DNA from: Roseospira visakhapatnamensis
GTDB taxonomy: Bacteria > Pseudomonadota > Alphaproteobacteria > Rhodospirillales > Rhodospirillaceae
DNA: 64,000 nt
Direction of reading: 5' to 3'
Assembly: GCF_014197915.1 (NCBI RefSeq)
Contig: NZ_JACIGK010000011.1
Span: forward strand, 1-64,000
The notes under the pieces are model-generated. The model had not been told where the DNA came from. It made no database searches and saw only the letters and a program-made list of their open reading frames with translations. Positions 1 through 64,000 of this stretch are shown piece after piece (the first letter of the stretch is position 1; each line of letters opens with the position of its first letter). Made by a program: the position numbers and the translations under genes.

Positions 1-181
1 ACTCTGCCGCGCCGGGGTCCGCCGGCGGCGCGCCTGCTCCCAGATCTGTCATCGTCCATGGGGGGTCCTGATCATATCGCGCGGGCAAATCGCGCATACG
101 CGGCCGGGTCGGGGCCGGGGCGGCCGGAGCCTGACCTGACCAATCCCACTCAGTCGGCGATGCGTTTCCAAAACCACCCAT
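1..181 (-). CDS. 5' end of an unidentified phage gene, cut by the window edge
   Basis: Reading leftwards on the minus strand, an ATG at 181 opens a frame that stays open through base 1 (60 complete codons). It is preceded by a clean Shine-Dalgarno GAGGAG with an 8-base spacer (about 190-195). The protein begins MGGFGNASPTEWDWSG and continues rich in Pro, Ala and Asp; I recognise no domain. It lies 64 bp downstream of the terminase large subunit stop on the same strand, so it is probably the next gene of the phage late operon. The good ribosome-binding site is the main support; function unknown, partial. Confidence 0.55.
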   Translation of the reverse strand, partial: MGGFGNASPTEWDWSGQAPAAPAPTRPRMRDLPARYDQDPPWTMTDLGAGAPPADPGAAE

Positions 182-245
182 GCGTTTGTCTCCTCGTGTT
201 CGGGACAGGCTGTGTCATTGACGGGTGTGGGGCAGCGCCTCGCCC

Positions 246-1745
246 TCACGGGGTCCAGTCATCGTCGGCGGCGTCGACCTGGCCGGCGCCCGGGCGCCAG
301 GCGCCGGCGCGCGGACCGGCGGCGGCGCCATGGCCCAGGCGCACCGGCTCCGCCGCCAGGCAGCCGGCCACGGCGTCCAGGCCGTCGTCGTGGCCGCCTC
401 CGCCACCCTGGGGCGTCCAGGCGCGCATCTCGGCGATGAACGGCGTGTCCCAGACCGAGCGATGCACCCACAAGACCCCGGCGGCCAGCACCGGATCGAA
501 GGCGGCGACGATGCGCAGCGCCTTGGGACGGTGGCTGGCGTGTTCCAGGACCGCCGCCCCCACCCCGTCCTCGCGCAGCACCTTGCGCAGCAGGCCCGGC
601 AGGAAGCGGCCGAGGCCGTTGGTCTCCACGGTGACCGCCGGCAGGTCCAGGTCGCGGACGACGCCGGCCACCTGGCGGCACAGGTCCGAGGCGGCGTCCC
701 CGGTCCCCCCGGCGCTGGTCAGGTAGGCGATGCGGTGCAGCCAGTAGGAGCCGTCCTCGGCGGTGAACAGGGCGGCGATGACGCTGGCATCGCCCCCGCG
801 CGCGGGATCGCCCAGGGCCGGATCCCACCAGCAGGCGACCGAGACCAGCCGCCGCCCGGCCAGACGCAACACCGGCCGTCCGGCCGCCTCGGAGACCACC
901 AGGTCGTCGTCGTAGCGCCGCAAGCGGTCCGGATCGAGCCGGCTGTCGACCAGGTTCACCGGCCGCAACTGCATCTGGCTGGCGAAGGCGTTGGGCCCCT
1001 GGCGGCGGCGGATCTGCTCGATCACGGCCATGGAGAACCGCTCCGGCCAGGCGCTGCGCCCCTCGGCGTCCAGCAAGGGGATCTCCAGGCGCGGAAACCC
1101 GGCCAGGAACGGCTGGGTCTCGCCGGCCTCCGGGCGCGCCTCGGCGGCATAGAGGGAGTGGTAGGCGTGCGGCGTGCCCACATAGACCATCACCCCGCCG
1201 GGGGTCAGGATGTAGTCCAGCTCCCCCAGCCGGGCGCGCAGCTGGGCGCGTTTGACCAGGGTGTCGCTGGTGTTGGGCACCTCGACGTCATCGCAGACGA
1301 TGACGTCGGCGCGGCTGCCGGTCAGGTTGCCGGTGATGCCGCGCGCCATCAGGGAGGGGTCGCGGGACTCAAGCGGACGCTCGACCGTGATCTGGTCGGC
1401 CGCCCACTGGTCGGGACGACGGGGCTTGAGGCCCCGGGTGAGCGGGTGTCGCTCGATCACCCGCTTGACGGCGCGGGTCATGCGGCTGGCCAGCGCGTGC
1501 TCGGCGGCCAGCACCAGGATGCGGGTGTTCGGGTCGCGGGCCAGCAGCCAGGCGCAGAACAGGCCGACCACGGTGGACTTGCCCGAGCCCCGGAAGGCCA
1601 TCAGCAGGCACCCTCGCCCGCCGTCCGCCCGCCGCGCTTCCAGCCAGCGCGCCATGCGGGCGTGATGGGCGGGCGTGCCGCGCCCCTGAAGGTGGTTCCA
1701 GACCCAGAGGAACTCGGCGAAGGACACGGACGAGTCAGGGGTCAT
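246..1745 (-). CDS. Phage terminase large subunit (T7 gp19-like)
   Basis: ATP-driven DNA-packaging motor with a nuclease that cuts concatemeric phage DNA. The 499-residue protein has an N-terminal ATPase with a Walker A-like RGSGKST at about 52-58, preceded by hydrophobic CLLMA, and a Walker B-type strand ending in acidic residues (ADVIVCDDVEVP). The C-terminal nuclease half shows an acidic strand CWWDPALGDP followed by DASVIAALF, then a conserved Asn-Gly region (VETNGLGRFLPGLL). Length fits short-tailed-phage terminases. It is the last complete gene of the minus-strand morphogenesis block, the position of gene 19 in T7, and its start overlaps the end of the upstream small gene by 11 bp. No frameshift is visible. 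Confidence 0.9.
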   Translation of the reverse strand: MTPDSSVSFAEFLWVWNHLQGRGTPAHHARMARWLEARRADGGRGCLLMAFRGSGKSTVVGLFCAWLLARDPNTRILVLAAEHALASRMTRAVKRVIERHPLTRGLKPRRPDQWAADQITVERPLESRDPSLMARGITGNLTGSRADVIVCDDVEVPNTSDTLVKRAQLRARLGELDYILTPGGVMVYVGTPHAYHSLYAAEARPEAGETQPFLAGFPRLEIPLLDAEGRSAWPERFSMAVIEQIRRRQGPNAFASQMQLRPVNLVDSRLDPDRLRRYDDDLVVSEAAGRPVLRLAGRRLVSVACWWDPALGDPARGGDASVIAALFTAEDGSYWLHRIAYLTSAGGTGDAASDLCRQVAGVVRDLDLPAVTVETNGLGRFLPGLLRKVLREDGVGAAVLEHASHRPKALRIVAAFDPVLAAGVLWVHRSVWDTPFIAEMRAWTPQGGGGGHDDGLDAVAGCLAAEPVRLGHGAAAGPRAGAWRPGAGQVDAADDDWTP

Positions 1746-2067
1746 CCACGCCCTCCTCCACCCCGGCGGCGGCGCCTTCCTCGGCCATGGCCGCGCGCGC
1801 TCGCGCCAGCAGGTCCGCCAGCGCCGTGTCCCCGGCCGTCGCGCCGGGGGGCGACAGCGCCAGCCCCACGCGGGCGCCCAGCTTCAGCAGCAACTCCACG
1901 TGACCCAGCGCCGCCTTGCAGCCCCCCTGCCAGGCGCCGAACTCCCTGGCGTCGGCGGGCACCGGCCGGGCGGCGAAGGCGTCGTAGGCATCCAGCGCCG
2001 CCCGCAGGGTCCCGGGCAGGGTACGGCGCAGGCGATCGCGGGCGTCGGAGAGATCCTGAACAGTCAT
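1735..2067 (-). CDS. Small phage protein in the terminase small-subunit position
   Basis: About 110 residues, beginning MTVQDLSDARDRLRRTLPG, mostly predicted helical and Ala/Arg-rich, ending in an acidic tail (GVEEGVDDP). It overlaps the terminase large subunit and sits where T7 carries gene 18, so a DNA-recognising terminase small subunit is the likely role, inferred from position only. I chose the ATG at 2067. A GTG at 2103 forms a GTGA overlap with the stop of the upstream spike gene and would add 12 residues by translational coupling; neither start has a strong Shine-Dalgarno. Confidence 0.6.
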   Translation of the reverse strand: MTVQDLSDARDRLRRTLPGTLRAALDAYDAFAARPVPADAREFGAWQGGCKAALGHVELLLKLGARVGLALSPPGATAGDTALADLLARARAAMAEEGAAAGVEEGVDDP

Positions 2068-2099
2068 GGGGGCTTCGGCTCCACGGGAAACAACACGGG

Positions 2100-3311
2100 T
2101 CACGCACTCAGGCTCTGGAGGTCCCCGTCGCCGAGGCGCCGGGGAAACACGCCCACCTGCCGGACCCAGCAGCGCGGGCCGACAGCGCCGGACGCGGTCC
2201 CGCCCAAGGTCAGGGTGGTGACCGTCGGCACGGTCGCGTCGCCGTCGGTCGCCAGCGCGGATCCCCCCAGGGCGAGGGCGACGTCGTCGTCGGCATAGGC
2301 GGCGGCGGCGCGGACCTCGGCGCCGCCGGTCACGCCATCGCGGCTGAGCGCGGCCACCGTCGCGCCGCCGTCGACGACGGTGAAGGCGGCTGAGCCGGCC
2401 TGTGCGTCGACGCTCAGGGTCATGCGGGCGTCGGCGGTCCCGTCGCTCAGCTCCACCAGCGGCGCGGCCAGGCCGGCGGGCACGGCGCCGCGCGCCATCA
2501 GGGTCCCCTGGTGGGGGTGGACGTCACCGGCGCCGAGGGTCATGCGCAGCCGGTCGGCCGCCCGGGTCGCCGGCGCCGTGGTAGTGGCGATGAGGGAGGA
2601 CGGCGCGGCCCCGGCCTCCAGTTGCACCCCCCACAGGTGGGCGCCGCTGACGCCGTCGCCGGTGTAGCTGGACACGGCACCGGTGTCGCGCAGCCGCAGG
2701 TGCACCGGCGAGAGCGCGGTGCCGGTGGCCGTCGCCGAGAGGGCGCAGCGAACCCAGCCGTCGGTGAAGACCTCGATGGTCGGCGCGGGATCGCCCTCGG
2801 TGGCGCCGATGCTGCCGCCGCCCAGGTCGAACACCGCCGACTGGACCACGCCAAAGGCCGTCGAGGGCAGCACCAGCTGCAGGCGCTCGCGGCCGTTGGC
2901 CTTGGCGAACACCGACAGGGCGTAGCGCTGCCCGGCGGTGAACGACAGGGACTCCTGGAACAGCGTGTGGACGGCGGTCGCGGCGGTTTCCGTCAGCGTG
3001 CCGGCAAGGCTCACGCCATCGGGCGCCAGGACCGCCCTGGCGGTCACGGTGGCGTCGCCGGTCAGCCAGGGCGCCTGGGTCAGGACCTGGGAGAACCGCA
3101 CCTGGTTGGTGCGAGCCTCCTCCACCAGCCAGCCGCGATACACCCCGGTGTCGGGCGCGTAGTCGTGGCGGAGCACATGGGCGGACACCGTCTCCACCCG
3201 ACCCAGGGCGTTGACGCGCGTGGCCTCGGACGCGCGCGTGACGTGCAACCCCGAGGGCATGACGTCGGGGCGGGCCAGCAGGTGAAGCGTGGGATAGATC
3301 ATCGTGGTCAT
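2100..3311 (-). CDS. Phage spike/fibre protein with concanavalin-like domain (paralogue 2)
   Basis: A 403-residue receptor-binding or head-spike type protein. The central part has the pattern of phage lectin-like spike domains: a sample-naming segment (EEARTNQVRFSQVLTQAPW), a dated-event segment (APDGVSLAGTLTETAATAVH), then NGRERLQLVLPSTAFGVVQ and the closing GDGVSGAHLWGVQLE. The C-terminal part (about 270-403) is a second beta-rich region ending WVRQVGVFPRRLGDGDLQSL, typical of LamG-like modules. Start chosen at MTTMIYPTL, which follows GAGGA at 8 bases; it overlaps the preceding gene's stop (ATGA). It is a paralogue of the gene immediately upstream and shares near-identical DNA with it. Likely virion surface protein; ligand unknown. 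Confidence 0.75.
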   Translation of the reverse strand: MTTMIYPTLHLLARPDVMPSGLHVTRASEATRVNALGRVETVSAHVLRHDYAPDTGVYRGWLVEEARTNQVRFSQVLTQAPWLTGDATVTARAVLAPDGVSLAGTLTETAATAVHTLFQESLSFTAGQRYALSVFAKANGRERLQLVLPSTAFGVVQSAVFDLGGGSIGATEGDPAPTIEVFTDGWVRCALSATATGTALSPVHLRLRDTGAVSSYTGDGVSGAHLWGVQLEAGAAPSSLIATTTAPATRAADRLRMTLGAGDVHPHQGTLMARGAVPAGLAAPLVELSDGTADARMTLSVDAQAGSAAFTVVDGGATVAALSRDGVTGGAEVRAAAAYADDDVALALGGSALATDGDATVPTVTTLTLGGTASGAVGPRCWVRQVGVFPRRLGDGDLQSLSA

Positions 3312-4252
3312 GCGGCGGTCCTCGCGTGGATGCTGCTCCAGAGGCCGGGCGGCGCCGTCCAGGCCGTGCTCCGGCCGCGAACGACAAGCGGGCGGGCCGG
3401 CGGATAGCCGGTGCCGTCCGGCGCCTGGCCGACCAGATGGAGATCGCTGGGATACGGCGGCGCGTAGGTCAGGCTGTCGGCGGCGCGGGTGGCCGGCGCG
3501 CCAACGGTGGCGATGGGGCTGGACGGATCCTCCCCCCGTTCCAGTTGCGCGCCCCACAGATGCACCCCGCTGACCCCGTCCCCCGCGTAGGCGGACGAGC
3601 CGCCGAGGGTGCGCAGGCGAACATGCGCGTTGCTGGTGCCGCCGGCCGCGCTAGTCGCCGTCACGGCGCAACGCATCCAGCCACCCGGCCAGTGGACCAG
3701 GCCGTGGGACACCGGCCCCTCGGTGGCCACCACGGCGCCGGTGGTCAGGTCGAACACGGCCGAGCACACCACCCCGAAGGCGGTGGACGGCAGCACCAGT
3801 TGCAGGCGCTCGCGGCCGTTGGTCTTGGCGAACACCGACAGGGTGTGCGGCTGGCCCGCCGCGTACGACAGGCCGCTCTGGTAGAGCGTGTGGATGCCCG
3901 TCGCCATGCTCTCGGTCAGGGTCTCGGCGCGGGTCGATCCGTCCGGGCCGGCGACCGTGTCGGCGGCGACGCTGGCGGCGAGAGTCTGCCAGGGCGCGCC
4001 CGCCATGGCATCCGAGGCGAGCAGGTGGTTCGTGCGGGCGGGTTCGATCAGCACGCCGCGAGGCGCGCCCGTCATCGGATCGTGGTCGGCGCGCGGAGTT
4101 TCAGGCGCCGCCGTGTCCAGCAGGCCGGCGGCCGTCGTCCACCGAGCCGGGGAGGCTCGCGCGAAGGTCGCCGCCGGACCAAGGGCGCCATCCCGGACCA
4201 GAACCGCCGAAACGGCGCCGGCCCCGCCCCGCAGGGTCGCCTGCCCCAGCAT
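3308..4252 (-). CDS. Phage spike/fibre protein with concanavalin-like domain (paralogue 1)
   Basis: A 314-residue protein that opens MLGQATLRGGAGAVSAVLV and carries the same lectin-like domain as its downstream neighbour: RTNHLLASDAMAGAPWQTL, a PDGSTRAETLTES segment, the identical string NGRERLQLVLPSTAFGVV, and GDGVSGVHLWGAQLERGEDPSS. It lacks the downstream paralogue's C-terminal LamG-like part and ends in a different short tail (PPGLWSSIHARTAA). Its ATG shares one base with the stop of the tail fibre gene (TGATG), and its own stop overlaps the next start, so the three fibre genes look translationally coupled. Probably an adsorption protein attached to, or alternative to, the main fibre. Confidence 0.75.
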   Translation of the reverse strand: MLGQATLRGGAGAVSAVLVRDGALGPAATFARASPARWTTAAGLLDTAAPETPRADHDPMTGAPRGVLIEPARTNHLLASDAMAGAPWQTLAASVAADTVAGPDGSTRAETLTESMATGIHTLYQSGLSYAAGQPHTLSVFAKTNGRERLQLVLPSTAFGVVCSAVFDLTTGAVVATEGPVSHGLVHWPGGWMRCAVTATSAAGGTSNAHVRLRTLGGSSAYAGDGVSGVHLWGAQLERGEDPSSPIATVGAPATRAADSLTYAPPYPSDLHLVGQAPDGTGYPPARPLVVRGRSTAWTAPPGLWSSIHARTAA

Positions 4253-5424
4253 CAGGTCGTCCCCCCGGCATGGAGGGCGATCAGGTCGGTGCCGTCGTGG
4301 GTCAGCACCACCAGGTCGAAGGCGCCGGCCACGGTCTGCCACGCGGGCGCCGATCCGCCCAGCCAGCGGGCGGCGGTGGCGTCGGCTTGTTCGAAAACCG
4401 GTGCCCGGCCGCCAGTGGCGTCCTGGATCAGCTTGAGCGACACCGAGTAGCCCCGCCCCGCCGGAGGATCGGGCAGCGTGAAGCGCGTATCGGCCGTCAG
4501 CGTATGGGCCTGGACCTCGCCGTCGGCCGGGTCCACGGCGACCGTGGCGCCGGCACTCGCCACCGCGACGGTGAAGCGCGCGACGCCGTAGTCCACCAGG
4601 GGAGCCGACACCGGTCCCCCGGTCACCACCAGCGCGCCCCCGACATGCACCGCGCCGGTGGTGGTCAGGCTGGCGACCGTCAGGTCGCCGCCGTCCCGGC
4701 CGCTCTCCATCGCCGCCCGCCACGCCGAGCGGGCGGCATCGTCGGCCCACCGCTCGGCACGGTCGGCGGCGGCGACGGCGGTGGCCCGGGCATCGCCGCT
4801 GTCATCTTCCCGCAACCCCACCAGCCAGGCGGACAGGGCGGCGTCCCGGGCCCAGCCGGCGGCCCGGCCGGCGTGGCCGAGGGCCACCGCGCCCGCGCCG
4901 GCGGCGGCGTGGATGGCGGCCAGCGCCTCGGAAAACCCGGCGTAGTTGTGCGGATCGTTGACCAGGGCGGTGGCGGTCTCGTTCCAGCCGATCACGGCCC
5001 CGGGCGCGGGCTGTGGCAGGGCGGCGGCCACCCCGTCGGGGGCCGTGGCCGGCACCCGCACGGCGCGGCTCAGCGCCTCGTCCAGTTGCTGGTCGACGGC
5101 GGTCAGGTGGTCCAGTTCGTCGTTGAGGGCGGCGGCGCGCAGCGCCCCCCCCGCCTGGAAATCGGTGACCCGGGCGATGGCCAGGTGTCGCAGCAGGGTG
5201 ACCCGCTGGCCCACGGCCGGCGCGCTGGTGAAGGTCACCGTGCCGCCGCCGCTGTCCCCGGCGCCGGACACCGCATAGCCGCCGTCCTGCGGATCGTCGT
5301 CGAGGTAGACCGCCAGATCGGCCTCGCGAAAGAGGGCGAAGGGATAGGGAAACACGGTCTGGTTGCCGTCCCCGAGATACTGGATGCGGGGCCGCGTGTC
5401 CCCGATCTGGATATGCGTGGTCAT
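4252..5424 (-). CDS. Tail fibre protein with T7 gp17-like N-terminal domain
   Basis: 390 residues. The first ~110 residues match the virion-anchoring N-terminal domain of T7-type fibres: YLGDGNQTVFPYPFALFREADLAVYLDD, followed by GGTVTFTSAPAVGQRVTLLR and the conserved DELDHLTAVDQQLDEALSRAV helix (about 104-124). The middle is Ala-rich and helical (shaft-like), and the C-terminal ~110 residues are beta-rich (TLTADTRFTLPDPPAGRGYS). The gene lies between the gp14-like gene and the two spike genes, the T7 gene 17 position. Known role of the family: receptor contact and attachment to the tail. The receptor-binding end is short, so the following spikes may supply specificity (inference). Confidence 0.85.
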   Translation of the reverse strand: MTTHIQIGDTRPRIQYLGDGNQTVFPYPFALFREADLAVYLDDDPQDGGYAVSGAGDSGGGTVTFTSAPAVGQRVTLLRHLAIARVTDFQAGGALRAAALNDELDHLTAVDQQLDEALSRAVRVPATAPDGVAAALPQPAPGAVIGWNETATALVNDPHNYAGFSEALAAIHAAAGAGAVALGHAGRAAGWARDAALSAWLVGLREDDSGDARATAVAAADRAERWADDAARSAWRAAMESGRDGGDLTVASLTTTGAVHVGGALVVTGGPVSAPLVDYGVARFTVAVASAGATVAVDPADGEVQAHTLTADTRFTLPDPPAGRGYSVSLKLIQDATGGRAPVFEQADATAARWLGGSAPAWQTVAGAFDLVVLTHDGTDLIALHAGGTT

Positions 5425-5445
5425 GGCCCGGCCCCTCCGCCCCGA

Positions 5446-6186
5446 TCAGCCGTTAAACCTGCTTTGCAGACCGGTGGCGACGGAGTTGAAACTCGTCCCG
5501 GTCAGGCCCAGCAGGGCGCGCTGGTTGCTCAGCGTCAGGTCCAGCAGGTCCTGGCGCTGATCGGCGGCGGACTGGACGCCCAGGTTGTACAGATAGAGGT
5601 CGAGGTCCGCTTGCCGCCCCCAGACATCCAGGTTGGCCTGTTCCGCGCGGGTGCGGGTCTGGTCGGCGGTGGCCTGCCAGTTGTCGCGGATGGCATCGCT
5701 GGTGGCGTCGTGCACGCGGCCGCTGTCATGGGCCAGGTCATCCCAGGCGCGGCGCGTGGCGTCGGCGGTGTCGCTTTCCAGGCCGCTCAGGAGCGCGCGC
5801 GCCGACCCCGAGGCCGCGTCCAGCCCCCGGCCGGCGAAGCGCGCGCGTTCGCTGGCGCTGGCCCGGCGCAACGCCTCGGCCTGGTCCTGCTGGGACAGGC
5901 CATAATCGCGCTGCATGTCGGCGATCCGGGCGTTCGACTGGCGGCGCGCGTCCTCGGTCCACAGGTCGTGGGCGTCCCAGGCCGCCTGATTGGTCATGGC
6001 CGCCGACTGGATCGTGGTCTGCGCCGACGCCTCGGCCTGGCGGCGGGCGGCTTCGGCCGACGCCTGGTTGGCGAGCGCCTGTTCCTGGCGCTGTTGCTCA
6101 TACAACGCATGCTGTTCGTACTGGGTCCAGGCCGTGGTGGCCGCTTGCAGGGCGACGGGAACGAAGAGCGTGGCGAATTGGCCCAT
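5446..6186 (-). CDS. Internal virion protein, T7 gp14-like
   Basis: 246 residues starting MGQFATLFVPVALQAAT, a hydrophobic N-terminus, then a long Ala/Gln/Glu/Arg-rich helical stretch (about 25-200) with the gp14-type feature of a short Arg-Ala-rich segment followed by a Gly/Ser patch (SERARFAGRGLDAASGSARA, about 125-144). The C-terminus (ALLGLTGTSFNSVATGLQSR) is conserved-looking. In T7, gp14 is ejected at infection and inserts in the outer membrane. Start chosen at 6186 because the ATG shares one base with the stop of the preceding gene. No gp15 or gp16 homologue follows; the next gene is already the fibre. Confidence 0.65.
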   Translation of the reverse strand: MGQFATLFVPVALQAATTAWTQYEQHALYEQQRQEQALANQASAEAARRQAEASAQTTIQSAAMTNQAAWDAHDLWTEDARRQSNARIADMQRDYGLSQQDQAEALRRASASERARFAGRGLDAASGSARALLSGLESDTADATRRAWDDLAHDSGRVHDATSDAIRDNWQATADQTRTRAEQANLDVWGRQADLDLYLYNLGVQSAADQRQDLLDLTLSNQRALLGLTGTSFNSVATGLQSRFNG

Positions 6187-8090
6187 CAGTCGGTGACCTT
6201 CACTTCGGTGGTGACACTGAGAACGGTGCAGGGCAGCGGCGCGTCCTGGTCGACGCGCCACAGCGGCACCCGGGGATCACGCTGCCAGCCCAGGGCGCGC
6301 ACCGACAGGTCGCCGTCACGCGGACCCGGCGGCTGGTCGAGCACGGGATGCGGGCCGAGCGTCGTGAACGGCCGAGGCCGGGGACCGGCGCCGGTGTCCA
6401 CCACCAGCGCCGCCGTGTCCCGAACCCGGAAGGTGGCGCGGATCAGGCGGATCAGGGTCCCCGGGCCACCCCCGCGCCCGCCGGACACCACCGGCGGCAG
6501 CGGCGCGATCTCGTGGGCGAACGGCAGGCCCACGACCACGCGGGAGGCCGGCGCATCGAGGGTGATGGCGCCATCGGCGACCATGACCGTGCCCGCGTCG
6601 GCGCCGTCGGCCAGCACCCGCGCGGCGCGCCCGTTCAGGTGCGCGAGGCCGCTCCAGGTCCGGCGGGGCGAGGACGCCGTGCCGTCCAGGGCCGCGTCCA
6701 GCGTGAGCGCGGCGTCGAAGCGCTCCAGGGCGTGGACGCCGGCACGCTCCACGACCGCGTAGACCTGCCCGCCGGTCTCGGCGACCGCCTTGAAGGCGCC
6801 GTCGGTGGTGTGCAGGGTCCAGGCGGTGACGCGCTCGGCGCGGTAGTTGGTCATGGTGGCCAGGGCACCGTCGGCCAGCACCACATGGACCAGGCGCCGG
6901 GCCGGGTCGTAGTCCATGTCCACCGGGTCCCGGATCAGGTGACGCGCCAGCAGCGCCAGGTCGGCCGACTGGTAGGCCTGCTCCAGGTCGGTGAACAGGT
7001 ACTCGCGCAGGTCGCGGCCGCTGGCGCCCACGAACAGGGTGGCGCCGTCCACGTTCAGCGGCCGCACCACGGTGGGCCCCTGGGTGCCGATGCGGGTCTC
7101 GCGCGTGGCGGTGACGGTGGCCGGGGCCAGGGGCGCGCCGCTGACGGTCCATTCGGCGCCCGAGGTGAACACCTGAAGGTCGCGCGCCGAGAACAGCGCG
7201 CGGATGGCGTTGAGCTGGTCCGACATCAGGGCGAACGAGATGGCCTCGTCGTCCAGGCCCTCCCCGGTGTCGAAGTTGAAGAAATCCCCCACCTTGGACA
7301 TCCATAGGTGATGGGGCACGTCGCGCGAGCCCCCCACCACCAGCCGGTTCTTGTGGAAGGTGACGGTGCGCGGATAACCGTGCACCGGCGAGAACGCCTG
7401 CTCCACCCAGTCGCTGGAGGCGGCGCCGGTGACGATCTCGTCATGGAGGGTGGCTGATACCCGGGTCGACGACTGATAGCCGGTGATCGACACCGGCGCG
7501 CCGCGCAGCAACAGGCGGGTGCCGGCATGCGCGGGCGCGAACACCGGCGACGAGGCGGTCAGCGTCACGGCCCCCAGCACGTCGGAGGCCGCCAGGCTGA
7601 TCAGCGGATGGGCGAACCGCAGATAGGGTTCGTAATAGCGGTGACCCTCGTGGGGATACTCCCAGGTCCGGATGGTCCAGCTATCGTGCGCGGCCCGGGT
7701 GATGCGCCGGGGCGCCGTTTCCGGATGCACCACCAGCAGGGTATCGGCCATCTGTGTCCACGACAGGCCCGGCAGGTGCCAGGCGTCCCAGGGGGTGAAC
7801 TGGCTGAACACCCGCGCGTCCCCCAGGTAGACATCCATGCGCCCATCGCCCAGCGCCAGCAGGTAGGTCTGCTCGCTGTTGAAGTCGAAGGCGATCAGGC
7901 GCGCCGTTCCCGGCAGGCGGTCGACGTGGCGCAGGCCGTCGCGCCGCGTGACCCCGCCGGTGGGCCGCAGGAACACGTTGCGCAGCCGCGAGGCCCCGTT
8001 GGCATAGGCGCGCAGGTCGGCGCGACCCTGCAGGTCCGGCGACAGCTCCCCGGCGGTGAAGTTGGTCTGGGTGTCGTTGGCCCGGGTCAT
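6186..8090 (-). CDS. Large tail protein, tail tubular protein B / nozzle-like
   Basis: 634 residues. The N-terminus is the hallmark of a broad podophage tail family: FTAGELSPDLQGRADL, then YANGASRLRNVFLRPTGGVT with a following RRDGLRHVDR. A beta-rich body follows (WHLPGLSWTQMADTLLVVHP; YPRTVTFHKNRLVVGGSRDV; FALMSDQLNAIRALFSARDL; FTSGAEWTVSG), as in the beta-propeller of nozzle proteins. It is directly downstream of the tail-tubular-A-like gene, overlapping it by 4 bp (ATGA), as genes 11 and 12 are paired in T7. Function by family and position: lower tail tube through which DNA leaves. Confidence 0.75.
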   Translation of the reverse strand: MTRANDTQTNFTAGELSPDLQGRADLRAYANGASRLRNVFLRPTGGVTRRDGLRHVDRLPGTARLIAFDFNSEQTYLLALGDGRMDVYLGDARVFSQFTPWDAWHLPGLSWTQMADTLLVVHPETAPRRITRAAHDSWTIRTWEYPHEGHRYYEPYLRFAHPLISLAASDVLGAVTLTASSPVFAPAHAGTRLLLRGAPVSITGYQSSTRVSATLHDEIVTGAASSDWVEQAFSPVHGYPRTVTFHKNRLVVGGSRDVPHHLWMSKVGDFFNFDTGEGLDDEAISFALMSDQLNAIRALFSARDLQVFTSGAEWTVSGAPLAPATVTATRETRIGTQGPTVVRPLNVDGATLFVGASGRDLREYLFTDLEQAYQSADLALLARHLIRDPVDMDYDPARRLVHVVLADGALATMTNYRAERVTAWTLHTTDGAFKAVAETGGQVYAVVERAGVHALERFDAALTLDAALDGTASSPRRTWSGLAHLNGRAARVLADGADAGTVMVADGAITLDAPASRVVVGLPFAHEIAPLPPVVSGGRGGGPGTLIRLIRATFRVRDTAALVVDTGAGPRPRPFTTLGPHPVLDQPPGPRDGDLSVRALGWQRDPRVPLWRVDQDAPLPCTVLSVTTEVKVTD

Positions 8091-8656
8091 CCGCGCACCT
8101 CCACCAGCGGGAAGTGGCCGAGGGCGCGCGGCGTGTCCTCCTGGGCGTCCACCCGGCGGGCGGCGCGGAATGCCTCGTCCGCCAGCCGCGCCAGCAGGTC
8201 GGCCCGGCTGGTGCTCTCGGTCAGGGGCAGGCAGAATTCGGCCGCCAGACGCGCCGATAGCGCCTCGGCGACGTGCGGCGGGTAACCGCTTTCATCGGCG
8301 CGGAAGATGTAGGTGAGCGAGACCGCCTCGGCGTCCGTCAGCAGGCGGTCCTCGGCGATGCGATAGACCAGTCTCTCGCCCCGTCCCGGACCGCCGGCCG
8401 ACAGGGTGCGCAGATGACCGGCCGGCAGTTGGTATGCGTGGGCGAAGTCGGCCACCGGCGCGGCGGCCAGACGGGCCAGCGTGGCCTGGGCGGTGGCGAA
8501 GTTCCAGGGATGCGCGGCCAGCAGGGCGTCGCGGATCGGCGCATAGAGGACGGTGGCCACCTGGGCCTCGGCCGTCCCCTCGTCCAGGCTGGCGATCGGG
8601 CCGGCCCCCAGCTTGATCAGCGCGCGCGAGCACAGGGCGATGGCGGACAGCGGCAT
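8087..8656 (-). CDS. Tail tubular protein A (T7 gp11-like adaptor)
   Basis: 189 residues beginning MPLSAIALCSRALIKLGAGP, with the family pattern of a helical N-terminus (EAQVATVLYAPIRDALLAAH), the conserved HPWNFATAQATLARLA (about 46-61), a YQLPAGHLRTL strand, and the repeated LSARLAAEFCLPLTESTSRA helix (about 132-151). Such proteins form the ring joining portal to tail nozzle. I chose the ATG at 8656, just downstream of a terminator-like hairpin, because upstream in-frame sequence is low-complexity and belongs to another gene's shadow. Separated from the capsid genes by that hairpin, as genes 10 and 11 are in T7. Confidence 0.8.
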   Translation of the reverse strand: MPLSAIALCSRALIKLGAGPIASLDEGTAEAQVATVLYAPIRDALLAAHPWNFATAQATLARLAAAPVADFAHAYQLPAGHLRTLSAGGPGRGERLVYRIAEDRLLTDAEAVSLTYIFRADESGYPPHVAEALSARLAAEFCLPLTESTSRADLLARLADEAFRAARRVDAQEDTPRALGHFPLVEVRG

Positions 8657-8683
8657 GGGACGTGTCCTTATGATGCGGGCCAC

Positions 8684-8710
8684 AAAAAACCCCCGCCGGA
8701 GGGGCGGGGG
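8684..8710 (-). terminator. Rho-independent terminator between capsid and tail modules
   Basis: On the minus strand a perfect 8-bp stem CCCCCGCC/GGCGGGGG with a 5-base loop is followed by a run of six T (bases 8689-8684). It lies between the 78-residue gene after the capsid gene and tail tubular A, the position of the leaky terminator Tphi in T7. Confidence 0.8.
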
Positions 8711-8763
8711 TAGAGGCAGGGGTGTCGGAGACCAGCGCGACCGATCCGGAAGCGACCGGCCCC

Positions 8764-9000
8764 CTACACCCCCGCCACCGTCACCGTCCCGTCCGTGTTG
8801 CCGGCGACGCGGTAGAACGCCGCCGCCGGGGTACCGTCCGTGTCCGTGTTGCAGATCATCACGTCGCCCACCCGCACATAGGGCGCGGTGTCGTCGAAGT
8901 AGCCGGCGCCGGTGACCGCGCCGTCGGTGGTGGTGTAGTGCCAGAGGGTGAAGCCGTTGCTGTAGCACAGCACGGAAAAGTCCTGGGTGGTGAAGGCCAT
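8764..9000 (-). CDS. Small phage structural-module protein of unknown function
   Basis: 78 residues, MAFTTQDFSVLCYSNGFTLW at the start, followed by a compact beta-rich sequence (YFDDTAPYVRVGDVMICNTD; GTPAAAFYRVAGNTDGTVTV). I do not recognise a named family, but it lies directly after the major capsid gene on the same strand, 54 bp away, where capsid decoration or stabilisation proteins often sit; that role is only a positional guess. It ends just before the terminator at 8710. The length and the clean codon use support a real gene. Confidence 0.7.
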   Translation of the reverse strand: MAFTTQDFSVLCYSNGFTLWHYTTTDGAVTGAGYFDDTAPYVRVGDVMICNTDTDGTPAAAFYRVAGNTDGTVTVAGV

Positions 9001-9053
9001 GACTCGATCCTCCAGAAGAACGGAATGCCGGGAGTCTCACGCGGAGCGCCCGC

Positions 9054-9872
9054 CTAACTCTCCAGGCAGCGCAGCGAGATCACGCCACTGGCATCGATCA
9101 GCACCGACCCCTGGCTCATCATGTTGTTGACGAAGTGCGCGGCCCGGTCGCCGTGCCAGGTGATGTCAGACTGCACCTCGGCGCCGATGGCGTGGCCGAC
9201 GGCCGTCTTGTGGTACCAGGCACAACGGCGCACCCCACCGCTCAGGGTCAGGCCGGAATGGGGCATCCACAGCGTGCCCAGCCACTTCTTGGCCTGGGTG
9301 CCGCGCCAGGGCAGGTCGTCGGCGCCCACGTAGTCGGCGTGGGAGAACTCGTCGATCTGCATCAGCTCCGACCACTGCTTCCAGCCGACGATGGCGTAGC
9401 GCTCGCCGTCATCGGGCACGTCGGCGGCGCCCAGCATCTCGAAGGCCGCCATCACCTTGGATAGGGTCAGCCCCGAGGCATCGTCCAGCGCATGGTTGGT
9501 GGAGCTGTCCAGTTGCGCGATGATCAGGTCGTCGGCCTTGCGGCCCAGGGCATAGGCACCGGCGTTCACCAGCACCTGGCGCTCGTCGATGTTGGTCTTC
9601 AGTTCATCCAGGCGGTCCACCCAGTCGCCGGCATAGAAGTCCTGCACCTCGCACTCGACCGGGGTGTGGTCCAGGTTCATGACCGGAACCTTGCCATGGC
9701 GCGCCTTGGTCGAGGCGGTGCCCTTGCCCACCTTCTGGAACACGGTGCTGGCGCCCTGCACGCTGTCCTTGACGCGCACGGTGTTGCGCAGCTTGGAGCC
9801 CATCTGCTGAAACGCCAGGTGCACGTCGGCCTGGAAATGCTTGATGAACGACTGGTCGATGGTGATCGACAT
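9054..9872 (-). CDS. Phage major capsid protein
   Basis: 272 residues, MSITIDQSFIKHFQADVHLA, with the arrangement seen in a family of podophage capsid proteins: N-terminal arm, a VFQKVGKGTASTKARHGKVP loop (about 45-64), CEVQDFYAGDWVDRLDELKT (about 74-93), the helix RQVLVNAGAYALGRKADDLI (about 98-117), then YAIVGWKQWSELMQIDEF and a C-terminal SDITWHGDRAAHFVNNMMSQ strand. The gene is downstream of the scaffold gene. No head protease gene is nearby, so maturation without a dedicated protease, as in T7, is likely. The Shine-Dalgarno is CAAGGA about 8 bases before ATG. Confidence 0.85.
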   Translation of the reverse strand: MSITIDQSFIKHFQADVHLAFQQMGSKLRNTVRVKDSVQGASTVFQKVGKGTASTKARHGKVPVMNLDHTPVECEVQDFYAGDWVDRLDELKTNIDERQVLVNAGAYALGRKADDLIIAQLDSSTNHALDDASGLTLSKVMAAFEMLGAADVPDDGERYAIVGWKQWSELMQIDEFSHADYVGADDLPWRGTQAKKWLGTLWMPHSGLTLSGGVRRCAWYHKTAVGHAIGAEVQSDITWHGDRAAHFVNNMMSQGSVLIDASGVISLRCLES

Positions 9873-9920
9873 CGGCGGGGTTCCTTGTGGTGATGAAGCC
9901 TCGGCTGGGGTCGGGCGCCG

Positions 9921-10688
9921 TCATCCCTGCGGGTACAGGCGCCGGAAACCCTCGGCGACGCGGCGCAGCACGGCCGGGTCGCGGTGCTTCCAGTAGCGGG
10001 GGTCGCGCATCAGCGCCTTCAGGTCCTCTTCCCCCGCCCCGCCCGCGCCCCCGAGGCCGCCGTCCCCGGCCACCAGGCCCGGTTCGCCCTCGGTCATCAT
10101 GCGGGACAGGGCGAGCACGCCCTCGCGGGTGGAGGCCAGCGCCCGGTAGACGTCGCGCGACAGGTGCGCCTTGCCCCAGGCGGAGAGCTGGCGGCTGATC
10201 CGGCTCCAGCGATCGTCGCCGCCGAAGTGCTGGACCAGCGCCGCGAGGTCGGTATCGGCGCGGTGGCCGGCGCTCATGGCCTCGATCACCGGCATGACCC
10301 GCTCGGCCGCCAGATCGTAGACCACCTGCACCTGCTCGGGCGTGAAGCCGGCGGCATGCAGGCGGGCATTGATCTTGGGGTCGACCGCCAGGCGCGGGTG
10401 ACGCACCGTGACCCGATAGCCGCCAGGGTCGTCGGGGATCCCCAAGGCACGGCGAAAGCGGGCGCGGACGGTGTCGTCGGCGTCCGGACCGGGCACCATC
10501 ACCATGGCCTGGGCGCGGCGCAACAGGTCCTCATAGGCGGACAGCAGCGCACCCGCGTCCAGCCGGCCGGACACCGGATCGCGGAAGCGGGCGGCCAAGC
10601 TCTCGCGCGGTCTGGAAGACGCCGGCCGGACAGAAGGCACCACCGGCTCGGCGGGGCCGGCGGGGCCGGACGGAGGGGCATGAACCAT
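9921..10688 (-). CDS. Phage capsid assembly scaffolding protein
   Basis: 255 residues. A Pro/Ala/Ser-rich, probably disordered N-terminus (1-30) is followed by a helical body: FRRALGIPDDPGGYRVTVRH, INARLHAAGFTPEQVQVVYD, LAAERVMPVIEAM, then WSRISRQLSAWGKAHLSRDV and a C-terminal DPRYWKHRDPAVLRRVAEGF-RRLYPQG, which is characteristic of scaffolding proteins next to this capsid family and is the probable capsid-binding tail. A Gly-rich linker (about 204-216) separates body and tail. Position directly upstream of the capsid gene agrees. Expected to be expelled from the procapsid during maturation. Confidence 0.8.
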   Translation of the reverse strand: MVHAPPSGPAGPAEPVVPSVRPASSRPRESLAARFRDPVSGRLDAGALLSAYEDLLRRAQAMVMVPGPDADDTVRARFRRALGIPDDPGGYRVTVRHPRLAVDPKINARLHAAGFTPEQVQVVYDLAAERVMPVIEAMSAGHRADTDLAALVQHFGGDDRWSRISRQLSAWGKAHLSRDVYRALASTREGVLALSRMMTEGEPGLVAGDGGLGGAGGAGEEDLKALMRDPRYWKHRDPAVLRRVAEGFRRLYPQG

Positions 10689-10775
10689 GGTGATCTCTCC
10701 TGGTCAGACGGAACGGATGGATGTCTTTCTTGGTCACCGCGCCGACGGCCGGTGACGCCGGCCCGGCTCGGGATC

Positions 10776-11057
10776 TCATCCCCCGGCGCGGCCCTCGGCG
10801 ATCAGGCGCTCCAGATGGGCCACCAGGGCGCGTTGCCCCTCCAGGAACCGCAGCGCCGCGTCGCTGGCCTCCGGCCCCAAGTGGCGGTGGGTGGTGAGCG
10901 CCCGCAGGTGCGCCAGCACCCGGGCGCCGTCGTCCCCGCGAAACACACGGGCAGCGACCCGGGCGAGACCGGCGTGGGCCTCGGTCTCGGGGGACCCCGG
11001 CGACGCGGGGAGCGGTCCCGGTCCCCAGGGCCAGGACGCGGGGTCATCGGCGACCAT
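10776..11057 (-). CDS. Small phage protein resembling the Bbp19 type
   Basis: 93 residues; residues 28-90 (LARVAARVFRGDDGARVLAH ... SDAALRFLEGQRALVAHLER) resemble the short conserved phage proteins of Bbp19 type found beside portal genes: a phenylalanine-containing helix, GARVLAHLR, and an EGQRALV motif. Function of the family is unknown. It overlaps the end of the portal gene by 14 bp and precedes the scaffold gene. The first ~25 residues are Pro/Gly-rich, so the true start could be slightly later. Confidence 0.65.
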   Translation of the reverse strand: MVADDPASWPWGPGPLPASPGSPETEAHAGLARVAARVFRGDDGARVLAHLRALTTHRHLGPEASDAALRFLEGQRALVAHLERLIAEGRAGG

Positions 11058-12753
11058 GGCCGACCCCTCCCGTCATGGTCGACGACACGCCGCGCGCCAG
11101 GGCCGACAGGGCCGGCGCGGCGCCGGCCCCACCGGCTCCACCGGCCGCACGCGGCGGTATCGGAGGCCGGGTCGTGACCGGCGGCGGCCGAGAGACCGGA
11201 ACCGTCCGCGCCCCGGGCCGCCGCACCGCCTCGTCAGGCACCCCCAGCGTGGTCGCCAGCCAGCGCGCCGCGCCCTCCCCATCCAGCACCGCCGCGCCGG
11301 CCGGTCCCAACCCCTGGATCGCGTTGATCCAGGTGAGGGTGGCGTGGGCGTCGCTCATGCGCTGCTGCTGAGCCAGGGGCGAGGCATGGCGCAGGTCCAC
11401 CAGCCGCCCGTCGAGATGGATCGGCGGCACCTCGCCGCGCCGATGCAGGATCACCAGCCCCCGCCGCACCAGGGGCGCCAGCAGTTCCGACTGCAACCGG
11501 CCATAGGAGGCGCCGAGCACCCGGGCCATCTCGGCGGCGCGGTGCACCACCTCGGTGGCCGTCATGCCGGGGCTGTCCGGCTGACCCAGCCTGTCGGCCA
11601 GCAAGGCGTGGCGGATGCGCTGGCGCAGCCCGTCCAGCACCAGTTGCGAGACGTCGAAGTCCCCGGCCGCGCGCAGCGGCGTCAGGCCCGACGACCCCAC
11701 CGCCTTGGGGATGATGGCCCCGGGGACCAGGCGCACGGTGGCCGGGTTCAGGACCCCGTCGTCGTCGGCCTGCCAGATGCCGGTGACGGCGATGGACGCG
11801 TTCTTCAACACCAGTTCCACCACCTTGTTGGCGGTTTTGATGTCCGGCAGCGCCTTCATCACCGGGCTGCGGCCATAGACCTCGCCGGGCGCCTTTCCCC
11901 AACGGAAGCAGATGAAGGGCGACACGCCGAAGCGCCCGCGCGCCAGCACCGGCACCATGCCGGCGGGGACCGGCGGACCGTCCAGGACCGTCGCGACGGG
12001 ATCGCCCGCGCCCAGCAACAGCGCCGTGTACGCATAGCCGCGCCCGTCGGGCACCACGCACTCCAGCACCGACAGTTCCAGGTCGGGCTCCCGCGCCGCG
12101 CGCGTCTCCAGGTCCGGCGGCAGCGCGGCCCCCGGAAACCGCGCCCGGAACGCCGGCAGTGACAACCGCACCCGCCGGAACACGGTGTCCAGGTGGCCCC
12201 CCGGTCCCTCATCCAGGGCCACGTCGGCCATGGGCACCGCCGTGAAGCGGAACGCCGAGGGCTCGCCGGGCGCCGCCTCCTCGAACAGCAGGCAGGCCGT
12301 GCCCAGGGTCACCAGGTCCAGGTACGCCTGGTGGATCTCCACGGCGAAGGCGGCGGCCTCGAAATGGCCGCGCAGCACCGCGCCGGCCCGGGCGAGCACC
12401 GGACCCAGGCGCGCCTGGTCGGCCGGCGACAGATCCGGACCGGCGGTCAGGTCGAACCACCGCGACCAGGGAGGCGTCAGTTGGGCAAGCAGGCTGGCCG
12501 CCACCTGATCGACGGCGTCGGGCGCCGTGCCATCGAACAGCCCGCCGCCCTTGCGGCCACCCGGGAGGCCCGCGTCCACCGCCGAATCCCGGTAGGGCAT
12601 GGTGAAGGCGAGGCATTCCCGCCAGACCCCGACCCAGCGCTCGCGCCGCGCCCAGGCCCGCCGGCAGCGCCGCATCAGGCTGTCCACGACCGCCTCGTCA
12701 TCGGCCTCCGGCGCACCGATCGCGCCCGGCTTGGTCGGCTGCGGATGGACCAT
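11044..12753 (-). CDS. Phage portal (head-tail connector) protein, T7 gp8-like
   Basis: 569 residues from MVHPQPTKPGAIG. Family hallmarks: RERWVGVWRECLAFTMPYRD near the N-terminus, LFDGTAPDAVDQVAASLLAQ followed by LTPPWSRWFDL, FEAAAFAVEIHQAYLDLVTL-GTACLLFEE, the PFICFRWGKAPGEVYGRSPV-MKALPDIKT segment (about 345-373), and near the C-terminus MTATEVVHRAAEMARVLGAS-YGRLQSELLAPLVRRGL. This is the dodecameric ring through which DNA is packaged and ejected. The upstream in-frame extension to 13200 is low-complexity and belongs to the overlapping Pro-rich gene, so ATG 12753 was chosen; it lies 4 bp after that gene's stop. The C-terminal ~50 residues are Pro/Gly/Ala-rich. Confidence 0.9.
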   Translation of the reverse strand: MVHPQPTKPGAIGAPEADDEAVVDSLMRRCRRAWARRERWVGVWRECLAFTMPYRDSAVDAGLPGGRKGGGLFDGTAPDAVDQVAASLLAQLTPPWSRWFDLTAGPDLSPADQARLGPVLARAGAVLRGHFEAAAFAVEIHQAYLDLVTLGTACLLFEEAAPGEPSAFRFTAVPMADVALDEGPGGHLDTVFRRVRLSLPAFRARFPGAALPPDLETRAAREPDLELSVLECVVPDGRGYAYTALLLGAGDPVATVLDGPPVPAGMVPVLARGRFGVSPFICFRWGKAPGEVYGRSPVMKALPDIKTANKVVELVLKNASIAVTGIWQADDDGVLNPATVRLVPGAIIPKAVGSSGLTPLRAAGDFDVSQLVLDGLRQRIRHALLADRLGQPDSPGMTATEVVHRAAEMARVLGASYGRLQSELLAPLVRRGLVILHRRGEVPPIHLDGRLVDLRHASPLAQQQRMSDAHATLTWINAIQGLGPAGAAVLDGEGAARWLATTLGVPDEAVRRPGARTVPVSRPPPVTTRPPIPPRAAGGAGGAGAAPALSALARGVSSTMTGGVGHGRR

Positions 12754-12757
12754 GCGG

Positions 12758-13090
12758 TCAGTCTCCCAACAGGGTCTTGGAGCCGAACGAGCTTGTGGGG
12801 GGAAGCGGATCCAGCACCCCCCGGAACGACGTGTTGACCGTCGAGCGCCAGCCGCGCGCGGCCCGCTCCTCCGCCGCGCGCCGCTGGCGCTCGGCCTCGT
12901 CGGCGCCGGTGTCGTCCGGCTCGGGCGCCGGCTCGGGCTCGGGCTCGGGCGGCAGCGGCGGCGGCTCCGGCTCGGGCGGCGGCTCGGGCTCGGGCACCGG
13001 CGGGGTCGGCGGCAACGGATCCGGCGGCGGCAGGGGGGGCAGCGGCGCGGGATAGTCGGGCACGTCGGGGAGGTCGAACAGCGAGCCCAT
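12758..13090 (-). CDS. Pro/Glu-rich small phage protein upstream of the portal
   Basis: 110 residues from MGSLFDLPDVPDYP. Residues 15-60 are a low-complexity Pro-Glu/Pro-Pro repeat (for example PEPEPPPEPEPPPLPPEPEP). The C-terminal ~35 residues are different: RGWRSTVNTSFRGVLDPLPP ending GSKTLLGD. That tail resembles the conserved GR-(S/A)T-x-LT ... KTLLG ending of small proteins commonly next to portals in proteobacterial podophages. Role unknown; the Pro-rich part may be a flexible stalk. An upstream in-frame ATG at 13147 would add 19 residues. GC-driven repeat expansion could have lengthened the PE tract. Confidence 0.6.
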   Translation of the reverse strand: MGSLFDLPDVPDYPAPLPPLPPPDPLPPTPPVPEPEPPPEPEPPPLPPEPEPEPAPEPDDTGADEAERQRRAAEERAARGWRSTVNTSFRGVLDPLPPTSSFGSKTLLGD

Positions 13091-13155
13091 GGGCGGGACT
13101 CCCTTGGCTGGGCTTGGGCCGGGCGAGCGGAGCAGTGGCGTGCCCACAGGCGAAC

Positions 13156-13180
13156 GCCCTCCGATCTAAAATCGGAGGGC
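13156..13180. promoter_or_regulatory. Perfect hairpin in the leader before the Pro-rich phage gene
   Basis: A perfect 10-bp inverted repeat GCCCTCCGAT / ATCGGAGGGC with loop CTAAA, in a 143-bp gap that is more AT-rich than its surroundings. No T-run follows on either strand, so it is not a standard terminator; an mRNA-processing or regulatory hairpin is possible. Confidence 0.5.
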
Positions 13181-13233
13181 GCAAAGTTGTGTGGATACAC
13201 GTGTCCCCGTTCGATATTTGTTCTAGTGCCGGA

Positions 13234-13695
13234 TCATCCGTCCGGCGGCAAACTTTTTCGCCGGGGTGGCGGCGCGCCGGTCGCGCCCGCCGCCTCCGCC
13301 ATCGTCAAACACCGGTAGAGCGCGAAGGGCGTCAGCACCCAGCGGGCCTGCAGGCCCAGCAACCGCTTGACCACCTCCACGCAGGTCAGGGGTGCCCAGG
13401 GGGCCTCGCGACGGGGTGGAGTCCGGGTCATGGTCTCCACCACGGTCAACCCCTGCGCCCGGAACCAGCCGGCCAGATCCAGGCCGGGCCGGTCCGTCGC
13501 CAGGTCGACGCGGGTCATGTGGGCCAGCGGATTGACGATCACCCAGCAGCCGGGAAGACGGTCGGACCGGCGCACCGCCACCAGCACATGGCGGAAGCCG
13601 GGCCGCAACAGCCGCAGCCACCAGATGTCCTGGCCGTCGGTGAACACCACCAGCGCCCGGGTGGGGGGCGGGTCCGGCGGGTCGAGCCGCATCAT
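13234..13695 (-). CDS. Conserved small phage protein, possibly with a papain-like fold
   Basis: 153 residues. Visible blocks: RALVVFTDGQDIWWLRLLRP, GFRHVLVAVRR, GCWVIVNPLAHMTRVDLAT, LTCVEVVKRLLGLQARWVLT and PFALYRCL. An invariant-looking Cys in LTCVEVVKRLLG and His in GFRHV and PLAH recall cysteine-peptidase-like (NlpC/P60 or transglutaminase-fold) proteins, but the order Cys after His is circular relative to classical papain, so this is only a suggestion. It overlaps the upstream gene by 4 bp (ATGA) and belongs to the start of the virion operon. A Pro/Arg/Lys-rich tail follows residue 140. Confidence 0.65.
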   Translation of the reverse strand: MMRLDPPDPPPTRALVVFTDGQDIWWLRLLRPGFRHVLVAVRRSDRLPGCWVIVNPLAHMTRVDLATDRPGLDLAGWFRAQGLTVVETMTRTPPRREAPWAPLTCVEVVKRLLGLQARWVLTPFALYRCLTMAEAAGATGAPPPRRKSLPPDG

Positions 13696-14066
13696 GCGAC
13701 GATGCCCTTGGACCTTAGGGGCGCGGCCAGGTGGTCCAGGGCCTCGTGCCAGATGGTGGCGTCGGCGGCCTCCTCGGGCAGGCGTCCGTCCGGTGGGGTC
13801 AGGCGCCGGCCGTGCCGGTCGAGCACCCGCAGATGATGCCCCTGAAGGGTCCGGGCGCGGGCCAGCCGGGTGACCGCGCGGACGATGTCGTCGGGATCGC
13901 AGGGGCGGGCCATGGACAGGGGATCGGCCCGCAACCGGGCGCCCTCGGCCCGGTTCAGGCGGGCGCGTTGGTACCAGAACCAGGCCGACTCGGCCGAGTC
14001 AAATGGCGCCGTCGGGCGGTCGGCCATGGGACGGGGGGCATGACGGGTACGGCTTTCGCGGGACAT
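13692..14066 (-). CDS. Conserved small protein opening the phage virion operon
   Basis: 124 residues from MSRESRTRHAPRPMADRP. Conserved-looking features: FDSAESAWFWYQRARLNRAE, RPCDPDDIVRAVTRLARART, LQGHHLRVLDRHGRRLTPP, and IWHEALDHLAAPLRSKGIV at the end. Proteins of this pattern recur at the head of morphogenesis clusters in alphaproteobacterial prophages; function unknown. Start chosen at 14066 because it follows GAGGAG by 8 bases; ATG 14027 is an alternative. Nothing phage-like is found to the right of it, so this is the upstream end of the module as visible. Confidence 0.65.
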   Translation of the reverse strand: MSRESRTRHAPRPMADRPTAPFDSAESAWFWYQRARLNRAEGARLRADPLSMARPCDPDDIVRAVTRLARARTLQGHHLRVLDRHGRRLTPPDGRLPEEAADATIWHEALDHLAAPLRSKGIVA

Positions 14067-14141
14067 CGGCGGTCTCCTCGATCGTGGAAGAGACCGCCGA
14101 GCGTTGCAGGCGGGGAGTCCGGGGCCAAACGCAAACCATCC

Positions 14142-14249
14142 CCCGGGGACGGAGGGTCCGGTCCCGGCGGAGACGGGGCTGTTCACCGTGCTGGTGGAGG
14201 GCGACGACCACAACCCGGGGACGGAGGGTCCGGTCCCGGCGGAGACGGG
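14142..14249. repeat. Two exact 36-bp direct repeats beside the phage module
   Basis: The 36 bases at 14142-14177 recur exactly at 14214-14249 (spacing 72 bp). The unit runs from CCCGGGGACGGAGGG to GGCGGAGACGGG. The pair lies in the gap between the first gene of the phage operon and the chromosomal yjbQ gene, so it marks either the prophage boundary or the late-operon control region. Confidence 0.85.
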
Positions 14250-14273
14250 CGTTTCGCTGATGGGGGGACGGCG

Positions 14274-14693
14274 CTACTCGCCCGTCAGGTGCAAGGCCAC
14301 CTGCCGGTCACTGCCACGCGCCCGGTGCTCGGCGACATAGACCGCCTGCCACTTGCCCAGGGCGAGCCGCCCCTTCATCACCGGAATCGACAACTGCACG
14401 TTGGTCAGCATGGCGCGGACATGCGCCGGCATGTCGTCCGATCCCTCGCTGCGGTGGCGATAGAGGGACGGATCACGCGGCGCCATGGCCTCCAGCCGGT
14501 CGGCCAGATCGGCCAGCACATCGGGGTCCGCGTTCTCCTGAATCACCAGCCCGGCCGAGGTATGGCGCAGCAAGGCCGTCAACAGGCCGGTCTTGACACC
14601 GCTGTCGGCGACAAAGCGGGCCAGGTGGCGGGTGATGTCGACGAATCCGGTATCGCTGGTGGACACGGACAGGATGGTCTGGCGCTGAAGCAT
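14274..14693 (-). CDS. yjbQ: YjbQ family (UPF0047) secondary thiamine-phosphate synthase-like enzyme
   Basis: 139 residues, the usual family length. The family signature is complete: HTSAGLVIQENADPDVLADL (about 44-63), HRSEGSDDMPAHVRAMLTN (about 80-98) and GRLALGKWQAVYVAEHRARG (about 108-127). Members have weak thiamine-phosphate synthase activity that rescues thiE mutants; the true physiological role is unsettled. It reads on the same strand as the phage module but is chromosomal in character and defines the right-hand limit of phage genes. 127 bp separate it from the next minus-strand gene. Confidence 0.9.
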   Translation of the reverse strand: MLQRQTILSVSTSDTGFVDITRHLARFVADSGVKTGLLTALLRHTSAGLVIQENADPDVLADLADRLEAMAPRDPSLYRHRSEGSDDMPAHVRAMLTNVQLSIPVMKGRLALGKWQAVYVAEHRARGSDRQVALHLTGE

Positions 14694-14820
14694 GGGGTCG
14701 GTGCCTCGGATCGGGGATGTGTCAGGGCGTGATCGGACGACGCGCGCCGGTCGAACAGATCGACGGCGGCGACGGCGGCGCGGTCATCGTGGACATCGGC
14801 GCCCAGGGGCCGGGCCGCGA

Positions 14821-16149
14821 TCACCAGGACGGGTTGGTCTCGCAGACGATGGTGTCCGCGCCCACGACGCAGATCACGCGGCGGTTCACGAATCGCTGGC
14901 CGTCAAACGAATACACCGTGTTGCCATACGACAGGAATGCATCAATGAACACACCACAGTTATGTCCCCCCGGACCGGACACCTGCGCGGTGGTCCGCCC
15001 GCCGCCCATGAAGTCTTCCATCCACCACGTCTCGCCGTGGCGATCGGTGATCCAGAGGAAGGGCACGCCGTCGAGCGTCGACCGCGCGAGGCTGTAGGGC
15101 GAGTTCTCGGGCACCAGGAACGGATGCTCGTCGGGCGACGCGCACAGGGAGGCGGGCTCCTGTCCGCGCGCGGTGGGGTCCGCGACCGGGGCCCCCGAGG
15201 ACGCCCCCGAGGACGCCCCCGAAGGGGCCAGGGCGGCGACCACGACCGGGGCGGGTTCGGGTCGCGGCGGCGGGGCCGCGCGGAACGGCGGCAAGGCGCC
15301 CAGCGCGCCCAGAACCCCGACGGCGATGGTGGAGCCGAGCACGACCCCGACGACGAGCAGCACGGCGGCCGGGACACCGGCGGGCGCGCGCGTCTTGACG
15401 TCCGGGGACGGCCGCGCCCGAAGCGCGCGAGAGGCCCGGGGCCCCGAGGGAGCCTGGGGTGGGGGGGCCTCCGCGGCGGGTCGGGCGGGCGGACGGTCCG
15501 GGGGCGGCGCCCCGGGCCACACGAGGTCCGGCACCGGGGACGGGGCCGGCATCTGCAACGGCGGCGTTTGGGGCAACGGTGGCGGCATCGCCGGCGCCGG
15601 CGGTCGGTCCCTGGCGACTCCGGCCAGACGCGCCGGAGCCGGCGGCGGGGATGGCGGTTGCGAGAACACCGGGGATGGACCCGGGGATGGGGCCGGCCAC
15701 GGCACGGTCCCGTCCGCCGCATCCTGGCGCGACCGGGCCTCGGTCCCCTCGGTGCCCGACGCCGTCATCGCCGGCCGCATGACCACCGGCGATCCAGTCC
15801 CGGACAGGTCGCCCCCCTGCCGGCGACGCGGCTGGCGCACGCCGAGAACCACGCGCTGGACGGCGTAGGCGAGGTGGGCCAGCCCCAGGTACCACGGGAT
15901 CAGGTCCAGCGCCCGGTCGAGGTAGAATCGGGCCGGCGTGATGGTCTCGCCGTGACTGGCCCCCTCGTAGGTGCCGCTGAGGACCACCCAGGCACCAATG
16001 GCGGTGAGGGCGCCGACCATACCGATGTAACGGCGCACGAACCCGCCGATGATCAGCGGACAAAACAGCGTTCCGAAGGGAATCATGGTGGAGATCAGGG
16101 CGATCAGGACCGCCGAAACGGAGACCTCCAGCGCATCGTCGTCATGCAT
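14821..16149 (-). CDS. Unrecognised membrane protein with long Pro-rich linker and Cys-containing C-terminal domain
   Basis: 442 residues from MHDDDALEVSVSAVL. Two N-terminal membrane segments (about 9-31 and 36-56) and a third amphipathic/hydrophobic one (LDLIPWYLGLAHLAYAVQRV) are followed by ~140 residues rich in Pro, Ala, Arg and Ser, a fourth strong membrane segment (VPAAVLLVVGVVLGSTIAVG), another Pro/Ser-rich stretch and a folded C-terminal domain with Cys at SLCASPDEH, HNCGVFIDAF and RRVICVVGADTIVCETN. The last domain would be periplasmic if the topology is as read. An alternative start at 16206 adds 19 residues. I know no family; the linker resembles those of envelope-spanning proteins. 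Confidence 0.65.
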   Translation of the reverse strand: MHDDDALEVSVSAVLIALISTMIPFGTLFCPLIIGGFVRRYIGMVGALTAIGAWVVLSGTYEGASHGETITPARFYLDRALDLIPWYLGLAHLAYAVQRVVLGVRQPRRRQGGDLSGTGSPVVMRPAMTASGTEGTEARSRQDAADGTVPWPAPSPGPSPVFSQPPSPPPAPARLAGVARDRPPAPAMPPPLPQTPPLQMPAPSPVPDLVWPGAPPPDRPPARPAAEAPPPQAPSGPRASRALRARPSPDVKTRAPAGVPAAVLLVVGVVLGSTIAVGVLGALGALPPFRAAPPPRPEPAPVVVAALAPSGASSGASSGAPVADPTARGQEPASLCASPDEHPFLVPENSPYSLARSTLDGVPFLWITDRHGETWWMEDFMGGGRTTAQVSGPGGHNCGVFIDAFLSYGNTVYSFDGQRFVNRRVICVVGADTIVCETNPSW

Positions 16150-16366
16150 TGGTCGCACACCCTCAGAAGGAGTAAAGAACATCAACCAAATCGCGGTGTG
16201 CGTCAACGATACACGCTAAGCCCACCCCCGGCGGCGAGGCGCCCCCGTGCGGGATGATGGTCCGGCCGCGCGCCCCCGCGCAGAAGGATGAGGCCGTCGC
16301 GGATCGGCCCCGCCGGACCGGGGCCCCGCCACGGGTCCCGAAAATGCCCGGACGGTCCGAAACACC

Positions 16367-16394
16367 TTGACTCCGGGGCGCGCCCGCGTAGATT
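16367..16394 (+). promoter_or_regulatory. Sigma-70-type promoter of rplU-rpmA
   Basis: TTGACT (16367-16372) and TAGATT (16389-16394) are separated by 16 bp, giving transcription from about 16401 and a leader of about 85 bases before rplU. Confidence 0.65.
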
Positions 16395-16485
16395 AGCGCG
16401 CTCCCGGGGTAGCGCGGTGGCGCTGCCGCCGTTGACTATGGTTATCCCCGAGTTCCGAATTTTCTTTGTCCCGACGGGTGGCGTG

Positions 16486-16785
16486 ATGTTCGCAGTGATC
16501 AAGACCGGCGGCAAGCAGTACAAGGTCGCCGAAGACGACATCGTGGATGTCGAGAAGCTGGACGCCGAGGAAGGCGCCGATGTCACGTTTGACCAGGTGC
16601 TGATGGTCGGCGATACGCTGGGCCAGCCCACCGTGGCCGGCGCCACCGTGACCGGCCGCGTGGAACGCCAGTTCCGGGACAAGAAGATCATCGTCTTCAA
16701 GAAGAAGCGCCGCCAGAACTATCGCCGCAAGGCGGGCCACCGCCAGTCCCTGACCCGGGTGCGCATCACCGGCATCGCGGGCTGA
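16486..16785 (+). CDS. rplU: 50S ribosomal protein L21
   Basis: 99 residues, [18 protein letters not shown], the canonical bL21 start. The C-terminus has the rRNA-binding basic stretch [20 protein letters not shown] and the conserved [12 protein letters not shown]. bL21 binds 23S rRNA in the large subunit. An upstream in-frame extension exists but the family start at 16486 is unambiguous. First gene of rplU-rpmA, 55 bp before rpmA, with obgE following after a terminator, the common bacterial arrangement. Confidence 0.97.
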
Positions 16786-16840
16786 TCCCCGGCCGGGCGC
16801 GATCGGCGCGTCACCAGAGTTTTTTCCGAGGAGGCCCTCC

Positions 16841-17119
16841 ATGGCTCACAAAAAGGCAGGCGGTTCGTCGCGCAACGGGCGTGATTCGGCGGGTCGTCGT
16901 CTCGGCGTCAAGAAGTACGGCGGCGAGGTCGTCACCGCCGGCAACATCATCATCCGCCAGCGCGGCACCAAGTGGCATCCGGGCCAGAACGTGGGCATCG
17001 GCAAGGACCACACGCTGTTCGCCCTGGTGAACGGTCAGGTCCGCTTCCACAGCGGCTTCAAGCGGCGCACCTTTGTGTCCGTCGACGCCGCGCCGCCGGC
17101 CGCCGAGGCGGCGGAGTAG
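16841..17119 (+). CDS. rpmA: 50S ribosomal protein L27
   Basis: 92 residues. [20 protein letters not shown] is the classic bL27 N-terminus, which reaches the peptidyl-transferase centre; then [20 protein letters not shown] and [20 protein letters not shown]. There is no cleavable N-terminal extension of the Firmicutes type. The C-terminal tail is Ala/Pro/Glu-rich (APPAAEAAE). Shine-Dalgarno GAGGAG sits 9 bases ahead. A terminator follows 60 bp after the stop. Confidence 0.97.
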
Positions 17120-17180
17120 GACTCCCGGACTTCGCCAGCCGTCGCCGGACCGTCTCACGCGCGGCTCCGGGACCATGTTG

Positions 17181-19502
<2,322 letters not shown>

Positions 19503-19528
19503 CCGCAAGGGCAAAGGAGAACGACGGC

Positions 19529-20806
19529 ATGGACGCGTTGGAGCAGACCACCGATGTCGAGGCCCTCATCGACGACATGGGCCGGCGCGCCCGCGCCGCC
19601 GCCCGCGTGCTGGCCACCGCGCCGACCGGGGCCAAGGATCGCGCCCTGACCGCCGCCGCCGCCGCCCTGCGCGCCCAGGCCCGCGCCATCCAGGACGCCA
19701 ACGCCGAGGACATGGCCGCCGGCGCCGCCAAGGGCCTGAGCCCCGCGCTGCTCGACCGTCTGCTGCTGACCGACGCCCGGATCGAGGCCATGGCCGCCGG
19801 CCTGGAGGCGGTGGCCGCGTTGCCCGACCCCGTGGGGACCGAACTGGCCGCCTGGGAGCGTCCCAACGGCCTGCGCATCGCCCGGGTGCGGGTGCCCCTT
19901 GGGGTGATCGGCGTGATCTATGAAAGCCGGCCCAACGTTACCGCCGACGCCGCCGCCCTGTGCCTGAAGGCCGGCAACGCGGCGATCCTGCGCGGCGGCT
20001 CGGAGAGCCTGCACTCTTCGGGCGCCATCCTCGCGGCGATGCACGCGGGACTCGCCGAGGCCGGCTTGCCCCTGGATGCCTGCCAGATGATCCCCACCCC
20101 CGACCGCGCCGCCGTGGGTGCCCTGCTGCGCGCCGCCGAGCATGTGGATGTCATCGTGCCGCGCGGCGGCAAATCCTTGATCGAACGCGTCACCGCCGAG
20201 AGCCGGGTACCCCTGTTCAAGCATCTGGAGGGGCTCTGTCACACCTACATCCACGCGGGCGCGGACCTGGCCAAGGCGCGCGCCGTGGCCCTGAACGCCA
20301 AGATGCGGCGCACCGGCATCTGCGGCGCCACCGAAACCATCCTGATCGACCGCGCCGTGGCCGCCGCCGTGGTGCCCGGGCTGGTGGACGACCTGACCGG
20401 TGCCGGCTGCGCGGTGCGGGGCTGCGCGGAGGTCCGCGCGCTCGACGACCGGGTCACGCCGGCGACGGACGACGACTGGGACACGGAATACCTGGACGCC
20501 GTGGTCGCGGTCCGCGTCGTGGCCGGCCTCGACGAGGCCCTGGCGCATATCGATACACATGGCTCCGACCACACCGACGCCATCCTCACCGAGGATCCGG
20601 CCGCCGCCGAGCGCTTCCTCAACGCCGTGGACAGCGCCATCGTCATGGTCAACGCCTCCACCCAGTTCGCCGACGGTGGCGAGTTCGGCATGGGCGCGGA
20701 GATCGGCATCGCCACCGGCAAGCTGCACGCGCGCGGCCCGGTCGGCGTGGAGCAGCTCACCAGCTTCAAGTACCAGGTGCGCGGCAGCGGCCAGACGCGG
20801 CCGTAG
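19529..20806 (+). CDS. proA: Gamma-glutamyl phosphate reductase
   Basis: 425 residues; NADPH-dependent reduction of glutamyl phosphate to the semialdehyde, second step of proline synthesis, usually in complex with ProB. Family blocks: [71 protein letters not shown], the catalytic Cys segment [15 protein letters not shown], and the C-terminal [20 protein letters not shown] followed by [15 protein letters not shown] chose ATG 19529 because AAGGAGA stands 8 bases ahead; an in-frame ATG at 19499 overlapping the proB stop would add 10 residues. Confidence 0.95.
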
Positions 20807-20819
20807 ACGGGGGGGTTCC

Positions 20820-21395
20820 ATGGACGGCGCGATCACCTTTCACCCCCTGACCCCGGATCGCTTCGCCGATCTGGAGTCCCTGTTCGGCACCAGCGCGACC
20901 ACGCGAAACTGCTGGTGCGTGTACTGGCGGCAGACCTGGAAGGAGTGGAACGCGGGCTGTGGCGACGACCGCCGCGAGGCGTTGCGCGCGCGGGTCGGGG
21001 CCGGTCCGCCGCCCGGCATCCTGGCCTACCGCGACGGCGAGGCCATCGGCTGGGTCCAGGTGACGCCGCGCGCCGACGTGCCCCGGTTCAACCGGGCACG
21101 CTCGGCGAAGCCCAGCCCCGCCGAGACCGATCTCGACGCCGTGTGGGCCATCTCCTGCTTCTTCCTGCGCAAGGACGCGCGCGGGCAGGGTCTGATGACC
21201 GCGTTGACGCGGGAGGCCTGCGCCTTCGCCGCCCGCCAGGGCGCCCAGGCCGTGGAGGCCGCGCCCGTCACCCCCCACCGGCCGCTGACGTGGGACGATG
21301 GCTATGTGGGGATCGCCTCGGCGCTGGAGCGCGCCGGCTTCACCCTGGTCGAGAAACGCTCCGAGCGGCGCAGCCTCCTCCGCTGGGTGCCGTGA
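20820..21395 (+). CDS. GNAT family N-acetyltransferase
   Basis: 191 residues. N-terminal TRNCWCVYWRQTWKEWNAG is typical of a GNAT subgroup with a Cys/Trp-rich opening; YRDGEAIGWVQVTPR and the acetyl-CoA-binding segment FFLRKDARGQGLMTALTREA (about 117-136) follow, then GYVGIASALERAGFTLVEK near the end. Substrate unknown. It starts 13 bp after proA and so probably belongs to the obgE-proB-proA transcript; in many alphaproteobacteria nadD would follow here instead. The ribosome-binding site is weak (GGGGGG). Confidence 0.85.
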   Translation: MDGAITFHPLTPDRFADLESLFGTSATTRNCWCVYWRQTWKEWNAGCGDDRREALRARVGAGPPPGILAYRDGEAIGWVQVTPRADVPRFNRARSAKPSPAETDLDAVWAISCFFLRKDARGQGLMTALTREACAFAARQGAQAVEAAPVTPHRPLTWDDGYVGIASALERAGFTLVEKRSERRSLLRWVP

Positions 21396-21442
21396 CGGCA
21401 CACCCGCGCCCACGACAGGGACGGCGTTCGCATGGATTGATC

Positions 21443-21679
21443 ATGGTGTCCGGACCACGGATGGGTGTAATCGCGATCGTGACGGCCGATGGCCTGTCTT
21501 TTCAACACACCGTGCAGGGAACGGGCCAGGCATCCGAGGAGGTGTTTACCTGCAATGTCATTGCCGACGCGGTGGGCGAGGCCGCCCGCGCCGCCATCCG
21601 TGAGACCGTCGAGGATGCCGTCCTGTACATCCGCGAGGGCGTGCGGTCGGCCCGGATGACGGCCCCGCCGTCCTCCTGA
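21443..21679 (+). CDS. Small hypothetical protein
   Basis: 78 residues, MVSGPRMGVIAIVTADGLSF, then QHTVQGTGQASEEVFTCNVI and a helical, Ala/Arg-rich end (AVGEAARAAIRETVEDAVLY). Codon third positions are GC-rich as in real genes here, but no recognisable family or good Shine-Dalgarno supports it. A second in-frame ATG lies at 21461. It follows the acetyltransferase by 47 bp and runs toward a convergent membrane-protein gene. Treat as tentative. Confidence 0.4.
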   Translation: MVSGPRMGVIAIVTADGLSFQHTVQGTGQASEEVFTCNVIADAVGEAARAAIRETVEDAVLYIREGVRSARMTAPPSS

Positions 21680-21745
21680 CCGGCGGTCGGCGGGATCCGG
21701 CCTCGCGCCGGTCACAGCGGTCGACACCAGGGTCCGGAGCGCCGA

Positions 21746-21771
21746 CGGGGGCGCCCCGAAAGGTCGCCCCC
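21746..21771. terminator. G+C-rich hairpin between convergent genes
   Basis: Inverted repeat GGGGGCG / CGCCCCC (21746-21752 and 21765-21771) between a plus-strand small gene and a minus-strand membrane protein gene. No T-run, so termination activity is only inferred from the position. Confidence 0.4.
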
Positions 21772-21797
21772 GCCGGTCTCGCGAAGGCCCGCGATCC

Positions 21798-23027
21798 CTA
21801 CTCCGCCGCGCCGGCCGGCCGCCGGGCCAGGATCGCCGCGCCGCCCTTGGTCTTCAGCAGGCGAAACACCAGCCGCTCGTTTGTGACGATGGTGATGACC
21901 TGCACATAGACCAGCGGCGCCATCAGCACGATGTGGGCGATGGAGAACTTGTCCACCAGCCCGGTCTTCACCAGGCCCAGGTGCACAAAGAACATACCGG
22001 CCACATACGAGGCCACGCCGGGGCAGATGAGCGCGAAGGACATGGGCGAGTACTTGTCGCCGTGCAGGTAGTCCTGGAAGTAGTTCAGCCGGCGCATGAC
22101 AACCCAGCCCAGCAGGCCGAACGTCACCTGCAATCCCATCAGCAGCGACAGCATCACCAGGTAGTCCCCCGGCTGCACATGGCCGCCGAAGAAGGCGTGC
22201 AGGCCGTGCGACAGCCGCACCAGGGCAATGCCGGTGACGGTGAGGATGGGGATCATGATCCACAGGCTGGGGCTGCCCTCCTCGCTGATGCCGTGCTCCA
22301 TCATGTCGCGGAAGCCGAGCGCCGTCTTGACCAGCGCGAACAGCAGCACCGCCGACAGCATGGTGATGGACAGCACCGTCCCGACCGCCACGGTCTCGCG
22401 CACGGTGCTCATGGCCGCCGGGGCGGCGAAGCCGACACCGATCATGGCGAAGGCGAAGATGGCGATGAGCTGGCTCAGGTGGTTGTTCTGGCCGTGATCG
22501 AACCTGCCCTCGACGATGACGCGGCCGAAGTAGTCCAGGAACAGGCGCACGCCATAGACGGCCACGGCGCCGAAGCCGACGATGGCCAGCGGGAACAGGT
22601 ACTCCACCACCGCCCAGAGGCCGGGCACGAACACCGCGCCGAGGATGAAGCCCACGTTGATGGCCATGGCCAGGGTCAGCGGAATGGCCATCAACGACAC
22701 CTCGGCGTTGCCGGTCTTCAGGCGCCGGTAGGCATCGGTGTCCTTGAAGCCCCGGTACTCGACCAGGTTCCAGACCAACAGCCGATAGAACCGCGCCGCG
22801 AAGATCAGGATGCCGACCATGGCCACGGCGACCAGGCCGGCCATGGCCGGATCGGGGCCGGTCAGCAGCGGCCACAGGGTGTCGAAGGTGGGAATGGGCG
22901 CCGTCCTCGGGCGCGGCGTCAGGAACAGCAGGTACAGGAAGAAGGAGACGGTCAGGCCGCCGTTGCCCAGCGCCGCCAGGAACAGGGTGGGGCTGTAGTG
23001 CTCCTTCAGGCCGTGTCTCAGGGCCAT
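21798..23027 (-). CDS. Polytopic inner-membrane protein, possibly TsoY family
   Basis: 409 residues with roughly ten hydrophobic segments, e.g. LFLAALGNGGLTVSFFLYLL, AGLVAVAMVGILIFAARFYR, MAIPLTLAMAINVGFILGAV, LIAIFAFAMIGVGFAAPAAM, GTVLSITMLSAVLLFALVKT, FALICPGVASYVAGMFFVHL. Conserved-looking polar positions include SPTLFLAALGNGG, the loop DTDAYRRLKTGNAEVSLMAI, and HGISEEGSPSLWIMIP. The overall look recalls TehA/SLAC1-type carriers and the (seleno)protein family called TsoY, but I cannot confirm either by reading. Start ATG 23027 follows GAGG by 7 bases. Its promoter region has an FNR-like box, suggesting a role in oxygen-limited growth (inference). Confidence 0.7.
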   Translation of the reverse strand: MALRHGLKEHYSPTLFLAALGNGGLTVSFFLYLLFLTPRPRTAPIPTFDTLWPLLTGPDPAMAGLVAVAMVGILIFAARFYRLLVWNLVEYRGFKDTDAYRRLKTGNAEVSLMAIPLTLAMAINVGFILGAVFVPGLWAVVEYLFPLAIVGFGAVAVYGVRLFLDYFGRVIVEGRFDHGQNNHLSQLIAIFAFAMIGVGFAAPAAMSTVRETVAVGTVLSITMLSAVLLFALVKTALGFRDMMEHGISEEGSPSLWIMIPILTVTGIALVRLSHGLHAFFGGHVQPGDYLVMLSLLMGLQVTFGLLGWVVMRRLNYFQDYLHGDKYSPMSFALICPGVASYVAGMFFVHLGLVKTGLVDKFSIAHIVLMAPLVYVQVITIVTNERLVFRLLKTKGGAAILARRPAGAAE

Positions 23028-23072
23028 TGGGGGACCTCGTGCATGCGAAAGGGGGAAACCAGGAAAGCGGCT

Positions 23073-23113
23073 ATAATATTAGTTTTTTCTGATATGACAT
23101 TGACGAATCGCAA
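23073..23113 (-). promoter_or_regulatory. Putative FNR-type box and -10 element before the membrane protein gene
   Basis: TTGACGAATCGCAA at 23100-23113 is an imperfect FNR-type dyad (consensus TTGAT-N4-ATCAA; 7 of 10 fixed positions). On the minus strand TATTAT at 23078-23073 can serve as -10, placing the box centre near -40, the usual class II activator position. The stretch is the most AT-rich of this neighbourhood. Confidence 0.45.
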
Positions 23114-23269
23114 TCGGGCGGGACACGGGGGCCGCCCTGGGGGTCGAGGCGCGCCGGTCACCGTCCGAACCGGGGGCGGCCGATGCGACCGGCGGGCCTG
23201 GCACGTGGTTTGCTGCACCGCATGTCATCGAACGGATCGCCGTTCCCACCGCCAGCCCGGACTCAGCCC

Positions 23270-24178
23270 ATGGTCCAGACCGCCCCCACCCCGGCCCCCT
23301 GCCCTCGCCCCCACCGCCCGGCCGTGCTCTCCCCAGAGCCGTCGCGCCGCGCGGGCGTGGCCCGGCGGATGGCCCGGCGGGCGACGCTGGCGTCGATTCC
23401 GGGGGCGATTCTGGGCCTGGTTCTGGCTGGAGCCCTGGGAGTCGCCAGCGCGCGCGCCCAGCCGCCGAGCGAACACCAGTACGCCTCGGCCGACGACCTG
23501 TGCCACGACCAGACGTCGCGGCAGGAGCAGACCAGCGGCGTTCCCCTGCATATCCTGACGGCCATTTCCCTGGTGGAATCGGGACGCTGGGACGAACGCC
23601 GGCAGGCAAGAATTGCCTGGCCCTGGACGGTGACCAGCGGCCCCGACGGCAGGTTCTTCCGCACCAAGACGGAAGCCATCGCCCATGTCCGGTCCTTGCA
23701 GGCACGCGGCGTGACCAACATCGACGTCGGCTGCATGCAGATCAACCTGCGCTATCACGGCGATGCCTTTCCCACGCTGGAGAAGGCGTTCGAGCCCCGG
23801 GCCAACGTCGCCTACGCGGTGGACTTCCTCACCCGCCTGCACGCCGACACCGGATCCTGGACACGCGCGGTCTCGCGCTACCACTCGGGCACGCCGCACC
23901 TGGCACGGCGCTACATGAAGAAGTTCCGCGTCGCGTGGCGCGAGGTTCAGGACGGTCGCGCGGCATCCGGCGCGCCGCCGATGCGCGACATCCTGGCGCG
24001 GGCCGCCGAGATCGAGGCCGCCAGCCAGGCCGAGCGGGCGCGCCAGGAAGCCGAGCGGGCCCAGGCCCAGGCGGAGGCGCGGGCATACGCCGAGTCCTGG
24101 CGGCGCGACAAGCTGGCCGCCTACCTGGCGCGCCGCGCCGAGGTGGAGGCACGGCGGGCGGCCGCCGGGGCGTCCTGA
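23270..24178 (+). CDS. Lytic transglycosylase (SLT domain), secreted
   Basis: About 302 residues from MVQTAPTPAPCP. A signal-like segment (LASIPGAILGLVLAGALGVA, ending SARA-Q) precedes the SLT fold: the catalytic Glu is in LTAISLVESGRWDER, and NIDVGCMQINLRYHG, NVAYAVDFLTRLHADTGSW and AVSRYHSGTPHLARRY complete it. Such enzymes cleave peptidoglycan between MurNAc and GlcNAc with 1,6-anhydro formation in the periplasm, often to pass secretion or flagellar machines. The C-terminal ~75 residues are a charged, Ala/Glu/Arg-rich coiled-coil-like helix. Other in-frame ATGs occur at 23183, 23222 and 23369, so the start is uncertain; the last would give the most typical signal peptide. Confidence 0.8.
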   Translation: MVQTAPTPAPCPRPHRPAVLSPEPSRRAGVARRMARRATLASIPGAILGLVLAGALGVASARAQPPSEHQYASADDLCHDQTSRQEQTSGVPLHILTAISLVESGRWDERRQARIAWPWTVTSGPDGRFFRTKTEAIAHVRSLQARGVTNIDVGCMQINLRYHGDAFPTLEKAFEPRANVAYAVDFLTRLHADTGSWTRAVSRYHSGTPHLARRYMKKFRVAWREVQDGRAASGAPPMRDILARAAEIEAASQAERARQEAERAQAQAEARAYAESWRRDKLAAYLARRAEVEARRAAAGAS

Positions 24179-24517
24179 CCAACCGCCTCCCCCCCCGGCC
24201 CCCCCGATCTATCTCTTGGGCATCCCTGAAGGCATCCCTTTGGGCGCCGCGCCGCGTCCCGACGCGCGCGGTGCTCCGTTCTTCTTCATCCGCTCGACAT
24301 CTTCATCCGCGTGGACCGGGCCGGCGACATCGCCGGGCGGCCGTCGGCGCCCGCATCCCCGTGCCATGGGGCGTGGCGCTCGTTTAGGAGCGCGATTCCC
24401 TCGGTTTCCCACGCCACATGCTCTATTTCGAAACGCATTTTTTTCGGTTTTTGATTGACACCGCGCTGGCGTCGGCGAATTCTGGTTCGGTCGATCACGG
24501 GTTGAGTGGAGTCGGCC
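24179..24517 (+). promoter_or_regulatory. Intergenic region with the glpR-glpD promoter
   Basis: A perfect -35 TTGACA at 24455-24460 has a weak -10 candidate AATTCT at 24478-24483 (17-bp spacing). Just upstream, in an AT-rich patch, two TTTCG elements (24426-24430 and 24442-24446) resemble half-sites of DeoR-family operators, suggesting GlpR autoregulation. I see no convincing gene in 24179-24420; a 52-codon basic frame on the minus strand (24209-24367) lacks support. Confidence 0.5.
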
Positions 24518-25312
24518 ATGAGCACCGCCCTCTCGCGCAAGCGCCTGATCCTGGACCTGGCCCGTGAACAGGGCCGGGTGGCGGTCGACGATCTGGCGGC
24601 CCGGCTGGCCGTCTCGCCGCAGACCATCCGCAAGGATCTGAACGACCTGTGCGACACCAACCATCTGGTGCGCACGCACGGCGGCGCCCTGTTGCGCACC
24701 GGCAAGGCCAACGTCGGCTACGAGGCCCGCCGCCTCATCGCGGCCGACGCCAAGGACCGCATCGCCGAGCGCACCGCCGGTCTGATTCCCGACGACAGTT
24801 CGTTGTTCGTCAACATCGGCACCACCACCGAGGCTGTGGCGCGGGCGCTCGCCGGGCGCTCCGACCTGCTGGTCATCACCAACAACCTGAACGTGGCCAC
24901 CATCCTGCGCGAGGCCCGGGGGCTCGACGTGGTCATCGTCGGCGGTCTGCTGCGCCATTCGGACGGCGGCATCGTCGGCGAGGCCGCGCTCGACATGATC
25001 GGGCAGTTCAAGGTGGACATCGCCATCATCGGCACCTCGGCCATCGACGAGGACGGCACGCTCCTGGACTACGACTACCGCGAGGTTCGCATCACCCAGG
25101 CCATCCTGGCCAATGCCCGGCGCCGCATCCTGGTGGCCGACTCGTCCAAGATCGCCCGCCGGGCGCCGGTGCGGATCGCGCATCTGAGCCAGCTCGACGT
25201 GTTCGTGACCGACACGCTGCCGGACCCGGAGATCCGGCGCCTCTGCCGGGAGGCCGGCACCGAGATCCACGAGACCTGCGGACGGGGGGAGGAGACGAGC
25301 CATGCGGCCTGA
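24518..25312 (+). CDS. glpR: Glycerol-3-phosphate regulon repressor, DeoR family
   Basis: 264 residues. N-terminal winged helix-turn-helix (1-60): ILDLAREQGRVAVDDLAARL, AVSPQTIRKDLNDLCDTNHL and VRTHGGALL, the DeoR signature. The C-terminal sugar-phosphate-binding domain has the usual IGTTTEAVARAL loop, ITNNLNVATIL, VIVGGLLRHSDGGIVGEAAL, IAIIGTSAIDEDGTLLDYDY and ILVADSSKI. Expected to be released from DNA by glycerol-3-phosphate. Start ATG 24518 has GGAG 6 bases ahead; a GTG at 24506 is possible. It overlaps glpD by 11 bp, and its target is most likely this operon. Confidence 0.9.
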   Translation: MSTALSRKRLILDLAREQGRVAVDDLAARLAVSPQTIRKDLNDLCDTNHLVRTHGGALLRTGKANVGYEARRLIAADAKDRIAERTAGLIPDDSSLFVNIGTTTEAVARALAGRSDLLVITNNLNVATILREARGLDVVIVGGLLRHSDGGIVGEAALDMIGQFKVDIAIIGTSAIDEDGTLLDYDYREVRITQAILANARRRILVADSSKIARRAPVRIAHLSQLDVFVTDTLPDPEIRRLCREAGTEIHETCGRGEETSHAA

Positions 25313-26897
25313 CCCCGCGCCCACCGCCGCCCCCACCGCCACCCCTGGAGCCCGCCCCGACGGCAGCGCCGCCGCGCCCTTCGACGTCGCCATCATCGGC
25401 GGCGGCGTGAACGGCTGCGGCATCGCCCGGGACGCGGCCGGACGCGGCCTGTCGGTGTTCCTGTGCGACCAGGGCGACCTGGGCGGCGGCACCAGTTCGG
25501 CCAGCACCAAGCTGATCCATGGCGGCCTGCGCTACCTGGAGACCTACGAGTTCCGCCTGGTGCGCGAGGCCCTGAAGGAACGCGAGGTGCTGTGGCGCGC
25601 CGCCCCGCACATCATTCATCCGCTGCGGTTCGTGCTGCCTCACCATCGCGGGCTGCGGCCGTTCTGGCTGCTGCGGCTGGGGCTGTTCCTGTACGACCAT
25701 CTGGGGGGCCGCCACCTGCTGCCCGGGACCGAGGTGCTGGATCTGGCCGACGACCGGCGGGGCGCGCCCCTGCGGGCGGCGTTCACCCGCGCCCTCGAAT
25801 ACTCGGACTGCTGGGTCGAGGACGCCCGCCTGGTCGTCCTCAATGCCCTGGACGCGGTGGAGCGCGGCGCGGTCGTGCGCCCGCGCACACGCTGCGGGAC
25901 GGCGGTCCGGACGGGTACCCTGTGGCGGCTCACGCTGGAGTCGGCCGCCGACGACGCAACCGCGCCAAACGAAACCGTACACGCGCGCGTTCTGGTCAAT
26001 GCCGCCGGCCCCTGGGTGCTGCCCGTGCTCAAGACCATCCACGCCGCGACGTCGGAGCGCGTGCGCCTCGTCAAGGGCAGCCACATCGTCACCCGCAGGC
26101 TGTTCGATCACGACCACTGCTACATTTTCCAGAACACCGACGGACGCATTCTGTTCGCCATCCCCTACGAACAGGACTTCACCCTGATCGGCACCACGGA
26201 CCTGGACGTCGACGGCGACCCGGGCGAGGTGACCATCGACGACACCGAGATCGACTATCTGATCGAGGCCGTGGGCGCCTACCTGAGCACGCCGATCACG
26301 CGCGACGACGTGTGCTGGAGCTACGCCGGCGTCCGGCCGCTGCACGACGACGGCGCCGGCACGGCACAGCAGGTCACCCGCGACTATGTGCTGCGCGCCG
26401 ACGGCGACGGGCGCGACCGGGCCCTGCTGGTGTCGGTGTTCGGCGGCAAGATCACCACCTATCGTCGCCTGGCCGAAAGCGCCCTGGAGAAGATGCGGCC
26501 GGCGCTGCCGGACATGGGTGGCGCCTGGACGGCGGGCCGCGCGCTGCCGGGCGGCGACATCCCGGTCGACGGCTTCGAGACGCTGGTGGCGCAACTGCGC
26601 TGGGCCTACCCGTTCCTGGAGGCCGACCACCTCCGCCGGCTGGCGCGCCTGTACGGCACCCGCGCCCGCGAGTTGCTGGGCACGGCCCGGGCGCGGCGCG
26701 ACCTGGGCCGGCACTTCGGGGCCGATCTGTACGAGCGCGAGGTCGACTACCTGATGCGCCGCGAGTTCGCCCGCGCGGCCGCCGACGTGCTGTGGCGGCG
26801 GACCAAGCTGGGACTGCGGGTGACGACGGCGGAAGCCGCCGACCTGGAGACCTGGATGGCGGACCATGCCGAGCGGATGGCGTCGCCGGCGGCTTGA
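25302..26897 (+). CDS. glpD: Aerobic glycerol-3-phosphate dehydrogenase (FAD-dependent)
   Basis: 531 residues. Oxidises sn-glycerol-3-phosphate to dihydroxyacetone phosphate at the cytoplasmic face of the membrane, passing electrons to quinone. The FAD-binding Rossmann segment is FDVAIIGGGVNGCGIARDAA (about 27-46), followed by GGGTSSASTKLIHGGLRYLE; later blocks are ARVLVNAAGPWV, YEQDFTLIGTTDLDVDGD, CWSYAGVRPLHDDG and SVFGGKITTYRRLAESAL. The first ~25 residues are Ala/Pro-rich and may be dispensable. It overlaps glpR and leads the ABC-importer genes by 127 bp, so glycerol-3-phosphate oxidation and uptake are co-transcribed or closely coupled. Confidence 0.95.
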   Translation: MRPDPAPTAAPTATPGARPDGSAAAPFDVAIIGGGVNGCGIARDAAGRGLSVFLCDQGDLGGGTSSASTKLIHGGLRYLETYEFRLVREALKEREVLWRAAPHIIHPLRFVLPHHRGLRPFWLLRLGLFLYDHLGGRHLLPGTEVLDLADDRRGAPLRAAFTRALEYSDCWVEDARLVVLNALDAVERGAVVRPRTRCGTAVRTGTLWRLTLESAADDATAPNETVHARVLVNAAGPWVLPVLKTIHAATSERVRLVKGSHIVTRRLFDHDHCYIFQNTDGRILFAIPYEQDFTLIGTTDLDVDGDPGEVTIDDTEIDYLIEAVGAYLSTPITRDDVCWSYAGVRPLHDDGAGTAQQVTRDYVLRADGDGRDRALLVSVFGGKITTYRRLAESALEKMRPALPDMGGAWTAGRALPGGDIPVDGFETLVAQLRWAYPFLEADHLRRLARLYGTRARELLGTARARRDLGRHFGADLYEREVDYLMRREFARAAADVLWRRTKLGLRVTTAEAADLETWMADHAERMASPAA

Positions 26898-27024
26898 GCC
26901 AGCCGATCCGCAACGACGACAAGGAGACGGACGACCGCAACGACGGCGAGACTGGATCGGACCGGGCCGCGCGACGGCTCCCCGAAGGCCCATCAAGAGG
27001 CCCTGAGACGAGGAAACGGACCCC

Positions 27025-28116
27025 ATGCTTACCCTGGACACGGTCACCAGTGTCGTGGACGGCGAGACCCATCTCGCCGACATCTCGCTGACCCTGGAGA
27101 GTGGCTCGTTGAACATCCTGCTGGGTCCCACCCTGGCAGGCAAGACCAGCCTGATGCGCCTGATGGCCGGGCTGGACGCGCCCACCAGCGGGCGGGTGCT
27201 GGTCGACGATCGCGACGTGACCGGCGTGCCGGTGCGCGACCGCGCCGTGGCCATGGTCTATCAGCAGTTCATCAACTATCCGACGCTGTCGGTTTACGAG
27301 AACATCGCCTCGCCCCTGCGCGTGGCGCGCCGGCCGAAGGCGGAGATCGATCGCAAGGTCCGCGAGGCGGCCGCCCTGCTGCGCCTGGAGGACATGCTGG
27401 ACCGCACGCCGCAGGCGCTCTCCGGCGGTCAGCAGCAGCGCACGGCCCTGGCCCGCGCCCTGGTGAAGGACGCCAGCCTGGTGCTGCTGGACGAGCCGCT
27501 CGCCAACCTGGACTACAAGCTGCGCGAGGACCTGCGCGCCGAACTGCCACGCCTGTTCGCGGCCAGCGGATCCATCCTGGTCTATGCCACGACCGAGCCG
27601 GCCGAGGCGCTGCTCCTGGGCGGCCACACCGCCACCCTGCACCAGGGGCGGGTCACCCAGTTCGGCCCCACCCTGGACGTCTACCGCCGCCCGGCGACGC
27701 TGCTGACGGCCCAGACCTTCAGCGACCCGCCCCTCAACGTGCTGCCGGTGACCAAGCGCGGCCCCGCCGTGACGGCCGCAGACGGCACGGCCGTGCCGCT
27801 GGGCGATCGCATGACCGGCCTTGGCGACGGCGGATACACCCTCGGCTTCCGGCCGCACGAGCTGTCCTTGCGTCCGCCGGCGACCACGGCCGGCGTGCTG
27901 AGCGCGCCGGGCGTGGTGGCGGTCACCGAGATCACGGGCTCGGAAAGCTACGTCCACGCCCAGGCGCTGGGCCAGCGCTGGGTGGCGCTGGACCCCGGCA
28001 TCCACGCGGTCTCGCCCGGCCAGACCGTCACCCTGTACCTGGACGCCCGGCGCTGCCTGGTGTTCGGGCCGGACGATCGCCTGGTCGCCGAGCCGCCCAC
28101 GCTGGCGGCGGCCTGA
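27025..28116 (+). CDS. glpS: Glycerol ABC importer ATP-binding subunit GlpS (switch His missing)
   Basis: 363 residues. ATPase domain: Walker A GPTLAGKT (34-41), Q-loop YQQFINYPTLSV (79-90), canonical signature LSGGQ (132-136), Walker B LVLLDE (152-157). The switch segment reads VYATTEPAEA, so the usual histidine is Thr190. Beyond about 235 is a MalK/UgpC-like regulatory OB domain (GFRPHELSL, SESYVHAQALG). Pairs with GlpT, whose signature motif is degenerate; both lesions fall in the same composite ATP site. By the Rhizobium leguminosarum precedent, glpSTPQUV encodes glycerol uptake. 33 bp to glpT. Confidence 0.88.
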   Translation: MLTLDTVTSVVDGETHLADISLTLESGSLNILLGPTLAGKTSLMRLMAGLDAPTSGRVLVDDRDVTGVPVRDRAVAMVYQQFINYPTLSVYENIASPLRVARRPKAEIDRKVREAAALLRLEDMLDRTPQALSGGQQQRTALARALVKDASLVLLDEPLANLDYKLREDLRAELPRLFAASGSILVYATTEPAEALLLGGHTATLHQGRVTQFGPTLDVYRRPATLLTAQTFSDPPLNVLPVTKRGPAVTAADGTAVPLGDRMTGLGDGGYTLGFRPHELSLRPPATTAGVLSAPGVVAVTEITGSESYVHAQALGQRWVALDPGIHAVSPGQTVTLYLDARRCLVFGPDDRLVAEPPTLAAA

Positions 28117-28149
28117 ACGACACCCCGGGAAACGGAGGTCCCCCCGATC

Positions 28150-29226
28150 ATGGCCCGGATCGACCTGCGCGGCCTGGCGCACTCCTATCGACCCGCCCCG
28201 CGTGGGCGCGCCGACTACGCGCTCAAGCGCATGGACATGACCTGGCGCGACGGCGGCGCCTATGCGCTGCTCGGCCCCTCGGGCTGCGGCAAGACGACGC
28301 TTCTCAACATCATCTCCGGCCTGCTGGTGCCGTCGCAGGGACAGGTGCTGTTCGACGACGAGGACGTCACCGACATCATCCCCGAGGACCGCAACATCGC
28401 CCAGGTGTTCCAGTTCCCCGTCATCTACGACACCATGACGGTGCGACAGAACCTGGAGTTCCCCTTGCGCAACCGGCGGGTCCCCGAACCCGAGATCGCC
28501 GCCCGCGTGGCCGAGATCGCCGAGGCGCTGCACATGACCGACGACCTGCCACGCAAGGCGCGCGGCCTGACCGCCGACGCCAAGCAGAAGATCTCGCTGG
28601 GGCGCGGGCTGGTGCGCCGGGACACGGCCGCCATCCTGTTCGACGAGCCGCTGACGGTCATCGACCCCCATCTCAAGTGGCTGCTGCGCTCGCAGCTCAA
28701 GGACCTGCACCGCCGCTACGACTTCACCATGATCTACGTCACCCACGACCAGACGGAGGCCCTGACCTTCGCCGACAGCGTGGTGGTGATGCACGAGGGC
28801 GCGGTGGTGCAGGTGGGCACGCCGACCGAGTTGTTCGAGCGCCCCGCCCACACCTTCGTAGGCTACTTCATCGGCTCGCCCGGCATGAACGTGCTGCCCT
28901 GCGAGATCACCGGCGCCAGCGCCCGCGTCGGGCACCAGACCGTTCCGCTGGCGCGCGGCTACGCGCCCAGCGGCGGCAAGGTCGAACTGGGCGTGCGGCC
29001 GGAGTTCGTGCGCGTCGACGACGGCCCGGACGGCCTGGCGGCGCAGGTCACCGACGTGGAGGACGTGGGCCGCTACCGCATCGCGCGGCTACGCCTGGAG
29101 GGGCATCCGATGGCCGCCATCCTGCCCGACGGCGCCCGCCTGGACGGTCACACCACCCGCGTCGGGTTCGATCCGGCGCACGTCAACGTCTACGTCGACG
29201 ACCATCTCGTCGAGGGGGAGGCATGA
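28150..29226 (+). CDS. glpT: Glycerol ABC importer ATP-binding subunit GlpT (degenerate signature)
   Basis: 358 residues. Walker A GPSGCGKT (42-49), Q-loop VFQFPVIYDTMTV, Walker B ILFDE (162-166) and switch YVTHDQ (His199) are canonical, but the signature LSGGQ is replaced by LTADA (140-144), in the context ARGLTADAKQKISLGRGLVR. The C-terminal OB-type domain (FVGYFIGSPGMNVLPCEITG onward) contains GVRPEFVRVDDG. With GlpS it forms the heterodimeric motor; GlpT supplies the intact catalytic ATP site together with GlpS's LSGGQ. The name follows the alphaproteobacterial glpSTPQUV usage, not the enterobacterial glycerol-3-phosphate antiporter GlpT. Confidence 0.88.
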   Translation: MARIDLRGLAHSYRPAPRGRADYALKRMDMTWRDGGAYALLGPSGCGKTTLLNIISGLLVPSQGQVLFDDEDVTDIIPEDRNIAQVFQFPVIYDTMTVRQNLEFPLRNRRVPEPEIAARVAEIAEALHMTDDLPRKARGLTADAKQKISLGRGLVRRDTAAILFDEPLTVIDPHLKWLLRSQLKDLHRRYDFTMIYVTHDQTEALTFADSVVVMHEGAVVQVGTPTELFERPAHTFVGYFIGSPGMNVLPCEITGASARVGHQTVPLARGYAPSGGKVELGVRPEFVRVDDGPDGLAAQVTDVEDVGRYRIARLRLEGHPMAAILPDGARLDGHTTRVGFDPAHVNVYVDDHLVEGEA

Positions 29227-29229
29227 GCC

Positions 29230-31034
<1,805 letters not shown>

Positions 31035-31056
31035 CCGGACCCGGGGAGGCACGACC

Positions 31057-31335
31057 ATGACCCTTGCATGGATGGCCTGGACCTGGCCGACGGCGATCTT
31101 CTTCATCGTCATCGCCCTCATCCTGGCGACCTTCACCCTCCTCCAGCAGGCGCGCCCGACGGTGCCGCGGATCGGCATCCTGGGCATCGAGACCACGCGC
31201 GGGGACCGCGTGTTCATCAGCCTGTTGGGCAGCGCCTTCATCTGCGTCGGCTGGCTGGCGTTCGCCGGTCCGCCGCTGTGGGGGGCGCTGGCCGTATGCC
31301 TCGTCTATGCCGCCGCCGTGTTCCGGTGGGTCTAG
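31057..31335 (+). CDS. glpU: Small membrane protein GlpU (DUF2160 type)
   Basis: 92 residues with three membrane segments: WTWPTAIFFIVIALILATFT, VFISLLGSAFICVGWLAFAG and LWGALAVCLVYAAAVFRWV. The middle has the family-typical PRIGILGIETTRGDRVFI. It sits between permease and binding-protein genes, exactly as DUF2160 members do in alphaproteobacterial glycerol operons. Molecular role unknown; an accessory subunit of the importer is plausible from constant linkage. Confidence 0.85.
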   Translation: MTLAWMAWTWPTAIFFIVIALILATFTLLQQARPTVPRIGILGIETTRGDRVFISLLGSAFICVGWLAFAGPPLWGALAVCLVYAAAVFRWV

Positions 31336-31430
31336 GCGGGGACCGAGGGGCGCCCGGCCGTGAAACCGCGGCCCGGCCGGCGTCGTCGTTCCCGAACCGC
31401 GGACGGACAACGAAAGAGGGAGGTTCCTTC

Positions 31431-33152
<1,722 letters not shown>

Positions 33153-33163
33153 GTCCGTGCGAC

Positions 33164-33197
33164 CGGCCATGAAACGGACGCGTCCGTTTCATGGCCG
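33164..33197. promoter_or_regulatory. 34-bp perfect palindrome between glpV and glpK
   Basis: Arms CGGCCATGAAACGGACG (33164-33180) and CGTCCGTTTCATGGCCG (33181-33197) are exact reverse complements with no spacer. No T-run follows, so this is not a classical terminator. It could be an mRNA 3' stabiliser that keeps glpV transcript high relative to glpK, or a protein-binding site. Confidence 0.8.
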
Positions 33198-33248
33198 CCG
33201 CCATGCCCCACGGATCTCAGCACTCCCCCATCGAGGACTCCCGTTCCC

Positions 33249-34739
33249 ATGGCCAGCCACATCCTCGCCATCGACCAGGGCACCACCAGTTCGCGCGCCA
33301 TTGTCTTCGACGCCGACGGCCACGCCGTCGCCAGCGCCCAGAAGGACCTGACCCAGCACTTCCCGGCCGACGGCTGGGTCGAGCACGACGCCACCGACAT
33401 CTGGATGGATACCCTCGCCGTCTGCCGGCGGGCGATCGCCGACTCTGGCGTGACGGCCGGCGACATCGCCGCCATCGGCATCACCAACCAGCGGGAGACC
33501 GCCATCCTGTGGGACCGGGCCAGCGGCGCGCCGGTGCATCGCGCCATCGTCTGGCAAGACCGCCGCACCGCGCCCCTGTGCCGCGACCTGCGGACCGGCG
33601 GCCACGAACCCCTGATCCGGCGCAAGACCGGCCTGTTGATCGACCCCTACTTCTCGGCAACCAAGGTGGCGTGGATGCTGGACCACGTCGACGGCCTGCG
33701 GACCCGCGCCGAGGCCGGCGAGATCTGCTTCGGCACCGTTGATTCGTGGCTGTTGTGGAACCTCACCGGCGGCGCCGTGCACGCCACCGACGCCACCAAC
33801 GCCGCGCGGACCCTGCTGTTCGACATCCGCACCCACCGTTGGGACGACGACCTGCTGGCCCTGTTCACCATCCCGCGCGCCGTGCTGCCCGAGGTGCGCG
33901 ACAACGCCGCCGACTTCGGCACCACGGTTCCGGACCTGCTGGGCGCGCCGATCCCGGTGGCCGGCATGGCCGGCGACCAGCACGCCGCCGTGGTTGGCCA
34001 GTGCTGCTTCGACGCCGGCATGATCAAGTCCACCTACGGCACCGGGGCGTTCGCGCTGCTCACCATCGGCGAGACCTTCGTGGAAAGCCGCAATCGGCTG
34101 TTGACGACCATCGCCTACCGGCTCGATGGCCGCACGGTCTACGCCATGGAGGGGTCCATCTTCGTCGCCGGGGCGGCCGTGCAATGGCTGCGCGACGGCC
34201 TCGGCCTCATCGCGACGGCGGCGGAGAGCGAGGCCCTGGCCGGACAGGTGCCGGACAGCGGCGGTTGCTACCTGGTGCCGGCCTTCACCGGGCTCGGCGC
34301 GCCCTACTGGGACCCGGACGCGCGCGGCGCCCTGGTCGGCCTGACCCGGGACACCGGCCGCGCCCACGTGGCCCGCGCCACGCTGGAGGCTCAGGGCTAC
34401 CAGACCCGCGACCTGATGGAGGCCATGACCGCCGACAGCGGCACCGCGCCGGTGTCGCTGCGGGTCGACGGCGGCCTGGTGGCCAACGACATGGCCTGCC
34501 AGTTCCTGGCCGACGTCCTGGACATCCAGGTGGAACGGCCGGCGGTGATCGAGACCACGGCGCTGGGCGCGGCCTACCTCGCGGGGTTTCAGGTTGGGGT
34601 GTTCCAGGGCCTCGACGACCTGTCGCATCGCTGGAGCCGCGACCGGATGTTCACGCCGGACATGCCAGCCGACCGGCGGGAACGGTTGTACGCCGGCTGG
34701 GCCGCCGCCGTGCGCCGGGTCATGACCGGCGACCGATAG
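33249..34739 (+). CDS. glpK: Glycerol kinase
   Basis: 496 residues, the standard length. FGGY-family blocks: [20 protein letters not shown] at the start, [129 protein letters not shown] and [12 protein letters not shown]. Phosphorylates glycerol to glycerol-3-phosphate, the GlpD substrate and probable GlpR inducer, completing the pathway in this locus. GAGGA precedes ATG by 10 bases. Confidence 0.96.
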
Positions 34740-35031
34740 CGGACCGCGACAACACCGGCGGCCGGATGGGTCAATCAACCAAGGTCGCCGGTCCCAAAAC
34801 CTGAAAGAGCGCGCACAACATTCAACCCAGATGCCCAGTCCCCGTCGAAAGGCAGGGGACCCGCTGACCTCTATTTCTTCGGCACCCCTTGATTTGCCCG
34901 GTGGTTTGGCCGGATGCTGAAAGGGTGGCCCTCTCGTCCGTCCGGTTATCCTTCGCACGAACCAGAAGCGCGGGTGCGGGTGCCGGTGTTGGCGGGAGGG
35001 CGGGGAGCGACCAGGGTCGGGACGGCGCGGC

Positions 35032-36792
35032 ATGTCGGGACGAAGATTTCAATATAGTCGCTGGCGACTGCTGGCGGCAATCGTCCTGGTTCTGACGGTA
35101 TTTGCGTCGATTTCCTGCGTCCTGGTCTACAACCAGCAGAGGGAACAGTTAATCACATCTTACTTGCGTAAGATGGATGTTGAGGCGGATTTGATCGGCG
35201 CGTTCCTCACCGATTCCATGCTACGCAATGATTATGCCGAGGCGCGCGTCTTCCTGGCGGACTGGCCGGTCAAGTATACCGACGTCAACGTGCTGGAGGT
35301 GACCTTCGACAACGGTCGCACCCTGTTCTCGTACCGAACGCCGGGCAAGATCGACACACCCCTGACCGTGACCCGAACGTTCCACTACCGTGACAGATCG
35401 CTCTCGCTGGTGCTGTGCCATGACGACTCGGAGACGGCGGCGACGCTGACGTCGATGGGCCGGGGCCTGTTCCTGCTGGCCTTCTTCCTGATCGGGGCCA
35501 CGGCGCTGACCCTCTGGTTCGTCCTGTTCCGCTGGATGGTCAAGCCGATGGAACAGGAGATCGCCGATCGCACCGGAGACCTGCGCGCCGCCCGGGAGAC
35601 CCTGGAACGCCAGGTGGAGGAACGCACCGCCTCGCTCAAGGCCGAGGTGGTGATGCGGCGGGAAGCCGAGACCGCCTCGCGCAAGCTGGGCCTGGCGGTG
35701 GAGCAGAGCCCCGTCTGTACGTTCATCACCGACCCCGAGGGCCTGATCGAATACGTCAATCCGAAGTTCGAGGCGCTCACCGGCTACGCGCGCGACGAGG
35801 TCCTGGGCCAGACGCCGCGGATCCTGATGTCACCCGACACGCCGAGGGGCGTGCTGGCGGACCTCTGGGCCACGCTTCGCGCCGGCGGGGCCTGGCGGGC
35901 GGAGTTGCGCAATCGCCGCAAGGATGGCAGCGATTTTTGGGCCAACGTGTCCTTCGCGCCCATCCGGGGATCGGACGGCGCCGTCACCCACCATGTGGCG
36001 GTGTGCGAGGACATCACCGAGCACAAACAGGCGGCGCGCGTCATGGCGGAGGCGCGCCACGCGGCCGAGATGGCCAACAAGGCGAAGTCGGACTTCATGG
36101 CCAACATGAGCCATGAACTCCGCACCCCCCTGAATGCCATCATCGGCTTTTCCCAGGCCATGCGGGACGGGCTGTTCGGGTCGCTCGGCCATGATCGCTA
36201 CAGCGAATACGCCGACTTCATTCACCATTCCGGCTCCCATCTTCTGGAGCTGATCAACGACATCCTCGACGTCTCCGCCGTGGAGGCCGGCAAGCTGGTG
36301 TTGCACGAGGAGGTGGTCAGCCTCCGCGACCTCTGCGAGGCGGCGACCCGCCTCTTGATGTCGCGCGCCCAGAAAGGGGACGTCGTCCTGACGGGCATCG
36401 GCGATCCCGACCTGCCGGCCGTGCGCGCCGACCCGCGCCGGCTCAAGCAGATCCTGCTGAACCTGATGTCCAACGCGGTCAAGTTCACCGAACCGGGGGG
36501 CACGGTCGCCTGCGACGCCTTCGTCGGCGAGGACGGCGCGTTGGTGCTGACGGTGACGGACACCGGCATCGGCATGGACGAGGCCGGGCTTCGCAAGGCC
36601 ATGAGCGCCTTCGGCCAGGTGGACAGTTCGTTGTCGCGCAAGCACGAGGGCACGGGGCTTGGCCTGCCCCTGACCAAGGGCCTGGTGGAACTGCACGGCG
36701 GCACCCTCGCGCTGGCCAGCCAGCCGGGCCGTGGCACCAAGGCGACGGTCAGCCTTCCCCGCGACCGGGTCGTGACGGTGGCGGCGGCGTGA
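35032..36792 (+). CDS. Membrane-bound PAS histidine kinase
   Basis: 586 residues. TM1 about 12-34 (LLAAIVLVLTVFASISCVLV), a ~110-residue periplasmic domain, TM2 about 146-168, a coiled-coil linker, one PAS domain (about 222-330; LAVEQSPVCTFITDPEGLIE, FWANVSFAPI), the phosphoacceptor helix NMSHELRTPLNAIIGFSQ with His361, and a complete HATPase domain (N box ILLNLMSNAVKF; G1 VTDTGIGMDEAG; G2 EGTGLGLPLTKG). No receiver domain and no response regulator gene adjacent, so it is an orphan whose partner is elsewhere. It follows glpK by 292 bp, in a gap where I see no other gene. Confidence 0.9.
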   Translation: MSGRRFQYSRWRLLAAIVLVLTVFASISCVLVYNQQREQLITSYLRKMDVEADLIGAFLTDSMLRNDYAEARVFLADWPVKYTDVNVLEVTFDNGRTLFSYRTPGKIDTPLTVTRTFHYRDRSLSLVLCHDDSETAATLTSMGRGLFLLAFFLIGATALTLWFVLFRWMVKPMEQEIADRTGDLRAARETLERQVEERTASLKAEVVMRREAETASRKLGLAVEQSPVCTFITDPEGLIEYVNPKFEALTGYARDEVLGQTPRILMSPDTPRGVLADLWATLRAGGAWRAELRNRRKDGSDFWANVSFAPIRGSDGAVTHHVAVCEDITEHKQAARVMAEARHAAEMANKAKSDFMANMSHELRTPLNAIIGFSQAMRDGLFGSLGHDRYSEYADFIHHSGSHLLELINDILDVSAVEAGKLVLHEEVVSLRDLCEAATRLLMSRAQKGDVVLTGIGDPDLPAVRADPRRLKQILLNLMSNAVKFTEPGGTVACDAFVGEDGALVLTVTDTGIGMDEAGLRKAMSAFGQVDSSLSRKHEGTGLGLPLTKGLVELHGGTLALASQPGRGTKATVSLPRDRVVTVAAA

Positions 36793-36968
36793 TGGCCGCA
36801 GCCTGAGAGCGCCGGCACCACCGCCGCGCCCGTCCCGCGCCCGTCCCCGCGCCCGTCCCCGCGCGAGCCGCCGCCCGACGGCCAGAACACCGCGGACATG
36901 TTGCAGGTCCCACATTTTGAGCCCAGAATGCGCCCGCTTCTGTTGGAACTCAAAACCTGGGACGCGAC

Positions 36969-37973
36969 ATGACCGGTCTGTACACCGATGAGGTCCTGGA
37001 CACGCTTCGCGTCGGCGCCGCCGGCCTGCTGGGGACCTGGGGCCTGTCGCCGGACGCCCGGGTCACGCTGCTGAACATCTCGGAGAACGCCACCTTCCTG
37101 GCCAGGGAGGCCGGGGCCGACCCCACGTCGGACGACACCATCGTGCTTCGTGTGTACCGCCCGGGCTATCACACCCGCCAGGAGATCGAGTCCGAACTGG
37201 ACTGGATCACTGACCTGCGCGCCCACCACGTCGTGGACACCCCGGAACCCCTCGCCGTCGCCGGGGGTGGCCACATCGCCACCTTCGCCCTGAACGGCGA
37301 CCACCGCGCGGTCGCGGCCTTCGCCTTCATGAGCGGGGCCGAGCCGTCCCCCGACACCGACCTGACCGGCAACTTCCACACCCTGGGCGCCATCAGCGCC
37401 CGCCTCCACGCGCATGCCCGCGCCTGGACCCGCCCCCAGGGCTTCCGCCGCAAGACCTGGACCTGGGACACCACCGTGGGACCGACGCCGCACTGGGGCG
37501 ACTGGCGCGCCGCCATGGGCCTGGAGCCGGCCGGCGCCGCCGTGCTGGCGCGCGCGTGCCGGGTGCTCCGCGCGCGCCTGGAGGCCCATGGCACGGGGCC
37601 GGACCGGTTCGGCCTCATCCACGCGGACCTGCGGCTCGCCAACCTGCTGGTCGAGGGGGACCGCCTGGGGGTCATCGACTTCGACGACTGCGGCTTCGGC
37701 TGGTTCGGCTACGACTTCGCCGCCGCCGTCAGCTTCCTCGAACACGAACCCTATATCCCCGACCTGCAAGACGCCTGGGTCGCGGGCTATCGGACCGTCG
37801 CCCCCTTGCGGGCCGAGGAGGAGGCCATGTTGCCCACGTTCGTCATGCTGCGCCGTGTGCTGCTCACCGCCTGGCTGGCCAGCCATGCCGAGACCCCCAC
37901 CGCGCAGGAGCTGGGCGCGCCCTACACCGACGGTACCGTGGACCTGGCCGAGCGGTTCCTGGGCACGTCCTGA
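36969..37973 (+). CDS. APH/ChoK-type phosphotransferase (homoserine-kinase-II-like)
   Basis: 334 residues. Kinase-like fold: VTLLNISENATFLAREA (nucleotide-loop equivalent), IVLRVYRPGYHTRQEIESEL (Lys-equivalent strand), and the catalytic loop FGLIHADLRLANLLVEGDRL followed by GVIDFDDCGFGWFGYDFAAA, the D-x-x-x-x-N ... IDFDD pattern of aminoglycoside/choline/homoserine kinases. Substrate not predictable. It is convergent with the DeoR-type regulator gene, 7 bp apart, and lies upstream of a ribose-type operon that lacks a ribokinase, though nothing in the sequence says it phosphorylates sugars. Confidence 0.85.
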   Translation: MTGLYTDEVLDTLRVGAAGLLGTWGLSPDARVTLLNISENATFLAREAGADPTSDDTIVLRVYRPGYHTRQEIESELDWITDLRAHHVVDTPEPLAVAGGGHIATFALNGDHRAVAAFAFMSGAEPSPDTDLTGNFHTLGAISARLHAHARAWTRPQGFRRKTWTWDTTVGPTPHWGDWRAAMGLEPAGAAVLARACRVLRARLEAHGTGPDRFGLIHADLRLANLLVEGDRLGVIDFDDCGFGWFGYDFAAAVSFLEHEPYIPDLQDAWVAGYRTVAPLRAEEEAMLPTFVMLRRVLLTAWLASHAETPTAQELGAPYTDGTVDLAERFLGTS

Positions 37974-37980
37974 GCACCCG

Positions 37981-38796
37981 TCACGACGCCCGACCGCCGG
38001 AGGTCTCCGTCCCCGGGGGCGGAGCAGCGGAGCACTCCACCCGCACCGACACCTTGGCGGCGGCGATGGCCCGGGCCAGCGGGCCGCGCGGCGGCGTGTC
38101 GGTCACCAGCACGTCGATCCCCTCCCACGAGGCGTACGACGCCGGGAACGCGCGATCGAACTTGGAACTGTCGGCGACCACCATGACCCGCGCGGAGCGG
38201 CGCGCCATGGCGCCGTAGACCTCGGCGGCCTCGATCATCGCGTCGCTGGCGCCGTCGGGCATCAGCCCACTCGCGCCCACCACCGCCCAGTCGGCGCGGA
38301 AGTCCTCCAGGAAGCGCAACGTCTGGCCGCCGTGCAGCGCCCCTTCCCCCAGGTGGTACACGCCCGGGGTCATCATCACGGTGATGGCCGGATTGCCCGC
38401 CAGCACGGTCGCCGCGCCGAAGGAGTGGGTGAGCACGGTGACATCGCGCATCTCGAAGGCCAGGCGCCGTGACACGTGCATCGTTGTCGACCCGGACCCG
38501 ATCATCACATGGCGGGCCCCGGCCAGCAGCGGCACCGCCGCGCGGGCGATCGCCTGACGCTGCGGCACCAACTGGGTTTGGCGCTCGCTCAAGCCCGGTT
38601 CCAGCGACGGCCGGCGGACCGCGCCGCCATAGGTGCGGTCGATCAGCCCCTGTCGGGTCAGGTCGTCCAGGTCGCGGCGAACCGTCTCGGTGGACACGTC
38701 GAGCTCGGCGGCGAGGTCAGCGACCCGCAGGGCCGACCGCGTGCCCAGGATCTCCATGATGCGCCGCTGTCGCGTTGTCTTCCGACGGCTTGCCAT
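37981..38796 (-). CDS. DeoR-family transcriptional regulator
   Basis: 271 residues. HTH: RRIMEILGTRSALRVADLAA, ELDVSTETVRRDLDDLTRQG, LIDRTYGGAVR. The effector domain shows MIGSGSTTMHVSRRLAFEM, VLTHSFGAATVLAGNP, VVGASGLMPDGASDAMIEAA and VMVVADSSKFDRAF. Effectors of such proteins are usually sugar phosphates. It is divergent from rbsD, with the LacI-type operator in the shared intergenic region, so it may also act on the ribose-type operon. The C-terminal tail is Pro/Gly/Ser-rich. Confidence 0.88.
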   Translation of the reverse strand: MASRRKTTRQRRIMEILGTRSALRVADLAAELDVSTETVRRDLDDLTRQGLIDRTYGGAVRRPSLEPGLSERQTQLVPQRQAIARAAVPLLAGARHVMIGSGSTTMHVSRRLAFEMRDVTVLTHSFGAATVLAGNPAITVMMTPGVYHLGEGALHGGQTLRFLEDFRADWAVVGASGLMPDGASDAMIEAAEVYGAMARRSARVMVVADSSKFDRAFPASYASWEGIDVLVTDTPPRGPLARAIAAAKVSVRVECSAAPPPGTETSGGRAS

Positions 38797-38926
38797 GGCC
38801 GCACGCTAGCCGATCCCCAACGTGGACACCAGCCGAACGGCCGGGCCACCCGCCGGCCCTTACGAGAACAGCGCGGCATGGTCTCCGCACGCTCATGCGC
38901 ATGGTCTCGCGCATCCTACGCCAACC

Positions 38927-38960
38927 TTTCCGCAAACGTTTGCGCAAACGTTTGCGGAAA
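38927..38960. promoter_or_regulatory. Double LacI/RbsR-type operator before rbsD
   Basis: Two identical palindromes CGCAAACGTTTGCG (38931-38944 and 38943-38956) overlap by two bases, and flanking TTTC/GAAA make the whole 34 bp self-complementary. The AACGTT core is typical of LacI-family operators. Centres are 12 bp apart. The obvious ligand is the RbsR-like repressor at 43456. It lies ~90 bp before rbsD; I could not assign -35/-10 boxes securely. Confidence 0.8.
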
Positions 38961-39048
38961 TATGAAAACTATGTTACGGTTTGGCCTGCGTCGATCATCG
39001 TCGATGGCGCGTCCCCCGTCGGCCTCCGGATACGAGAGGACCCCCCCG

Positions 39049-39468
39049 ATGAAGAAGACCGCCCTGTTGAACGCCCCGGTGTCGGCCGCCGTCGCGCGCA
39101 TGGGTCACACCGATGGACTTGTGGTCTGCGACGCGGGCCTGCCGATCCCCGCCGGTCCCGAGCGGATCGATCTGGCCCTGGTGGCGGGCGTGCCGTCGTT
39201 CCTGGAGGTCGTGGCCGCCATCGGCGCCGAGCTTCGGATCGAGCGCGCGCTCATCGCAACGGACCTGCCCGCGCGCAACCCCCGGGTTCATGCCGCCTTG
39301 CAAGCCCTGCTGGACGAGATCGGCACCGCGCAGGGCGCCCCCATCTCCATCGACCAGGACCCGCACGCGCGCTTCAAGGCGCGCACCCGCGAGGCCCGGG
39401 CCGTCGTCCGCACCGGCGAGTGCTCTCCGTTCGCGAACGTGATCCTGTATGCCGGCGTGGTGTTCTGA
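39049..39468 (+). CDS. rbsD: D-ribose pyranase
   Basis: 139 residues, the family's exact length. MKKTALLNAPVSAAVARMGH with the catalytic-type His20 (MGHTDGLVVCDAGLPIP), then IDLALVAGVPSFLEVV and the C-terminal VVRTGECSPFANVILYAGVVF. Interconverts pyranose and furanose forms of ribose so that the imported sugar can be phosphorylated. First gene of the rbs operon; GAGAGGA precedes the ATG. Confidence 0.94.
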   Translation: MKKTALLNAPVSAAVARMGHTDGLVVCDAGLPIPAGPERIDLALVAGVPSFLEVVAAIGAELRIERALIATDLPARNPRVHAALQALLDEIGTAQGAPISIDQDPHARFKARTREARAVVRTGECSPFANVILYAGVVF

Positions 39469-39520
39469 CCGACCTCGTCACGCTCCCCGCAACGGTCCCC
39501 GGCTCAGGGAAGGCGACCGC

Positions 39521-41008
39521 ATGACACCGCCCCTCCTCTCTCTCCATGGCATCGGCAAGACGTTCGGGTCGGTCACCGTGCTGCGGGACGTGGCCTTCAC
39601 GGCGCGCGCGGGGCGCGTCATGGCCCTGGTCGGCGAGAACGGCGCCGGCAAGTCGACGCTGATGAAGGTGGTGTCGGGCATCCACCCGCCCGACCCGGGC
39701 GGCGAAATCCGCCTGCGAGGCGAGGTCGTGCGCTTCACCACGCCGCGTCAGGCCATGGACGCCGGCATCGCCATCATTCACCAGGAACTGAACCTGCTGC
39801 CCAGCCTGTCCGTGGCGGAGAACATCTTTCTGGGCCGGGAGCCGCGCACGGCCATCGGCCGCATCGACTGGTCGGCCATGAAGGTCCGCGCCGCCGATCT
39901 GCTGGCGCGCCTGCGCCAGGGCCATGTCGCGCCGGGCACGCCCGTGGAACACCTGGGGGTCGGGACCCAGCAGATGGTGGAAATCGCCCGCGCCCTGTCC
40001 CTGGAGGCCGAGGTCATCGTCATGGACGAACCCACCGACGCCCTGACGGACGTGGAGACCCGCATCCTGTTCGACGTGGTCGACACGCTGAAGGCCGAGG
40101 GCAAGGCCATCATCTATATCAGCCACCGGTTGAACGAGATCTTCGCCCTGTGCGACGACGTCACGGTGCTGCGCGACGGCCGGATGGTTCATGCCGGACC
40201 GGTCGCCGACCTGACGGAGGCCGACCTGATCCGCCACATGGTCGGGCGGGAGATCTCCGACCAGTATCCGTATGTCCAAAGCGACGCCAAGCCGGTGATG
40301 CTGGAGGTGAGCCAGCTCTCCGCCCGGGGCGTGGAGGATGTGACCTTCACCGCCCGCGCCGGCGAGGTGGTGGGCTTCGCCGGCCTGATGGGCGCCGGCC
40401 GCACCGAGCTGGGCCGCGCCCTTTACGGCGCCAACCGTCTCTCCGGCGGCACGGTCCGGGTGGACGGCGCCGCGATCCGCCTGAGGAGCCCGTGCGACGG
40501 CCAGCGCGCCGGCATCGCCTATGTCACCGAGGACCGCAAGGCGGACGGGCTCATCCAGTCGCATTCGATCCGCTTCAACATGGCGCTCGGGGCGCTCGGG
40601 CGGCTGTCGACCGGCCCGGTTGTGAACCGTCGGCGCGAAACCACCAGCGTCGCCGAGTACATGACGATGTTCTCGGTCAAGGCACGCGACATGGAGGCGG
40701 CCGTCAGCACGCTATCGGGCGGCAACCAGCAGAAGGTCTCGCTGGCCAAGTCCCTGCTCACCCGGCCCCGCATCGTCATCCTGGACGAGCCCACGCGCGG
40801 CGTCGATGTCGGCGCCCGCCGGGACATCTACACCCTGATCAACGCGCTGAAGCGCCAGGGCCTGTGCGTGCTCCTGATGTCCTCGGACATGCCGGAGCTG
40901 CTGGGCCTGTCGGACCGCATCCTGGTGCTGTCCCGGGGCCGCCTGACCGGATCCTTCGATCGCGGCGAGGCGACGCAGGAACGCATCATGGAACGCGCCG
41001 TGGCCTGA
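39521..41008 (+). CDS. rbsA: Ribose ABC importer ATP-binding protein (two fused ATPase domains)
   Basis: 495 residues. First ATPase domain: Walker A GENGAGKST (38-46), HQELNLLPSLSVAENIFLGR, signature region LGVGTQQMVEIARALS, Walker B VIVMDEP. Second domain: degenerate Walker A GLMGAGRTE (Lys replaced by Arg), AYVTEDRKADGLI, canonical LSGGNQQKVSLAKSL, ILDEPTRGVDVGARRDIY. This arrangement is normal for RbsA/MglA/XylG. Energises import with RbsC and RbsB. 16 bp before rbsC. Confidence 0.94.
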   Translation: MTPPLLSLHGIGKTFGSVTVLRDVAFTARAGRVMALVGENGAGKSTLMKVVSGIHPPDPGGEIRLRGEVVRFTTPRQAMDAGIAIIHQELNLLPSLSVAENIFLGREPRTAIGRIDWSAMKVRAADLLARLRQGHVAPGTPVEHLGVGTQQMVEIARALSLEAEVIVMDEPTDALTDVETRILFDVVDTLKAEGKAIIYISHRLNEIFALCDDVTVLRDGRMVHAGPVADLTEADLIRHMVGREISDQYPYVQSDAKPVMLEVSQLSARGVEDVTFTARAGEVVGFAGLMGAGRTELGRALYGANRLSGGTVRVDGAAIRLRSPCDGQRAGIAYVTEDRKADGLIQSHSIRFNMALGALGRLSTGPVVNRRRETTSVAEYMTMFSVKARDMEAAVSTLSGGNQQKVSLAKSLLTRPRIVILDEPTRGVDVGARRDIYTLINALKRQGLCVLLMSSDMPELLGLSDRILVLSRGRLTGSFDRGEATQERIMERAVA

Positions 41009-41024
41009 GGAGGGATCCACCACC

Positions 41025-42038
41025 ATGCCCAAGACCAAGCCGCCCGCCACCACCATGGCCGCCACGGCCACCGAGATCGGCCCCCCGTCGACGGGAGGCG
41101 CCGGGCGGGTGCTGCTGCGCATGCTCGCCGACAACAAGTCCCTGATCGGCCTCATCGTGTTGATGGCCGTCGTGGCGGCGTACAGCCCCAACTTCCTGAC
41201 GGTCGACAACCTGCTGAACATCCTTCGGCAGACCTCGATCAACGCCATCATCGCCATGGGCATGACGTTCGTCATCCTGACCGCCGGGATCGACCTGTCG
41301 GTGGGGTCGGTGCTGGCGTTCACCGGCGCGGTCTGCGCCTCGCTGGTGGCCGCCGACGCCAGCCTGTGGGTGGCGCTGCCGGCGACCCTGATGCTGGGCG
41401 CCGCGCTGGGCGCCGCCAACGGCGTGGTGGTCGCGATCGGCGGCGTGCAGCCCTTCATCGCCACGCTGGTCAGCATGACCGTCCTTCGGGGCGCCACGCT
41501 GGTGTTCACCGACGGGCGGCCCATCACCACCCTCTCGGATCCCTTCTGGGCCATCGGTGGCGCCTACATTCAGGGCATTCCGGTCCCCGTGGTGATCGCG
41601 GCGGTCGCCTTCGGCATCTGCTGGTTCGTGCTCGGCCAGATGCGTTTCGGCCGCTACGTCTACGCCATCGGCGGCAACGAGCAGGTCACCCGGCTGGCGG
41701 GCATCAACGTGACCGCCGTCAAGATCGCGGTGTTCGCCGTCTCCGGCCTGATGGCCGCCCTGGCCGGCATCATCCTCACCGCGCGCCTGGAAAGCGCCCA
41801 GCCGACCGCCGGCATGGCCTATGAACTGGACGCCATCGCGGCGGTGGTCCTGGGTGGGACCAGCCTGATGGGCGGACGCGGCCTGATCTTCGGCACGCTG
41901 GTCGGCGCCCTCATCATCGGCGTGCTGAACAACGCGCTGAACCTGATGGATGTCTCGTCCTACTACCAGATGATCGCCAAGGGCGCCGTCATTCTGCTGG
42001 CCGTGCTGGTGGACAGCCGGGGCAAGTCGCGTGCCTAG
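41025..42038 (+). CDS. rbsC: Ribose ABC importer permease
   Basis: 337 residues with 8-10 membrane segments. RbsC hallmarks: SPNFLTVDNLLNILRQTSIN, AIIAMGMTFVILTAGIDLSV-GSVLAFTGAV, MRFGRYVYAIGGNEQVTRLA-GINV, ARLESAQPTAGMAYELDAIA-AVVLGGTSLMGGRG, IIGVLNNALNLMDVSSYYQM and ILLAVLVDSRGKSRA. The TAG stop is the left-end CTAG of a hairpin element inserted immediately after the conserved C-terminus, so the protein is essentially full length. Confidence 0.94.
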   Translation: MPKTKPPATTMAATATEIGPPSTGGAGRVLLRMLADNKSLIGLIVLMAVVAAYSPNFLTVDNLLNILRQTSINAIIAMGMTFVILTAGIDLSVGSVLAFTGAVCASLVAADASLWVALPATLMLGAALGAANGVVVAIGGVQPFIATLVSMTVLRGATLVFTDGRPITTLSDPFWAIGGAYIQGIPVPVVIAAVAFGICWFVLGQMRFGRYVYAIGGNEQVTRLAGINVTAVKIAVFAVSGLMAALAGIILTARLESAQPTAGMAYELDAIAAVVLGGTSLMGGRGLIFGTLVGALIIGVLNNALNLMDVSSYYQMIAKGAVILLAVLVDSRGKSRA

Positions 42039-42165
42039 TGCAGCGACGCATTCAAGGGGTTCCCCCTTGAATGCAAACGTCGCTGCACAAAACATTGTTT
42101 CTCGTGCACTTTCGATCCAGACAAAAGAATGTGGACTGCATCTTTTGTCTGGATCAGTGCACTAG
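42035..42165. mobile_element. 131-bp MITE-like double-hairpin element between rbsC and rbsB
   Basis: Begins CTAGTGCA and ends TGCACTAG (perfect 8-bp inverted ends; CTAG can be read as a 4-bp target duplication of the kind IS5-type elements make). Inside are two strong hairpins: 42038-42088 with stems GTGCAGCGACG/CGTCGCTGCAC and CATTCAAGGGG/CCCCTTGAATG, and 42104-42162 with stems GTGCACT/AGTGCAC and GATCCAGACAAAAGA/TCTTTTGTCTGGATC. No coding sequence. The right hairpin has a relative at 59227-59280. The left end supplies the rbsC stop codon. Confidence 0.75.
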
Positions 42166-42292
42166 GCGCGCGCCCGAGGCATCCTCGCGACCTCCGATCC
42201 ACGCCGTCCGGCCCGAAACCGCCCGGCCTCGGATCAGGGGTTTCCGGTCCCGGACCCTCGTCCCGGACAAGACAAGAAAGGCAGGAAACATC

Positions 42293-43174
42293 ATGCGCAA
42301 GATACTGATCGCGACCGTCGCGTCGATCACCGTCCTCGGCGCCGCGATGACCGCCCAGGCGGCCGAGTCCATCGCCCTGGTGGTCTCGACCCTGAACAAT
42401 CCGTTCTTCGTCACGCTCAAGGACGGGGCCGAGGCCCGGGCCGAGGCGCTGGGCTACGACCTGACCGTCCTCGACAGCCAGAACGACCCGGCCAAGGAAC
42501 TGGCCAATGTCGAGGACCTGCTGAACCAGGACGTGGCGGTGCTGCTGATCAATCCGACCGACAGCGACGCCGTGCGCTCGGCCGTGCGCACGGCCAACCG
42601 CCGCGACGTGCCGGTCATCACCCTGGACCGCGCCGCCAGCGGCGGCACGGTGGTCAGCCACATCGCCTCCGACAACGTGGCCGGCGGCAAGATGGCCGGC
42701 GAGGTGATCATCGAGGCCCTGGGCGGGTCCGGCGCCGTCGTCGAACTGCAGGGCGTGCCCGGCACGTCGGCCGCCCGCGACCGTGGCGAGGGCTTCCACC
42801 AGGCCGTCGACGCCGCCTCGGGCATCCGGATCGTCGCCAGCCAGCCGGCCGACTTCGACCGCACCAAGGGCCTGAACGTCATGGAGAACATCCTTCAGGC
42901 CCAGCCGGAGATAGACGCCGTGTTCGCCCACAACGACGAAATGGCGCTGGGGGCCATCAAGGCCATCCAGGCGTCGGGCCGCGACATCATCGTGGTCGGC
43001 TTCGACGGCACCGACGACGGCGTGGCGGCGGTCGAGGACGGCTCCATGCTGGCGACCATCGCCCAGCAGGCCGCCAAGATCGGCGCCATGGGCGTGGAGA
43101 CGGCGGCCAAGGTCGCGTCCGGCGAGGACGTGCCGGCGTTCACGCCGGTTCCGCTCCAGGCGGTGACGAAGTAG
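42293..43174 (+). CDS. rbsB: Ribose-type periplasmic binding protein
   Basis: 293 residues with a signal peptide ([20 protein letters not shown], cleavage AQA-AES). Pfam Peripla_BP_4 pattern: [147 protein letters not shown]. Very close to E. coli RbsB in these blocks, so D-ribose is the likely ligand. Separated from rbsC by 254 bp containing the hairpin element; GCAGGAAA precedes the start. Confidence 0.94.
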
Positions 43175-43201
43175 GACCGGCGCCCCGTCGTCCTGCGCCC
43201 A

Positions 43202-43276
43202 GGGGCGCCGCGCAGGCGCCCCGTCCTGGAAGACAGGCGCCGTGCAGGCGCCCCATCCTGGAAGACGGGCACCGGT
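43202..43276. repeat. GC hairpin and 32-bp tandem repeat after rbsB
   Basis: GGGGCGCC / GGCGCCCC (43202-43209, 43215-43222) form a hairpin 27 bases after the rbsB stop. A 32-bp unit beginning CAGGCGCCCC and containing TCCTGGAAGAC is present twice in tandem (43213-43244 and 43245-43276) with a few differences. Further hairpin GCCCCG / CGGGGC at 43317-43334. Likely 3' structure/termination of the rbs operon. Confidence 0.7.
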
Positions 43277-43370
43277 CGTGGTCAAGGACCGCTGGTACAC
43301 CACCCCGTTCGGCGGGGCCCCGTCTTCGCGGGGCGCATGACCTCCGACGCCATCCAGGGCCGGCGACGTC

Positions 43371-43409
43371 GTCACCGCTCTGGGTCACCGCTCTGGGCCA
43401 CCGCTCTGG
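43371..43409. repeat. Three tandem 13-bp repeats before rbsR
   Basis: GTCACCGCTCTGG, GTCACCGCTCTGG and GCCACCGCTCTGG follow directly on each other, ending 46 bp before the rbsR start. Function unknown; a recent slippage product or operator array. Confidence 0.8.
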
Positions 43410-43455
43410 ATGGCGTCGCCCGCTCGCCCCATGCTTTCGCTTCCTGGGTTCTCTT

Positions 43456-44493
43456 ATGGCCACCATCAAGGACGTCGCCCGCGCCGCCGACGTTTCGGTC
43501 ACCACGGTCAGCCACGTCATCAACGGGACCCGGACCGTGGCCCCCGAGACCGCCGCCCGCGTCCACGACGCCGTGACCCGCCTGGCCTATGCGCCGAGCG
43601 GCGTGGCCCGTGCCCTGAAGGCGAACCGCACCCTGACCATCGGCATGATGGTCACCAACTCCACCAACCCCTTCTTCGCCGAGGTCATTCAGGGGGTTGA
43701 GTCCGCCTGCTCCGACCGTGGCTATAGCCTGATGCTGTGCAACTCCGCGGACGACCCCCTGAGGCAGCACGATTGCCTGGCGACCCTGCGCATGAAGCGC
43801 ATCGACGCCCTGGTGGTCATGACCCGAAACATGAACCCCAAGGCACCGGCCGCCTTCGCCACCGCCGGCGTGCCCACCCTGGCGCTGGACGCGGAGGCCA
43901 CGCCGGGCATCGCCACCGTCGCCGACGACAGCCATGCCGGCGGCCTGATGGCCGGGAGGTTCCTGACCGAGCGCGGCTTCCGGCGCATCGCCTGCGTCAC
44001 CGGACCGGCGGGACATCCCCGCGCGGCCTGCCGCATGGCCGGCTTCACCGCCGCGCTGACCACGGCCGCGCTGACCATCGATCCCGCGTTGGTGATGCCC
44101 GGCGACCTGACCGTGGCCAGCGGCCGCCGCGCCATGGGCGCCCTGCTCGCCCAGCCCCGGTCCGCCTGGCCGGACGCCGTCTTCTGTTTCAACGACATGT
44201 CGGCCATGGGGGCCCTGTGCGCCGCCAACGAGGTCGGCTTGAGCGTCCCCGGCGACGTGTCGGTGATGGGCTACGACGATATCGAGCTGGCGGCCTACAT
44301 GACGCCGCCGCTGACCACCATCCGACAGGATACGCGCGGGCTGGGCACCGTCGCGGCCACCACCCTGATCGATCACCTGGACGGTGTCGCCGACCTGCCC
44401 CCGGTGATCAAGACGACCCCCCGGCTGGTGGAACGGCGGTCCGTGGGCCGACCGGCGGCATGCCGACAGATCAGACGGCATCCTCAACTTTAG
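43456..44493 (+). CDS. rbsR: LacI-family repressor, probably RbsR
   Basis: 345 residues. MATIKDVARAADVSVTTVSH-VINGTRTVAPETAARV is the complete LacI HTH with hinge helix (YAPSGVARALKANRT). The ribose-binding-protein-like core has IGMMVTNSTNPFFAEVIQGV, VADDSHAGGLMAGRFLTERG, CVTGPAGHPRAACRMAGFTA, AVFCFNDMSAMGALCAANEV and VSVMGYDDIELAAYMTPPLT. Linked to rbsDACB, it should bind the double operator at 38927-38960, with ribose as inducer. Last gene of the cluster; a ribokinase gene does not follow. Confidence 0.92.
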   Translation: MATIKDVARAADVSVTTVSHVINGTRTVAPETAARVHDAVTRLAYAPSGVARALKANRTLTIGMMVTNSTNPFFAEVIQGVESACSDRGYSLMLCNSADDPLRQHDCLATLRMKRIDALVVMTRNMNPKAPAAFATAGVPTLALDAEATPGIATVADDSHAGGLMAGRFLTERGFRRIACVTGPAGHPRAACRMAGFTAALTTAALTIDPALVMPGDLTVASGRRAMGALLAQPRSAWPDAVFCFNDMSAMGALCAANEVGLSVPGDVSVMGYDDIELAAYMTPPLTTIRQDTRGLGTVAATTLIDHLDGVADLPPVIKTTPRLVERRSVGRPAACRQIRRHPQL

Positions 44494-44584
44494 GCCGCGC
44501 CAGGGCGGAGGTCCCTGTTTTCAAGATGCCCGCTGTCTTCAACACGTTCTGCCGGCACCACGTCGTGCCGGCGTGACGCCACGA

Positions 44585-45043
44585 TCATCGCCGGGGCGGC
44601 CGACAACGGTCGCCGGGTTCGACAGCGTCTCCAGCGGGTACGGTATCCGGCGCCTCCGGTCCACCCGCGCGAAGAATCCACCGGACCGCCTCCTCCCAGT
44701 CCAGGAACACCCGGATGTCGCCGACCATGTATCGTTCAGAGAACAACTTCGCCAGGTGCGCCGAAACGTCTTTCGACTGCGCGGACACGACCACGGCCGA
44801 CCGGGAATCGCGGCGTAACAAATCAATATTGCTTCGAAAATCCGCCAAATCCTCGAAGACACGCCGATCCGTGTGTTCAAGATCGACCGCGCGCCCGTCC
44901 CAAATGACGTTCACGTTCGGTGGCCATTCATTGCTATTGACGATGACGCCCAGCGCGTCGACGACCTCATCCAAGGAAAATAAACCGGAAAGAATGACTT
45001 CAAGAAAGCCACCCTCGTCATGGTATTTAACGTCCACGGCCAT
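44585..45043 (-). CDS. Small protein with STAS/SpoIIAA-like character
   Basis: 152 residues. The N-terminal ~120 residues alternate strand and helix like a STAS or SpoIIAA-like domain: VDVKYHDEGGFLEVILSGLF, SLDEVVDALGVIVNSNEWPP, NVNVIWDGRAVDLEHTDRRV, SAVVVSAQSKDVSAHLAKLF, RYMVGDIRVFLDWEEAVRWI. The fold assignment is a guess from pattern. The last ~25 residues are Pro/Gly/Arg-rich. Base composition is less GC-rich than neighbours (many A/T third positions), hinting at different origin. GGAGGG precedes the ATG by about 9 bases; a TATAAA at ~45110 could be its -10. Confidence 0.7.
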   Translation of the reverse strand: MAVDVKYHDEGGFLEVILSGLFSLDEVVDALGVIVNSNEWPPNVNVIWDGRAVDLEHTDRRVFEDLADFRSNIDLLRRDSRSAVVVSAQSKDVSAHLAKLFSERYMVGDIRVFLDWEEAVRWILRAGGPEAPDTVPAGDAVEPGDRCRPPRR

Positions 45044-45130
45044 ATGCCGGCTCCCTCCATACGATGAGCGCTTGGCACACTAGTGGCCTGAGATAGAGTC
45101 GGCAACGGATTTATACATGACAGTTGATGC

Positions 45131-45163
45131 ATACGACCGAACCTAGTTTTGGTTCGGCCGTAT
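45131..45163 (-). terminator. Hairpin after gcvPB, probable end of the gcv transcript
   Basis: Inverted repeat ATACGACCGAACC / GGTTCGGCCGTAT (13 bp, one mismatch) around TAGTTTT, 61-93 bases beyond the gcvPB stop on the minus strand. No clean T-run after it, so either a weak terminator or a regulatory dyad for the next gene. Confidence 0.5.
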
Positions 45164-45223
45164 CCATCCAAAAAGTTGCCTGACCGCTCTCCCGCGTCAG
45201 AGGTGCAGGCGCCGCACCCCTCC

Positions 45224-46759
45224 CTACTCCGCCGCCCTGGCCGACGCGGGGGGCGCCCAGCGCAACACGGGCTGGCGCGCCGCGCGCGTCTCGTCCAGGC
45301 GACGGCGGGGCGTGTGGCGCGGCGCCTCCGTGAACACGGCGGTCTCCCCGGCCCGCGCCTTCTCGGCCAGCGCCAGCACGGTCTCGCAGAAGGCGTCCAG
45401 GCTGGCCTTGCTCTCCGTCTCGGTGGGCTCCATCAGCATGGCGCCGTGCACCACCAGCGGGAAGTACATGGTCATGGGGTGGAAGCCCTCGTCGATCAGG
45501 GCCTTGGCGAAATCCAGGGTGGAGACGCCGGTGCCCTTGAGGAACCGATCATCGAACAGGGCCTCGTGCATGCACGGCCCCTCGAACGACGGGGTCAGCC
45601 CGTCGCCCAGGCTGGCCAGCAGGTAGTTGGCATTGAGCACCGCGTCGCCCGAGGCCTGGCGCAAGCCGTCCTTGCCCATGCTCATCATGTAGGACAGGGC
45701 GCGCACGAGCACGCCGAACTGGCCGTGGAAGCCCTTCATGCGACCGAACGGCCGCATGTCGCCCTCGGCGTGCTCGACCAGGCGCCACCCGCCGTCGTCG
45801 CCCTCACCCTCGCCCTCGGCCACCACATGCGGAAGGGGCGCGAAGGGCGCGAGCGCCGCGCTGAGCACCGTCGGGCCTGCGCCCGGGCCGCCGCCGCCAT
45901 GCGGCGTGGAGAAGGTCTTGTGGATGTTGATGTGCATGGCATCGGCGCCCAGGTCCGCGACGCGGACCCGGCCGACGATGGCGTTGAAGTTGGCGCCGTC
46001 CATGTAGACGAACGCGCCGGCATCATGCACCGCCTGGGACAAGGCGATGATCTCGGTCTCGAACAGCCCGCAGGTGTTGGGGTTGGTGATCATGACGGCG
46101 GCGACGCCGTCGTCCAGCGCCGCCAGGAAGGCGTCCAGGTCCACCCGCCCGCGCGCGTCGCCGGGGACGCCGCGCACCTTGAAGCCGCACAGCGCGGCGG
46201 TGGCCGGGTTGGTGCCGTGGGCGGACTCGGGCACCAGCACCACCCGCCGATCGCCCTCGCCGCGCGCGTCCAGGGCGGCGCGGATGGCCTGCATGCCGCA
46301 CAACTCGCCATGCGCCCCGGCGGCCGGCGACAGGGCAACGGCCCGCATGCCGGTCAGACCCAGCAGCCAGTCGGACAGCGCCCCCATCACCGCCAAGGCG
46401 CCTTGCACGGTCCCCTGAGGCTGGAACGGATGCAGGTCGGCGAACCCGGGCAGCCGCGCCATGCGCTCGTTCAGGCGCGGGTTGTGCTTCATGGTGCAGG
46501 AGCCGAGGGGATAGAACCCGGAATCGATGGCATAGTTCTTTTGCGACAGCCGGGTGTAGTGGCGCACCACCTCGGGCTCGCTCAGGCCCGGCAGGCCGAT
46601 CGGCCCCGAGCGCGCCAGCCCGCCCAGGCGGTCCGGCCGGTCGCCGGGCTCCGGCAGGTCCACGCCGGTCTTGGCGGGGTCGCCCTGCTCGAAGATCAAG
46701 GGTTCCTCCAGACGCAGACCGAGGTTGCCGGAGACGGTGGACGGGGTGGGTCCGGTCAT
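45224..46759 (-). CDS. gcvPB: Glycine dehydrogenase (P-protein) subunit 2
   Basis: 511 residues from [23 protein letters not shown]-carrying half of the split P-protein: [103 protein letters not shown] and the Schiff-base Lys in [20 protein letters not shown]. Decarboxylates glycine and transfers aminomethyl to lipoyl-GcvH. The start overlaps the gcvPA stop (ATGA); upstream in-frame sequence is only a shadow of gcvPA. Last gene of the operon. Confidence 0.95.
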
Positions 46760-48108
46760 TGCAGCGCCTCCGTCAGGGCCGCCACCAGGGCGTCCATGTC
46801 CGCGTCGGTATTGGTCTCGGTGGCGCAGATCAGCAGGCCATCGGCCAGTTCCGGCCAGGTGGGCCAGAACCGCGCCAGCGGCACCCCGGCCAGGACACCG
46901 CGCGCCGCCAGGGTCTCGACCACGGCGGCGGCGTCGCGCCCGGGCAGGCGCACCAGCACCTCGTTGAAGAAGGTGGGCGTGACCACGGTCAGGCCCGGCA
47001 CCCGCTCCAGCCGCTCCACCAGGGCCACGGCCGCCTGGTGGTTCAGGCGCGCCAGCCGCGTGAACCCGGCCTCGCCCAGCAGCGTCATGTGGATGGTCCA
47101 GGCCAGGGCGATCAAGCCGCTGTTGGTGCAGATGTTGGAGGTGGCCTTCTCGCGGCGGATGTGCTGCTCGCGGGTGGACAGGGTCAGCACCCAGCCGCGC
47201 CGGCCGTCCTCGTCCACCGTCTCCCCGGACAGCCGCCCGGGCATGTGGCGCAGGAACTTCTGGCGGGTGGCGAACAGGCCCACGCCCGGACCGCCGAAGG
47301 TGAGCGGACTGCCGATGGCGTGGCCCTCGGCCACCACGATGTCGGCGCCCATCGCCCCCGGCGGCGTCACCAGCCCCAGGGACACCGGCTCGGCCACCGC
47401 CACCACCAGCAGCGCCCCCTGGGCATGGCAGTCCCGCGCCAGCGCCGACAGGTCGGCTAGGCGCCCGAACACGTCCGGGTTCTGGACGATCACGCAGGCG
47501 GTCTCGCCGGTGACCCGCCCCATCCGGTCCTCGACCCCCAGGGGATCGGGCGCCAGCCGCTCCACGGCGACGTCGGTGTAGCGCAGGAAGGTCCCGGTCA
47601 CGTCGCCGTAGTGCGGATGCAGCCCGCCCGACAGCAGGACGTGCTTGCGCCGGGTGATGCGGCAGGCCATGGCCGCCGCCTCCGCGACGCCCGTGGCGGC
47701 ATCGTACATGGAGGCGTTGGCCACCTCCATGCCGGTGATCAGCGCCACCTGGGTCTGGAACTCGTAAAGGTATTGCAAGGTTCCCTGACTGACCTCGGGC
47801 TGGTACGGCGTGTAGGCGGTCAGGAACTCGCCCCGCTGGATCAGGTGATCCACCGCCGCCGGCACATGATGGCGATAGGCCCCGGCGCCCAGGAAGCAAG
47901 GCCCCGCCCCCGCCGCCCGGTTGCGCGCGGCCAGGGCGGACAACTGGCGTTCGACCGCCATCTCGGTCGCGTGGTCGGGCAGGTCGTCGAAGCGCGCGGC
48001 GGCCAGGGCCTCGTCCGGCACGTCGCGGAACAGATCATCCACCGAGGCCGCGCCGATGCGGGCCAGCATGGCCCGTCGGTCGCCGTCGGTCAGGGGCAGA
48101 TAACGCAT
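46756..48108 (-). CDS. gcvPA: Glycine dehydrogenase (P-protein) subunit 1
   Basis: 450 residues. [20 protein letters not shown], then [142 protein letters not shown]. Forms the heterodimeric (alpha-beta)2 P-protein with GcvPB. It lies 105 bp after gcvH on the same strand and overlaps gcvPB by 4 bp. Confidence 0.95.
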
Positions 48109-48213
48109 CGGGCAAGGTCCTCCGGAGGGGCGGCGACGCGAACGGACGCGCCCTCGTTGACGGCGAAAACCACCGGCATCACGGCGCGGGCCGCACGGAT
48201 CGGGGCGGGCGCC

Positions 48214-48591
48214 TCAGTCCAGACCGGCCACATGGGCGTCGTAGGCGGCCTGGTCCATGAGCCCGTCCAGTTCGGAGGGATCGGCCAGGGTCAGGCGGAA
48301 GAACCAGCCCTCGCCCAGGGGATCGGTGTTCACCATCGCCGGGGTCTCGGCCAGGGCCGCGTTGCCCTCGGTCACCGTACCACTGACCGGCGCATACACC
48401 TCGCTGGCGGCCTTGACCGATTCGACCACCGCCGCCTCGTCGCCCCGGTTGAGGTCGCGGCCGGCCTCGGGCACCTCGACGAACACCACGTCGCCCAGTT
48501 GCGCCTGGGCATGGTCGGTGATGCCCACCGTGCCGACGTCGCCGTCGACGGCGATCCACTCGTGGTCCTCGGTAAAGTAAAGCGTCGTCAT
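48214..48591 (-). CDS. gcvH: Glycine cleavage system H protein
   Basis: 125 residues. [40 protein letters not shown] and the lipoylation segment [20 protein letters not shown] with the modified Lys in ESVKAASE; then [20 protein letters not shown]. The lipoyl arm shuttles the aminomethyl group from P to T protein. Its leader contains four 13-bp tandem repeats that lie between gcvT and gcvH. Confidence 0.95.
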
Positions 48592-48606
48592 AATCCGTGA
48601 TCCCCC

Positions 48607-48658
48607 TGTGATGATGTCCCGTGACGATATCCCGTGATGATATCCCGTGATGATATCC
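48607..48658. repeat. Four tandem 13-bp repeats in the gcvT-gcvH gap
   Basis: Units TGTGATGATGTCC, CGTGACGATATCC, CGTGATGATATCC, CGTGATGATATCC run without gaps and end 15 bases upstream of the gcvH start (minus strand). Each carries GATATC-like self-complementary sequence. Could tune translation or be a slippage-prone spacer. Confidence 0.85.
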
Positions 48659-48693
48659 CGTCTCGCCGTCGGCCCGGCGAGGTTGCCCGACCG

Positions 48694-49818
48694 TCAGCCC
48701 CGATGCTGGCGGGGCGGCGTGAACGGCAAGGCCGCGACCCGGGCCGGCAGGGCCTTCCCCCGCACCGTCAGGGTCAGCGGCGTGTCCGGCGCGGCCAGGG
48801 CCGTCGGCACATAGCCCATGGCCACCGGCCCGCCCACCGTGGGGCCGAAGCCGCCGCTGGTGACCTCGCCGACCACGGCACCGCCGGCGTCGCGGATCTC
48901 GGTGTGGGCGCGCGCCGGCGCGCGTCCCTCGGGCCGCAGGCCCACACGGCGGCGCGAGGCCCCGTCGCGAAGCTGCGCCAGGATGACCTCGGCGCCCGGG
49001 AAGCCGCCGCCCTCGCGCCGGGCCTTGCCGATGGTCCAGGCAAGGTCCGCTTCCACGGGCGTGGTGGTGGTGTTGATGTCCGACCCGTACAGGCACAGGC
49101 CCGCCTCCAGACGCAGCGAGTCGCGCGCCCCCAGGCCGGCCGGCGCCACCTCCGGCTGGTCGAGCAGCCAGCGCGCCAGCCGCTCTGCCTCGGCGGCGGG
49201 CACGCTGATCTCGAAGCCGTCCTCGCCGGTATAGCCCGAACGGGTCACGAAACACGGGATGTCCAGCAGTGACACGGCGCGGGCATCCATGAACCGCATC
49301 GCGGACACCGCCGGCGCGCCCCGCGCCAGCGCCGCCGCCGCCGCCGGCCCCTGAAGGGCCAGCAGCGCCCGGTCCTCCAGGACGGTGATGGCGACATCGG
49401 GCAGACCGGCGCGCAGATGGGCGATGTCGGCGGCCTTGCGCGCGGCGTTCACCACCAGGAACAGGCCGTCCCCGGTGTTGGCGACCATCAGATCGTCGAG
49501 GATGCCGCCGTCGTCGTTGGTGAGCAGCGTGTACCGCTGGCGCCCCGGGTTCAGCCCCACCATGGCGCCGCACACCAGGCGCTCCAGCGCGCCCGCCGGA
49601 TCGGATCCGCTCAGGCGGACCTGACCCATGTGGGAGACGTCGAACAGGCTGGCCCGGGCGCGGGTGTGGGTGTGCTCGGCCAGCACCCCGGCGGGGTACT
49701 GCACGGGCATGGCATAGCCGGCGAACGGCACCATGCGCGCACCAAGCGCCCGATGCAGCGCGTCCAGCGGGGTGGTGAGCGGGGTCTCCGGGGTGGGATC
49801 CATATCCGCATCCGCCAT
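48694..49818 (-). CDS. gcvT: Aminomethyltransferase (glycine cleavage T protein)
   Basis: 374 residues. LDALHRALGARMVPFAGYAM, PVQYPAGVLAEHTHTRARAS-LFDVSHMGQVRLSG, QRYTLLTNDDGGILDDLMVA (folate-site Asp), VVNAARKAADIAHL, LALQGPAAAAALARG, CFVTRSGYTGEDGFEISVPA, GLGARDSLRLEAGLCLYG. Transfers the C1 unit to tetrahydrofolate and releases ammonia. I chose ATG 49818 (MADADMDPTPE); the upstream frame is leader sequence. First gene of the operon, 168 bp downstream of the riboswitch. Confidence 0.95.
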   Translation of the reverse strand: MADADMDPTPETPLTTPLDALHRALGARMVPFAGYAMPVQYPAGVLAEHTHTRARASLFDVSHMGQVRLSGSDPAGALERLVCGAMVGLNPGRQRYTLLTNDDGGILDDLMVANTGDGLFLVVNAARKAADIAHLRAGLPDVAITVLEDRALLALQGPAAAAALARGAPAVSAMRFMDARAVSLLDIPCFVTRSGYTGEDGFEISVPAAEAERLARWLLDQPEVAPAGLGARDSLRLEAGLCLYGSDINTTTTPVEADLAWTIGKARREGGGFPGAEVILAQLRDGASRRRVGLRPEGRAPARAHTEIRDAGGAVVGEVTSGGFGPTVGGPVAMGYVPTALAAPDTPLTLTVRGKALPARVAALPFTPPRQHRG

Positions 49819-49985
49819 GGAGTCGGTTCCTTTCCAGCAGGGTCCGGCCAAGGCCGGACGGAACGGAAGCACGGGCGATCGCACCGGCGATCCCCTGCCC
49901 CCCTCTGTCTTGGAACCTGAAAGATTGACCGTCCACGCAAGCACCCGGCGGAAGCGGATCACCGATCCCCGAGGTGGGCGGAAGG

Positions 49986-50179
49986 ACCGGCGGACAGTCC
50001 TTCAGACGACGGCTTACATCTTCGGTGAGGCGCGCGCCGGCCATGGCCGGCGATTGCCCGCTTTCCAGAGTCCCGAAAGCCACGCGGTCCTGGGTGCCTG
50101 AGAGTTTCCGGGGGCGGTTGCTCCTTCGGCGCCGATCTCCCACCCTGTGATCGTCTCAAGGCGAGGACCGGACTCTCCC
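49986..50179 (-). ncRNA. Tandem glycine riboswitch upstream of gcvT
   Basis: Read on the minus strand. Aptamer 1 (about 50179-50083) starts GGGAGAGTCCGG, contains GCGCCGAAGGAGCAACCGCC and closes with AAACTCTCAGGCACCCAGGA. Aptamer 2 (about 50072-49986) starts GGACTCTGGAAAGCGGGC, contains CACCGAAGATGTAAGCC and closes TCTGAAGGACTG. These are the conserved cores of the glycine-binding aptamers, with the short inter-aptamer linker. Bound glycine normally switches the gcv operon on. Confidence 0.92.
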
Positions 50180-50319
50180 ACGCGGCCTGCACGGGTGTAT
50201 GGTCTGTCCTTCAGAATAGGCACGACGCGGCCCAGGTCAACCGCTCCGCGCCGGGGCGGCCCGCGTCGGTCCGGCCGGGTCGGGGGAACCGGACCGCCAA
50301 GACGCGGGATGCGCGGCGC

Positions 50320-52734
50320 ATGGACGACTCCCTTTCGGCCGGATCCGTCCTGGCCCTGTCTCCCCAGGCCGTGGTGGTCCTGGACCACGGCGGCGTGATC
50401 CTGGCGGCGAACCCGGCGGCGGCCCGGCGCCTGGGCACGCCGGCGCCGGACACATTGCCGGGCCGCGACTACTTCGCCCTGTTGCCGCCGGCCCTGGCGC
50501 GGGCGCGACAGGCACGCCTGGCCGCCCTGCTGGACGCCGGGGCGGCCGAGGGCGGCGGGCGCGTCAGCACCGTGGAGCGGGTGCCCGACTCGAACGCCGG
50601 TGTGCGGCTGGTGCGCTGCATCATGGCCCTGATGATGCCGCCGTCCGGCGATACCCAGGCCGGGGCGCCTCCGCCCCCTCCGCGGGTGGTGGTCTACGAG
50701 GACGACGCGCTGACCCTGGCCGCCGCGCCGACCGGATCGGACGCCGCCTTCGTGCCGCCGGTCCCCCCCACGCCCCCCAGCGAGCGGCGCCTGGAGGCCC
50801 GCTTCCGCAACGCCTTCGACCAGGCGCCCCACGGCATGGCGTTGCTCGACACCGAGGGCCGCTGGCGGCGCGTCAACCGGGCGCTGACGCTCATCCTCGA
50901 CCGGCCGGCGGAGGCGCTGGTGGGGCATTCGACCCTGTCCGCCACCCATCCCGACGACTGGGCGGCCGATCTCGGCTGGCTGGATGGCGCCCTGAGCGGC
51001 GACGAGACCCCCCTCGACCGGGAAAAGCGCTTCCTGCGCCCCGACGGCACCATCGTCTGGGCCCGGGTCACCGGCGCCCTGATGCGCGACGACGACGGCA
51101 CACCGCGCGAGATCGTCTCCCAGATCCTGGACATCACGCCCAAGCGCCGCATGGAAGAGGCGCTGCGCGCCAGCGAAAGCCGGTTCCGCGAGACCTTCGA
51201 CGCCGCCGCCCACGGCATGGCCATCCTCGACCTGAACAGCCGCTTCCGGGAGGTCAATCCGGCCCTGTGCACCATCCTCGCCCGCCGGGAACCGGAGCTG
51301 CTCGCCCTGGATATGCCAGCGGTGACCCACCCCGAGGACCACGGTGTCGACCTGGAGGCCATGCGGCGGCTGCTCAGCGGCGAGGCGCGGGTGTTCTCGG
51401 CCGAGAAGCGCTACGTGCGCAAGGGGGGGGGCGTGGTGCACGCACACATGGCCCTGGCCCTGACCCGGGACGGCAAGGGGCGCCCCCGTCACGTCATCGC
51501 CCATGTGCAGGACATCACGCGCCAGGTCGAGGCCGAACGGCGCATGCGCGAGGCCGTGGACACCGCCGAACAGGCGCTTCTGACCAAGACCCGCTTCCTG
51601 GCCGCCGCCAGCCACGACCTGCGCCAGCCGTTGCAGGCGCTCAACCTGTTCGTCTCGGTGCTCGCCGGCCGCATCCAGGAGCCCTCGACCCGGGACATCC
51701 TCACCAAGATCGAGCGATCGGTGGGGGCGCTGGCCGACCTGCTCAATACCCTGCTGGACGTCTCGCGGCTGGAGGCCGGGACCATCCTGCCCGAGCCGCG
51801 CGCCACGGACGCCGCCGCGCTGCTGCGGCGGCTGGCCGAGGAACTGGCGCCGGTGGCCCGCCAGCGGCACCTCGACCTGCGCCTGGTGATGCCCACCGCG
51901 ACCCTGCAGACCGACCCGCACCTGCTGGAAATCATCCTGCGCAACCTGATCGGCAACGCCATCAAGTACACGGACCCCGGCGGACGCATCCTCGTGGGCG
52001 GCCGGCGCCAGGGCCGTCACCTGCGGCTGGACGTCATCGACACCGGACACGGCATCGCCGCCGACCAGTTGGCGCTGATCTTCCAGGACTTCCACCGGGT
52101 CTCGGCGGAACGCGCCAGCAACCCCGGGGGCGGCCTGGGCCTGGGCCTGGGCATCGTCAGCCGCGTGGCCCACCTGCTGGGGGTGACCGTGACCGTGGCC
52201 TCGGCCCCGGGGCGCGGTTCGCGGTTCTCGGTGCGCGTGCCCCGCGCGACCGCCGGCGACGGAACCCGCCCGGCGACGGCCGGCGACGGCGCGGCCCCCC
52301 CCGGCGTGGCGGCCGAGGGCGACGCGATACCGCGTGCCAAACCCCACCTGGTGATCCTGGACGACGCGGCGACGGTGCGCGAGAGCCTCACCCTGCTGCT
52401 GGAGGGATGGGGATTCCGGGTCTCGCCCTTCGCCAACCTGGCGGAACTGACGGAGGCGCTGCTCACCGACACCCTGACCTGCCCCGACGCCATGCTGGTG
52501 GACTTTCACCTGCCCCACCAGCGCACCGGTGTGGAGGCCGTGGCCCTGGTCCGCAGCCATTTTCACACGCCCGTCCCGGCCCTGATCCTGAGCGGCGGCG
52601 CGCTCACGCACCGCCTGCACGACGTCAACCGGGGCCGGCTGCCGGTGCTGCAAAAGCCGGTGCAGCCCGACCACCTGCGCGTGAAACTGACCGACCTCTT
52701 GCGCGTCCGGCCGGAGAATGGTCCGCCGCCGTAA
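50320..52734 (+). CDS. Cytoplasmic PAS hybrid histidine kinase with C-terminal receiver
   Basis: 804 residues, no membrane segment. A PAS-like N-terminus (LSPQAVVVLDHGGVILAANP), a variable Pro-rich linker, two more PAS domains with PAC tails (about 165-285, ARFRNAFDQAPHGMALLDTE; about 290-410, SRFRETFDAAAHGMAILDLN), phosphoacceptor ASHDLRQPLQALNLF (His432), HATPase (IILRNLIGNAIKYTD, VIDTGHGI, GGGLGLGLGIVSRV) and a receiver (HLVILDDAATVRESL, phospho-Asp728 in MLVDFHLP, Lys in VLQKPVQP). The SHDLRQPLQAL form of the H box marks a distinct kinase subfamily. Divergent from the gcv operon; no partner regulator adjacent. Confidence 0.9.
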   Translation: MDDSLSAGSVLALSPQAVVVLDHGGVILAANPAAARRLGTPAPDTLPGRDYFALLPPALARARQARLAALLDAGAAEGGGRVSTVERVPDSNAGVRLVRCIMALMMPPSGDTQAGAPPPPPRVVVYEDDALTLAAAPTGSDAAFVPPVPPTPPSERRLEARFRNAFDQAPHGMALLDTEGRWRRVNRALTLILDRPAEALVGHSTLSATHPDDWAADLGWLDGALSGDETPLDREKRFLRPDGTIVWARVTGALMRDDDGTPREIVSQILDITPKRRMEEALRASESRFRETFDAAAHGMAILDLNSRFREVNPALCTILARREPELLALDMPAVTHPEDHGVDLEAMRRLLSGEARVFSAEKRYVRKGGGVVHAHMALALTRDGKGRPRHVIAHVQDITRQVEAERRMREAVDTAEQALLTKTRFLAAASHDLRQPLQALNLFVSVLAGRIQEPSTRDILTKIERSVGALADLLNTLLDVSRLEAGTILPEPRATDAAALLRRLAEELAPVARQRHLDLRLVMPTATLQTDPHLLEIILRNLIGNAIKYTDPGGRILVGGRRQGRHLRLDVIDTGHGIAADQLALIFQDFHRVSAERASNPGGGLGLGLGIVSRVAHLLGVTVTVASAPGRGSRFSVRVPRATAGDGTRPATAGDGAAPPGVAAEGDAIPRAKPHLVILDDAATVRESLTLLLEGWGFRVSPFANLAELTEALLTDTLTCPDAMLVDFHLPHQRTGVEAVALVRSHFHTPVPALILSGGALTHRLHDVNRGRLPVLQKPVQPDHLRVKLTDLLRVRPENGPPP

Positions 52735-52836
52735 CCGGTCCGCCGCCGGCTGTTGCGCCGGGGCCACCACAGGGCCTACTGTGACCCCGGCGCGATCGCG
52801 CCCGCGCACCCCGGCACGGCAAGGAGGGCCCGCCCC

Positions 52837-53277
52837 GTGGATACCGCCATGGAAGACATCGTCCATACCTATTTCGAGGATCTGGCGGTCGGCCGGTCCG
52901 CCACCCTGGGCAAGACCATCACCGAGGCGGACATCCTGATGTTCGCCGGTGTGTCCGGCGACACCAACCCCGCCCATATGGACGAGGAGTACGCCGCCGG
53001 CACCTTGTTCAAGGGACGCATCGCCCACGGCATGCTGACCGGCGCCCTGATATCGGCGCTGTTCGGAACCAAGTTCCCGGGTCCGGGCTGCATCTACGTC
53101 AGCCAGGCACTGCGCTTCAAGGCCCCGGTGCGCATCGGCGACACGGTGCGGGTCAAGGCCGAGATCACCGACCTGATCGCGGACAAGAAGTTCGCCGTGT
53201 TCCGCACCACCGCCACCGTCAACGGCAAGCTTGTGACCGATGGCGAGGCCACCCTCCTGGTGCCGTCGCGGGGATGA
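52837..53277 (+). CDS. MaoC-like (R)-specific enoyl-CoA hydratase (PhaJ type)
   Basis: 146 residues. Hot-dog fold hydratase 2: YFEDLAVGRSATLGKTITEA, the catalytic motif DILMFAGVSGDTNPAHMDEE (Asp and His), then FKGRIAHGMLTGALISALFG and KFPGPGCIYVSQALRFKAPV. Converts enoyl-CoA to (R)-3-hydroxyacyl-CoA, feeding polyhydroxyalkanoate synthesis or lipid metabolism. I chose GTG 52837 because AAGGAGGG ends 8 bases upstream; the ATG at 52849 is too far from it and would lose four residues. Longer in-frame starts lack a ribosome site. Stands alone on its strand. Confidence 0.88.
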   Translation: MDTAMEDIVHTYFEDLAVGRSATLGKTITEADILMFAGVSGDTNPAHMDEEYAAGTLFKGRIAHGMLTGALISALFGTKFPGPGCIYVSQALRFKAPVRIGDTVRVKAEITDLIADKKFAVFRTTATVNGKLVTDGEATLLVPSRG

Positions 53278-53307
53278 CCCCCATGCCTCGGCGCATCGGT
53301 GACACCC

Positions 53308-55611
53308 ATGGATAACGGCACCAACGCAGACGAGGGCGAGAGCGCGCGCGCGGACACACCCCCCGCCGCGCCGGGCGTGATCGCCCACCCCGGCGAAACG
53401 TGCTGGCGGATCGACCGCGCCGACCGCCTGGCGCTGCTGATCGATGCCGCCGCCTATTTCGAGACCCTGCGGGCCGCCCTGATCAACGCCCGGCGGCAGG
53501 TCCTGATCGTCGCCTGGGACATCTCCGGCACCGTGCCGTTGCTCGACCCCCAGGCCGATCCCCCGGACGACGGGTGGCCCACGGTCCTGGCCCCCCTGTT
53601 GCGCGCCCTGACCGAGGCGCGACCGGACCTGACCGTGTCGGTGCTGTTGTGGGACTTTCCCATGCTCTACGCCAGCAAGCGGGAACTGCTGCCCGAGTGG
53701 CGCGAGACGTGGAACCCCCACCCGCGCATGCGGCTGCGCCTGGACGGGTCGGGTCCGGTGGAGGGCGCGCACCACGAAAAGATCGTCGTCATCGACGACC
53801 GCCTGGTGTTCTTCGGGGGCCTGGACCTGGCGCCGGCCCGCTGGGATACCCGCGCCCACGAAGCGAACGACCCGCGCCGACGCTTGCCCGGCAGCGGCGA
53901 GCCCTACCCCCCCTTCCATGACATGCAGGTGATGATGGAGGGACCCGTGGCGACCACCCTGGGCGCCATGGTGCGGGAGCGCTGGGCCCGGGTCACGGAG
54001 GAGCCGCCGCAGCCGGCGCCGCCGGGCGACCTGCCGTCGCCCTGGCCGGAGAGCGAGGCCGACCGGCTGGCCGTGGCCCGGGCCGAGGCCATGCCCGTGG
54101 CCCTGGCCCGCACCGCGCCCCCCATCGACGACGCGCCCGGCATCGACGAGATCGCGACCCTGATCCACGCCAACATCGCCGCCGCCCGTCGCTGGATCTA
54201 CCTGGAGGACCAGTACCTGACCGGCCGCATGGTGGCCGAGGCGCTGGCTGATCGCCTGCGGGAGCCGGACGGCCCCGAGGTGGTGGCCGTCATCTCCTGT
54301 GTGTCGGCCGGCTGGCTGGAGACCGCCACCATGGGGGTGGGGCGCGAACGCCTGCTGTCCCACCTGCGCGCCGCCGACCGGCATGGCCGCCTGCGGGTGC
54401 TGAGCCCGACGCTGGGCGCGCGGGACTCCGCGCCGATCAAGGTCCATACCAAGCTCCTGATCGTTGACGACCGGGCCCTGTGTCATGGATCAGCCAACCT
54501 CAACAACCGCTCCATGGGGCTGGATACGGAGCTGGACTGGCACATCGAGGCCACCGAGGGATGGCCCGGTGACGGCCAGATCCAGGGTGATCCCGAGACC
54601 GTCCGGCACCTGACCGACACCGTGCTATGCGAGATGCTGGGCGAACACCTGGGGGTCGGCCCCGAACCGGTGCGCGAGACACTGCGCGAAACCGGATCCC
54701 TGTGTGCCGTCCTGGACCGGTATGACGGCCATCCGGAGCGCGCCCTGTCTCCGGTGACCGGCGGCGACGCGCCCGATGACCTGCTCTCCATGCTGCCCAA
54801 CCCGGTGCCCGGCGACTTCGAACGGCCGGTGTCCGTCGAGGATCTGGGAACCGACCTGTCCCATTCGGCACGCGGTGACGCGCGGCCGGTGGCCGCCGCC
54901 GTGCCGAGCCGGTCGCGGTCCCTGGGGCCGGCCGTCGCCGCCGGGGTGGCCCTGGTGGCCCTGGTGGGGGTGTGGCGCGTCGTGCCCGTGGACGCGGCGC
55001 TGACTCCGGAAACCCTGACGGCGTGGGTGGAGACCGCCCGCCAGACGCCGCTGGCGCCGGCGCTGGCCGTCGTGGCCGTGGCCCTGGGCAGTCTGCTTCT
55101 GGCGCCCATCCTGTTGCTGGTCACCGCCGTGGCGCTGGTGCTGGGGCCGGGACCGGGCTTTCTCTGTTCCCTGGCCGGAGCCCTCGCCAGCGCGGTCGCG
55201 GGCTTCGCCCTGGGGCGGGCGCTGGGGCGCCGGCCGGCGCACCACCTGGCCCGACGCTGGCCACGGGCCGCGCGCGTGCTGGACGCCCTGCAGGACCATG
55301 GGTTCAAGACGGTGGTCATCGCCCGGGTGCTGCCGGCCCTGGTGTATGGCCTGGTCAGCGTCGCCTGTGGCGCCACCGGCATCCGCTGGCGGCCCTACCT
55401 GTGGGGCACGCTGATCGGCATGGCGCCGGTGATCGCCGCCGCCAGCCTGTTCGGCGAGGGCCTGGGCCAGGTTCTGCGCGCCGGCAGCCTGGCCCAGGCG
55501 GTCCCCGTCGCCGCCGGCCTGCTGGGGGCGGTGGTGCTGGCGCGGCTGGTCTGGGCGCGCCTGATCGCGCGCCGGGACCGCGACCGTGCCCCCGAGGCGG
55601 AGGCCCCGTGA
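53308..55611 (+). CDS. Phospholipase D-family protein fused to a C-terminal VTT membrane domain
   Basis: 767 residues. Two HKD motifs: HHEKIVVIDD (His156, Lys158) in FFGGLDLAPARWD context, and VHTKLLIVDD (His380, Lys382) with CHGSANLNNRSMGLDTE. This is a complete two-motif PLD catalytic unit, cardiolipin-synthase/PLD-like. After a linker (about 480-530) comes a VTT/SNARE-associated (DedA-like) membrane region of about five segments, ~535-745: LGPAVAAGVALVALVGVWRV, LAPALAVVAVALGSLLLAPI, GFLCSLAGALASAVAGFALG, the signature VIARVLPALVYGLVSVACGA, and VAAGLLGAVVLARLVWARLI. Possible phosphatidyl-transfer or hydrolysis at the inner membrane. A GTG at 53299 is an alternative start; ribosome site weak. 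Confidence 0.9.
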   Translation: MDNGTNADEGESARADTPPAAPGVIAHPGETCWRIDRADRLALLIDAAAYFETLRAALINARRQVLIVAWDISGTVPLLDPQADPPDDGWPTVLAPLLRALTEARPDLTVSVLLWDFPMLYASKRELLPEWRETWNPHPRMRLRLDGSGPVEGAHHEKIVVIDDRLVFFGGLDLAPARWDTRAHEANDPRRRLPGSGEPYPPFHDMQVMMEGPVATTLGAMVRERWARVTEEPPQPAPPGDLPSPWPESEADRLAVARAEAMPVALARTAPPIDDAPGIDEIATLIHANIAAARRWIYLEDQYLTGRMVAEALADRLREPDGPEVVAVISCVSAGWLETATMGVGRERLLSHLRAADRHGRLRVLSPTLGARDSAPIKVHTKLLIVDDRALCHGSANLNNRSMGLDTELDWHIEATEGWPGDGQIQGDPETVRHLTDTVLCEMLGEHLGVGPEPVRETLRETGSLCAVLDRYDGHPERALSPVTGGDAPDDLLSMLPNPVPGDFERPVSVEDLGTDLSHSARGDARPVAAAVPSRSRSLGPAVAAGVALVALVGVWRVVPVDAALTPETLTAWVETARQTPLAPALAVVAVALGSLLLAPILLLVTAVALVLGPGPGFLCSLAGALASAVAGFALGRALGRRPAHHLARRWPRAARVLDALQDHGFKTVVIARVLPALVYGLVSVACGATGIRWRPYLWGTLIGMAPVIAAASLFGEGLGQVLRAGSLAQAVPVAAGLLGAVVLARLVWARLIARRDRDRAPEAEAP

Positions 55612-55716
55612 CAGGCGCGTGAAACCCCTTTGACAGCCCCGCCGTTTTCCCGTAAACAACGCCTCCCACGGTGGGGCGGGCATGAGCGCTGTGTCCGTTG
55701 GATGACTTTTTTGAAT

Positions 55717-55792
55717 GCCCAGGTAGCTCAGTTGGTAGAGCAGGGGACTGAAAATCCCCGTGTCGGCAGTTCGAATCTGTCCCTGGGCACCA
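55717..55792 (+). tRNA. tRNA-Phe (GAA)
   Basis: 76 nt with encoded CCA. Acceptor GCCCAGG/CCTGGGC, D-arm GCTCAGTTGGTAGAGC, anticodon stem GGGGA/TCCCC with loop CTGAAAA (anticodon GAA at 55750-55752), variable loop GTGTC, T-arm containing GTTCGAATC. All arms pair. No integrase follows within the window, so it is not an obvious island border. Confidence 0.97.
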
Positions 55793-55798
55793 TTTCCA

Positions 55799-55834
55799 AC
55801 CCCCTGAAAACAAACCGTTTTCAGGGGGTTTTGT
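55799..55834 (+). terminator. Rho-independent terminator of tRNA-Phe
   Basis: Stem AACCCCCTGAAAAC / GTTTTCAGGGGGTT (14 bp) around AAACC, ending in TTTTG, 7 bases after the tRNA CCA. Confidence 0.92.
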
Positions 55835-56182
55835 GTTGCGTTCCAGGGGCTGCCTTTGAGGCCGTTTTGCGGTTTGGTCCGCATTGTTTTGCAAACCGTG
55901 CCCCACCGTGTAGCGCGGCGGTCGATTTGGCACAAATCGGCAGGGATTTGGCACATCGGACATTGGTCCGGGGCGGCGTGGCTTGGTGGTCTGACGGTGG
56001 GGCTGAGGGTGGGCGATCAGGCGGTGTCCGGTGGCGGCCTGCGGTGGCCAGGGCGGCCAGGCCCATGGAGCCTCCGCCAAACCAGGGGCGGTTCACCCCC
56101 CTTCACGGCCTTGTACCCGGGGTGAGTTTGACTCGATCCCGTGCCAAGCGGAAGAGCAGCCACATCCCGATTACGCCATATA

Positions 56183-56230
56183 TGAGACCAACGGCGGATG
56201 AGTGTGACTCATCCGCCGAGCGGCACCGGC
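56183..56230. repeat. Dispersed 48-bp hairpin repeat, copy A
   Basis: Contains GGCGGATGAGT-GTG-ACTCATCCGCC. Its reverse complement matches 61659-61706 at 44 of 48 positions, so the two copies lie in opposite orientation 5.4 kb apart. Confidence 0.85.
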
Positions 56231-56294
56231 CCACTCCCCCACCCGGCCACCCACAGCAGTATACTTGGGGTGGCCGGGTGGGGGAGTGGGCCGG
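56226..56294. repeat. 27-bp perfect inverted repeat
   Basis: Left arm 56226-56252 (CCGGCCCACTCCCCC...ACCC) and right arm 56268-56294 are exact reverse complements over 27 bases; the 15-base loop is acagcagtatacttg. Very GC-rich with no T-run. It overlaps the edge of hairpin repeat copy A by 5 bases. Confidence 0.9.
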
Positions 56295-56437
56295 CCACGG
56301 ACTGCAACGGTCATTCTCAATGACCGTTGGTATGAGACCGGCGGTCATGCATGCGGTCATGACACCTGACCACGCCGAGGTCCCAGCGCCTCGGCCCCGT
56401 GTCCCGGTTCCGTGTCCTGGCTGGGCGTCGTCAAGGG

Positions 56438-58714
56438 TCACCCGTGGCCACCAGCCGCCGGCGCCCCGGACTCTGCGGCCTTACGCCCGGCATCCGGACC
56501 ACCGCCGGCGTCCGACTCGCCGTCGTCCGCCGCCATGATGCCGTGCCCGCCCGGCCCCAGGGCCGCCAGCGCGGCGTGAAAGCGGGCCGGCAGTCCGGCG
56601 GCCAACCGACGGGCCTCGTCCAGGTGCCCCCCGCGCGCGGCGACCTCCAGGGCGGCGGCCGTCCTGGCGAGGGCCCGCAGGCCGAAGTTGCCGGCCGTCG
56701 ACTTCAGGTCGTGGGCCTCGCCACCGACTGTCTCCAGGTCACCGTGGACCAGCGCCGAGTCGACGGTGACGAGACAGCGCCCGGCGTCTCGCCGGAACGC
56801 CTGCAACATGTCCCCGACGCCGGCCCGGCCCAGGGCATCGGTCAGGCAGCCCAGGATGTCCAGGTCCAGCACCAGGGCGTCGGTGTCCTGGTCATCGGCG
56901 TGGGCGGCGGCACCGGGTGCCGTCTCCGGCCCGTCTCGTTTCGCCAGGGCGGGATCCGTCGGCGCCGCCACGCCCTCGGCGTACGGGGCCAGGGCCGAGA
57001 ACAGCGCCTCCAGGCGCACGGGCTTGGAGACGAAGCCGTCCATGCCCGCATCAAGGCACTGCCCTTCATCGCCCGCCAACTGGCTGGCGCTGAGCGCGAT
57101 GATCGGCACGCGCCCGGCCGCTCCGGACAGGGCACGGATGCGGCGCGCCGCCTCCAGGCCCCCCATGACCGGCATGCGCAGGTCGGTCAGGATCACGTCG
57201 AACGCGCCGTCCACGGCACGGGCCACCGCCTCGTTGCCGGTGGCAACCACCGTCGGCCGGTGCCCGAGCCGTTGCAACATGAGGGTGGTGACCTTCTGAT
57301 TGATCGGATTGTCCTCGGCGACCAGGACCCGCAACGAGAGCTGGCGGCGGCCGTCCCCGGGGGGGCCGAGGGGGGCCGTCGCGATCGTCCGCGGCGGCGC
57401 GGCGCCGCGCGGGAGCGTGACCTCGAACCAGAACGTCGAGCCTTGGCCCGGGTGACTGTCCACGCCGATGCGGCCCCCCATCAGATCAACGATGCGCCGG
57501 CAGATCGCCAGCCCCAGGCCGGACCCGCCGAAACGTCGGGCGATGGTGCGGTCCGCCTGGCTGTAGTCCTCGAACAGATGGGCGCTGGCCTCCTCCGAGA
57601 TGCCGATGCCGGTGTCGATGACGGCGCAGCGCAGGCGCACCGCCTGCCCTGTGTCCTCGGTCACGTCCAGAGACAGGGTCACGGACCCGTCCTCGGTGAA
57701 CTTGATGGCGTTGGACAGGAGGTTGAGCACCACCTGGCGCAACCGGCCCGGATCGCCGCGCAGGGCCGGCGGCACCGAGTCGGCGATCCGGGCATCGACC
57801 ACCAGGGCTTTCTCCGTGGCCCGTGACCGCATCAGGGTAATGATGCCGCGCACCAGGCGACGGGGCTCGAAGTCCAGCACCTCCAGCTCCATGCGCCCGG
57901 CTTCCAGCTTCGAGAAGTCCAGGATGTTGTTGATGATGGACAGCAGGGCTTCGGCGGAAAAGTGGATGGTCTCGGTCTGATCGTGCTGCGCCGGGGGCAG
58001 GTCATCCGCCAGCAGAAGCTGCGCCATGCCCAGGATGCCGTTGAGCGGCGTGCGAATCTCATGGCTCACGGTGGCCAGATAGTCCGACTGGGCGCGGTTG
58101 AGCCGCTCCAGATCGCGCGTGCGCGCGGCCACCCGCTCCTCCAGGGTCTGGTTGGCCCGCCGCAACGCCTCGCGGCTCTGTTCCAGGGCGCGGATGTCGG
58201 CGTAGGCCCGCAACGCGGCAATCGTGGCGGTGAACAGCTGTTGCGCCGTCAGATCCGCCTTCGCCTTGTAATCGTTGATGTCGTAATCGGTGATCACCTC
58301 GCGTTCCGGCGCCTGGCCGGGCTGCCCGGTGCGCAGGATGATGCGCACGGCGGCGTTGCCCAGGTCCTCGCGCACCTGACGCACCAGACGCAGCCCGGCG
58401 TCCTCCGTCTCCATCACCACGTCGAGCAGGATCAGCGCCACATCCGGATCGCGGCGCAGGATATCGGCGGCCTCGGCGGCCGACGTGGCGTCGATCATGC
58501 ACAGCGGCCGGCCACGGAAGGTCACCGAGCGCAGAACGGTGCGGGTGATGACATGGACCTCGGGATCGTCGTCCACCACCAGAACACGCCAGGGTGTCGC
58601 ATCGCCCCCCAAGGCCGACGCATCACGACCGGCTGGATCGGGATCGACGGACGGGTCGCCGTCGTCGGCGAACAGCAGATCCTCGTCGTCCTCGTCGATC
58701 TTCACGGGCGGCAA
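56438..58714 (-). CDS. Receiver-kinase-receiver-Hpt hybrid histidine kinase
   Basis: 758 residues, cytoplasmic. N-terminal receiver (WRVLVVDDDPEVHV, phospho-Asp in ALILLDVVME) followed by the TDYDINDYKAKADLTAQQLF segment typical of receiver-DUF3369 proteins, a coiled coil, phosphoacceptor ATVSHEIRTPLNGILGMAQ, HATPase (VVLNLLSNAIKFTED, VIDTGIGISEEA, GGSGLGLAICRRIV), a second receiver (LRVLVAEDNPINQKV, DVILTDLRMPVMGG, GFVSKPVRL) and an Hpt domain (GEAHDLKSTAGNFGLRALA). I chose TTG 58714, which has AGGAGGT 8 bases ahead; the ATG at 58774 lacks such a site and an ATG at 58719 is out of frame. A full phosphorelay within one protein; output unknown. Confidence 0.88.
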   Translation of the reverse strand: MPPVKIDEDDEDLLFADDGDPSVDPDPAGRDASALGGDATPWRVLVVDDDPEVHVITRTVLRSVTFRGRPLCMIDATSAAEAADILRRDPDVALILLDVVMETEDAGLRLVRQVREDLGNAAVRIILRTGQPGQAPEREVITDYDINDYKAKADLTAQQLFTATIAALRAYADIRALEQSREALRRANQTLEERVAARTRDLERLNRAQSDYLATVSHEIRTPLNGILGMAQLLLADDLPPAQHDQTETIHFSAEALLSIINNILDFSKLEAGRMELEVLDFEPRRLVRGIITLMRSRATEKALVVDARIADSVPPALRGDPGRLRQVVLNLLSNAIKFTEDGSVTLSLDVTEDTGQAVRLRCAVIDTGIGISEEASAHLFEDYSQADRTIARRFGGSGLGLAICRRIVDLMGGRIGVDSHPGQGSTFWFEVTLPRGAAPPRTIATAPLGPPGDGRRQLSLRVLVAEDNPINQKVTTLMLQRLGHRPTVVATGNEAVARAVDGAFDVILTDLRMPVMGGLEAARRIRALSGAAGRVPIIALSASQLAGDEGQCLDAGMDGFVSKPVRLEALFSALAPYAEGVAAPTDPALAKRDGPETAPGAAAHADDQDTDALVLDLDILGCLTDALGRAGVGDMLQAFRRDAGRCLVTVDSALVHGDLETVGGEAHDLKSTAGNFGLRALARTAAALEVAARGGHLDEARRLAAGLPARFHAALAALGPGGHGIMAADDGESDAGGGPDAGRKAAESGAPAAGGHG

Positions 58715-58774
58715 GACATCAGACCTCCTCCCCTTCAGCGGCACACAACGGACCGTTGCGGCAGGCCGCTCCAA

Positions 58775-59491
58775 GTCGCAAAGGGTCCGCCCGTCCCGCT
58801 CCCCCCGTTACACCACCGGATCCCGACACTCGGGGTTTGGTCGTGCCCCACCGTTCGGATCTGTCGTTCTGGCGTTCTGGACCTGTCGTTCGGGTCAAGG
58901 ACCTGAGCCCAGCGCGCGGACCCGCGACCCGGCTCCCCATAGGCCCGGACGGTCGGCCAACGCCCCACCGCCGGTCACCCGCCCCCTGTCCGCGCCCGGT
59001 AGGGACCCGAGGCAGCTGGATCGGGGGCCTGACACAGGGCACGACCGATCGACACACGTCGCCAACCATGGGCCACGATACCGCTCCGGCACGCCGGAGC
59101 CAAGTCCAGTAATGCCTCAAAATTGCAGGCGCACCGAACCCTGCTCGCGTGAAGGGGGGGCCGCCAGGGCGGATCGCGGCGACGTGGACTCGCTGCTCGA
59201 TCCCTTTTCGGGGCGTGACTCTGCTCTCGATTCAGACAAAAGAATGCGGACTGCATCTTTCGCCTGAATCAGTGCCTTAGCGAGCCGACTCACGCTGGGT
59301 ATCGGATCAAGCCTGTGGGTCCGATGTCGAGCGATCGGCGCCAGGGGTGTTCGTGGAGAGGGGGCGTTCCGGGTCCCGGCGGACGGACGAGCCCGGCGCA
59401 TCACCGTCCGACCGGGCGCCCACGACAGCCATCAGCCGTCATCCGCAAACGGTCACGACAGGGATCGGAGGCCGGCGGACGGGATCAGGAT
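58775..59491. other. Non-coding region with a degenerate MITE-like hairpin copy
   Basis: No frame here has family features or a good ribosome site; long open frames are effects of GC content. The only structured feature is the hairpin repeat at 59227-59280. Confidence 0.6.
59227..59280. repeat. Second copy of the rbs hairpin element (right half only)
   Basis: 54 bases match 42112-42165 at 47 positions, ending TTAG instead of CTAG. The stem base pair C42117-G42152 is T-A here (GATTCAG/CTGAATC), a compensatory change, while two other stem substitutions are not compensated. The left hairpin of the rbs copy is absent. Confidence 0.8.
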
Positions 59492-59782
59492 TCAGGACAG
59501 GCCCCGCCCGATCTTGCGCAACAGCCCCTGCAACGAGTCCATGGGCACGCCATCGCGACGCATCATGGACAGCACGATCGGGTCGTTCAGGACCTCAACC
59601 AAGCTGGGCTCCCGCGTGCCGGCGAAGGCGGCGGCGTCGTGCCGGGTCGAGGACCGCCCCGACGACGCGGGCCACGCGACCTCTGTCGAGCCTCCTCGGT
59701 GGGCGCGGCGGCCCTCTCCCTCGCGATTCGTTTCACTGGCCGAACGCTGCCCTGCCAAGGGCCTCAAGGCACCCATGCGCAT
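59492..59782 (-). CDS. Possible small hypothetical protein
   Basis: Frame of about 96 residues. Only the C-terminal ~40 residues look protein-like: REPSLVEVLNDPIVLSMMRR followed by DGVPMDSLQGLLRKIGRGLS, which resembles short conserved helical tails of alphaproteobacterial hypothetical proteins (a DPxV ... M..DGV pattern). The N-terminal part is Arg/Gly/Ser-rich and may not be coding; several starts are possible (59782, 59776) and none has a good ribosome site. It may be a gene remnant in a decaying region. Confidence 0.4.
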   Translation of the reverse strand: MRMGALRPLAGQRSASETNREGEGRRAHRGGSTEVAWPASSGRSSTRHDAAAFAGTREPSLVEVLNDPIVLSMMRRDGVPMDSLQGLLRKIGRGLS

Positions 59783-60298
59783 TGATTTGGTTCCGTCTTG
59801 AACTTGAACGTTCCGGGCTGTTGGCTCTCTTTTTTGTCTGGTTCGATCGCGCCCCAAAATCGTTCTTTCGGATGAGCGAACCATCTTTTGTATCATGTTG
59901 TTTCCCCACCCAGCCCCGGTGGGTCATAGCAACAATCGTGATCATAGACACAGATCGCCGATGGGTTCAAGGAACATACGGAATTCCGCTGGTGAATTCG
60001 CGGTAATGCGGCGGAACAGGCGGAGAGTCCGGCCGCTCCAGCCGCAAAAAACACAGCGTGCATGCATCATCGCTGACGCGGAACTTTTGGCCAGCCGTTT
60101 CCCGCATGCCGGCGGCCGGCGTCGGGACTCTCGCCGACGCCTCTCCGGTGGCACCCCGGGGCGGACCCCCGGGGCGGACTCCCGGGCGCAGGCGCGATCT
60201 TGGCGGACCAGACCCGCGATCTTTAGGCTTGCCCGCCCGGGTCCGCCGGCCTAAGCGAGGGCGCATCCGTCCTCATTCCGCCCGTCACGGGAGCCTCC
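59783..60298. other. Relatively AT-rich gene-free region before the EamA transporter
   Basis: The stretch 59820-60080 is noticeably richer in A and T than the rest of the window and could hold promoters or a decayed foreign insert; TGGTTCG (near 59842) and CGAACCA (near 59878) form a loose inverted pair. No gene recognised. Confidence 0.5.
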
Positions 60299-61279
60299 AT
60301 GACCGATCCCGCGCCCAATCCGGGTCCCGGCGCCCCCCCGGCCGCCGTCCCCCATCGCGCCATCACGGACGGCGACACGGGACGAAGCATGGACCGCCCC
60401 CTCGCGGGAATCGGCTTCATGCTGCTGGCCGTGGCCCTGTTCTCAGGCATGGACACCTTGGCCAAGGCATTGACCCCTCACTTCCCCGTAGCCCAGATCC
60501 TGCTGTTCCGGGCCTCCGGGGCGCTGCTGATCGTGCTGCCGCTGGCCTGGCGGCTGGGCGGCGGCGGACGCGCGCTGATCCGCACGGCCCGGGGCGCGGC
60601 CCTCAAGCTGCTGCTGGCGGGACTGCTGGGCGCCGGCGCGCTGGCCAGCTTCCTGGTGGCCTGGCGCACCCTGTCGCTCATCGAGGTCGCCGCGATCCTG
60701 TTCACCGCCCCCCTGATCGTCACCGCCCTGTCCGTGCCGCTGCTGCGCGAACCCGTCGGCCTCCATCGGTGGAGCGCCGTCCTGGTGGGATTCGTGGGCG
60801 TGCTGGTCATTCTGCGCCCGGGCGGTGCCGTGTTCGGCCCGGCCGCCCTGTGGGCGATGGCGGGGGCGCTCTGCTACGCGCTGTGGATGATCAGCCTGCG
60901 GGTGGCCGGCAAGGCGGTGCCATCCACCCTGGTGACGGCCGCCAACGCGCTCATCATGCTGGCGGTCGCCCTGCCGCTGGTGGCCTGGGTCTGGATCCCG
61001 CCCAGCCCGGTTCAGGCCCTCGGCCTGGTGAGCATCGGCGTGATCGGCGGGCTGGCCCAGCTATGCCTGACCCGCGCCTTCAGCCTGGCACCGGCGGCTT
61101 TGGTGGCCCCCTTCGACTACAGCTACATCCTGTACGGCACGGCGCTCGACCTGCTGGTCTTCAGCCTGTTGCCGACCGCCGGCACCTGGGTGGGGCTGAT
61201 CCTGATCACCGCCGCCGGCCTGTACGTGATCCATCGCGAGCGCGTCGTGGCCAAGCGGCGGCGGGCGGCCCACGCCTGA
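60299..61279 (+). CDS. DMT-superfamily (EamA) inner-membrane transporter
   Basis: 326 residues; a ~35-residue Pro-rich lead then ten membrane segments in two EamA halves: GIGFMLLAVALFSGMDTLAK, VAQILLFRASGALLIVLPLA, LLLAGLLGAGALASFLVAWR, FTAPLIVTALSVPLLREPVG, WSAVLVGFVGVLVILRPGG; then LWAMAGALCYALWMISLRVA, MLAVALPLVAWVWI, ALGLVSIGVIGGLAQLCLTR, APFDYSYILYGTALDLLVFS. The REPVG and ILRPG motifs are typical of drug/metabolite or S-adenosylmethionine/riboflavin-type exporters; substrate not predictable. A later ATG at 60389 (MDRPLAGIG) would drop the lead. Isolated gene. Confidence 0.88.
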   Translation: MTDPAPNPGPGAPPAAVPHRAITDGDTGRSMDRPLAGIGFMLLAVALFSGMDTLAKALTPHFPVAQILLFRASGALLIVLPLAWRLGGGGRALIRTARGAALKLLLAGLLGAGALASFLVAWRTLSLIEVAAILFTAPLIVTALSVPLLREPVGLHRWSAVLVGFVGVLVILRPGGAVFGPAALWAMAGALCYALWMISLRVAGKAVPSTLVTAANALIMLAVALPLVAWVWIPPSPVQALGLVSIGVIGGLAQLCLTRAFSLAPAALVAPFDYSYILYGTALDLLVFSLLPTAGTWVGLILITAAGLYVIHRERVVAKRRRAAHA

Positions 61280-61389
61280 GTCTGGCCCCTTCGGCGTCTG
61301 TCCGGCACGGGTGCACGCCGAACCCCCGGGTGAGCGCGATCGTGTTCACACACCTTTTTCCCATTGGCGGCCTTTGCCGAGGATGATGC

Positions 61390-61514
61390 GGGGGCGACGG
61401 CCCCAGGACCCCCGTTTGGGAGGAGACCTCCCAAGCCCTCCTTTTTCTTTCCGGAAGAAGAACTGGGGGACTGGGGGCTGTGCCCCCAGGACAAAACCGG
61501 GCGCCAGCCCGGTT
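61390..61514 (+). repeat. Series of GC hairpins after the EamA gene
   Basis: Three perfect 8-bp stems in sequence: TTGGGAGG/CCTCCCAA (61416-61434), followed shortly by TTTTT (61442-61446) and thus terminator-like; CTGGGGGC/GCCCCCAG (61471-61489); AACCGGGC/GCCCGGTT (61495-61514). A GGGGC/GCCCC dyad precedes them at 61391-61404. The remainder of 61280-61857 has no gene I can support. Confidence 0.65.
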
Positions 61515-61658
61515 ATACTTCGGTGGCCTCAATTACATCGACACAAAAAAGTGTGAATCGGATAGGGGCAAACGGACTGGTTCAGCCTGATCGCGCGTGA
61601 TCACGGACCGGCCGGGGATTCGGCACACACCGACTCCGCTCAGTCCGTCGGTCCCATT

Positions 61659-61706
61659 GCCGGCGCCGCTCGGCGGATGAGTCACACTCGTCCGCCGCTG
61701 GTATCA
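61659..61706. repeat. Dispersed 48-bp hairpin repeat, copy B
   Basis: Hairpin GGCGGATGAGT-CAC-ACTCGTCCGCC (one G-T wobble). It is the inverted counterpart of 56183-56230 with 4 differences, lying 225 bp upstream of the cas4-cas1 start. Confidence 0.85.
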
Positions 61707-61857
61707 GTTGACGCCATTGGCCTGGCGAGCACCACTGCCTACACCCCATGGCCGCATAAACACACCTCTCCGTCTCTTGCGTTGTGGGGTGTCGGGGACG
61801 AGTATGACGTGTTTCGGGTCGGACCAGACACGCCTTGCCCCCCAAGGAGACCCCGTC

Positions 61858-61914
61858 ATGCCGCTGACCCACGCCGACCGCGTCGAGGCCGTCACCCACG
61901 CTGAGGCCCTGTAG
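61858..61914 (+). CDS. Possible 18-residue leader peptide before cas4-cas1
   Basis: ATG at 61858 is preceded by AAGGAG at an 8-9 base spacing, a better ribosome site than that of cas4-cas1 itself. The peptide MPLTHADRVEAVTHAEAL ends at TAG 61912-61914, 16 bases before the cas4-cas1 ATG. A leader or translational coupler is possible; there is no independent support. Confidence 0.35.
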   Translation: MPLTHADRVEAVTHAEAL

Positions 61915-61930
61915 GCAAGGGCGCGCTCCC

Positions 61931-63658
61931 ATGACCGACCGCCCCGATCCCAACCGCGAGCCCGAGCTTCCGTTGCCGGCCCCGCCAGCGCCGGAGGGAG
62001 CGGCCCTGGTGCCGGTGCGGATGGTCAGTGAGTATGTCTATTGTCCGCGTGTTGCCTGGCTGATGTGGGTCGATGGGGCCTGGACCGACACCGCCGACAC
62101 CGAGGAGGGGCGCCAGGTTCACAAACGGGTGGACGCGGGTGGCGGCACGCTGCCCGATGCGCCACCGGACGAGGACGACACCGAGGACATTCACGCCCGC
62201 TCGGTGGCTCTGACGTCGGAGCGCCTGGGCATCACCGGCGTGCTGGATCTGGTGGAGGGGGACGGCGGCCGCGTCAGCCCCGTGGACACCAAGCGCGGCA
62301 AGCGCCCGCATGTCGCCCTCGGCGCCTACGACCCCGAACGGGTGCAGGTCTGCCTGCAGGGTCTGCTGCTGGAGGAGCACGGCTACCGCTGTCACGAGGG
62401 CTTTTTATACTACCGCGCCAGCCGCGAGCGGGTCCGGGTTCCCTTCGACGACGCCTTGCGACAGGCGGCCCTGCACGCGGTCCATGGACTGCGTTTGGCG
62501 GCGGCACAGGCCCGACCGCCGCCACCCCTGATCGACAGCCCCAAATGCCCCCGCTGCGCCCTGGTGGGGATCTGCCTGCCCGACGAAATCGGTCACGCTC
62601 TGGGCACGGCGCCCGCGCCGCGTCCACTGGCGGCCGCGCGGCCCGACGCCCTGCCGCTGATCGTGCAGGCCGGCCACGGCAAGGTCGGCAAGTCGGGCGG
62701 GCAGCTTGTCGTCACGCTCGACGACGCGGCCCCGGTCAAGGCGCGCCTGCCCGAGGTCTCACAGCTTGTGGTGTTCGGCAACGTCTCGGTCACGGCGCCG
62801 GCCCTGCACGAGATGATGCGCCGCGAGATCCCCGTCTCCTGGCACAGCCACGGCGGCTGGTTCCTAGGCCACACGGTGGGGCTGGGCCATCGCACTGTGG
62901 CGGCCCGCGAGGCGCAGTACCGATGCGCGTTCGACCCCGGCTGGTCGCTGCGGTTCGCGCGCGGCGCGGTGGCGGCGAAGATCCGCAATGCCCGCACCTT
63001 GCTGCGCCGCAACCGTCGCGACACGCATCCACCCGACGCCGCGACCGAGACTCTCCGTGCTTTGAAGCGCTTGGCGGGAGACGCCGGACAGGCACACGAT
63101 ACCGCCACGTTGTTGGGCATTGAGGGGGCCGCGGCCGCCGCCTACTTCGGGGCCTTTCCGCTGATGCTGAAAGAGGGCGGACCGGTCGCCTTCGACTTCC
63201 GCACCCGCAACCGTCGCCCGCCCACCGATCCGGTGAATGCGTTGCTGTCCTTTGCCTATGCCTTGCTGGTGCGGACGTGGCACGTCGCCCTGTCGGCCGT
63301 GGGATTGGACCCGTACCGGGGGTTCTACCACACCGTCCGCCACGGCCGCCCGGCCCTCGCCCTGGACATGATGGAACCCGACCGTCCCTTGATCGCCGAA
63401 TCGGCCGTGCTGACGGTCATCAACAATGGCGAGGTCGCGCCCGGCGACTTCGTCCACGCGGCCGGCAGCTGCGCCATGGCCCCGGCGGCCCGCAAGGCCC
63501 TGATCGCCGCCTTCGAACGCCGCCTGGAGCAGGACCTGACCCACCCCGTGTTCGGCTATCAGATCAGCTACCGCCGCCTGATCGAGGTCCAGGCACGCCT
63601 GCTCTGCCGCCACCTGCACGGGGAGATCGACACCTTCCCCTGGGTGACACCGCGATAG
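61931..63658 (+). CDS. cas4-cas1: CRISPR-associated Cas4-Cas1 fusion protein
   Basis: 575 residues. Cas4 part (about 25-225): iron-sulphur Cys38 (YVYCPR) with Cys206, Cys209 and Cys215 (SPKCPRCALVGIC); RecB-type nuclease residues His64, Asp106 (GVLDLVE), Asp119-x-Lys121 (PVDTKRGK) and Gln143. Cas1 part (about 240-575): LIVQAGHGKVGKSGGQLVVT, VSVTAPALHEMMRREIPVSW; metal ligands Glu398 (LLGIEGAAAAAYF), His467 (GFYHTVRHGRPALALD), Asp479 and Glu482. Processes and integrates new spacers with Cas2. Such fusions are known from type I-G (former I-U) and type V-B loci. All catalytic residues are intact. Start ATG 61931 has only a weak AAGG ahead. Confidence 0.95.
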   Translation: MTDRPDPNREPELPLPAPPAPEGAALVPVRMVSEYVYCPRVAWLMWVDGAWTDTADTEEGRQVHKRVDAGGGTLPDAPPDEDDTEDIHARSVALTSERLGITGVLDLVEGDGGRVSPVDTKRGKRPHVALGAYDPERVQVCLQGLLLEEHGYRCHEGFLYYRASRERVRVPFDDALRQAALHAVHGLRLAAAQARPPPPLIDSPKCPRCALVGICLPDEIGHALGTAPAPRPLAAARPDALPLIVQAGHGKVGKSGGQLVVTLDDAAPVKARLPEVSQLVVFGNVSVTAPALHEMMRREIPVSWHSHGGWFLGHTVGLGHRTVAAREAQYRCAFDPGWSLRFARGAVAAKIRNARTLLRRNRRDTHPPDAATETLRALKRLAGDAGQAHDTATLLGIEGAAAAAYFGAFPLMLKEGGPVAFDFRTRNRRPPTDPVNALLSFAYALLVRTWHVALSAVGLDPYRGFYHTVRHGRPALALDMMEPDRPLIAESAVLTVINNGEVAPGDFVHAAGSCAMAPAARKALIAAFERRLEQDLTHPVFGYQISYRRLIEVQARLLCRHLHGEIDTFPWVTPR

Positions 63659-63663
63659 AGAAG

Positions 63664-63975
63664 ATGCGTCCGATGCCGACCGCGACTGACGAGCGTCTCT
63701 ACATTGTCGCCTACGACATCGCCGACCAGAAACGCTGGCGCCGGGTGTGGACGGTGATGAACGGATATGGGGAATGGCTGCAACTCTCCCTCTTCCAGTG
63801 CCGGCTGTCGCGCAAACGCCTGGTGCACCTGCGCGGGGCGCTTTCGGAGGCCATCCAAGACGGCGCCGATCACGTGCTGATCCTCGACCTGGGCCCGGCG
63901 GACACGGTCAAGCCCCGCATCGAGAGTCTGGGCAAGTCTGTCGCCGTGGTGGAGCGCAAGCCCGTCATCGTGTAA
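63664..63975 (+). CDS. cas2: CRISPR-associated endoribonuclease/integration subunit Cas2
   Basis: 103 residues from MRPMPTATDERLYIVAYDIA. Ferredoxin-fold Cas2: the metal-binding Asp in YIVAYDIADQKRWRRVWTVM, then GEWLQLSLFQCRLSRKRLVH and a C-terminal HVLILDLGPADTVKPRIESL with VVERKPVIV. Structural core of the Cas1-Cas2 integrase. It begins 5 bp after the cas4-cas1 stop; a second ATG at 63673 would remove three residues. Only 25 bases remain after its stop, so a CRISPR array, if present, is outside the window. Confidence 0.94.
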   Translation: MRPMPTATDERLYIVAYDIADQKRWRRVWTVMNGYGEWLQLSLFQCRLSRKRLVHLRGALSEAIQDGADHVLILDLGPADTVKPRIESLGKSVAVVERKPVIV

Positions 63976-64000
63976 TCTTCCGATGCGTCATCGTCCCGAG

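What the first reader, a model, noticed from the sequence alone, without database searches (positions are those of the whole stretch)
61931..63975. Cas4-Cas1/Cas2 adaptation module with no effector genes on its visible side
Cas4-Cas1 fusions occur in type I-G and V-B systems, where effector genes normally precede the adaptation genes. Here the upstream neighbour is an EamA transporter 650 bp away and nothing effector-like lies between. Either the effector lies to the right of cas2 (an inverted gene order), or this is a stand-alone adaptation locus, or a new association. All Cas4 and Cas1 catalytic residues are present, so the module looks functional.
Basis: partly seen in the sequence, partly recalled or inferred. 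Interest (0 to 1): 0.75.

Follow-up and report, generated by a model that had tools for sequence, protein, structure and literature searches.

The report
CRISPR operon with effector genes deleted
A bacterial immune locus has lost its target-cutting genes through one visible deletion but keeps the genes and DNA array that record new infections, while matching cutting genes sit elsewhere in the same genome, so recording and cutting are probably done from separate places.

Summary
In detail: an intact Cas4-Cas1 fusion and Cas2 stand without effector genes. The contig runs on beyond the window. A 57-repeat CRISPR array follows cas2, and no relative of the genome's own effector proteins was found in C11:1-101,000. 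Upstream lies a deletion scar: window 61858-61914 is a 19-codon chimera (stop included), the first 13 codons of csb1 joined to the last codons of csb3. Beside an uncultured Rhodospira relative, 6,627 bp (csb1-csb2-cas3-csb3) have gone, with a 6-nt microhomology at the joint. So this is a type I-G operon whose interference genes were deleted, not an inverted order and not a new association. The assembly has one cas1. It keeps two type I-G effector operons and a III-B effector set on other contigs, without array or adaptation genes beside them, and a second array whose leader is homologous and follows a cas2 tail. Probably one adaptation module serves both arrays and the effectors work in trans (inferred). 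Related genomes show other dismantled I-G loci. Split and in-trans CRISPR loci are known in kind; the readable scar and the complementary losses are the new part.

The parts
61711..61834 (+). Region homologous to the stretch just upstream of csb1 in a complete B-type operon (kept promoter region, inferred)
   Evidence: 79.2% identity over 125 columns with L049:2985-3108; csb1 of L049 starts at 3218
61858..61914 (+). Deletion scar: chimeric micro-ORF MPLTHADRVEAVTHAEAL*, csb1 start joined to csb3 end; junction inside 61892-61898 (microhomology TCACCC)
   Evidence: 61842-61898 matches the L049 csb1 start in 54 of 57 bases; 61892-61914 matches the L049 csb3 end in 20 of 23; 6,627 bp missing beside L049, 6,591 beside L034
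61931..63658 (+). cas4-cas1 fusion (Cas4g/Cas1g), 575 aa
   Evidence: NF049935 765 bits, cut-off 560; 7mi4 E 2.8e-196; only Cas1 found in the assembly
63673..63975 (+). cas2 (Cas2g), 100 aa
   Evidence: PADLOC Cas2g 104 bits; TIGR01573 30.3 bits, cut-off 24.5
63976..64000 (+). Start of the CRISPR leader, which continues past the window to the array at contig positions 64233-68407
   Evidence: leader 257 nt, 57 repeats of 36 nt, 56 spacers of 35-41 nt

Best explanation
The locus is the adaptation half of a type I-G CRISPR operon. Shown: an operon of the order csb1-csb2-cas3-csb3-cas4/1-cas2-array lost csb1 to csb3; the start of csb1 is joined to the end of csb3 at a shared TCACCC, and the upstream region, cas4/1, cas2, leader and array stayed. 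Shown: this is the only cas1 found in the assembly, and the genome carries a second array plus two I-G effector operons and a III-B effector set, with no array or adaptation gene found beside them. Inferred: the loss was one event. Inferred: Cas4/1-Cas2 goes on inserting spacers into its own array and, through the homologous leader, into the second array. Csb2 of the surviving I-G operons cuts the transcripts of both arrays, and the effectors on the other contigs use these guides in trans. The genome thus has one shared recorder and several cutters. I put about 0.95 on the deletion origin and about 0.65 on working function in trans.
For: Scar: csb1 start and csb3 end fused at 61858-61914, with the csb1-upstream region kept. 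No copy of the deleted genes was found elsewhere that could make this a misassembly: only two csb1 in the genome, at C19 and C16, and the C16 one is 35-39% identical to those of L034 and L049 over the aligned pieces and lacks the MPLTHAD start. One Cas1 by protein and by family model. A-type effector operon on C19: cas3 749 bits, csx17 564, csb1 127, csb2 174, each over its cut-off. B-type effector operon on C16, over cut-off for csb1, csb2, cas3 and NF049934. No CRISPR-like repeats beside either in the stretches tested, C19:72001-88537 and C16:5001-25000 (one two-copy pair on C16). Cmr2, Cmr3, Cmr4 and Cmr6-Cmr1 on C16 over cut-off. Second array on C42: 56 identical repeats and one degenerate one, 7 of 36 positions different from the C11 repeat, preceded by a cas2 C-terminal remnant (20 aa, 65% identical to Rhodospira trueperi Cas2, E 0.001). 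C11 and C42 leaders: 162 of 222 aligned bases identical, z 11.7 against 500 shuffles in blocks of two bases. One spacer of each array (A19, B36) shares an exact 18-nt core, score 19 against a shuffled maximum of 13 in 3 rounds. Effector flavour does not follow the Cas4/1 tree: 11 label changes, shuffled mean 10.6, 159 of 200 shuffles as low.
Against: Working in trans is not shown by any experiment. The genome is a 99-contig draft, 96.67% complete, so a further cas1 or array may be missing; arrays with unrelated repeats were not searched genome-wide. No spacer had a convincing target: best E 0.03 in phages, and only matches of up to 23 nt in the 0.9 Mb held, chance-level apart from spacer-to-spacer matches. 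The C42 repeat differs in loop and 5' end from the C11 repeat, so a shared machinery might not accept both. Arrays also persist beside broken cas genes in Roseospira marina, so persistence of an array does not prove use.
Confidence: 0.77

Rival explanations
1. The locus is a dying relic: effectors were deleted, the array is no longer used, and cas4/1-cas2 only have not yet decayed.
For: Dismantled I-G loci recur in the genus: Roseospira marina has one locus with the csx17 start joined to the end of csb1 and another with the cas3 start joined to csb3 and cas4/1 gone; Rhodospira trueperi has a cas4/1 without effector matches in the 10 kb before it and the 10 kb after it.
Against: All 57 repeats of C11 are identical, both ORFs are full length with aligned catalytic residues, and full-length effector genes without arrays remain in the genome.
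Confidence: 0.2
2. A self-sufficient recording locus, where spacers are stored for a purpose other than interference.
For: Adaptation genes and array are kept together without effector genes; Rhodospira trueperi shows a like layout.
Against: I-G effectors exist elsewhere in both genomes, and the locus arose by deletion. No second function was looked for among the neighbours.
Confidence: 0.02
3. A type V-B adaptation module with a distant Cas12.
Against: The I-G model passes its cut-off by 205 bits and the type V Cas1 model reaches 78.6 of 300; the scar is csb1/csb3, both I-G genes.
Confidence: 0.01

Closest known systems
Type I-G (formerly I-U) CRISPR-Cas with the order csb1-csb2-cas3-csb3-cas4/1-cas2 (Roseospira navarrensis L034, uncultured Rhodospira L049)
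   Same: Cas4/1 88% identical; L034 has the same repeat family and leader blocks; L049 has the homologous upstream region
   Different: The four interference genes are deleted here, leaving an 18-residue fusion
Type I-G locus with the order cas3-csx17-csb1-csb2-cas4/1-cas2 (Roseospirillum parvum L037; Roseospira marina L036, there with a deletion)
   Same: The C19 effector operon is collinear with it; cas3 and csb2 78-79% identical to R. marina
   Different: On C19 no cas4/1, cas2 or array follows; a degenerate repeat end lies 21 bases after csb2
Adaptation in trans between co-resident systems, Flavobacterium columnare VI-B and II-C (PMC8092290, abstract and section list read)
   Same: A locus without adaptation genes gains spacers through the machinery of another locus
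   Different: There shown by gene deletion and between types; here inferred, mostly within one subtype
Stand-alone RT-containing adaptation modules beside an array, and effector shuffling at fixed adaptation genes (PMC6452270, passages read)
   Same: Adaptation module and array without effectors; effector modules exchanged
   Different: There type III with reverse transcriptase; here I-G with a deletion scar that shows what was lost

Membership tests
Type I-G CRISPR-Cas | Cas4-Cas1 fusion of the Cas4g/Cas1g family | tested here: met
   NF049935 765 bits, cut-off 560
Type I-G CRISPR-Cas | cas2 and an array with leader directly after it | tested here: met
   Cas2g; array 257 nt after cas2
Type I-G CRISPR-Cas | csb2 (said to typify I-G in PMC9638904) and csb1, cas3, cas8g in the same locus | tested here: not met
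   No relative of the genome's own effector proteins in C11:1-101,000 (tblastn); the csb1 and csx17 models match only C19 and C16; only the csb1/csb3 scar remains
Type I-G CRISPR-Cas | The same genes somewhere in the genome | tested here: met
   C19 and C16 operons over cut-off
Type I-G CRISPR-Cas | Csb2 processes these repeats; effector cuts targets | not testable with these tools
   needs biochemistry
Type V-B CRISPR-Cas | Cas12b effector | not tested
   no Cas12 search was made
Type V-B CRISPR-Cas | Cas1 of the type V family | tested here: not met
   TIGR04329 78.6 bits, cut-off 300
Adaptation hub serving several loci in trans | One cas1, more than one array, homologous leaders | tested here: met
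   (draft assembly)
Adaptation hub serving several loci in trans | New spacers inserted in the distant array by this Cas1 | not testable with these tools
   needs infection experiments

The most novel reading that the evidence does not exclude
A one-recorder, many-cutters immune system caught while modules are being exchanged: reciprocal deletions in several I-G loci of one genome left one adaptation module, two arrays and three array-less effectors (two I-G flavours and III-B), all depending on each other in trans. In this genus interference genes are pruned from I-G loci again and again, often in frame, while arrays and often the recording genes are kept.
Probability: 0.4. Interest if true: 0.66.

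Novelty: new variant of a known kind. Interest (0 to 1): 0.5.

Why it matters
Exchange of adaptation and effector modules is often inferred from trees and gene orders (PMC6452270, passages read); here one step of it can be read from a scar of 57 bases. The genome makes testable whether one Cas4/1-Cas2 can supply two arrays and whether two I-G effector flavours and a III-B effector can share guides. It also warns that an adaptation locus without effectors need not be a new system: the missing part may be a deletion, with effectors on another contig.

Tried and rejected
Effector to the right of cas2: not found on reading to C11:101,000 and in a tblastn check of the whole stretch. Type V-B: disfavoured by family scores. 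Idea that C19's left neighbour TldD marks the site of the R. marina I-G locus: not supported, the TldD gene lies on another contig in R. marina. Empty-site tests with the TldD and EamA genes: in the four genomes each that I read, only the gene itself matched apart from one 118-base match, so they say nothing. Spacers aimed at cas genes as the cause of the deletion (known for E. coli I-F orphan arrays, PMC8616872, passage read): no convincing match in the held loci. Phage targets: none below E 0.03. That C19's right end joins C16's left end in a tandem of tRNA-Gly islands: plausible, but no overlap was seen by eye in the printed contig ends and nothing tested it. Paper searches on split I-G loci and loss of interference genes: no title or abstract start in the listings describes this case; two searches returned no paper; most listed papers were not opened.

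Full report
What is there. Window 61931-63658 encodes a 575-aa Cas4-Cas1 fusion and 63673-63975 encodes Cas2. The family models call them Cas4g/Cas1g and Cas2g, that is type I-G. The best match among solved structures is the Cas4/Cas1 fusion 7mi4 (E 2.8e-196), and the nuclease, iron-sulphur and integrase residues line up. The roles of these residues are recalled, not tested.

Beyond the window. The window is G000:C11:1-64000 of a 151,502-bp contig in a 4.49-Mb, 99-contig genome, 96.67% complete. After cas2 comes a 257-nt leader and a CRISPR array, C11:64233-68407, with 57 identical 36-nt repeats and 56 spacers of 35-41 nt. In C11:1-101,000 the 13 query proteins from this genome match only cas4-1 and cas2 themselves (tblastn, E up to 1e-3). 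Effectors unlike these would be missed by that test; the ORF listing was only read by eye. C11 beyond 101,000 was not read, but the csb1 and csx17 models found nothing on C11.

The scar. Uncultured Rhodospira L049 and Roseospira navarrensis L034 have the order csb1-csb2-cas3-csb3-cas4/1-cas2, with Cas4/1 88% identical. 'csb3' is my label for the gene in that place; in L049 and on C16 it matches NF049934, 'Cas3-extension family' (158 and 201 bits, cut-off 65). In the window, 61711-61834 matches the stretch upstream of csb1 in L049 (79.2%). 61842-61898 matches the csb1 start of L049 in 54 of 57 bases. From the shared TCACCC (61892-61897) on, the sequence is the end of csb3 (20 of 23 bases to the stop) and then the cas4/1 start. 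The result is a small ORF, MPLTHADRVEAVTHAEAL*. Beside L049, 6,627 bp are missing; beside L034, 6,591. So all four interference genes are gone, most simply by one event. A misassembly is unlikely, because no other L049-like csb1 was found: only the two in C19 and C16, which are different.

The rest of the system. C19 (L056) carries cas3, csx17, csb1 and csb2, each over cut-off, with no direct repeats found near and no cas1. Twenty-one bases after csb2 lies a degenerate repeat end: 14 of 17 positions (my count), the only match with up to 3 mismatches on either strand of L056, and none in four other stretches of 77 kb in all. R. marina L036 has cas4/1, cas2 and an array in just this place, so C19 probably lost that part. 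C16 (L057) carries csb1, csb2, cas3 and an NF049934 gene. This island lies between an exact 46-nt copy of the 3' half of tRNA-Gly, with a phage-integrase-family gene beside it, and the intact tRNA-Gly. To the left of it C16 carries Cmr2, Cmr3, Cmr4 and a Cmr6-Cmr1 fusion, all over cut-off, and a protein whose best match, TIGR02221, is below its cut-off; an ORF in the place of Cmr5 was not scanned. C42 (L027) carries an array of 56 identical repeats and one degenerate terminal repeat, with no match to the 13 query proteins in 20 kb but a 20-residue cas2 tail before its leader, found with Cas2 queries at a looser setting (E 0.001 at best).

One recorder. Cas1 is found once in the genome, by protein and by family model. 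The C11 and C42 leaders are homologous (162 of 222 aligned bases, z 11.7 against 500 shuffles), and the same blocks occur in four relatives. No spacer is shared exactly, but spacers A19 and B36 share 18 exact bases, so both arrays probably sampled related elements.

Relatives. Of 22 named loci, 21 hold at least one effector match within the DNA held and one, Rhodospira trueperi L035, holds none; several are cut by contig ends, and the collection may leave out very near genomes. In R. trueperi the one csb1 found lies on another contig, with csb2 and cas3 over cut-off and no CRISPR-like repeats. The region before its cas4/1 resembles the operon upstream region of the window (score 26, maximum of 200 shuffles 19), though the same test with the L049 upstream region stayed within its shuffles (17 against a maximum of 18). 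R. marina has no csb1 by the model, only an end piece. Its first locus has one ORF that joins the csx17 start to the csb1 end. Its second has one ORF from the cas3 start to the csb3 end, and lacks cas4/1 and the first 17 codons of cas2. That second contig starts inside csb2, so a csb1 may lie in the gap. All 6 genus genomes, this one included, have a cas1 over cut-off (1 to 3 matches each; this one and R. trueperi have 1), and 5 of 6 have the repeat core.

Tree. Cas4/1 of 21 of the 22 named loci (L053, whose match is in two pieces, dropped) plus the window: the four labels (A, B, C, split) need 11 changes, shuffled mean 10.6, 159 of 200 shuffles as low. Labels rest on tblastn hits; L044 rests on csb2 alone, C means neither csx17 nor csb3 hits. 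The tool warns of long branches. The window pairs with R. marina (support 88/81) inside a well supported six-row clade. So closely related adaptation modules stand beside different effectors.

Mechanism, steps shown and inferred. Shown: loss of the interference genes with a csb1/csb3 joint; survival of adaptation genes, leader and array; presence of array-less effectors and of a second array. Inferred: Cas4/1-Cas2 adds spacers to C11 and C42; Csb2 of C19 and C16 processes both transcripts; I-G and possibly III-B effectors act in trans. Precedents: in-trans adaptation in Flavobacterium columnare (PMC8092290, abstract and section list read); redundancy of III-B and I-F in Marinomonas (PMC5576922, search listing only); effector shuffling at fixed adaptation genes and stand-alone RT-containing modules (PMC6452270, passages read); III-G systems thought to recruit crRNAs in trans (PMC12669027, passages read). 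PMC9638904 (passages read) gives Csb2 as the crRNA-cutting enzyme of I-G and notes 5 genes between csb2 and cas4-1 in Thioalkalivibrio.

Verdict. It is not a new type. It is a type I-G adaptation locus made by a deletion that can be read base by base, in a genome where the system has come apart into several pieces that probably still work together.

I added (tblastn of the whole stretch, family scans of the Cmr, integrase and neighbour genes). They firmed up names and corrected small counts. The odds of the main readings are unchanged; one rival went from 0.03 to 0.02.

Noticed in passing
window 61659-61709: A repeated stretch of about 50 bases just left of the kept operon region; one search lists 37 further places in the genome at 86-98% identity (40 matches were scored of 319 candidates, so there may be more).
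   Followed up: no
window 61336-61565: An intergenic stretch with two further copies at 78-79% identity on contigs C22 and C19.
   Followed up: no
L057:4194-17514 (C16): Island with integrase between an exact 46-nt copy of the tRNA-Gly 3' half and the intact tRNA-Gly, carrying a B-type I-G effector operon. C19 has a similar 42-nt copy (93%) and an integrase 51% identical, right of its effector operon. R. marina has its first I-G locus beside the same tRNA-Gly.
   Followed up: partly
L094 (Roseospira marina, second I-G locus): One ORF from the cas3 start to the csb3 end; cas4/1 and the first 17 codons of cas2 missing; array of 21 repeats kept.
   Followed up: partly
L027 spacers B4 and B33; window 21257-21272: Two spacers of the C42 array share a 19-base core with each other and 16 bases with this place in the window; the latter may be chance.
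   Followed up: no
L057:6197-10042 (C16): Between integrase and effector operon: an AAA_14/DUF4143 protein, a 37-kD nucleoid-associated-family protein and one protein without a Pfam match.
   Followed up: partly
L095 and L096 (congeners): Further arrays with the same repeat family; L096 has a matching leader by eye. No cas gene match in the stretches held. L095 is a 3.7-kb contig and may be a piece of the L034 array.
   Followed up: partly
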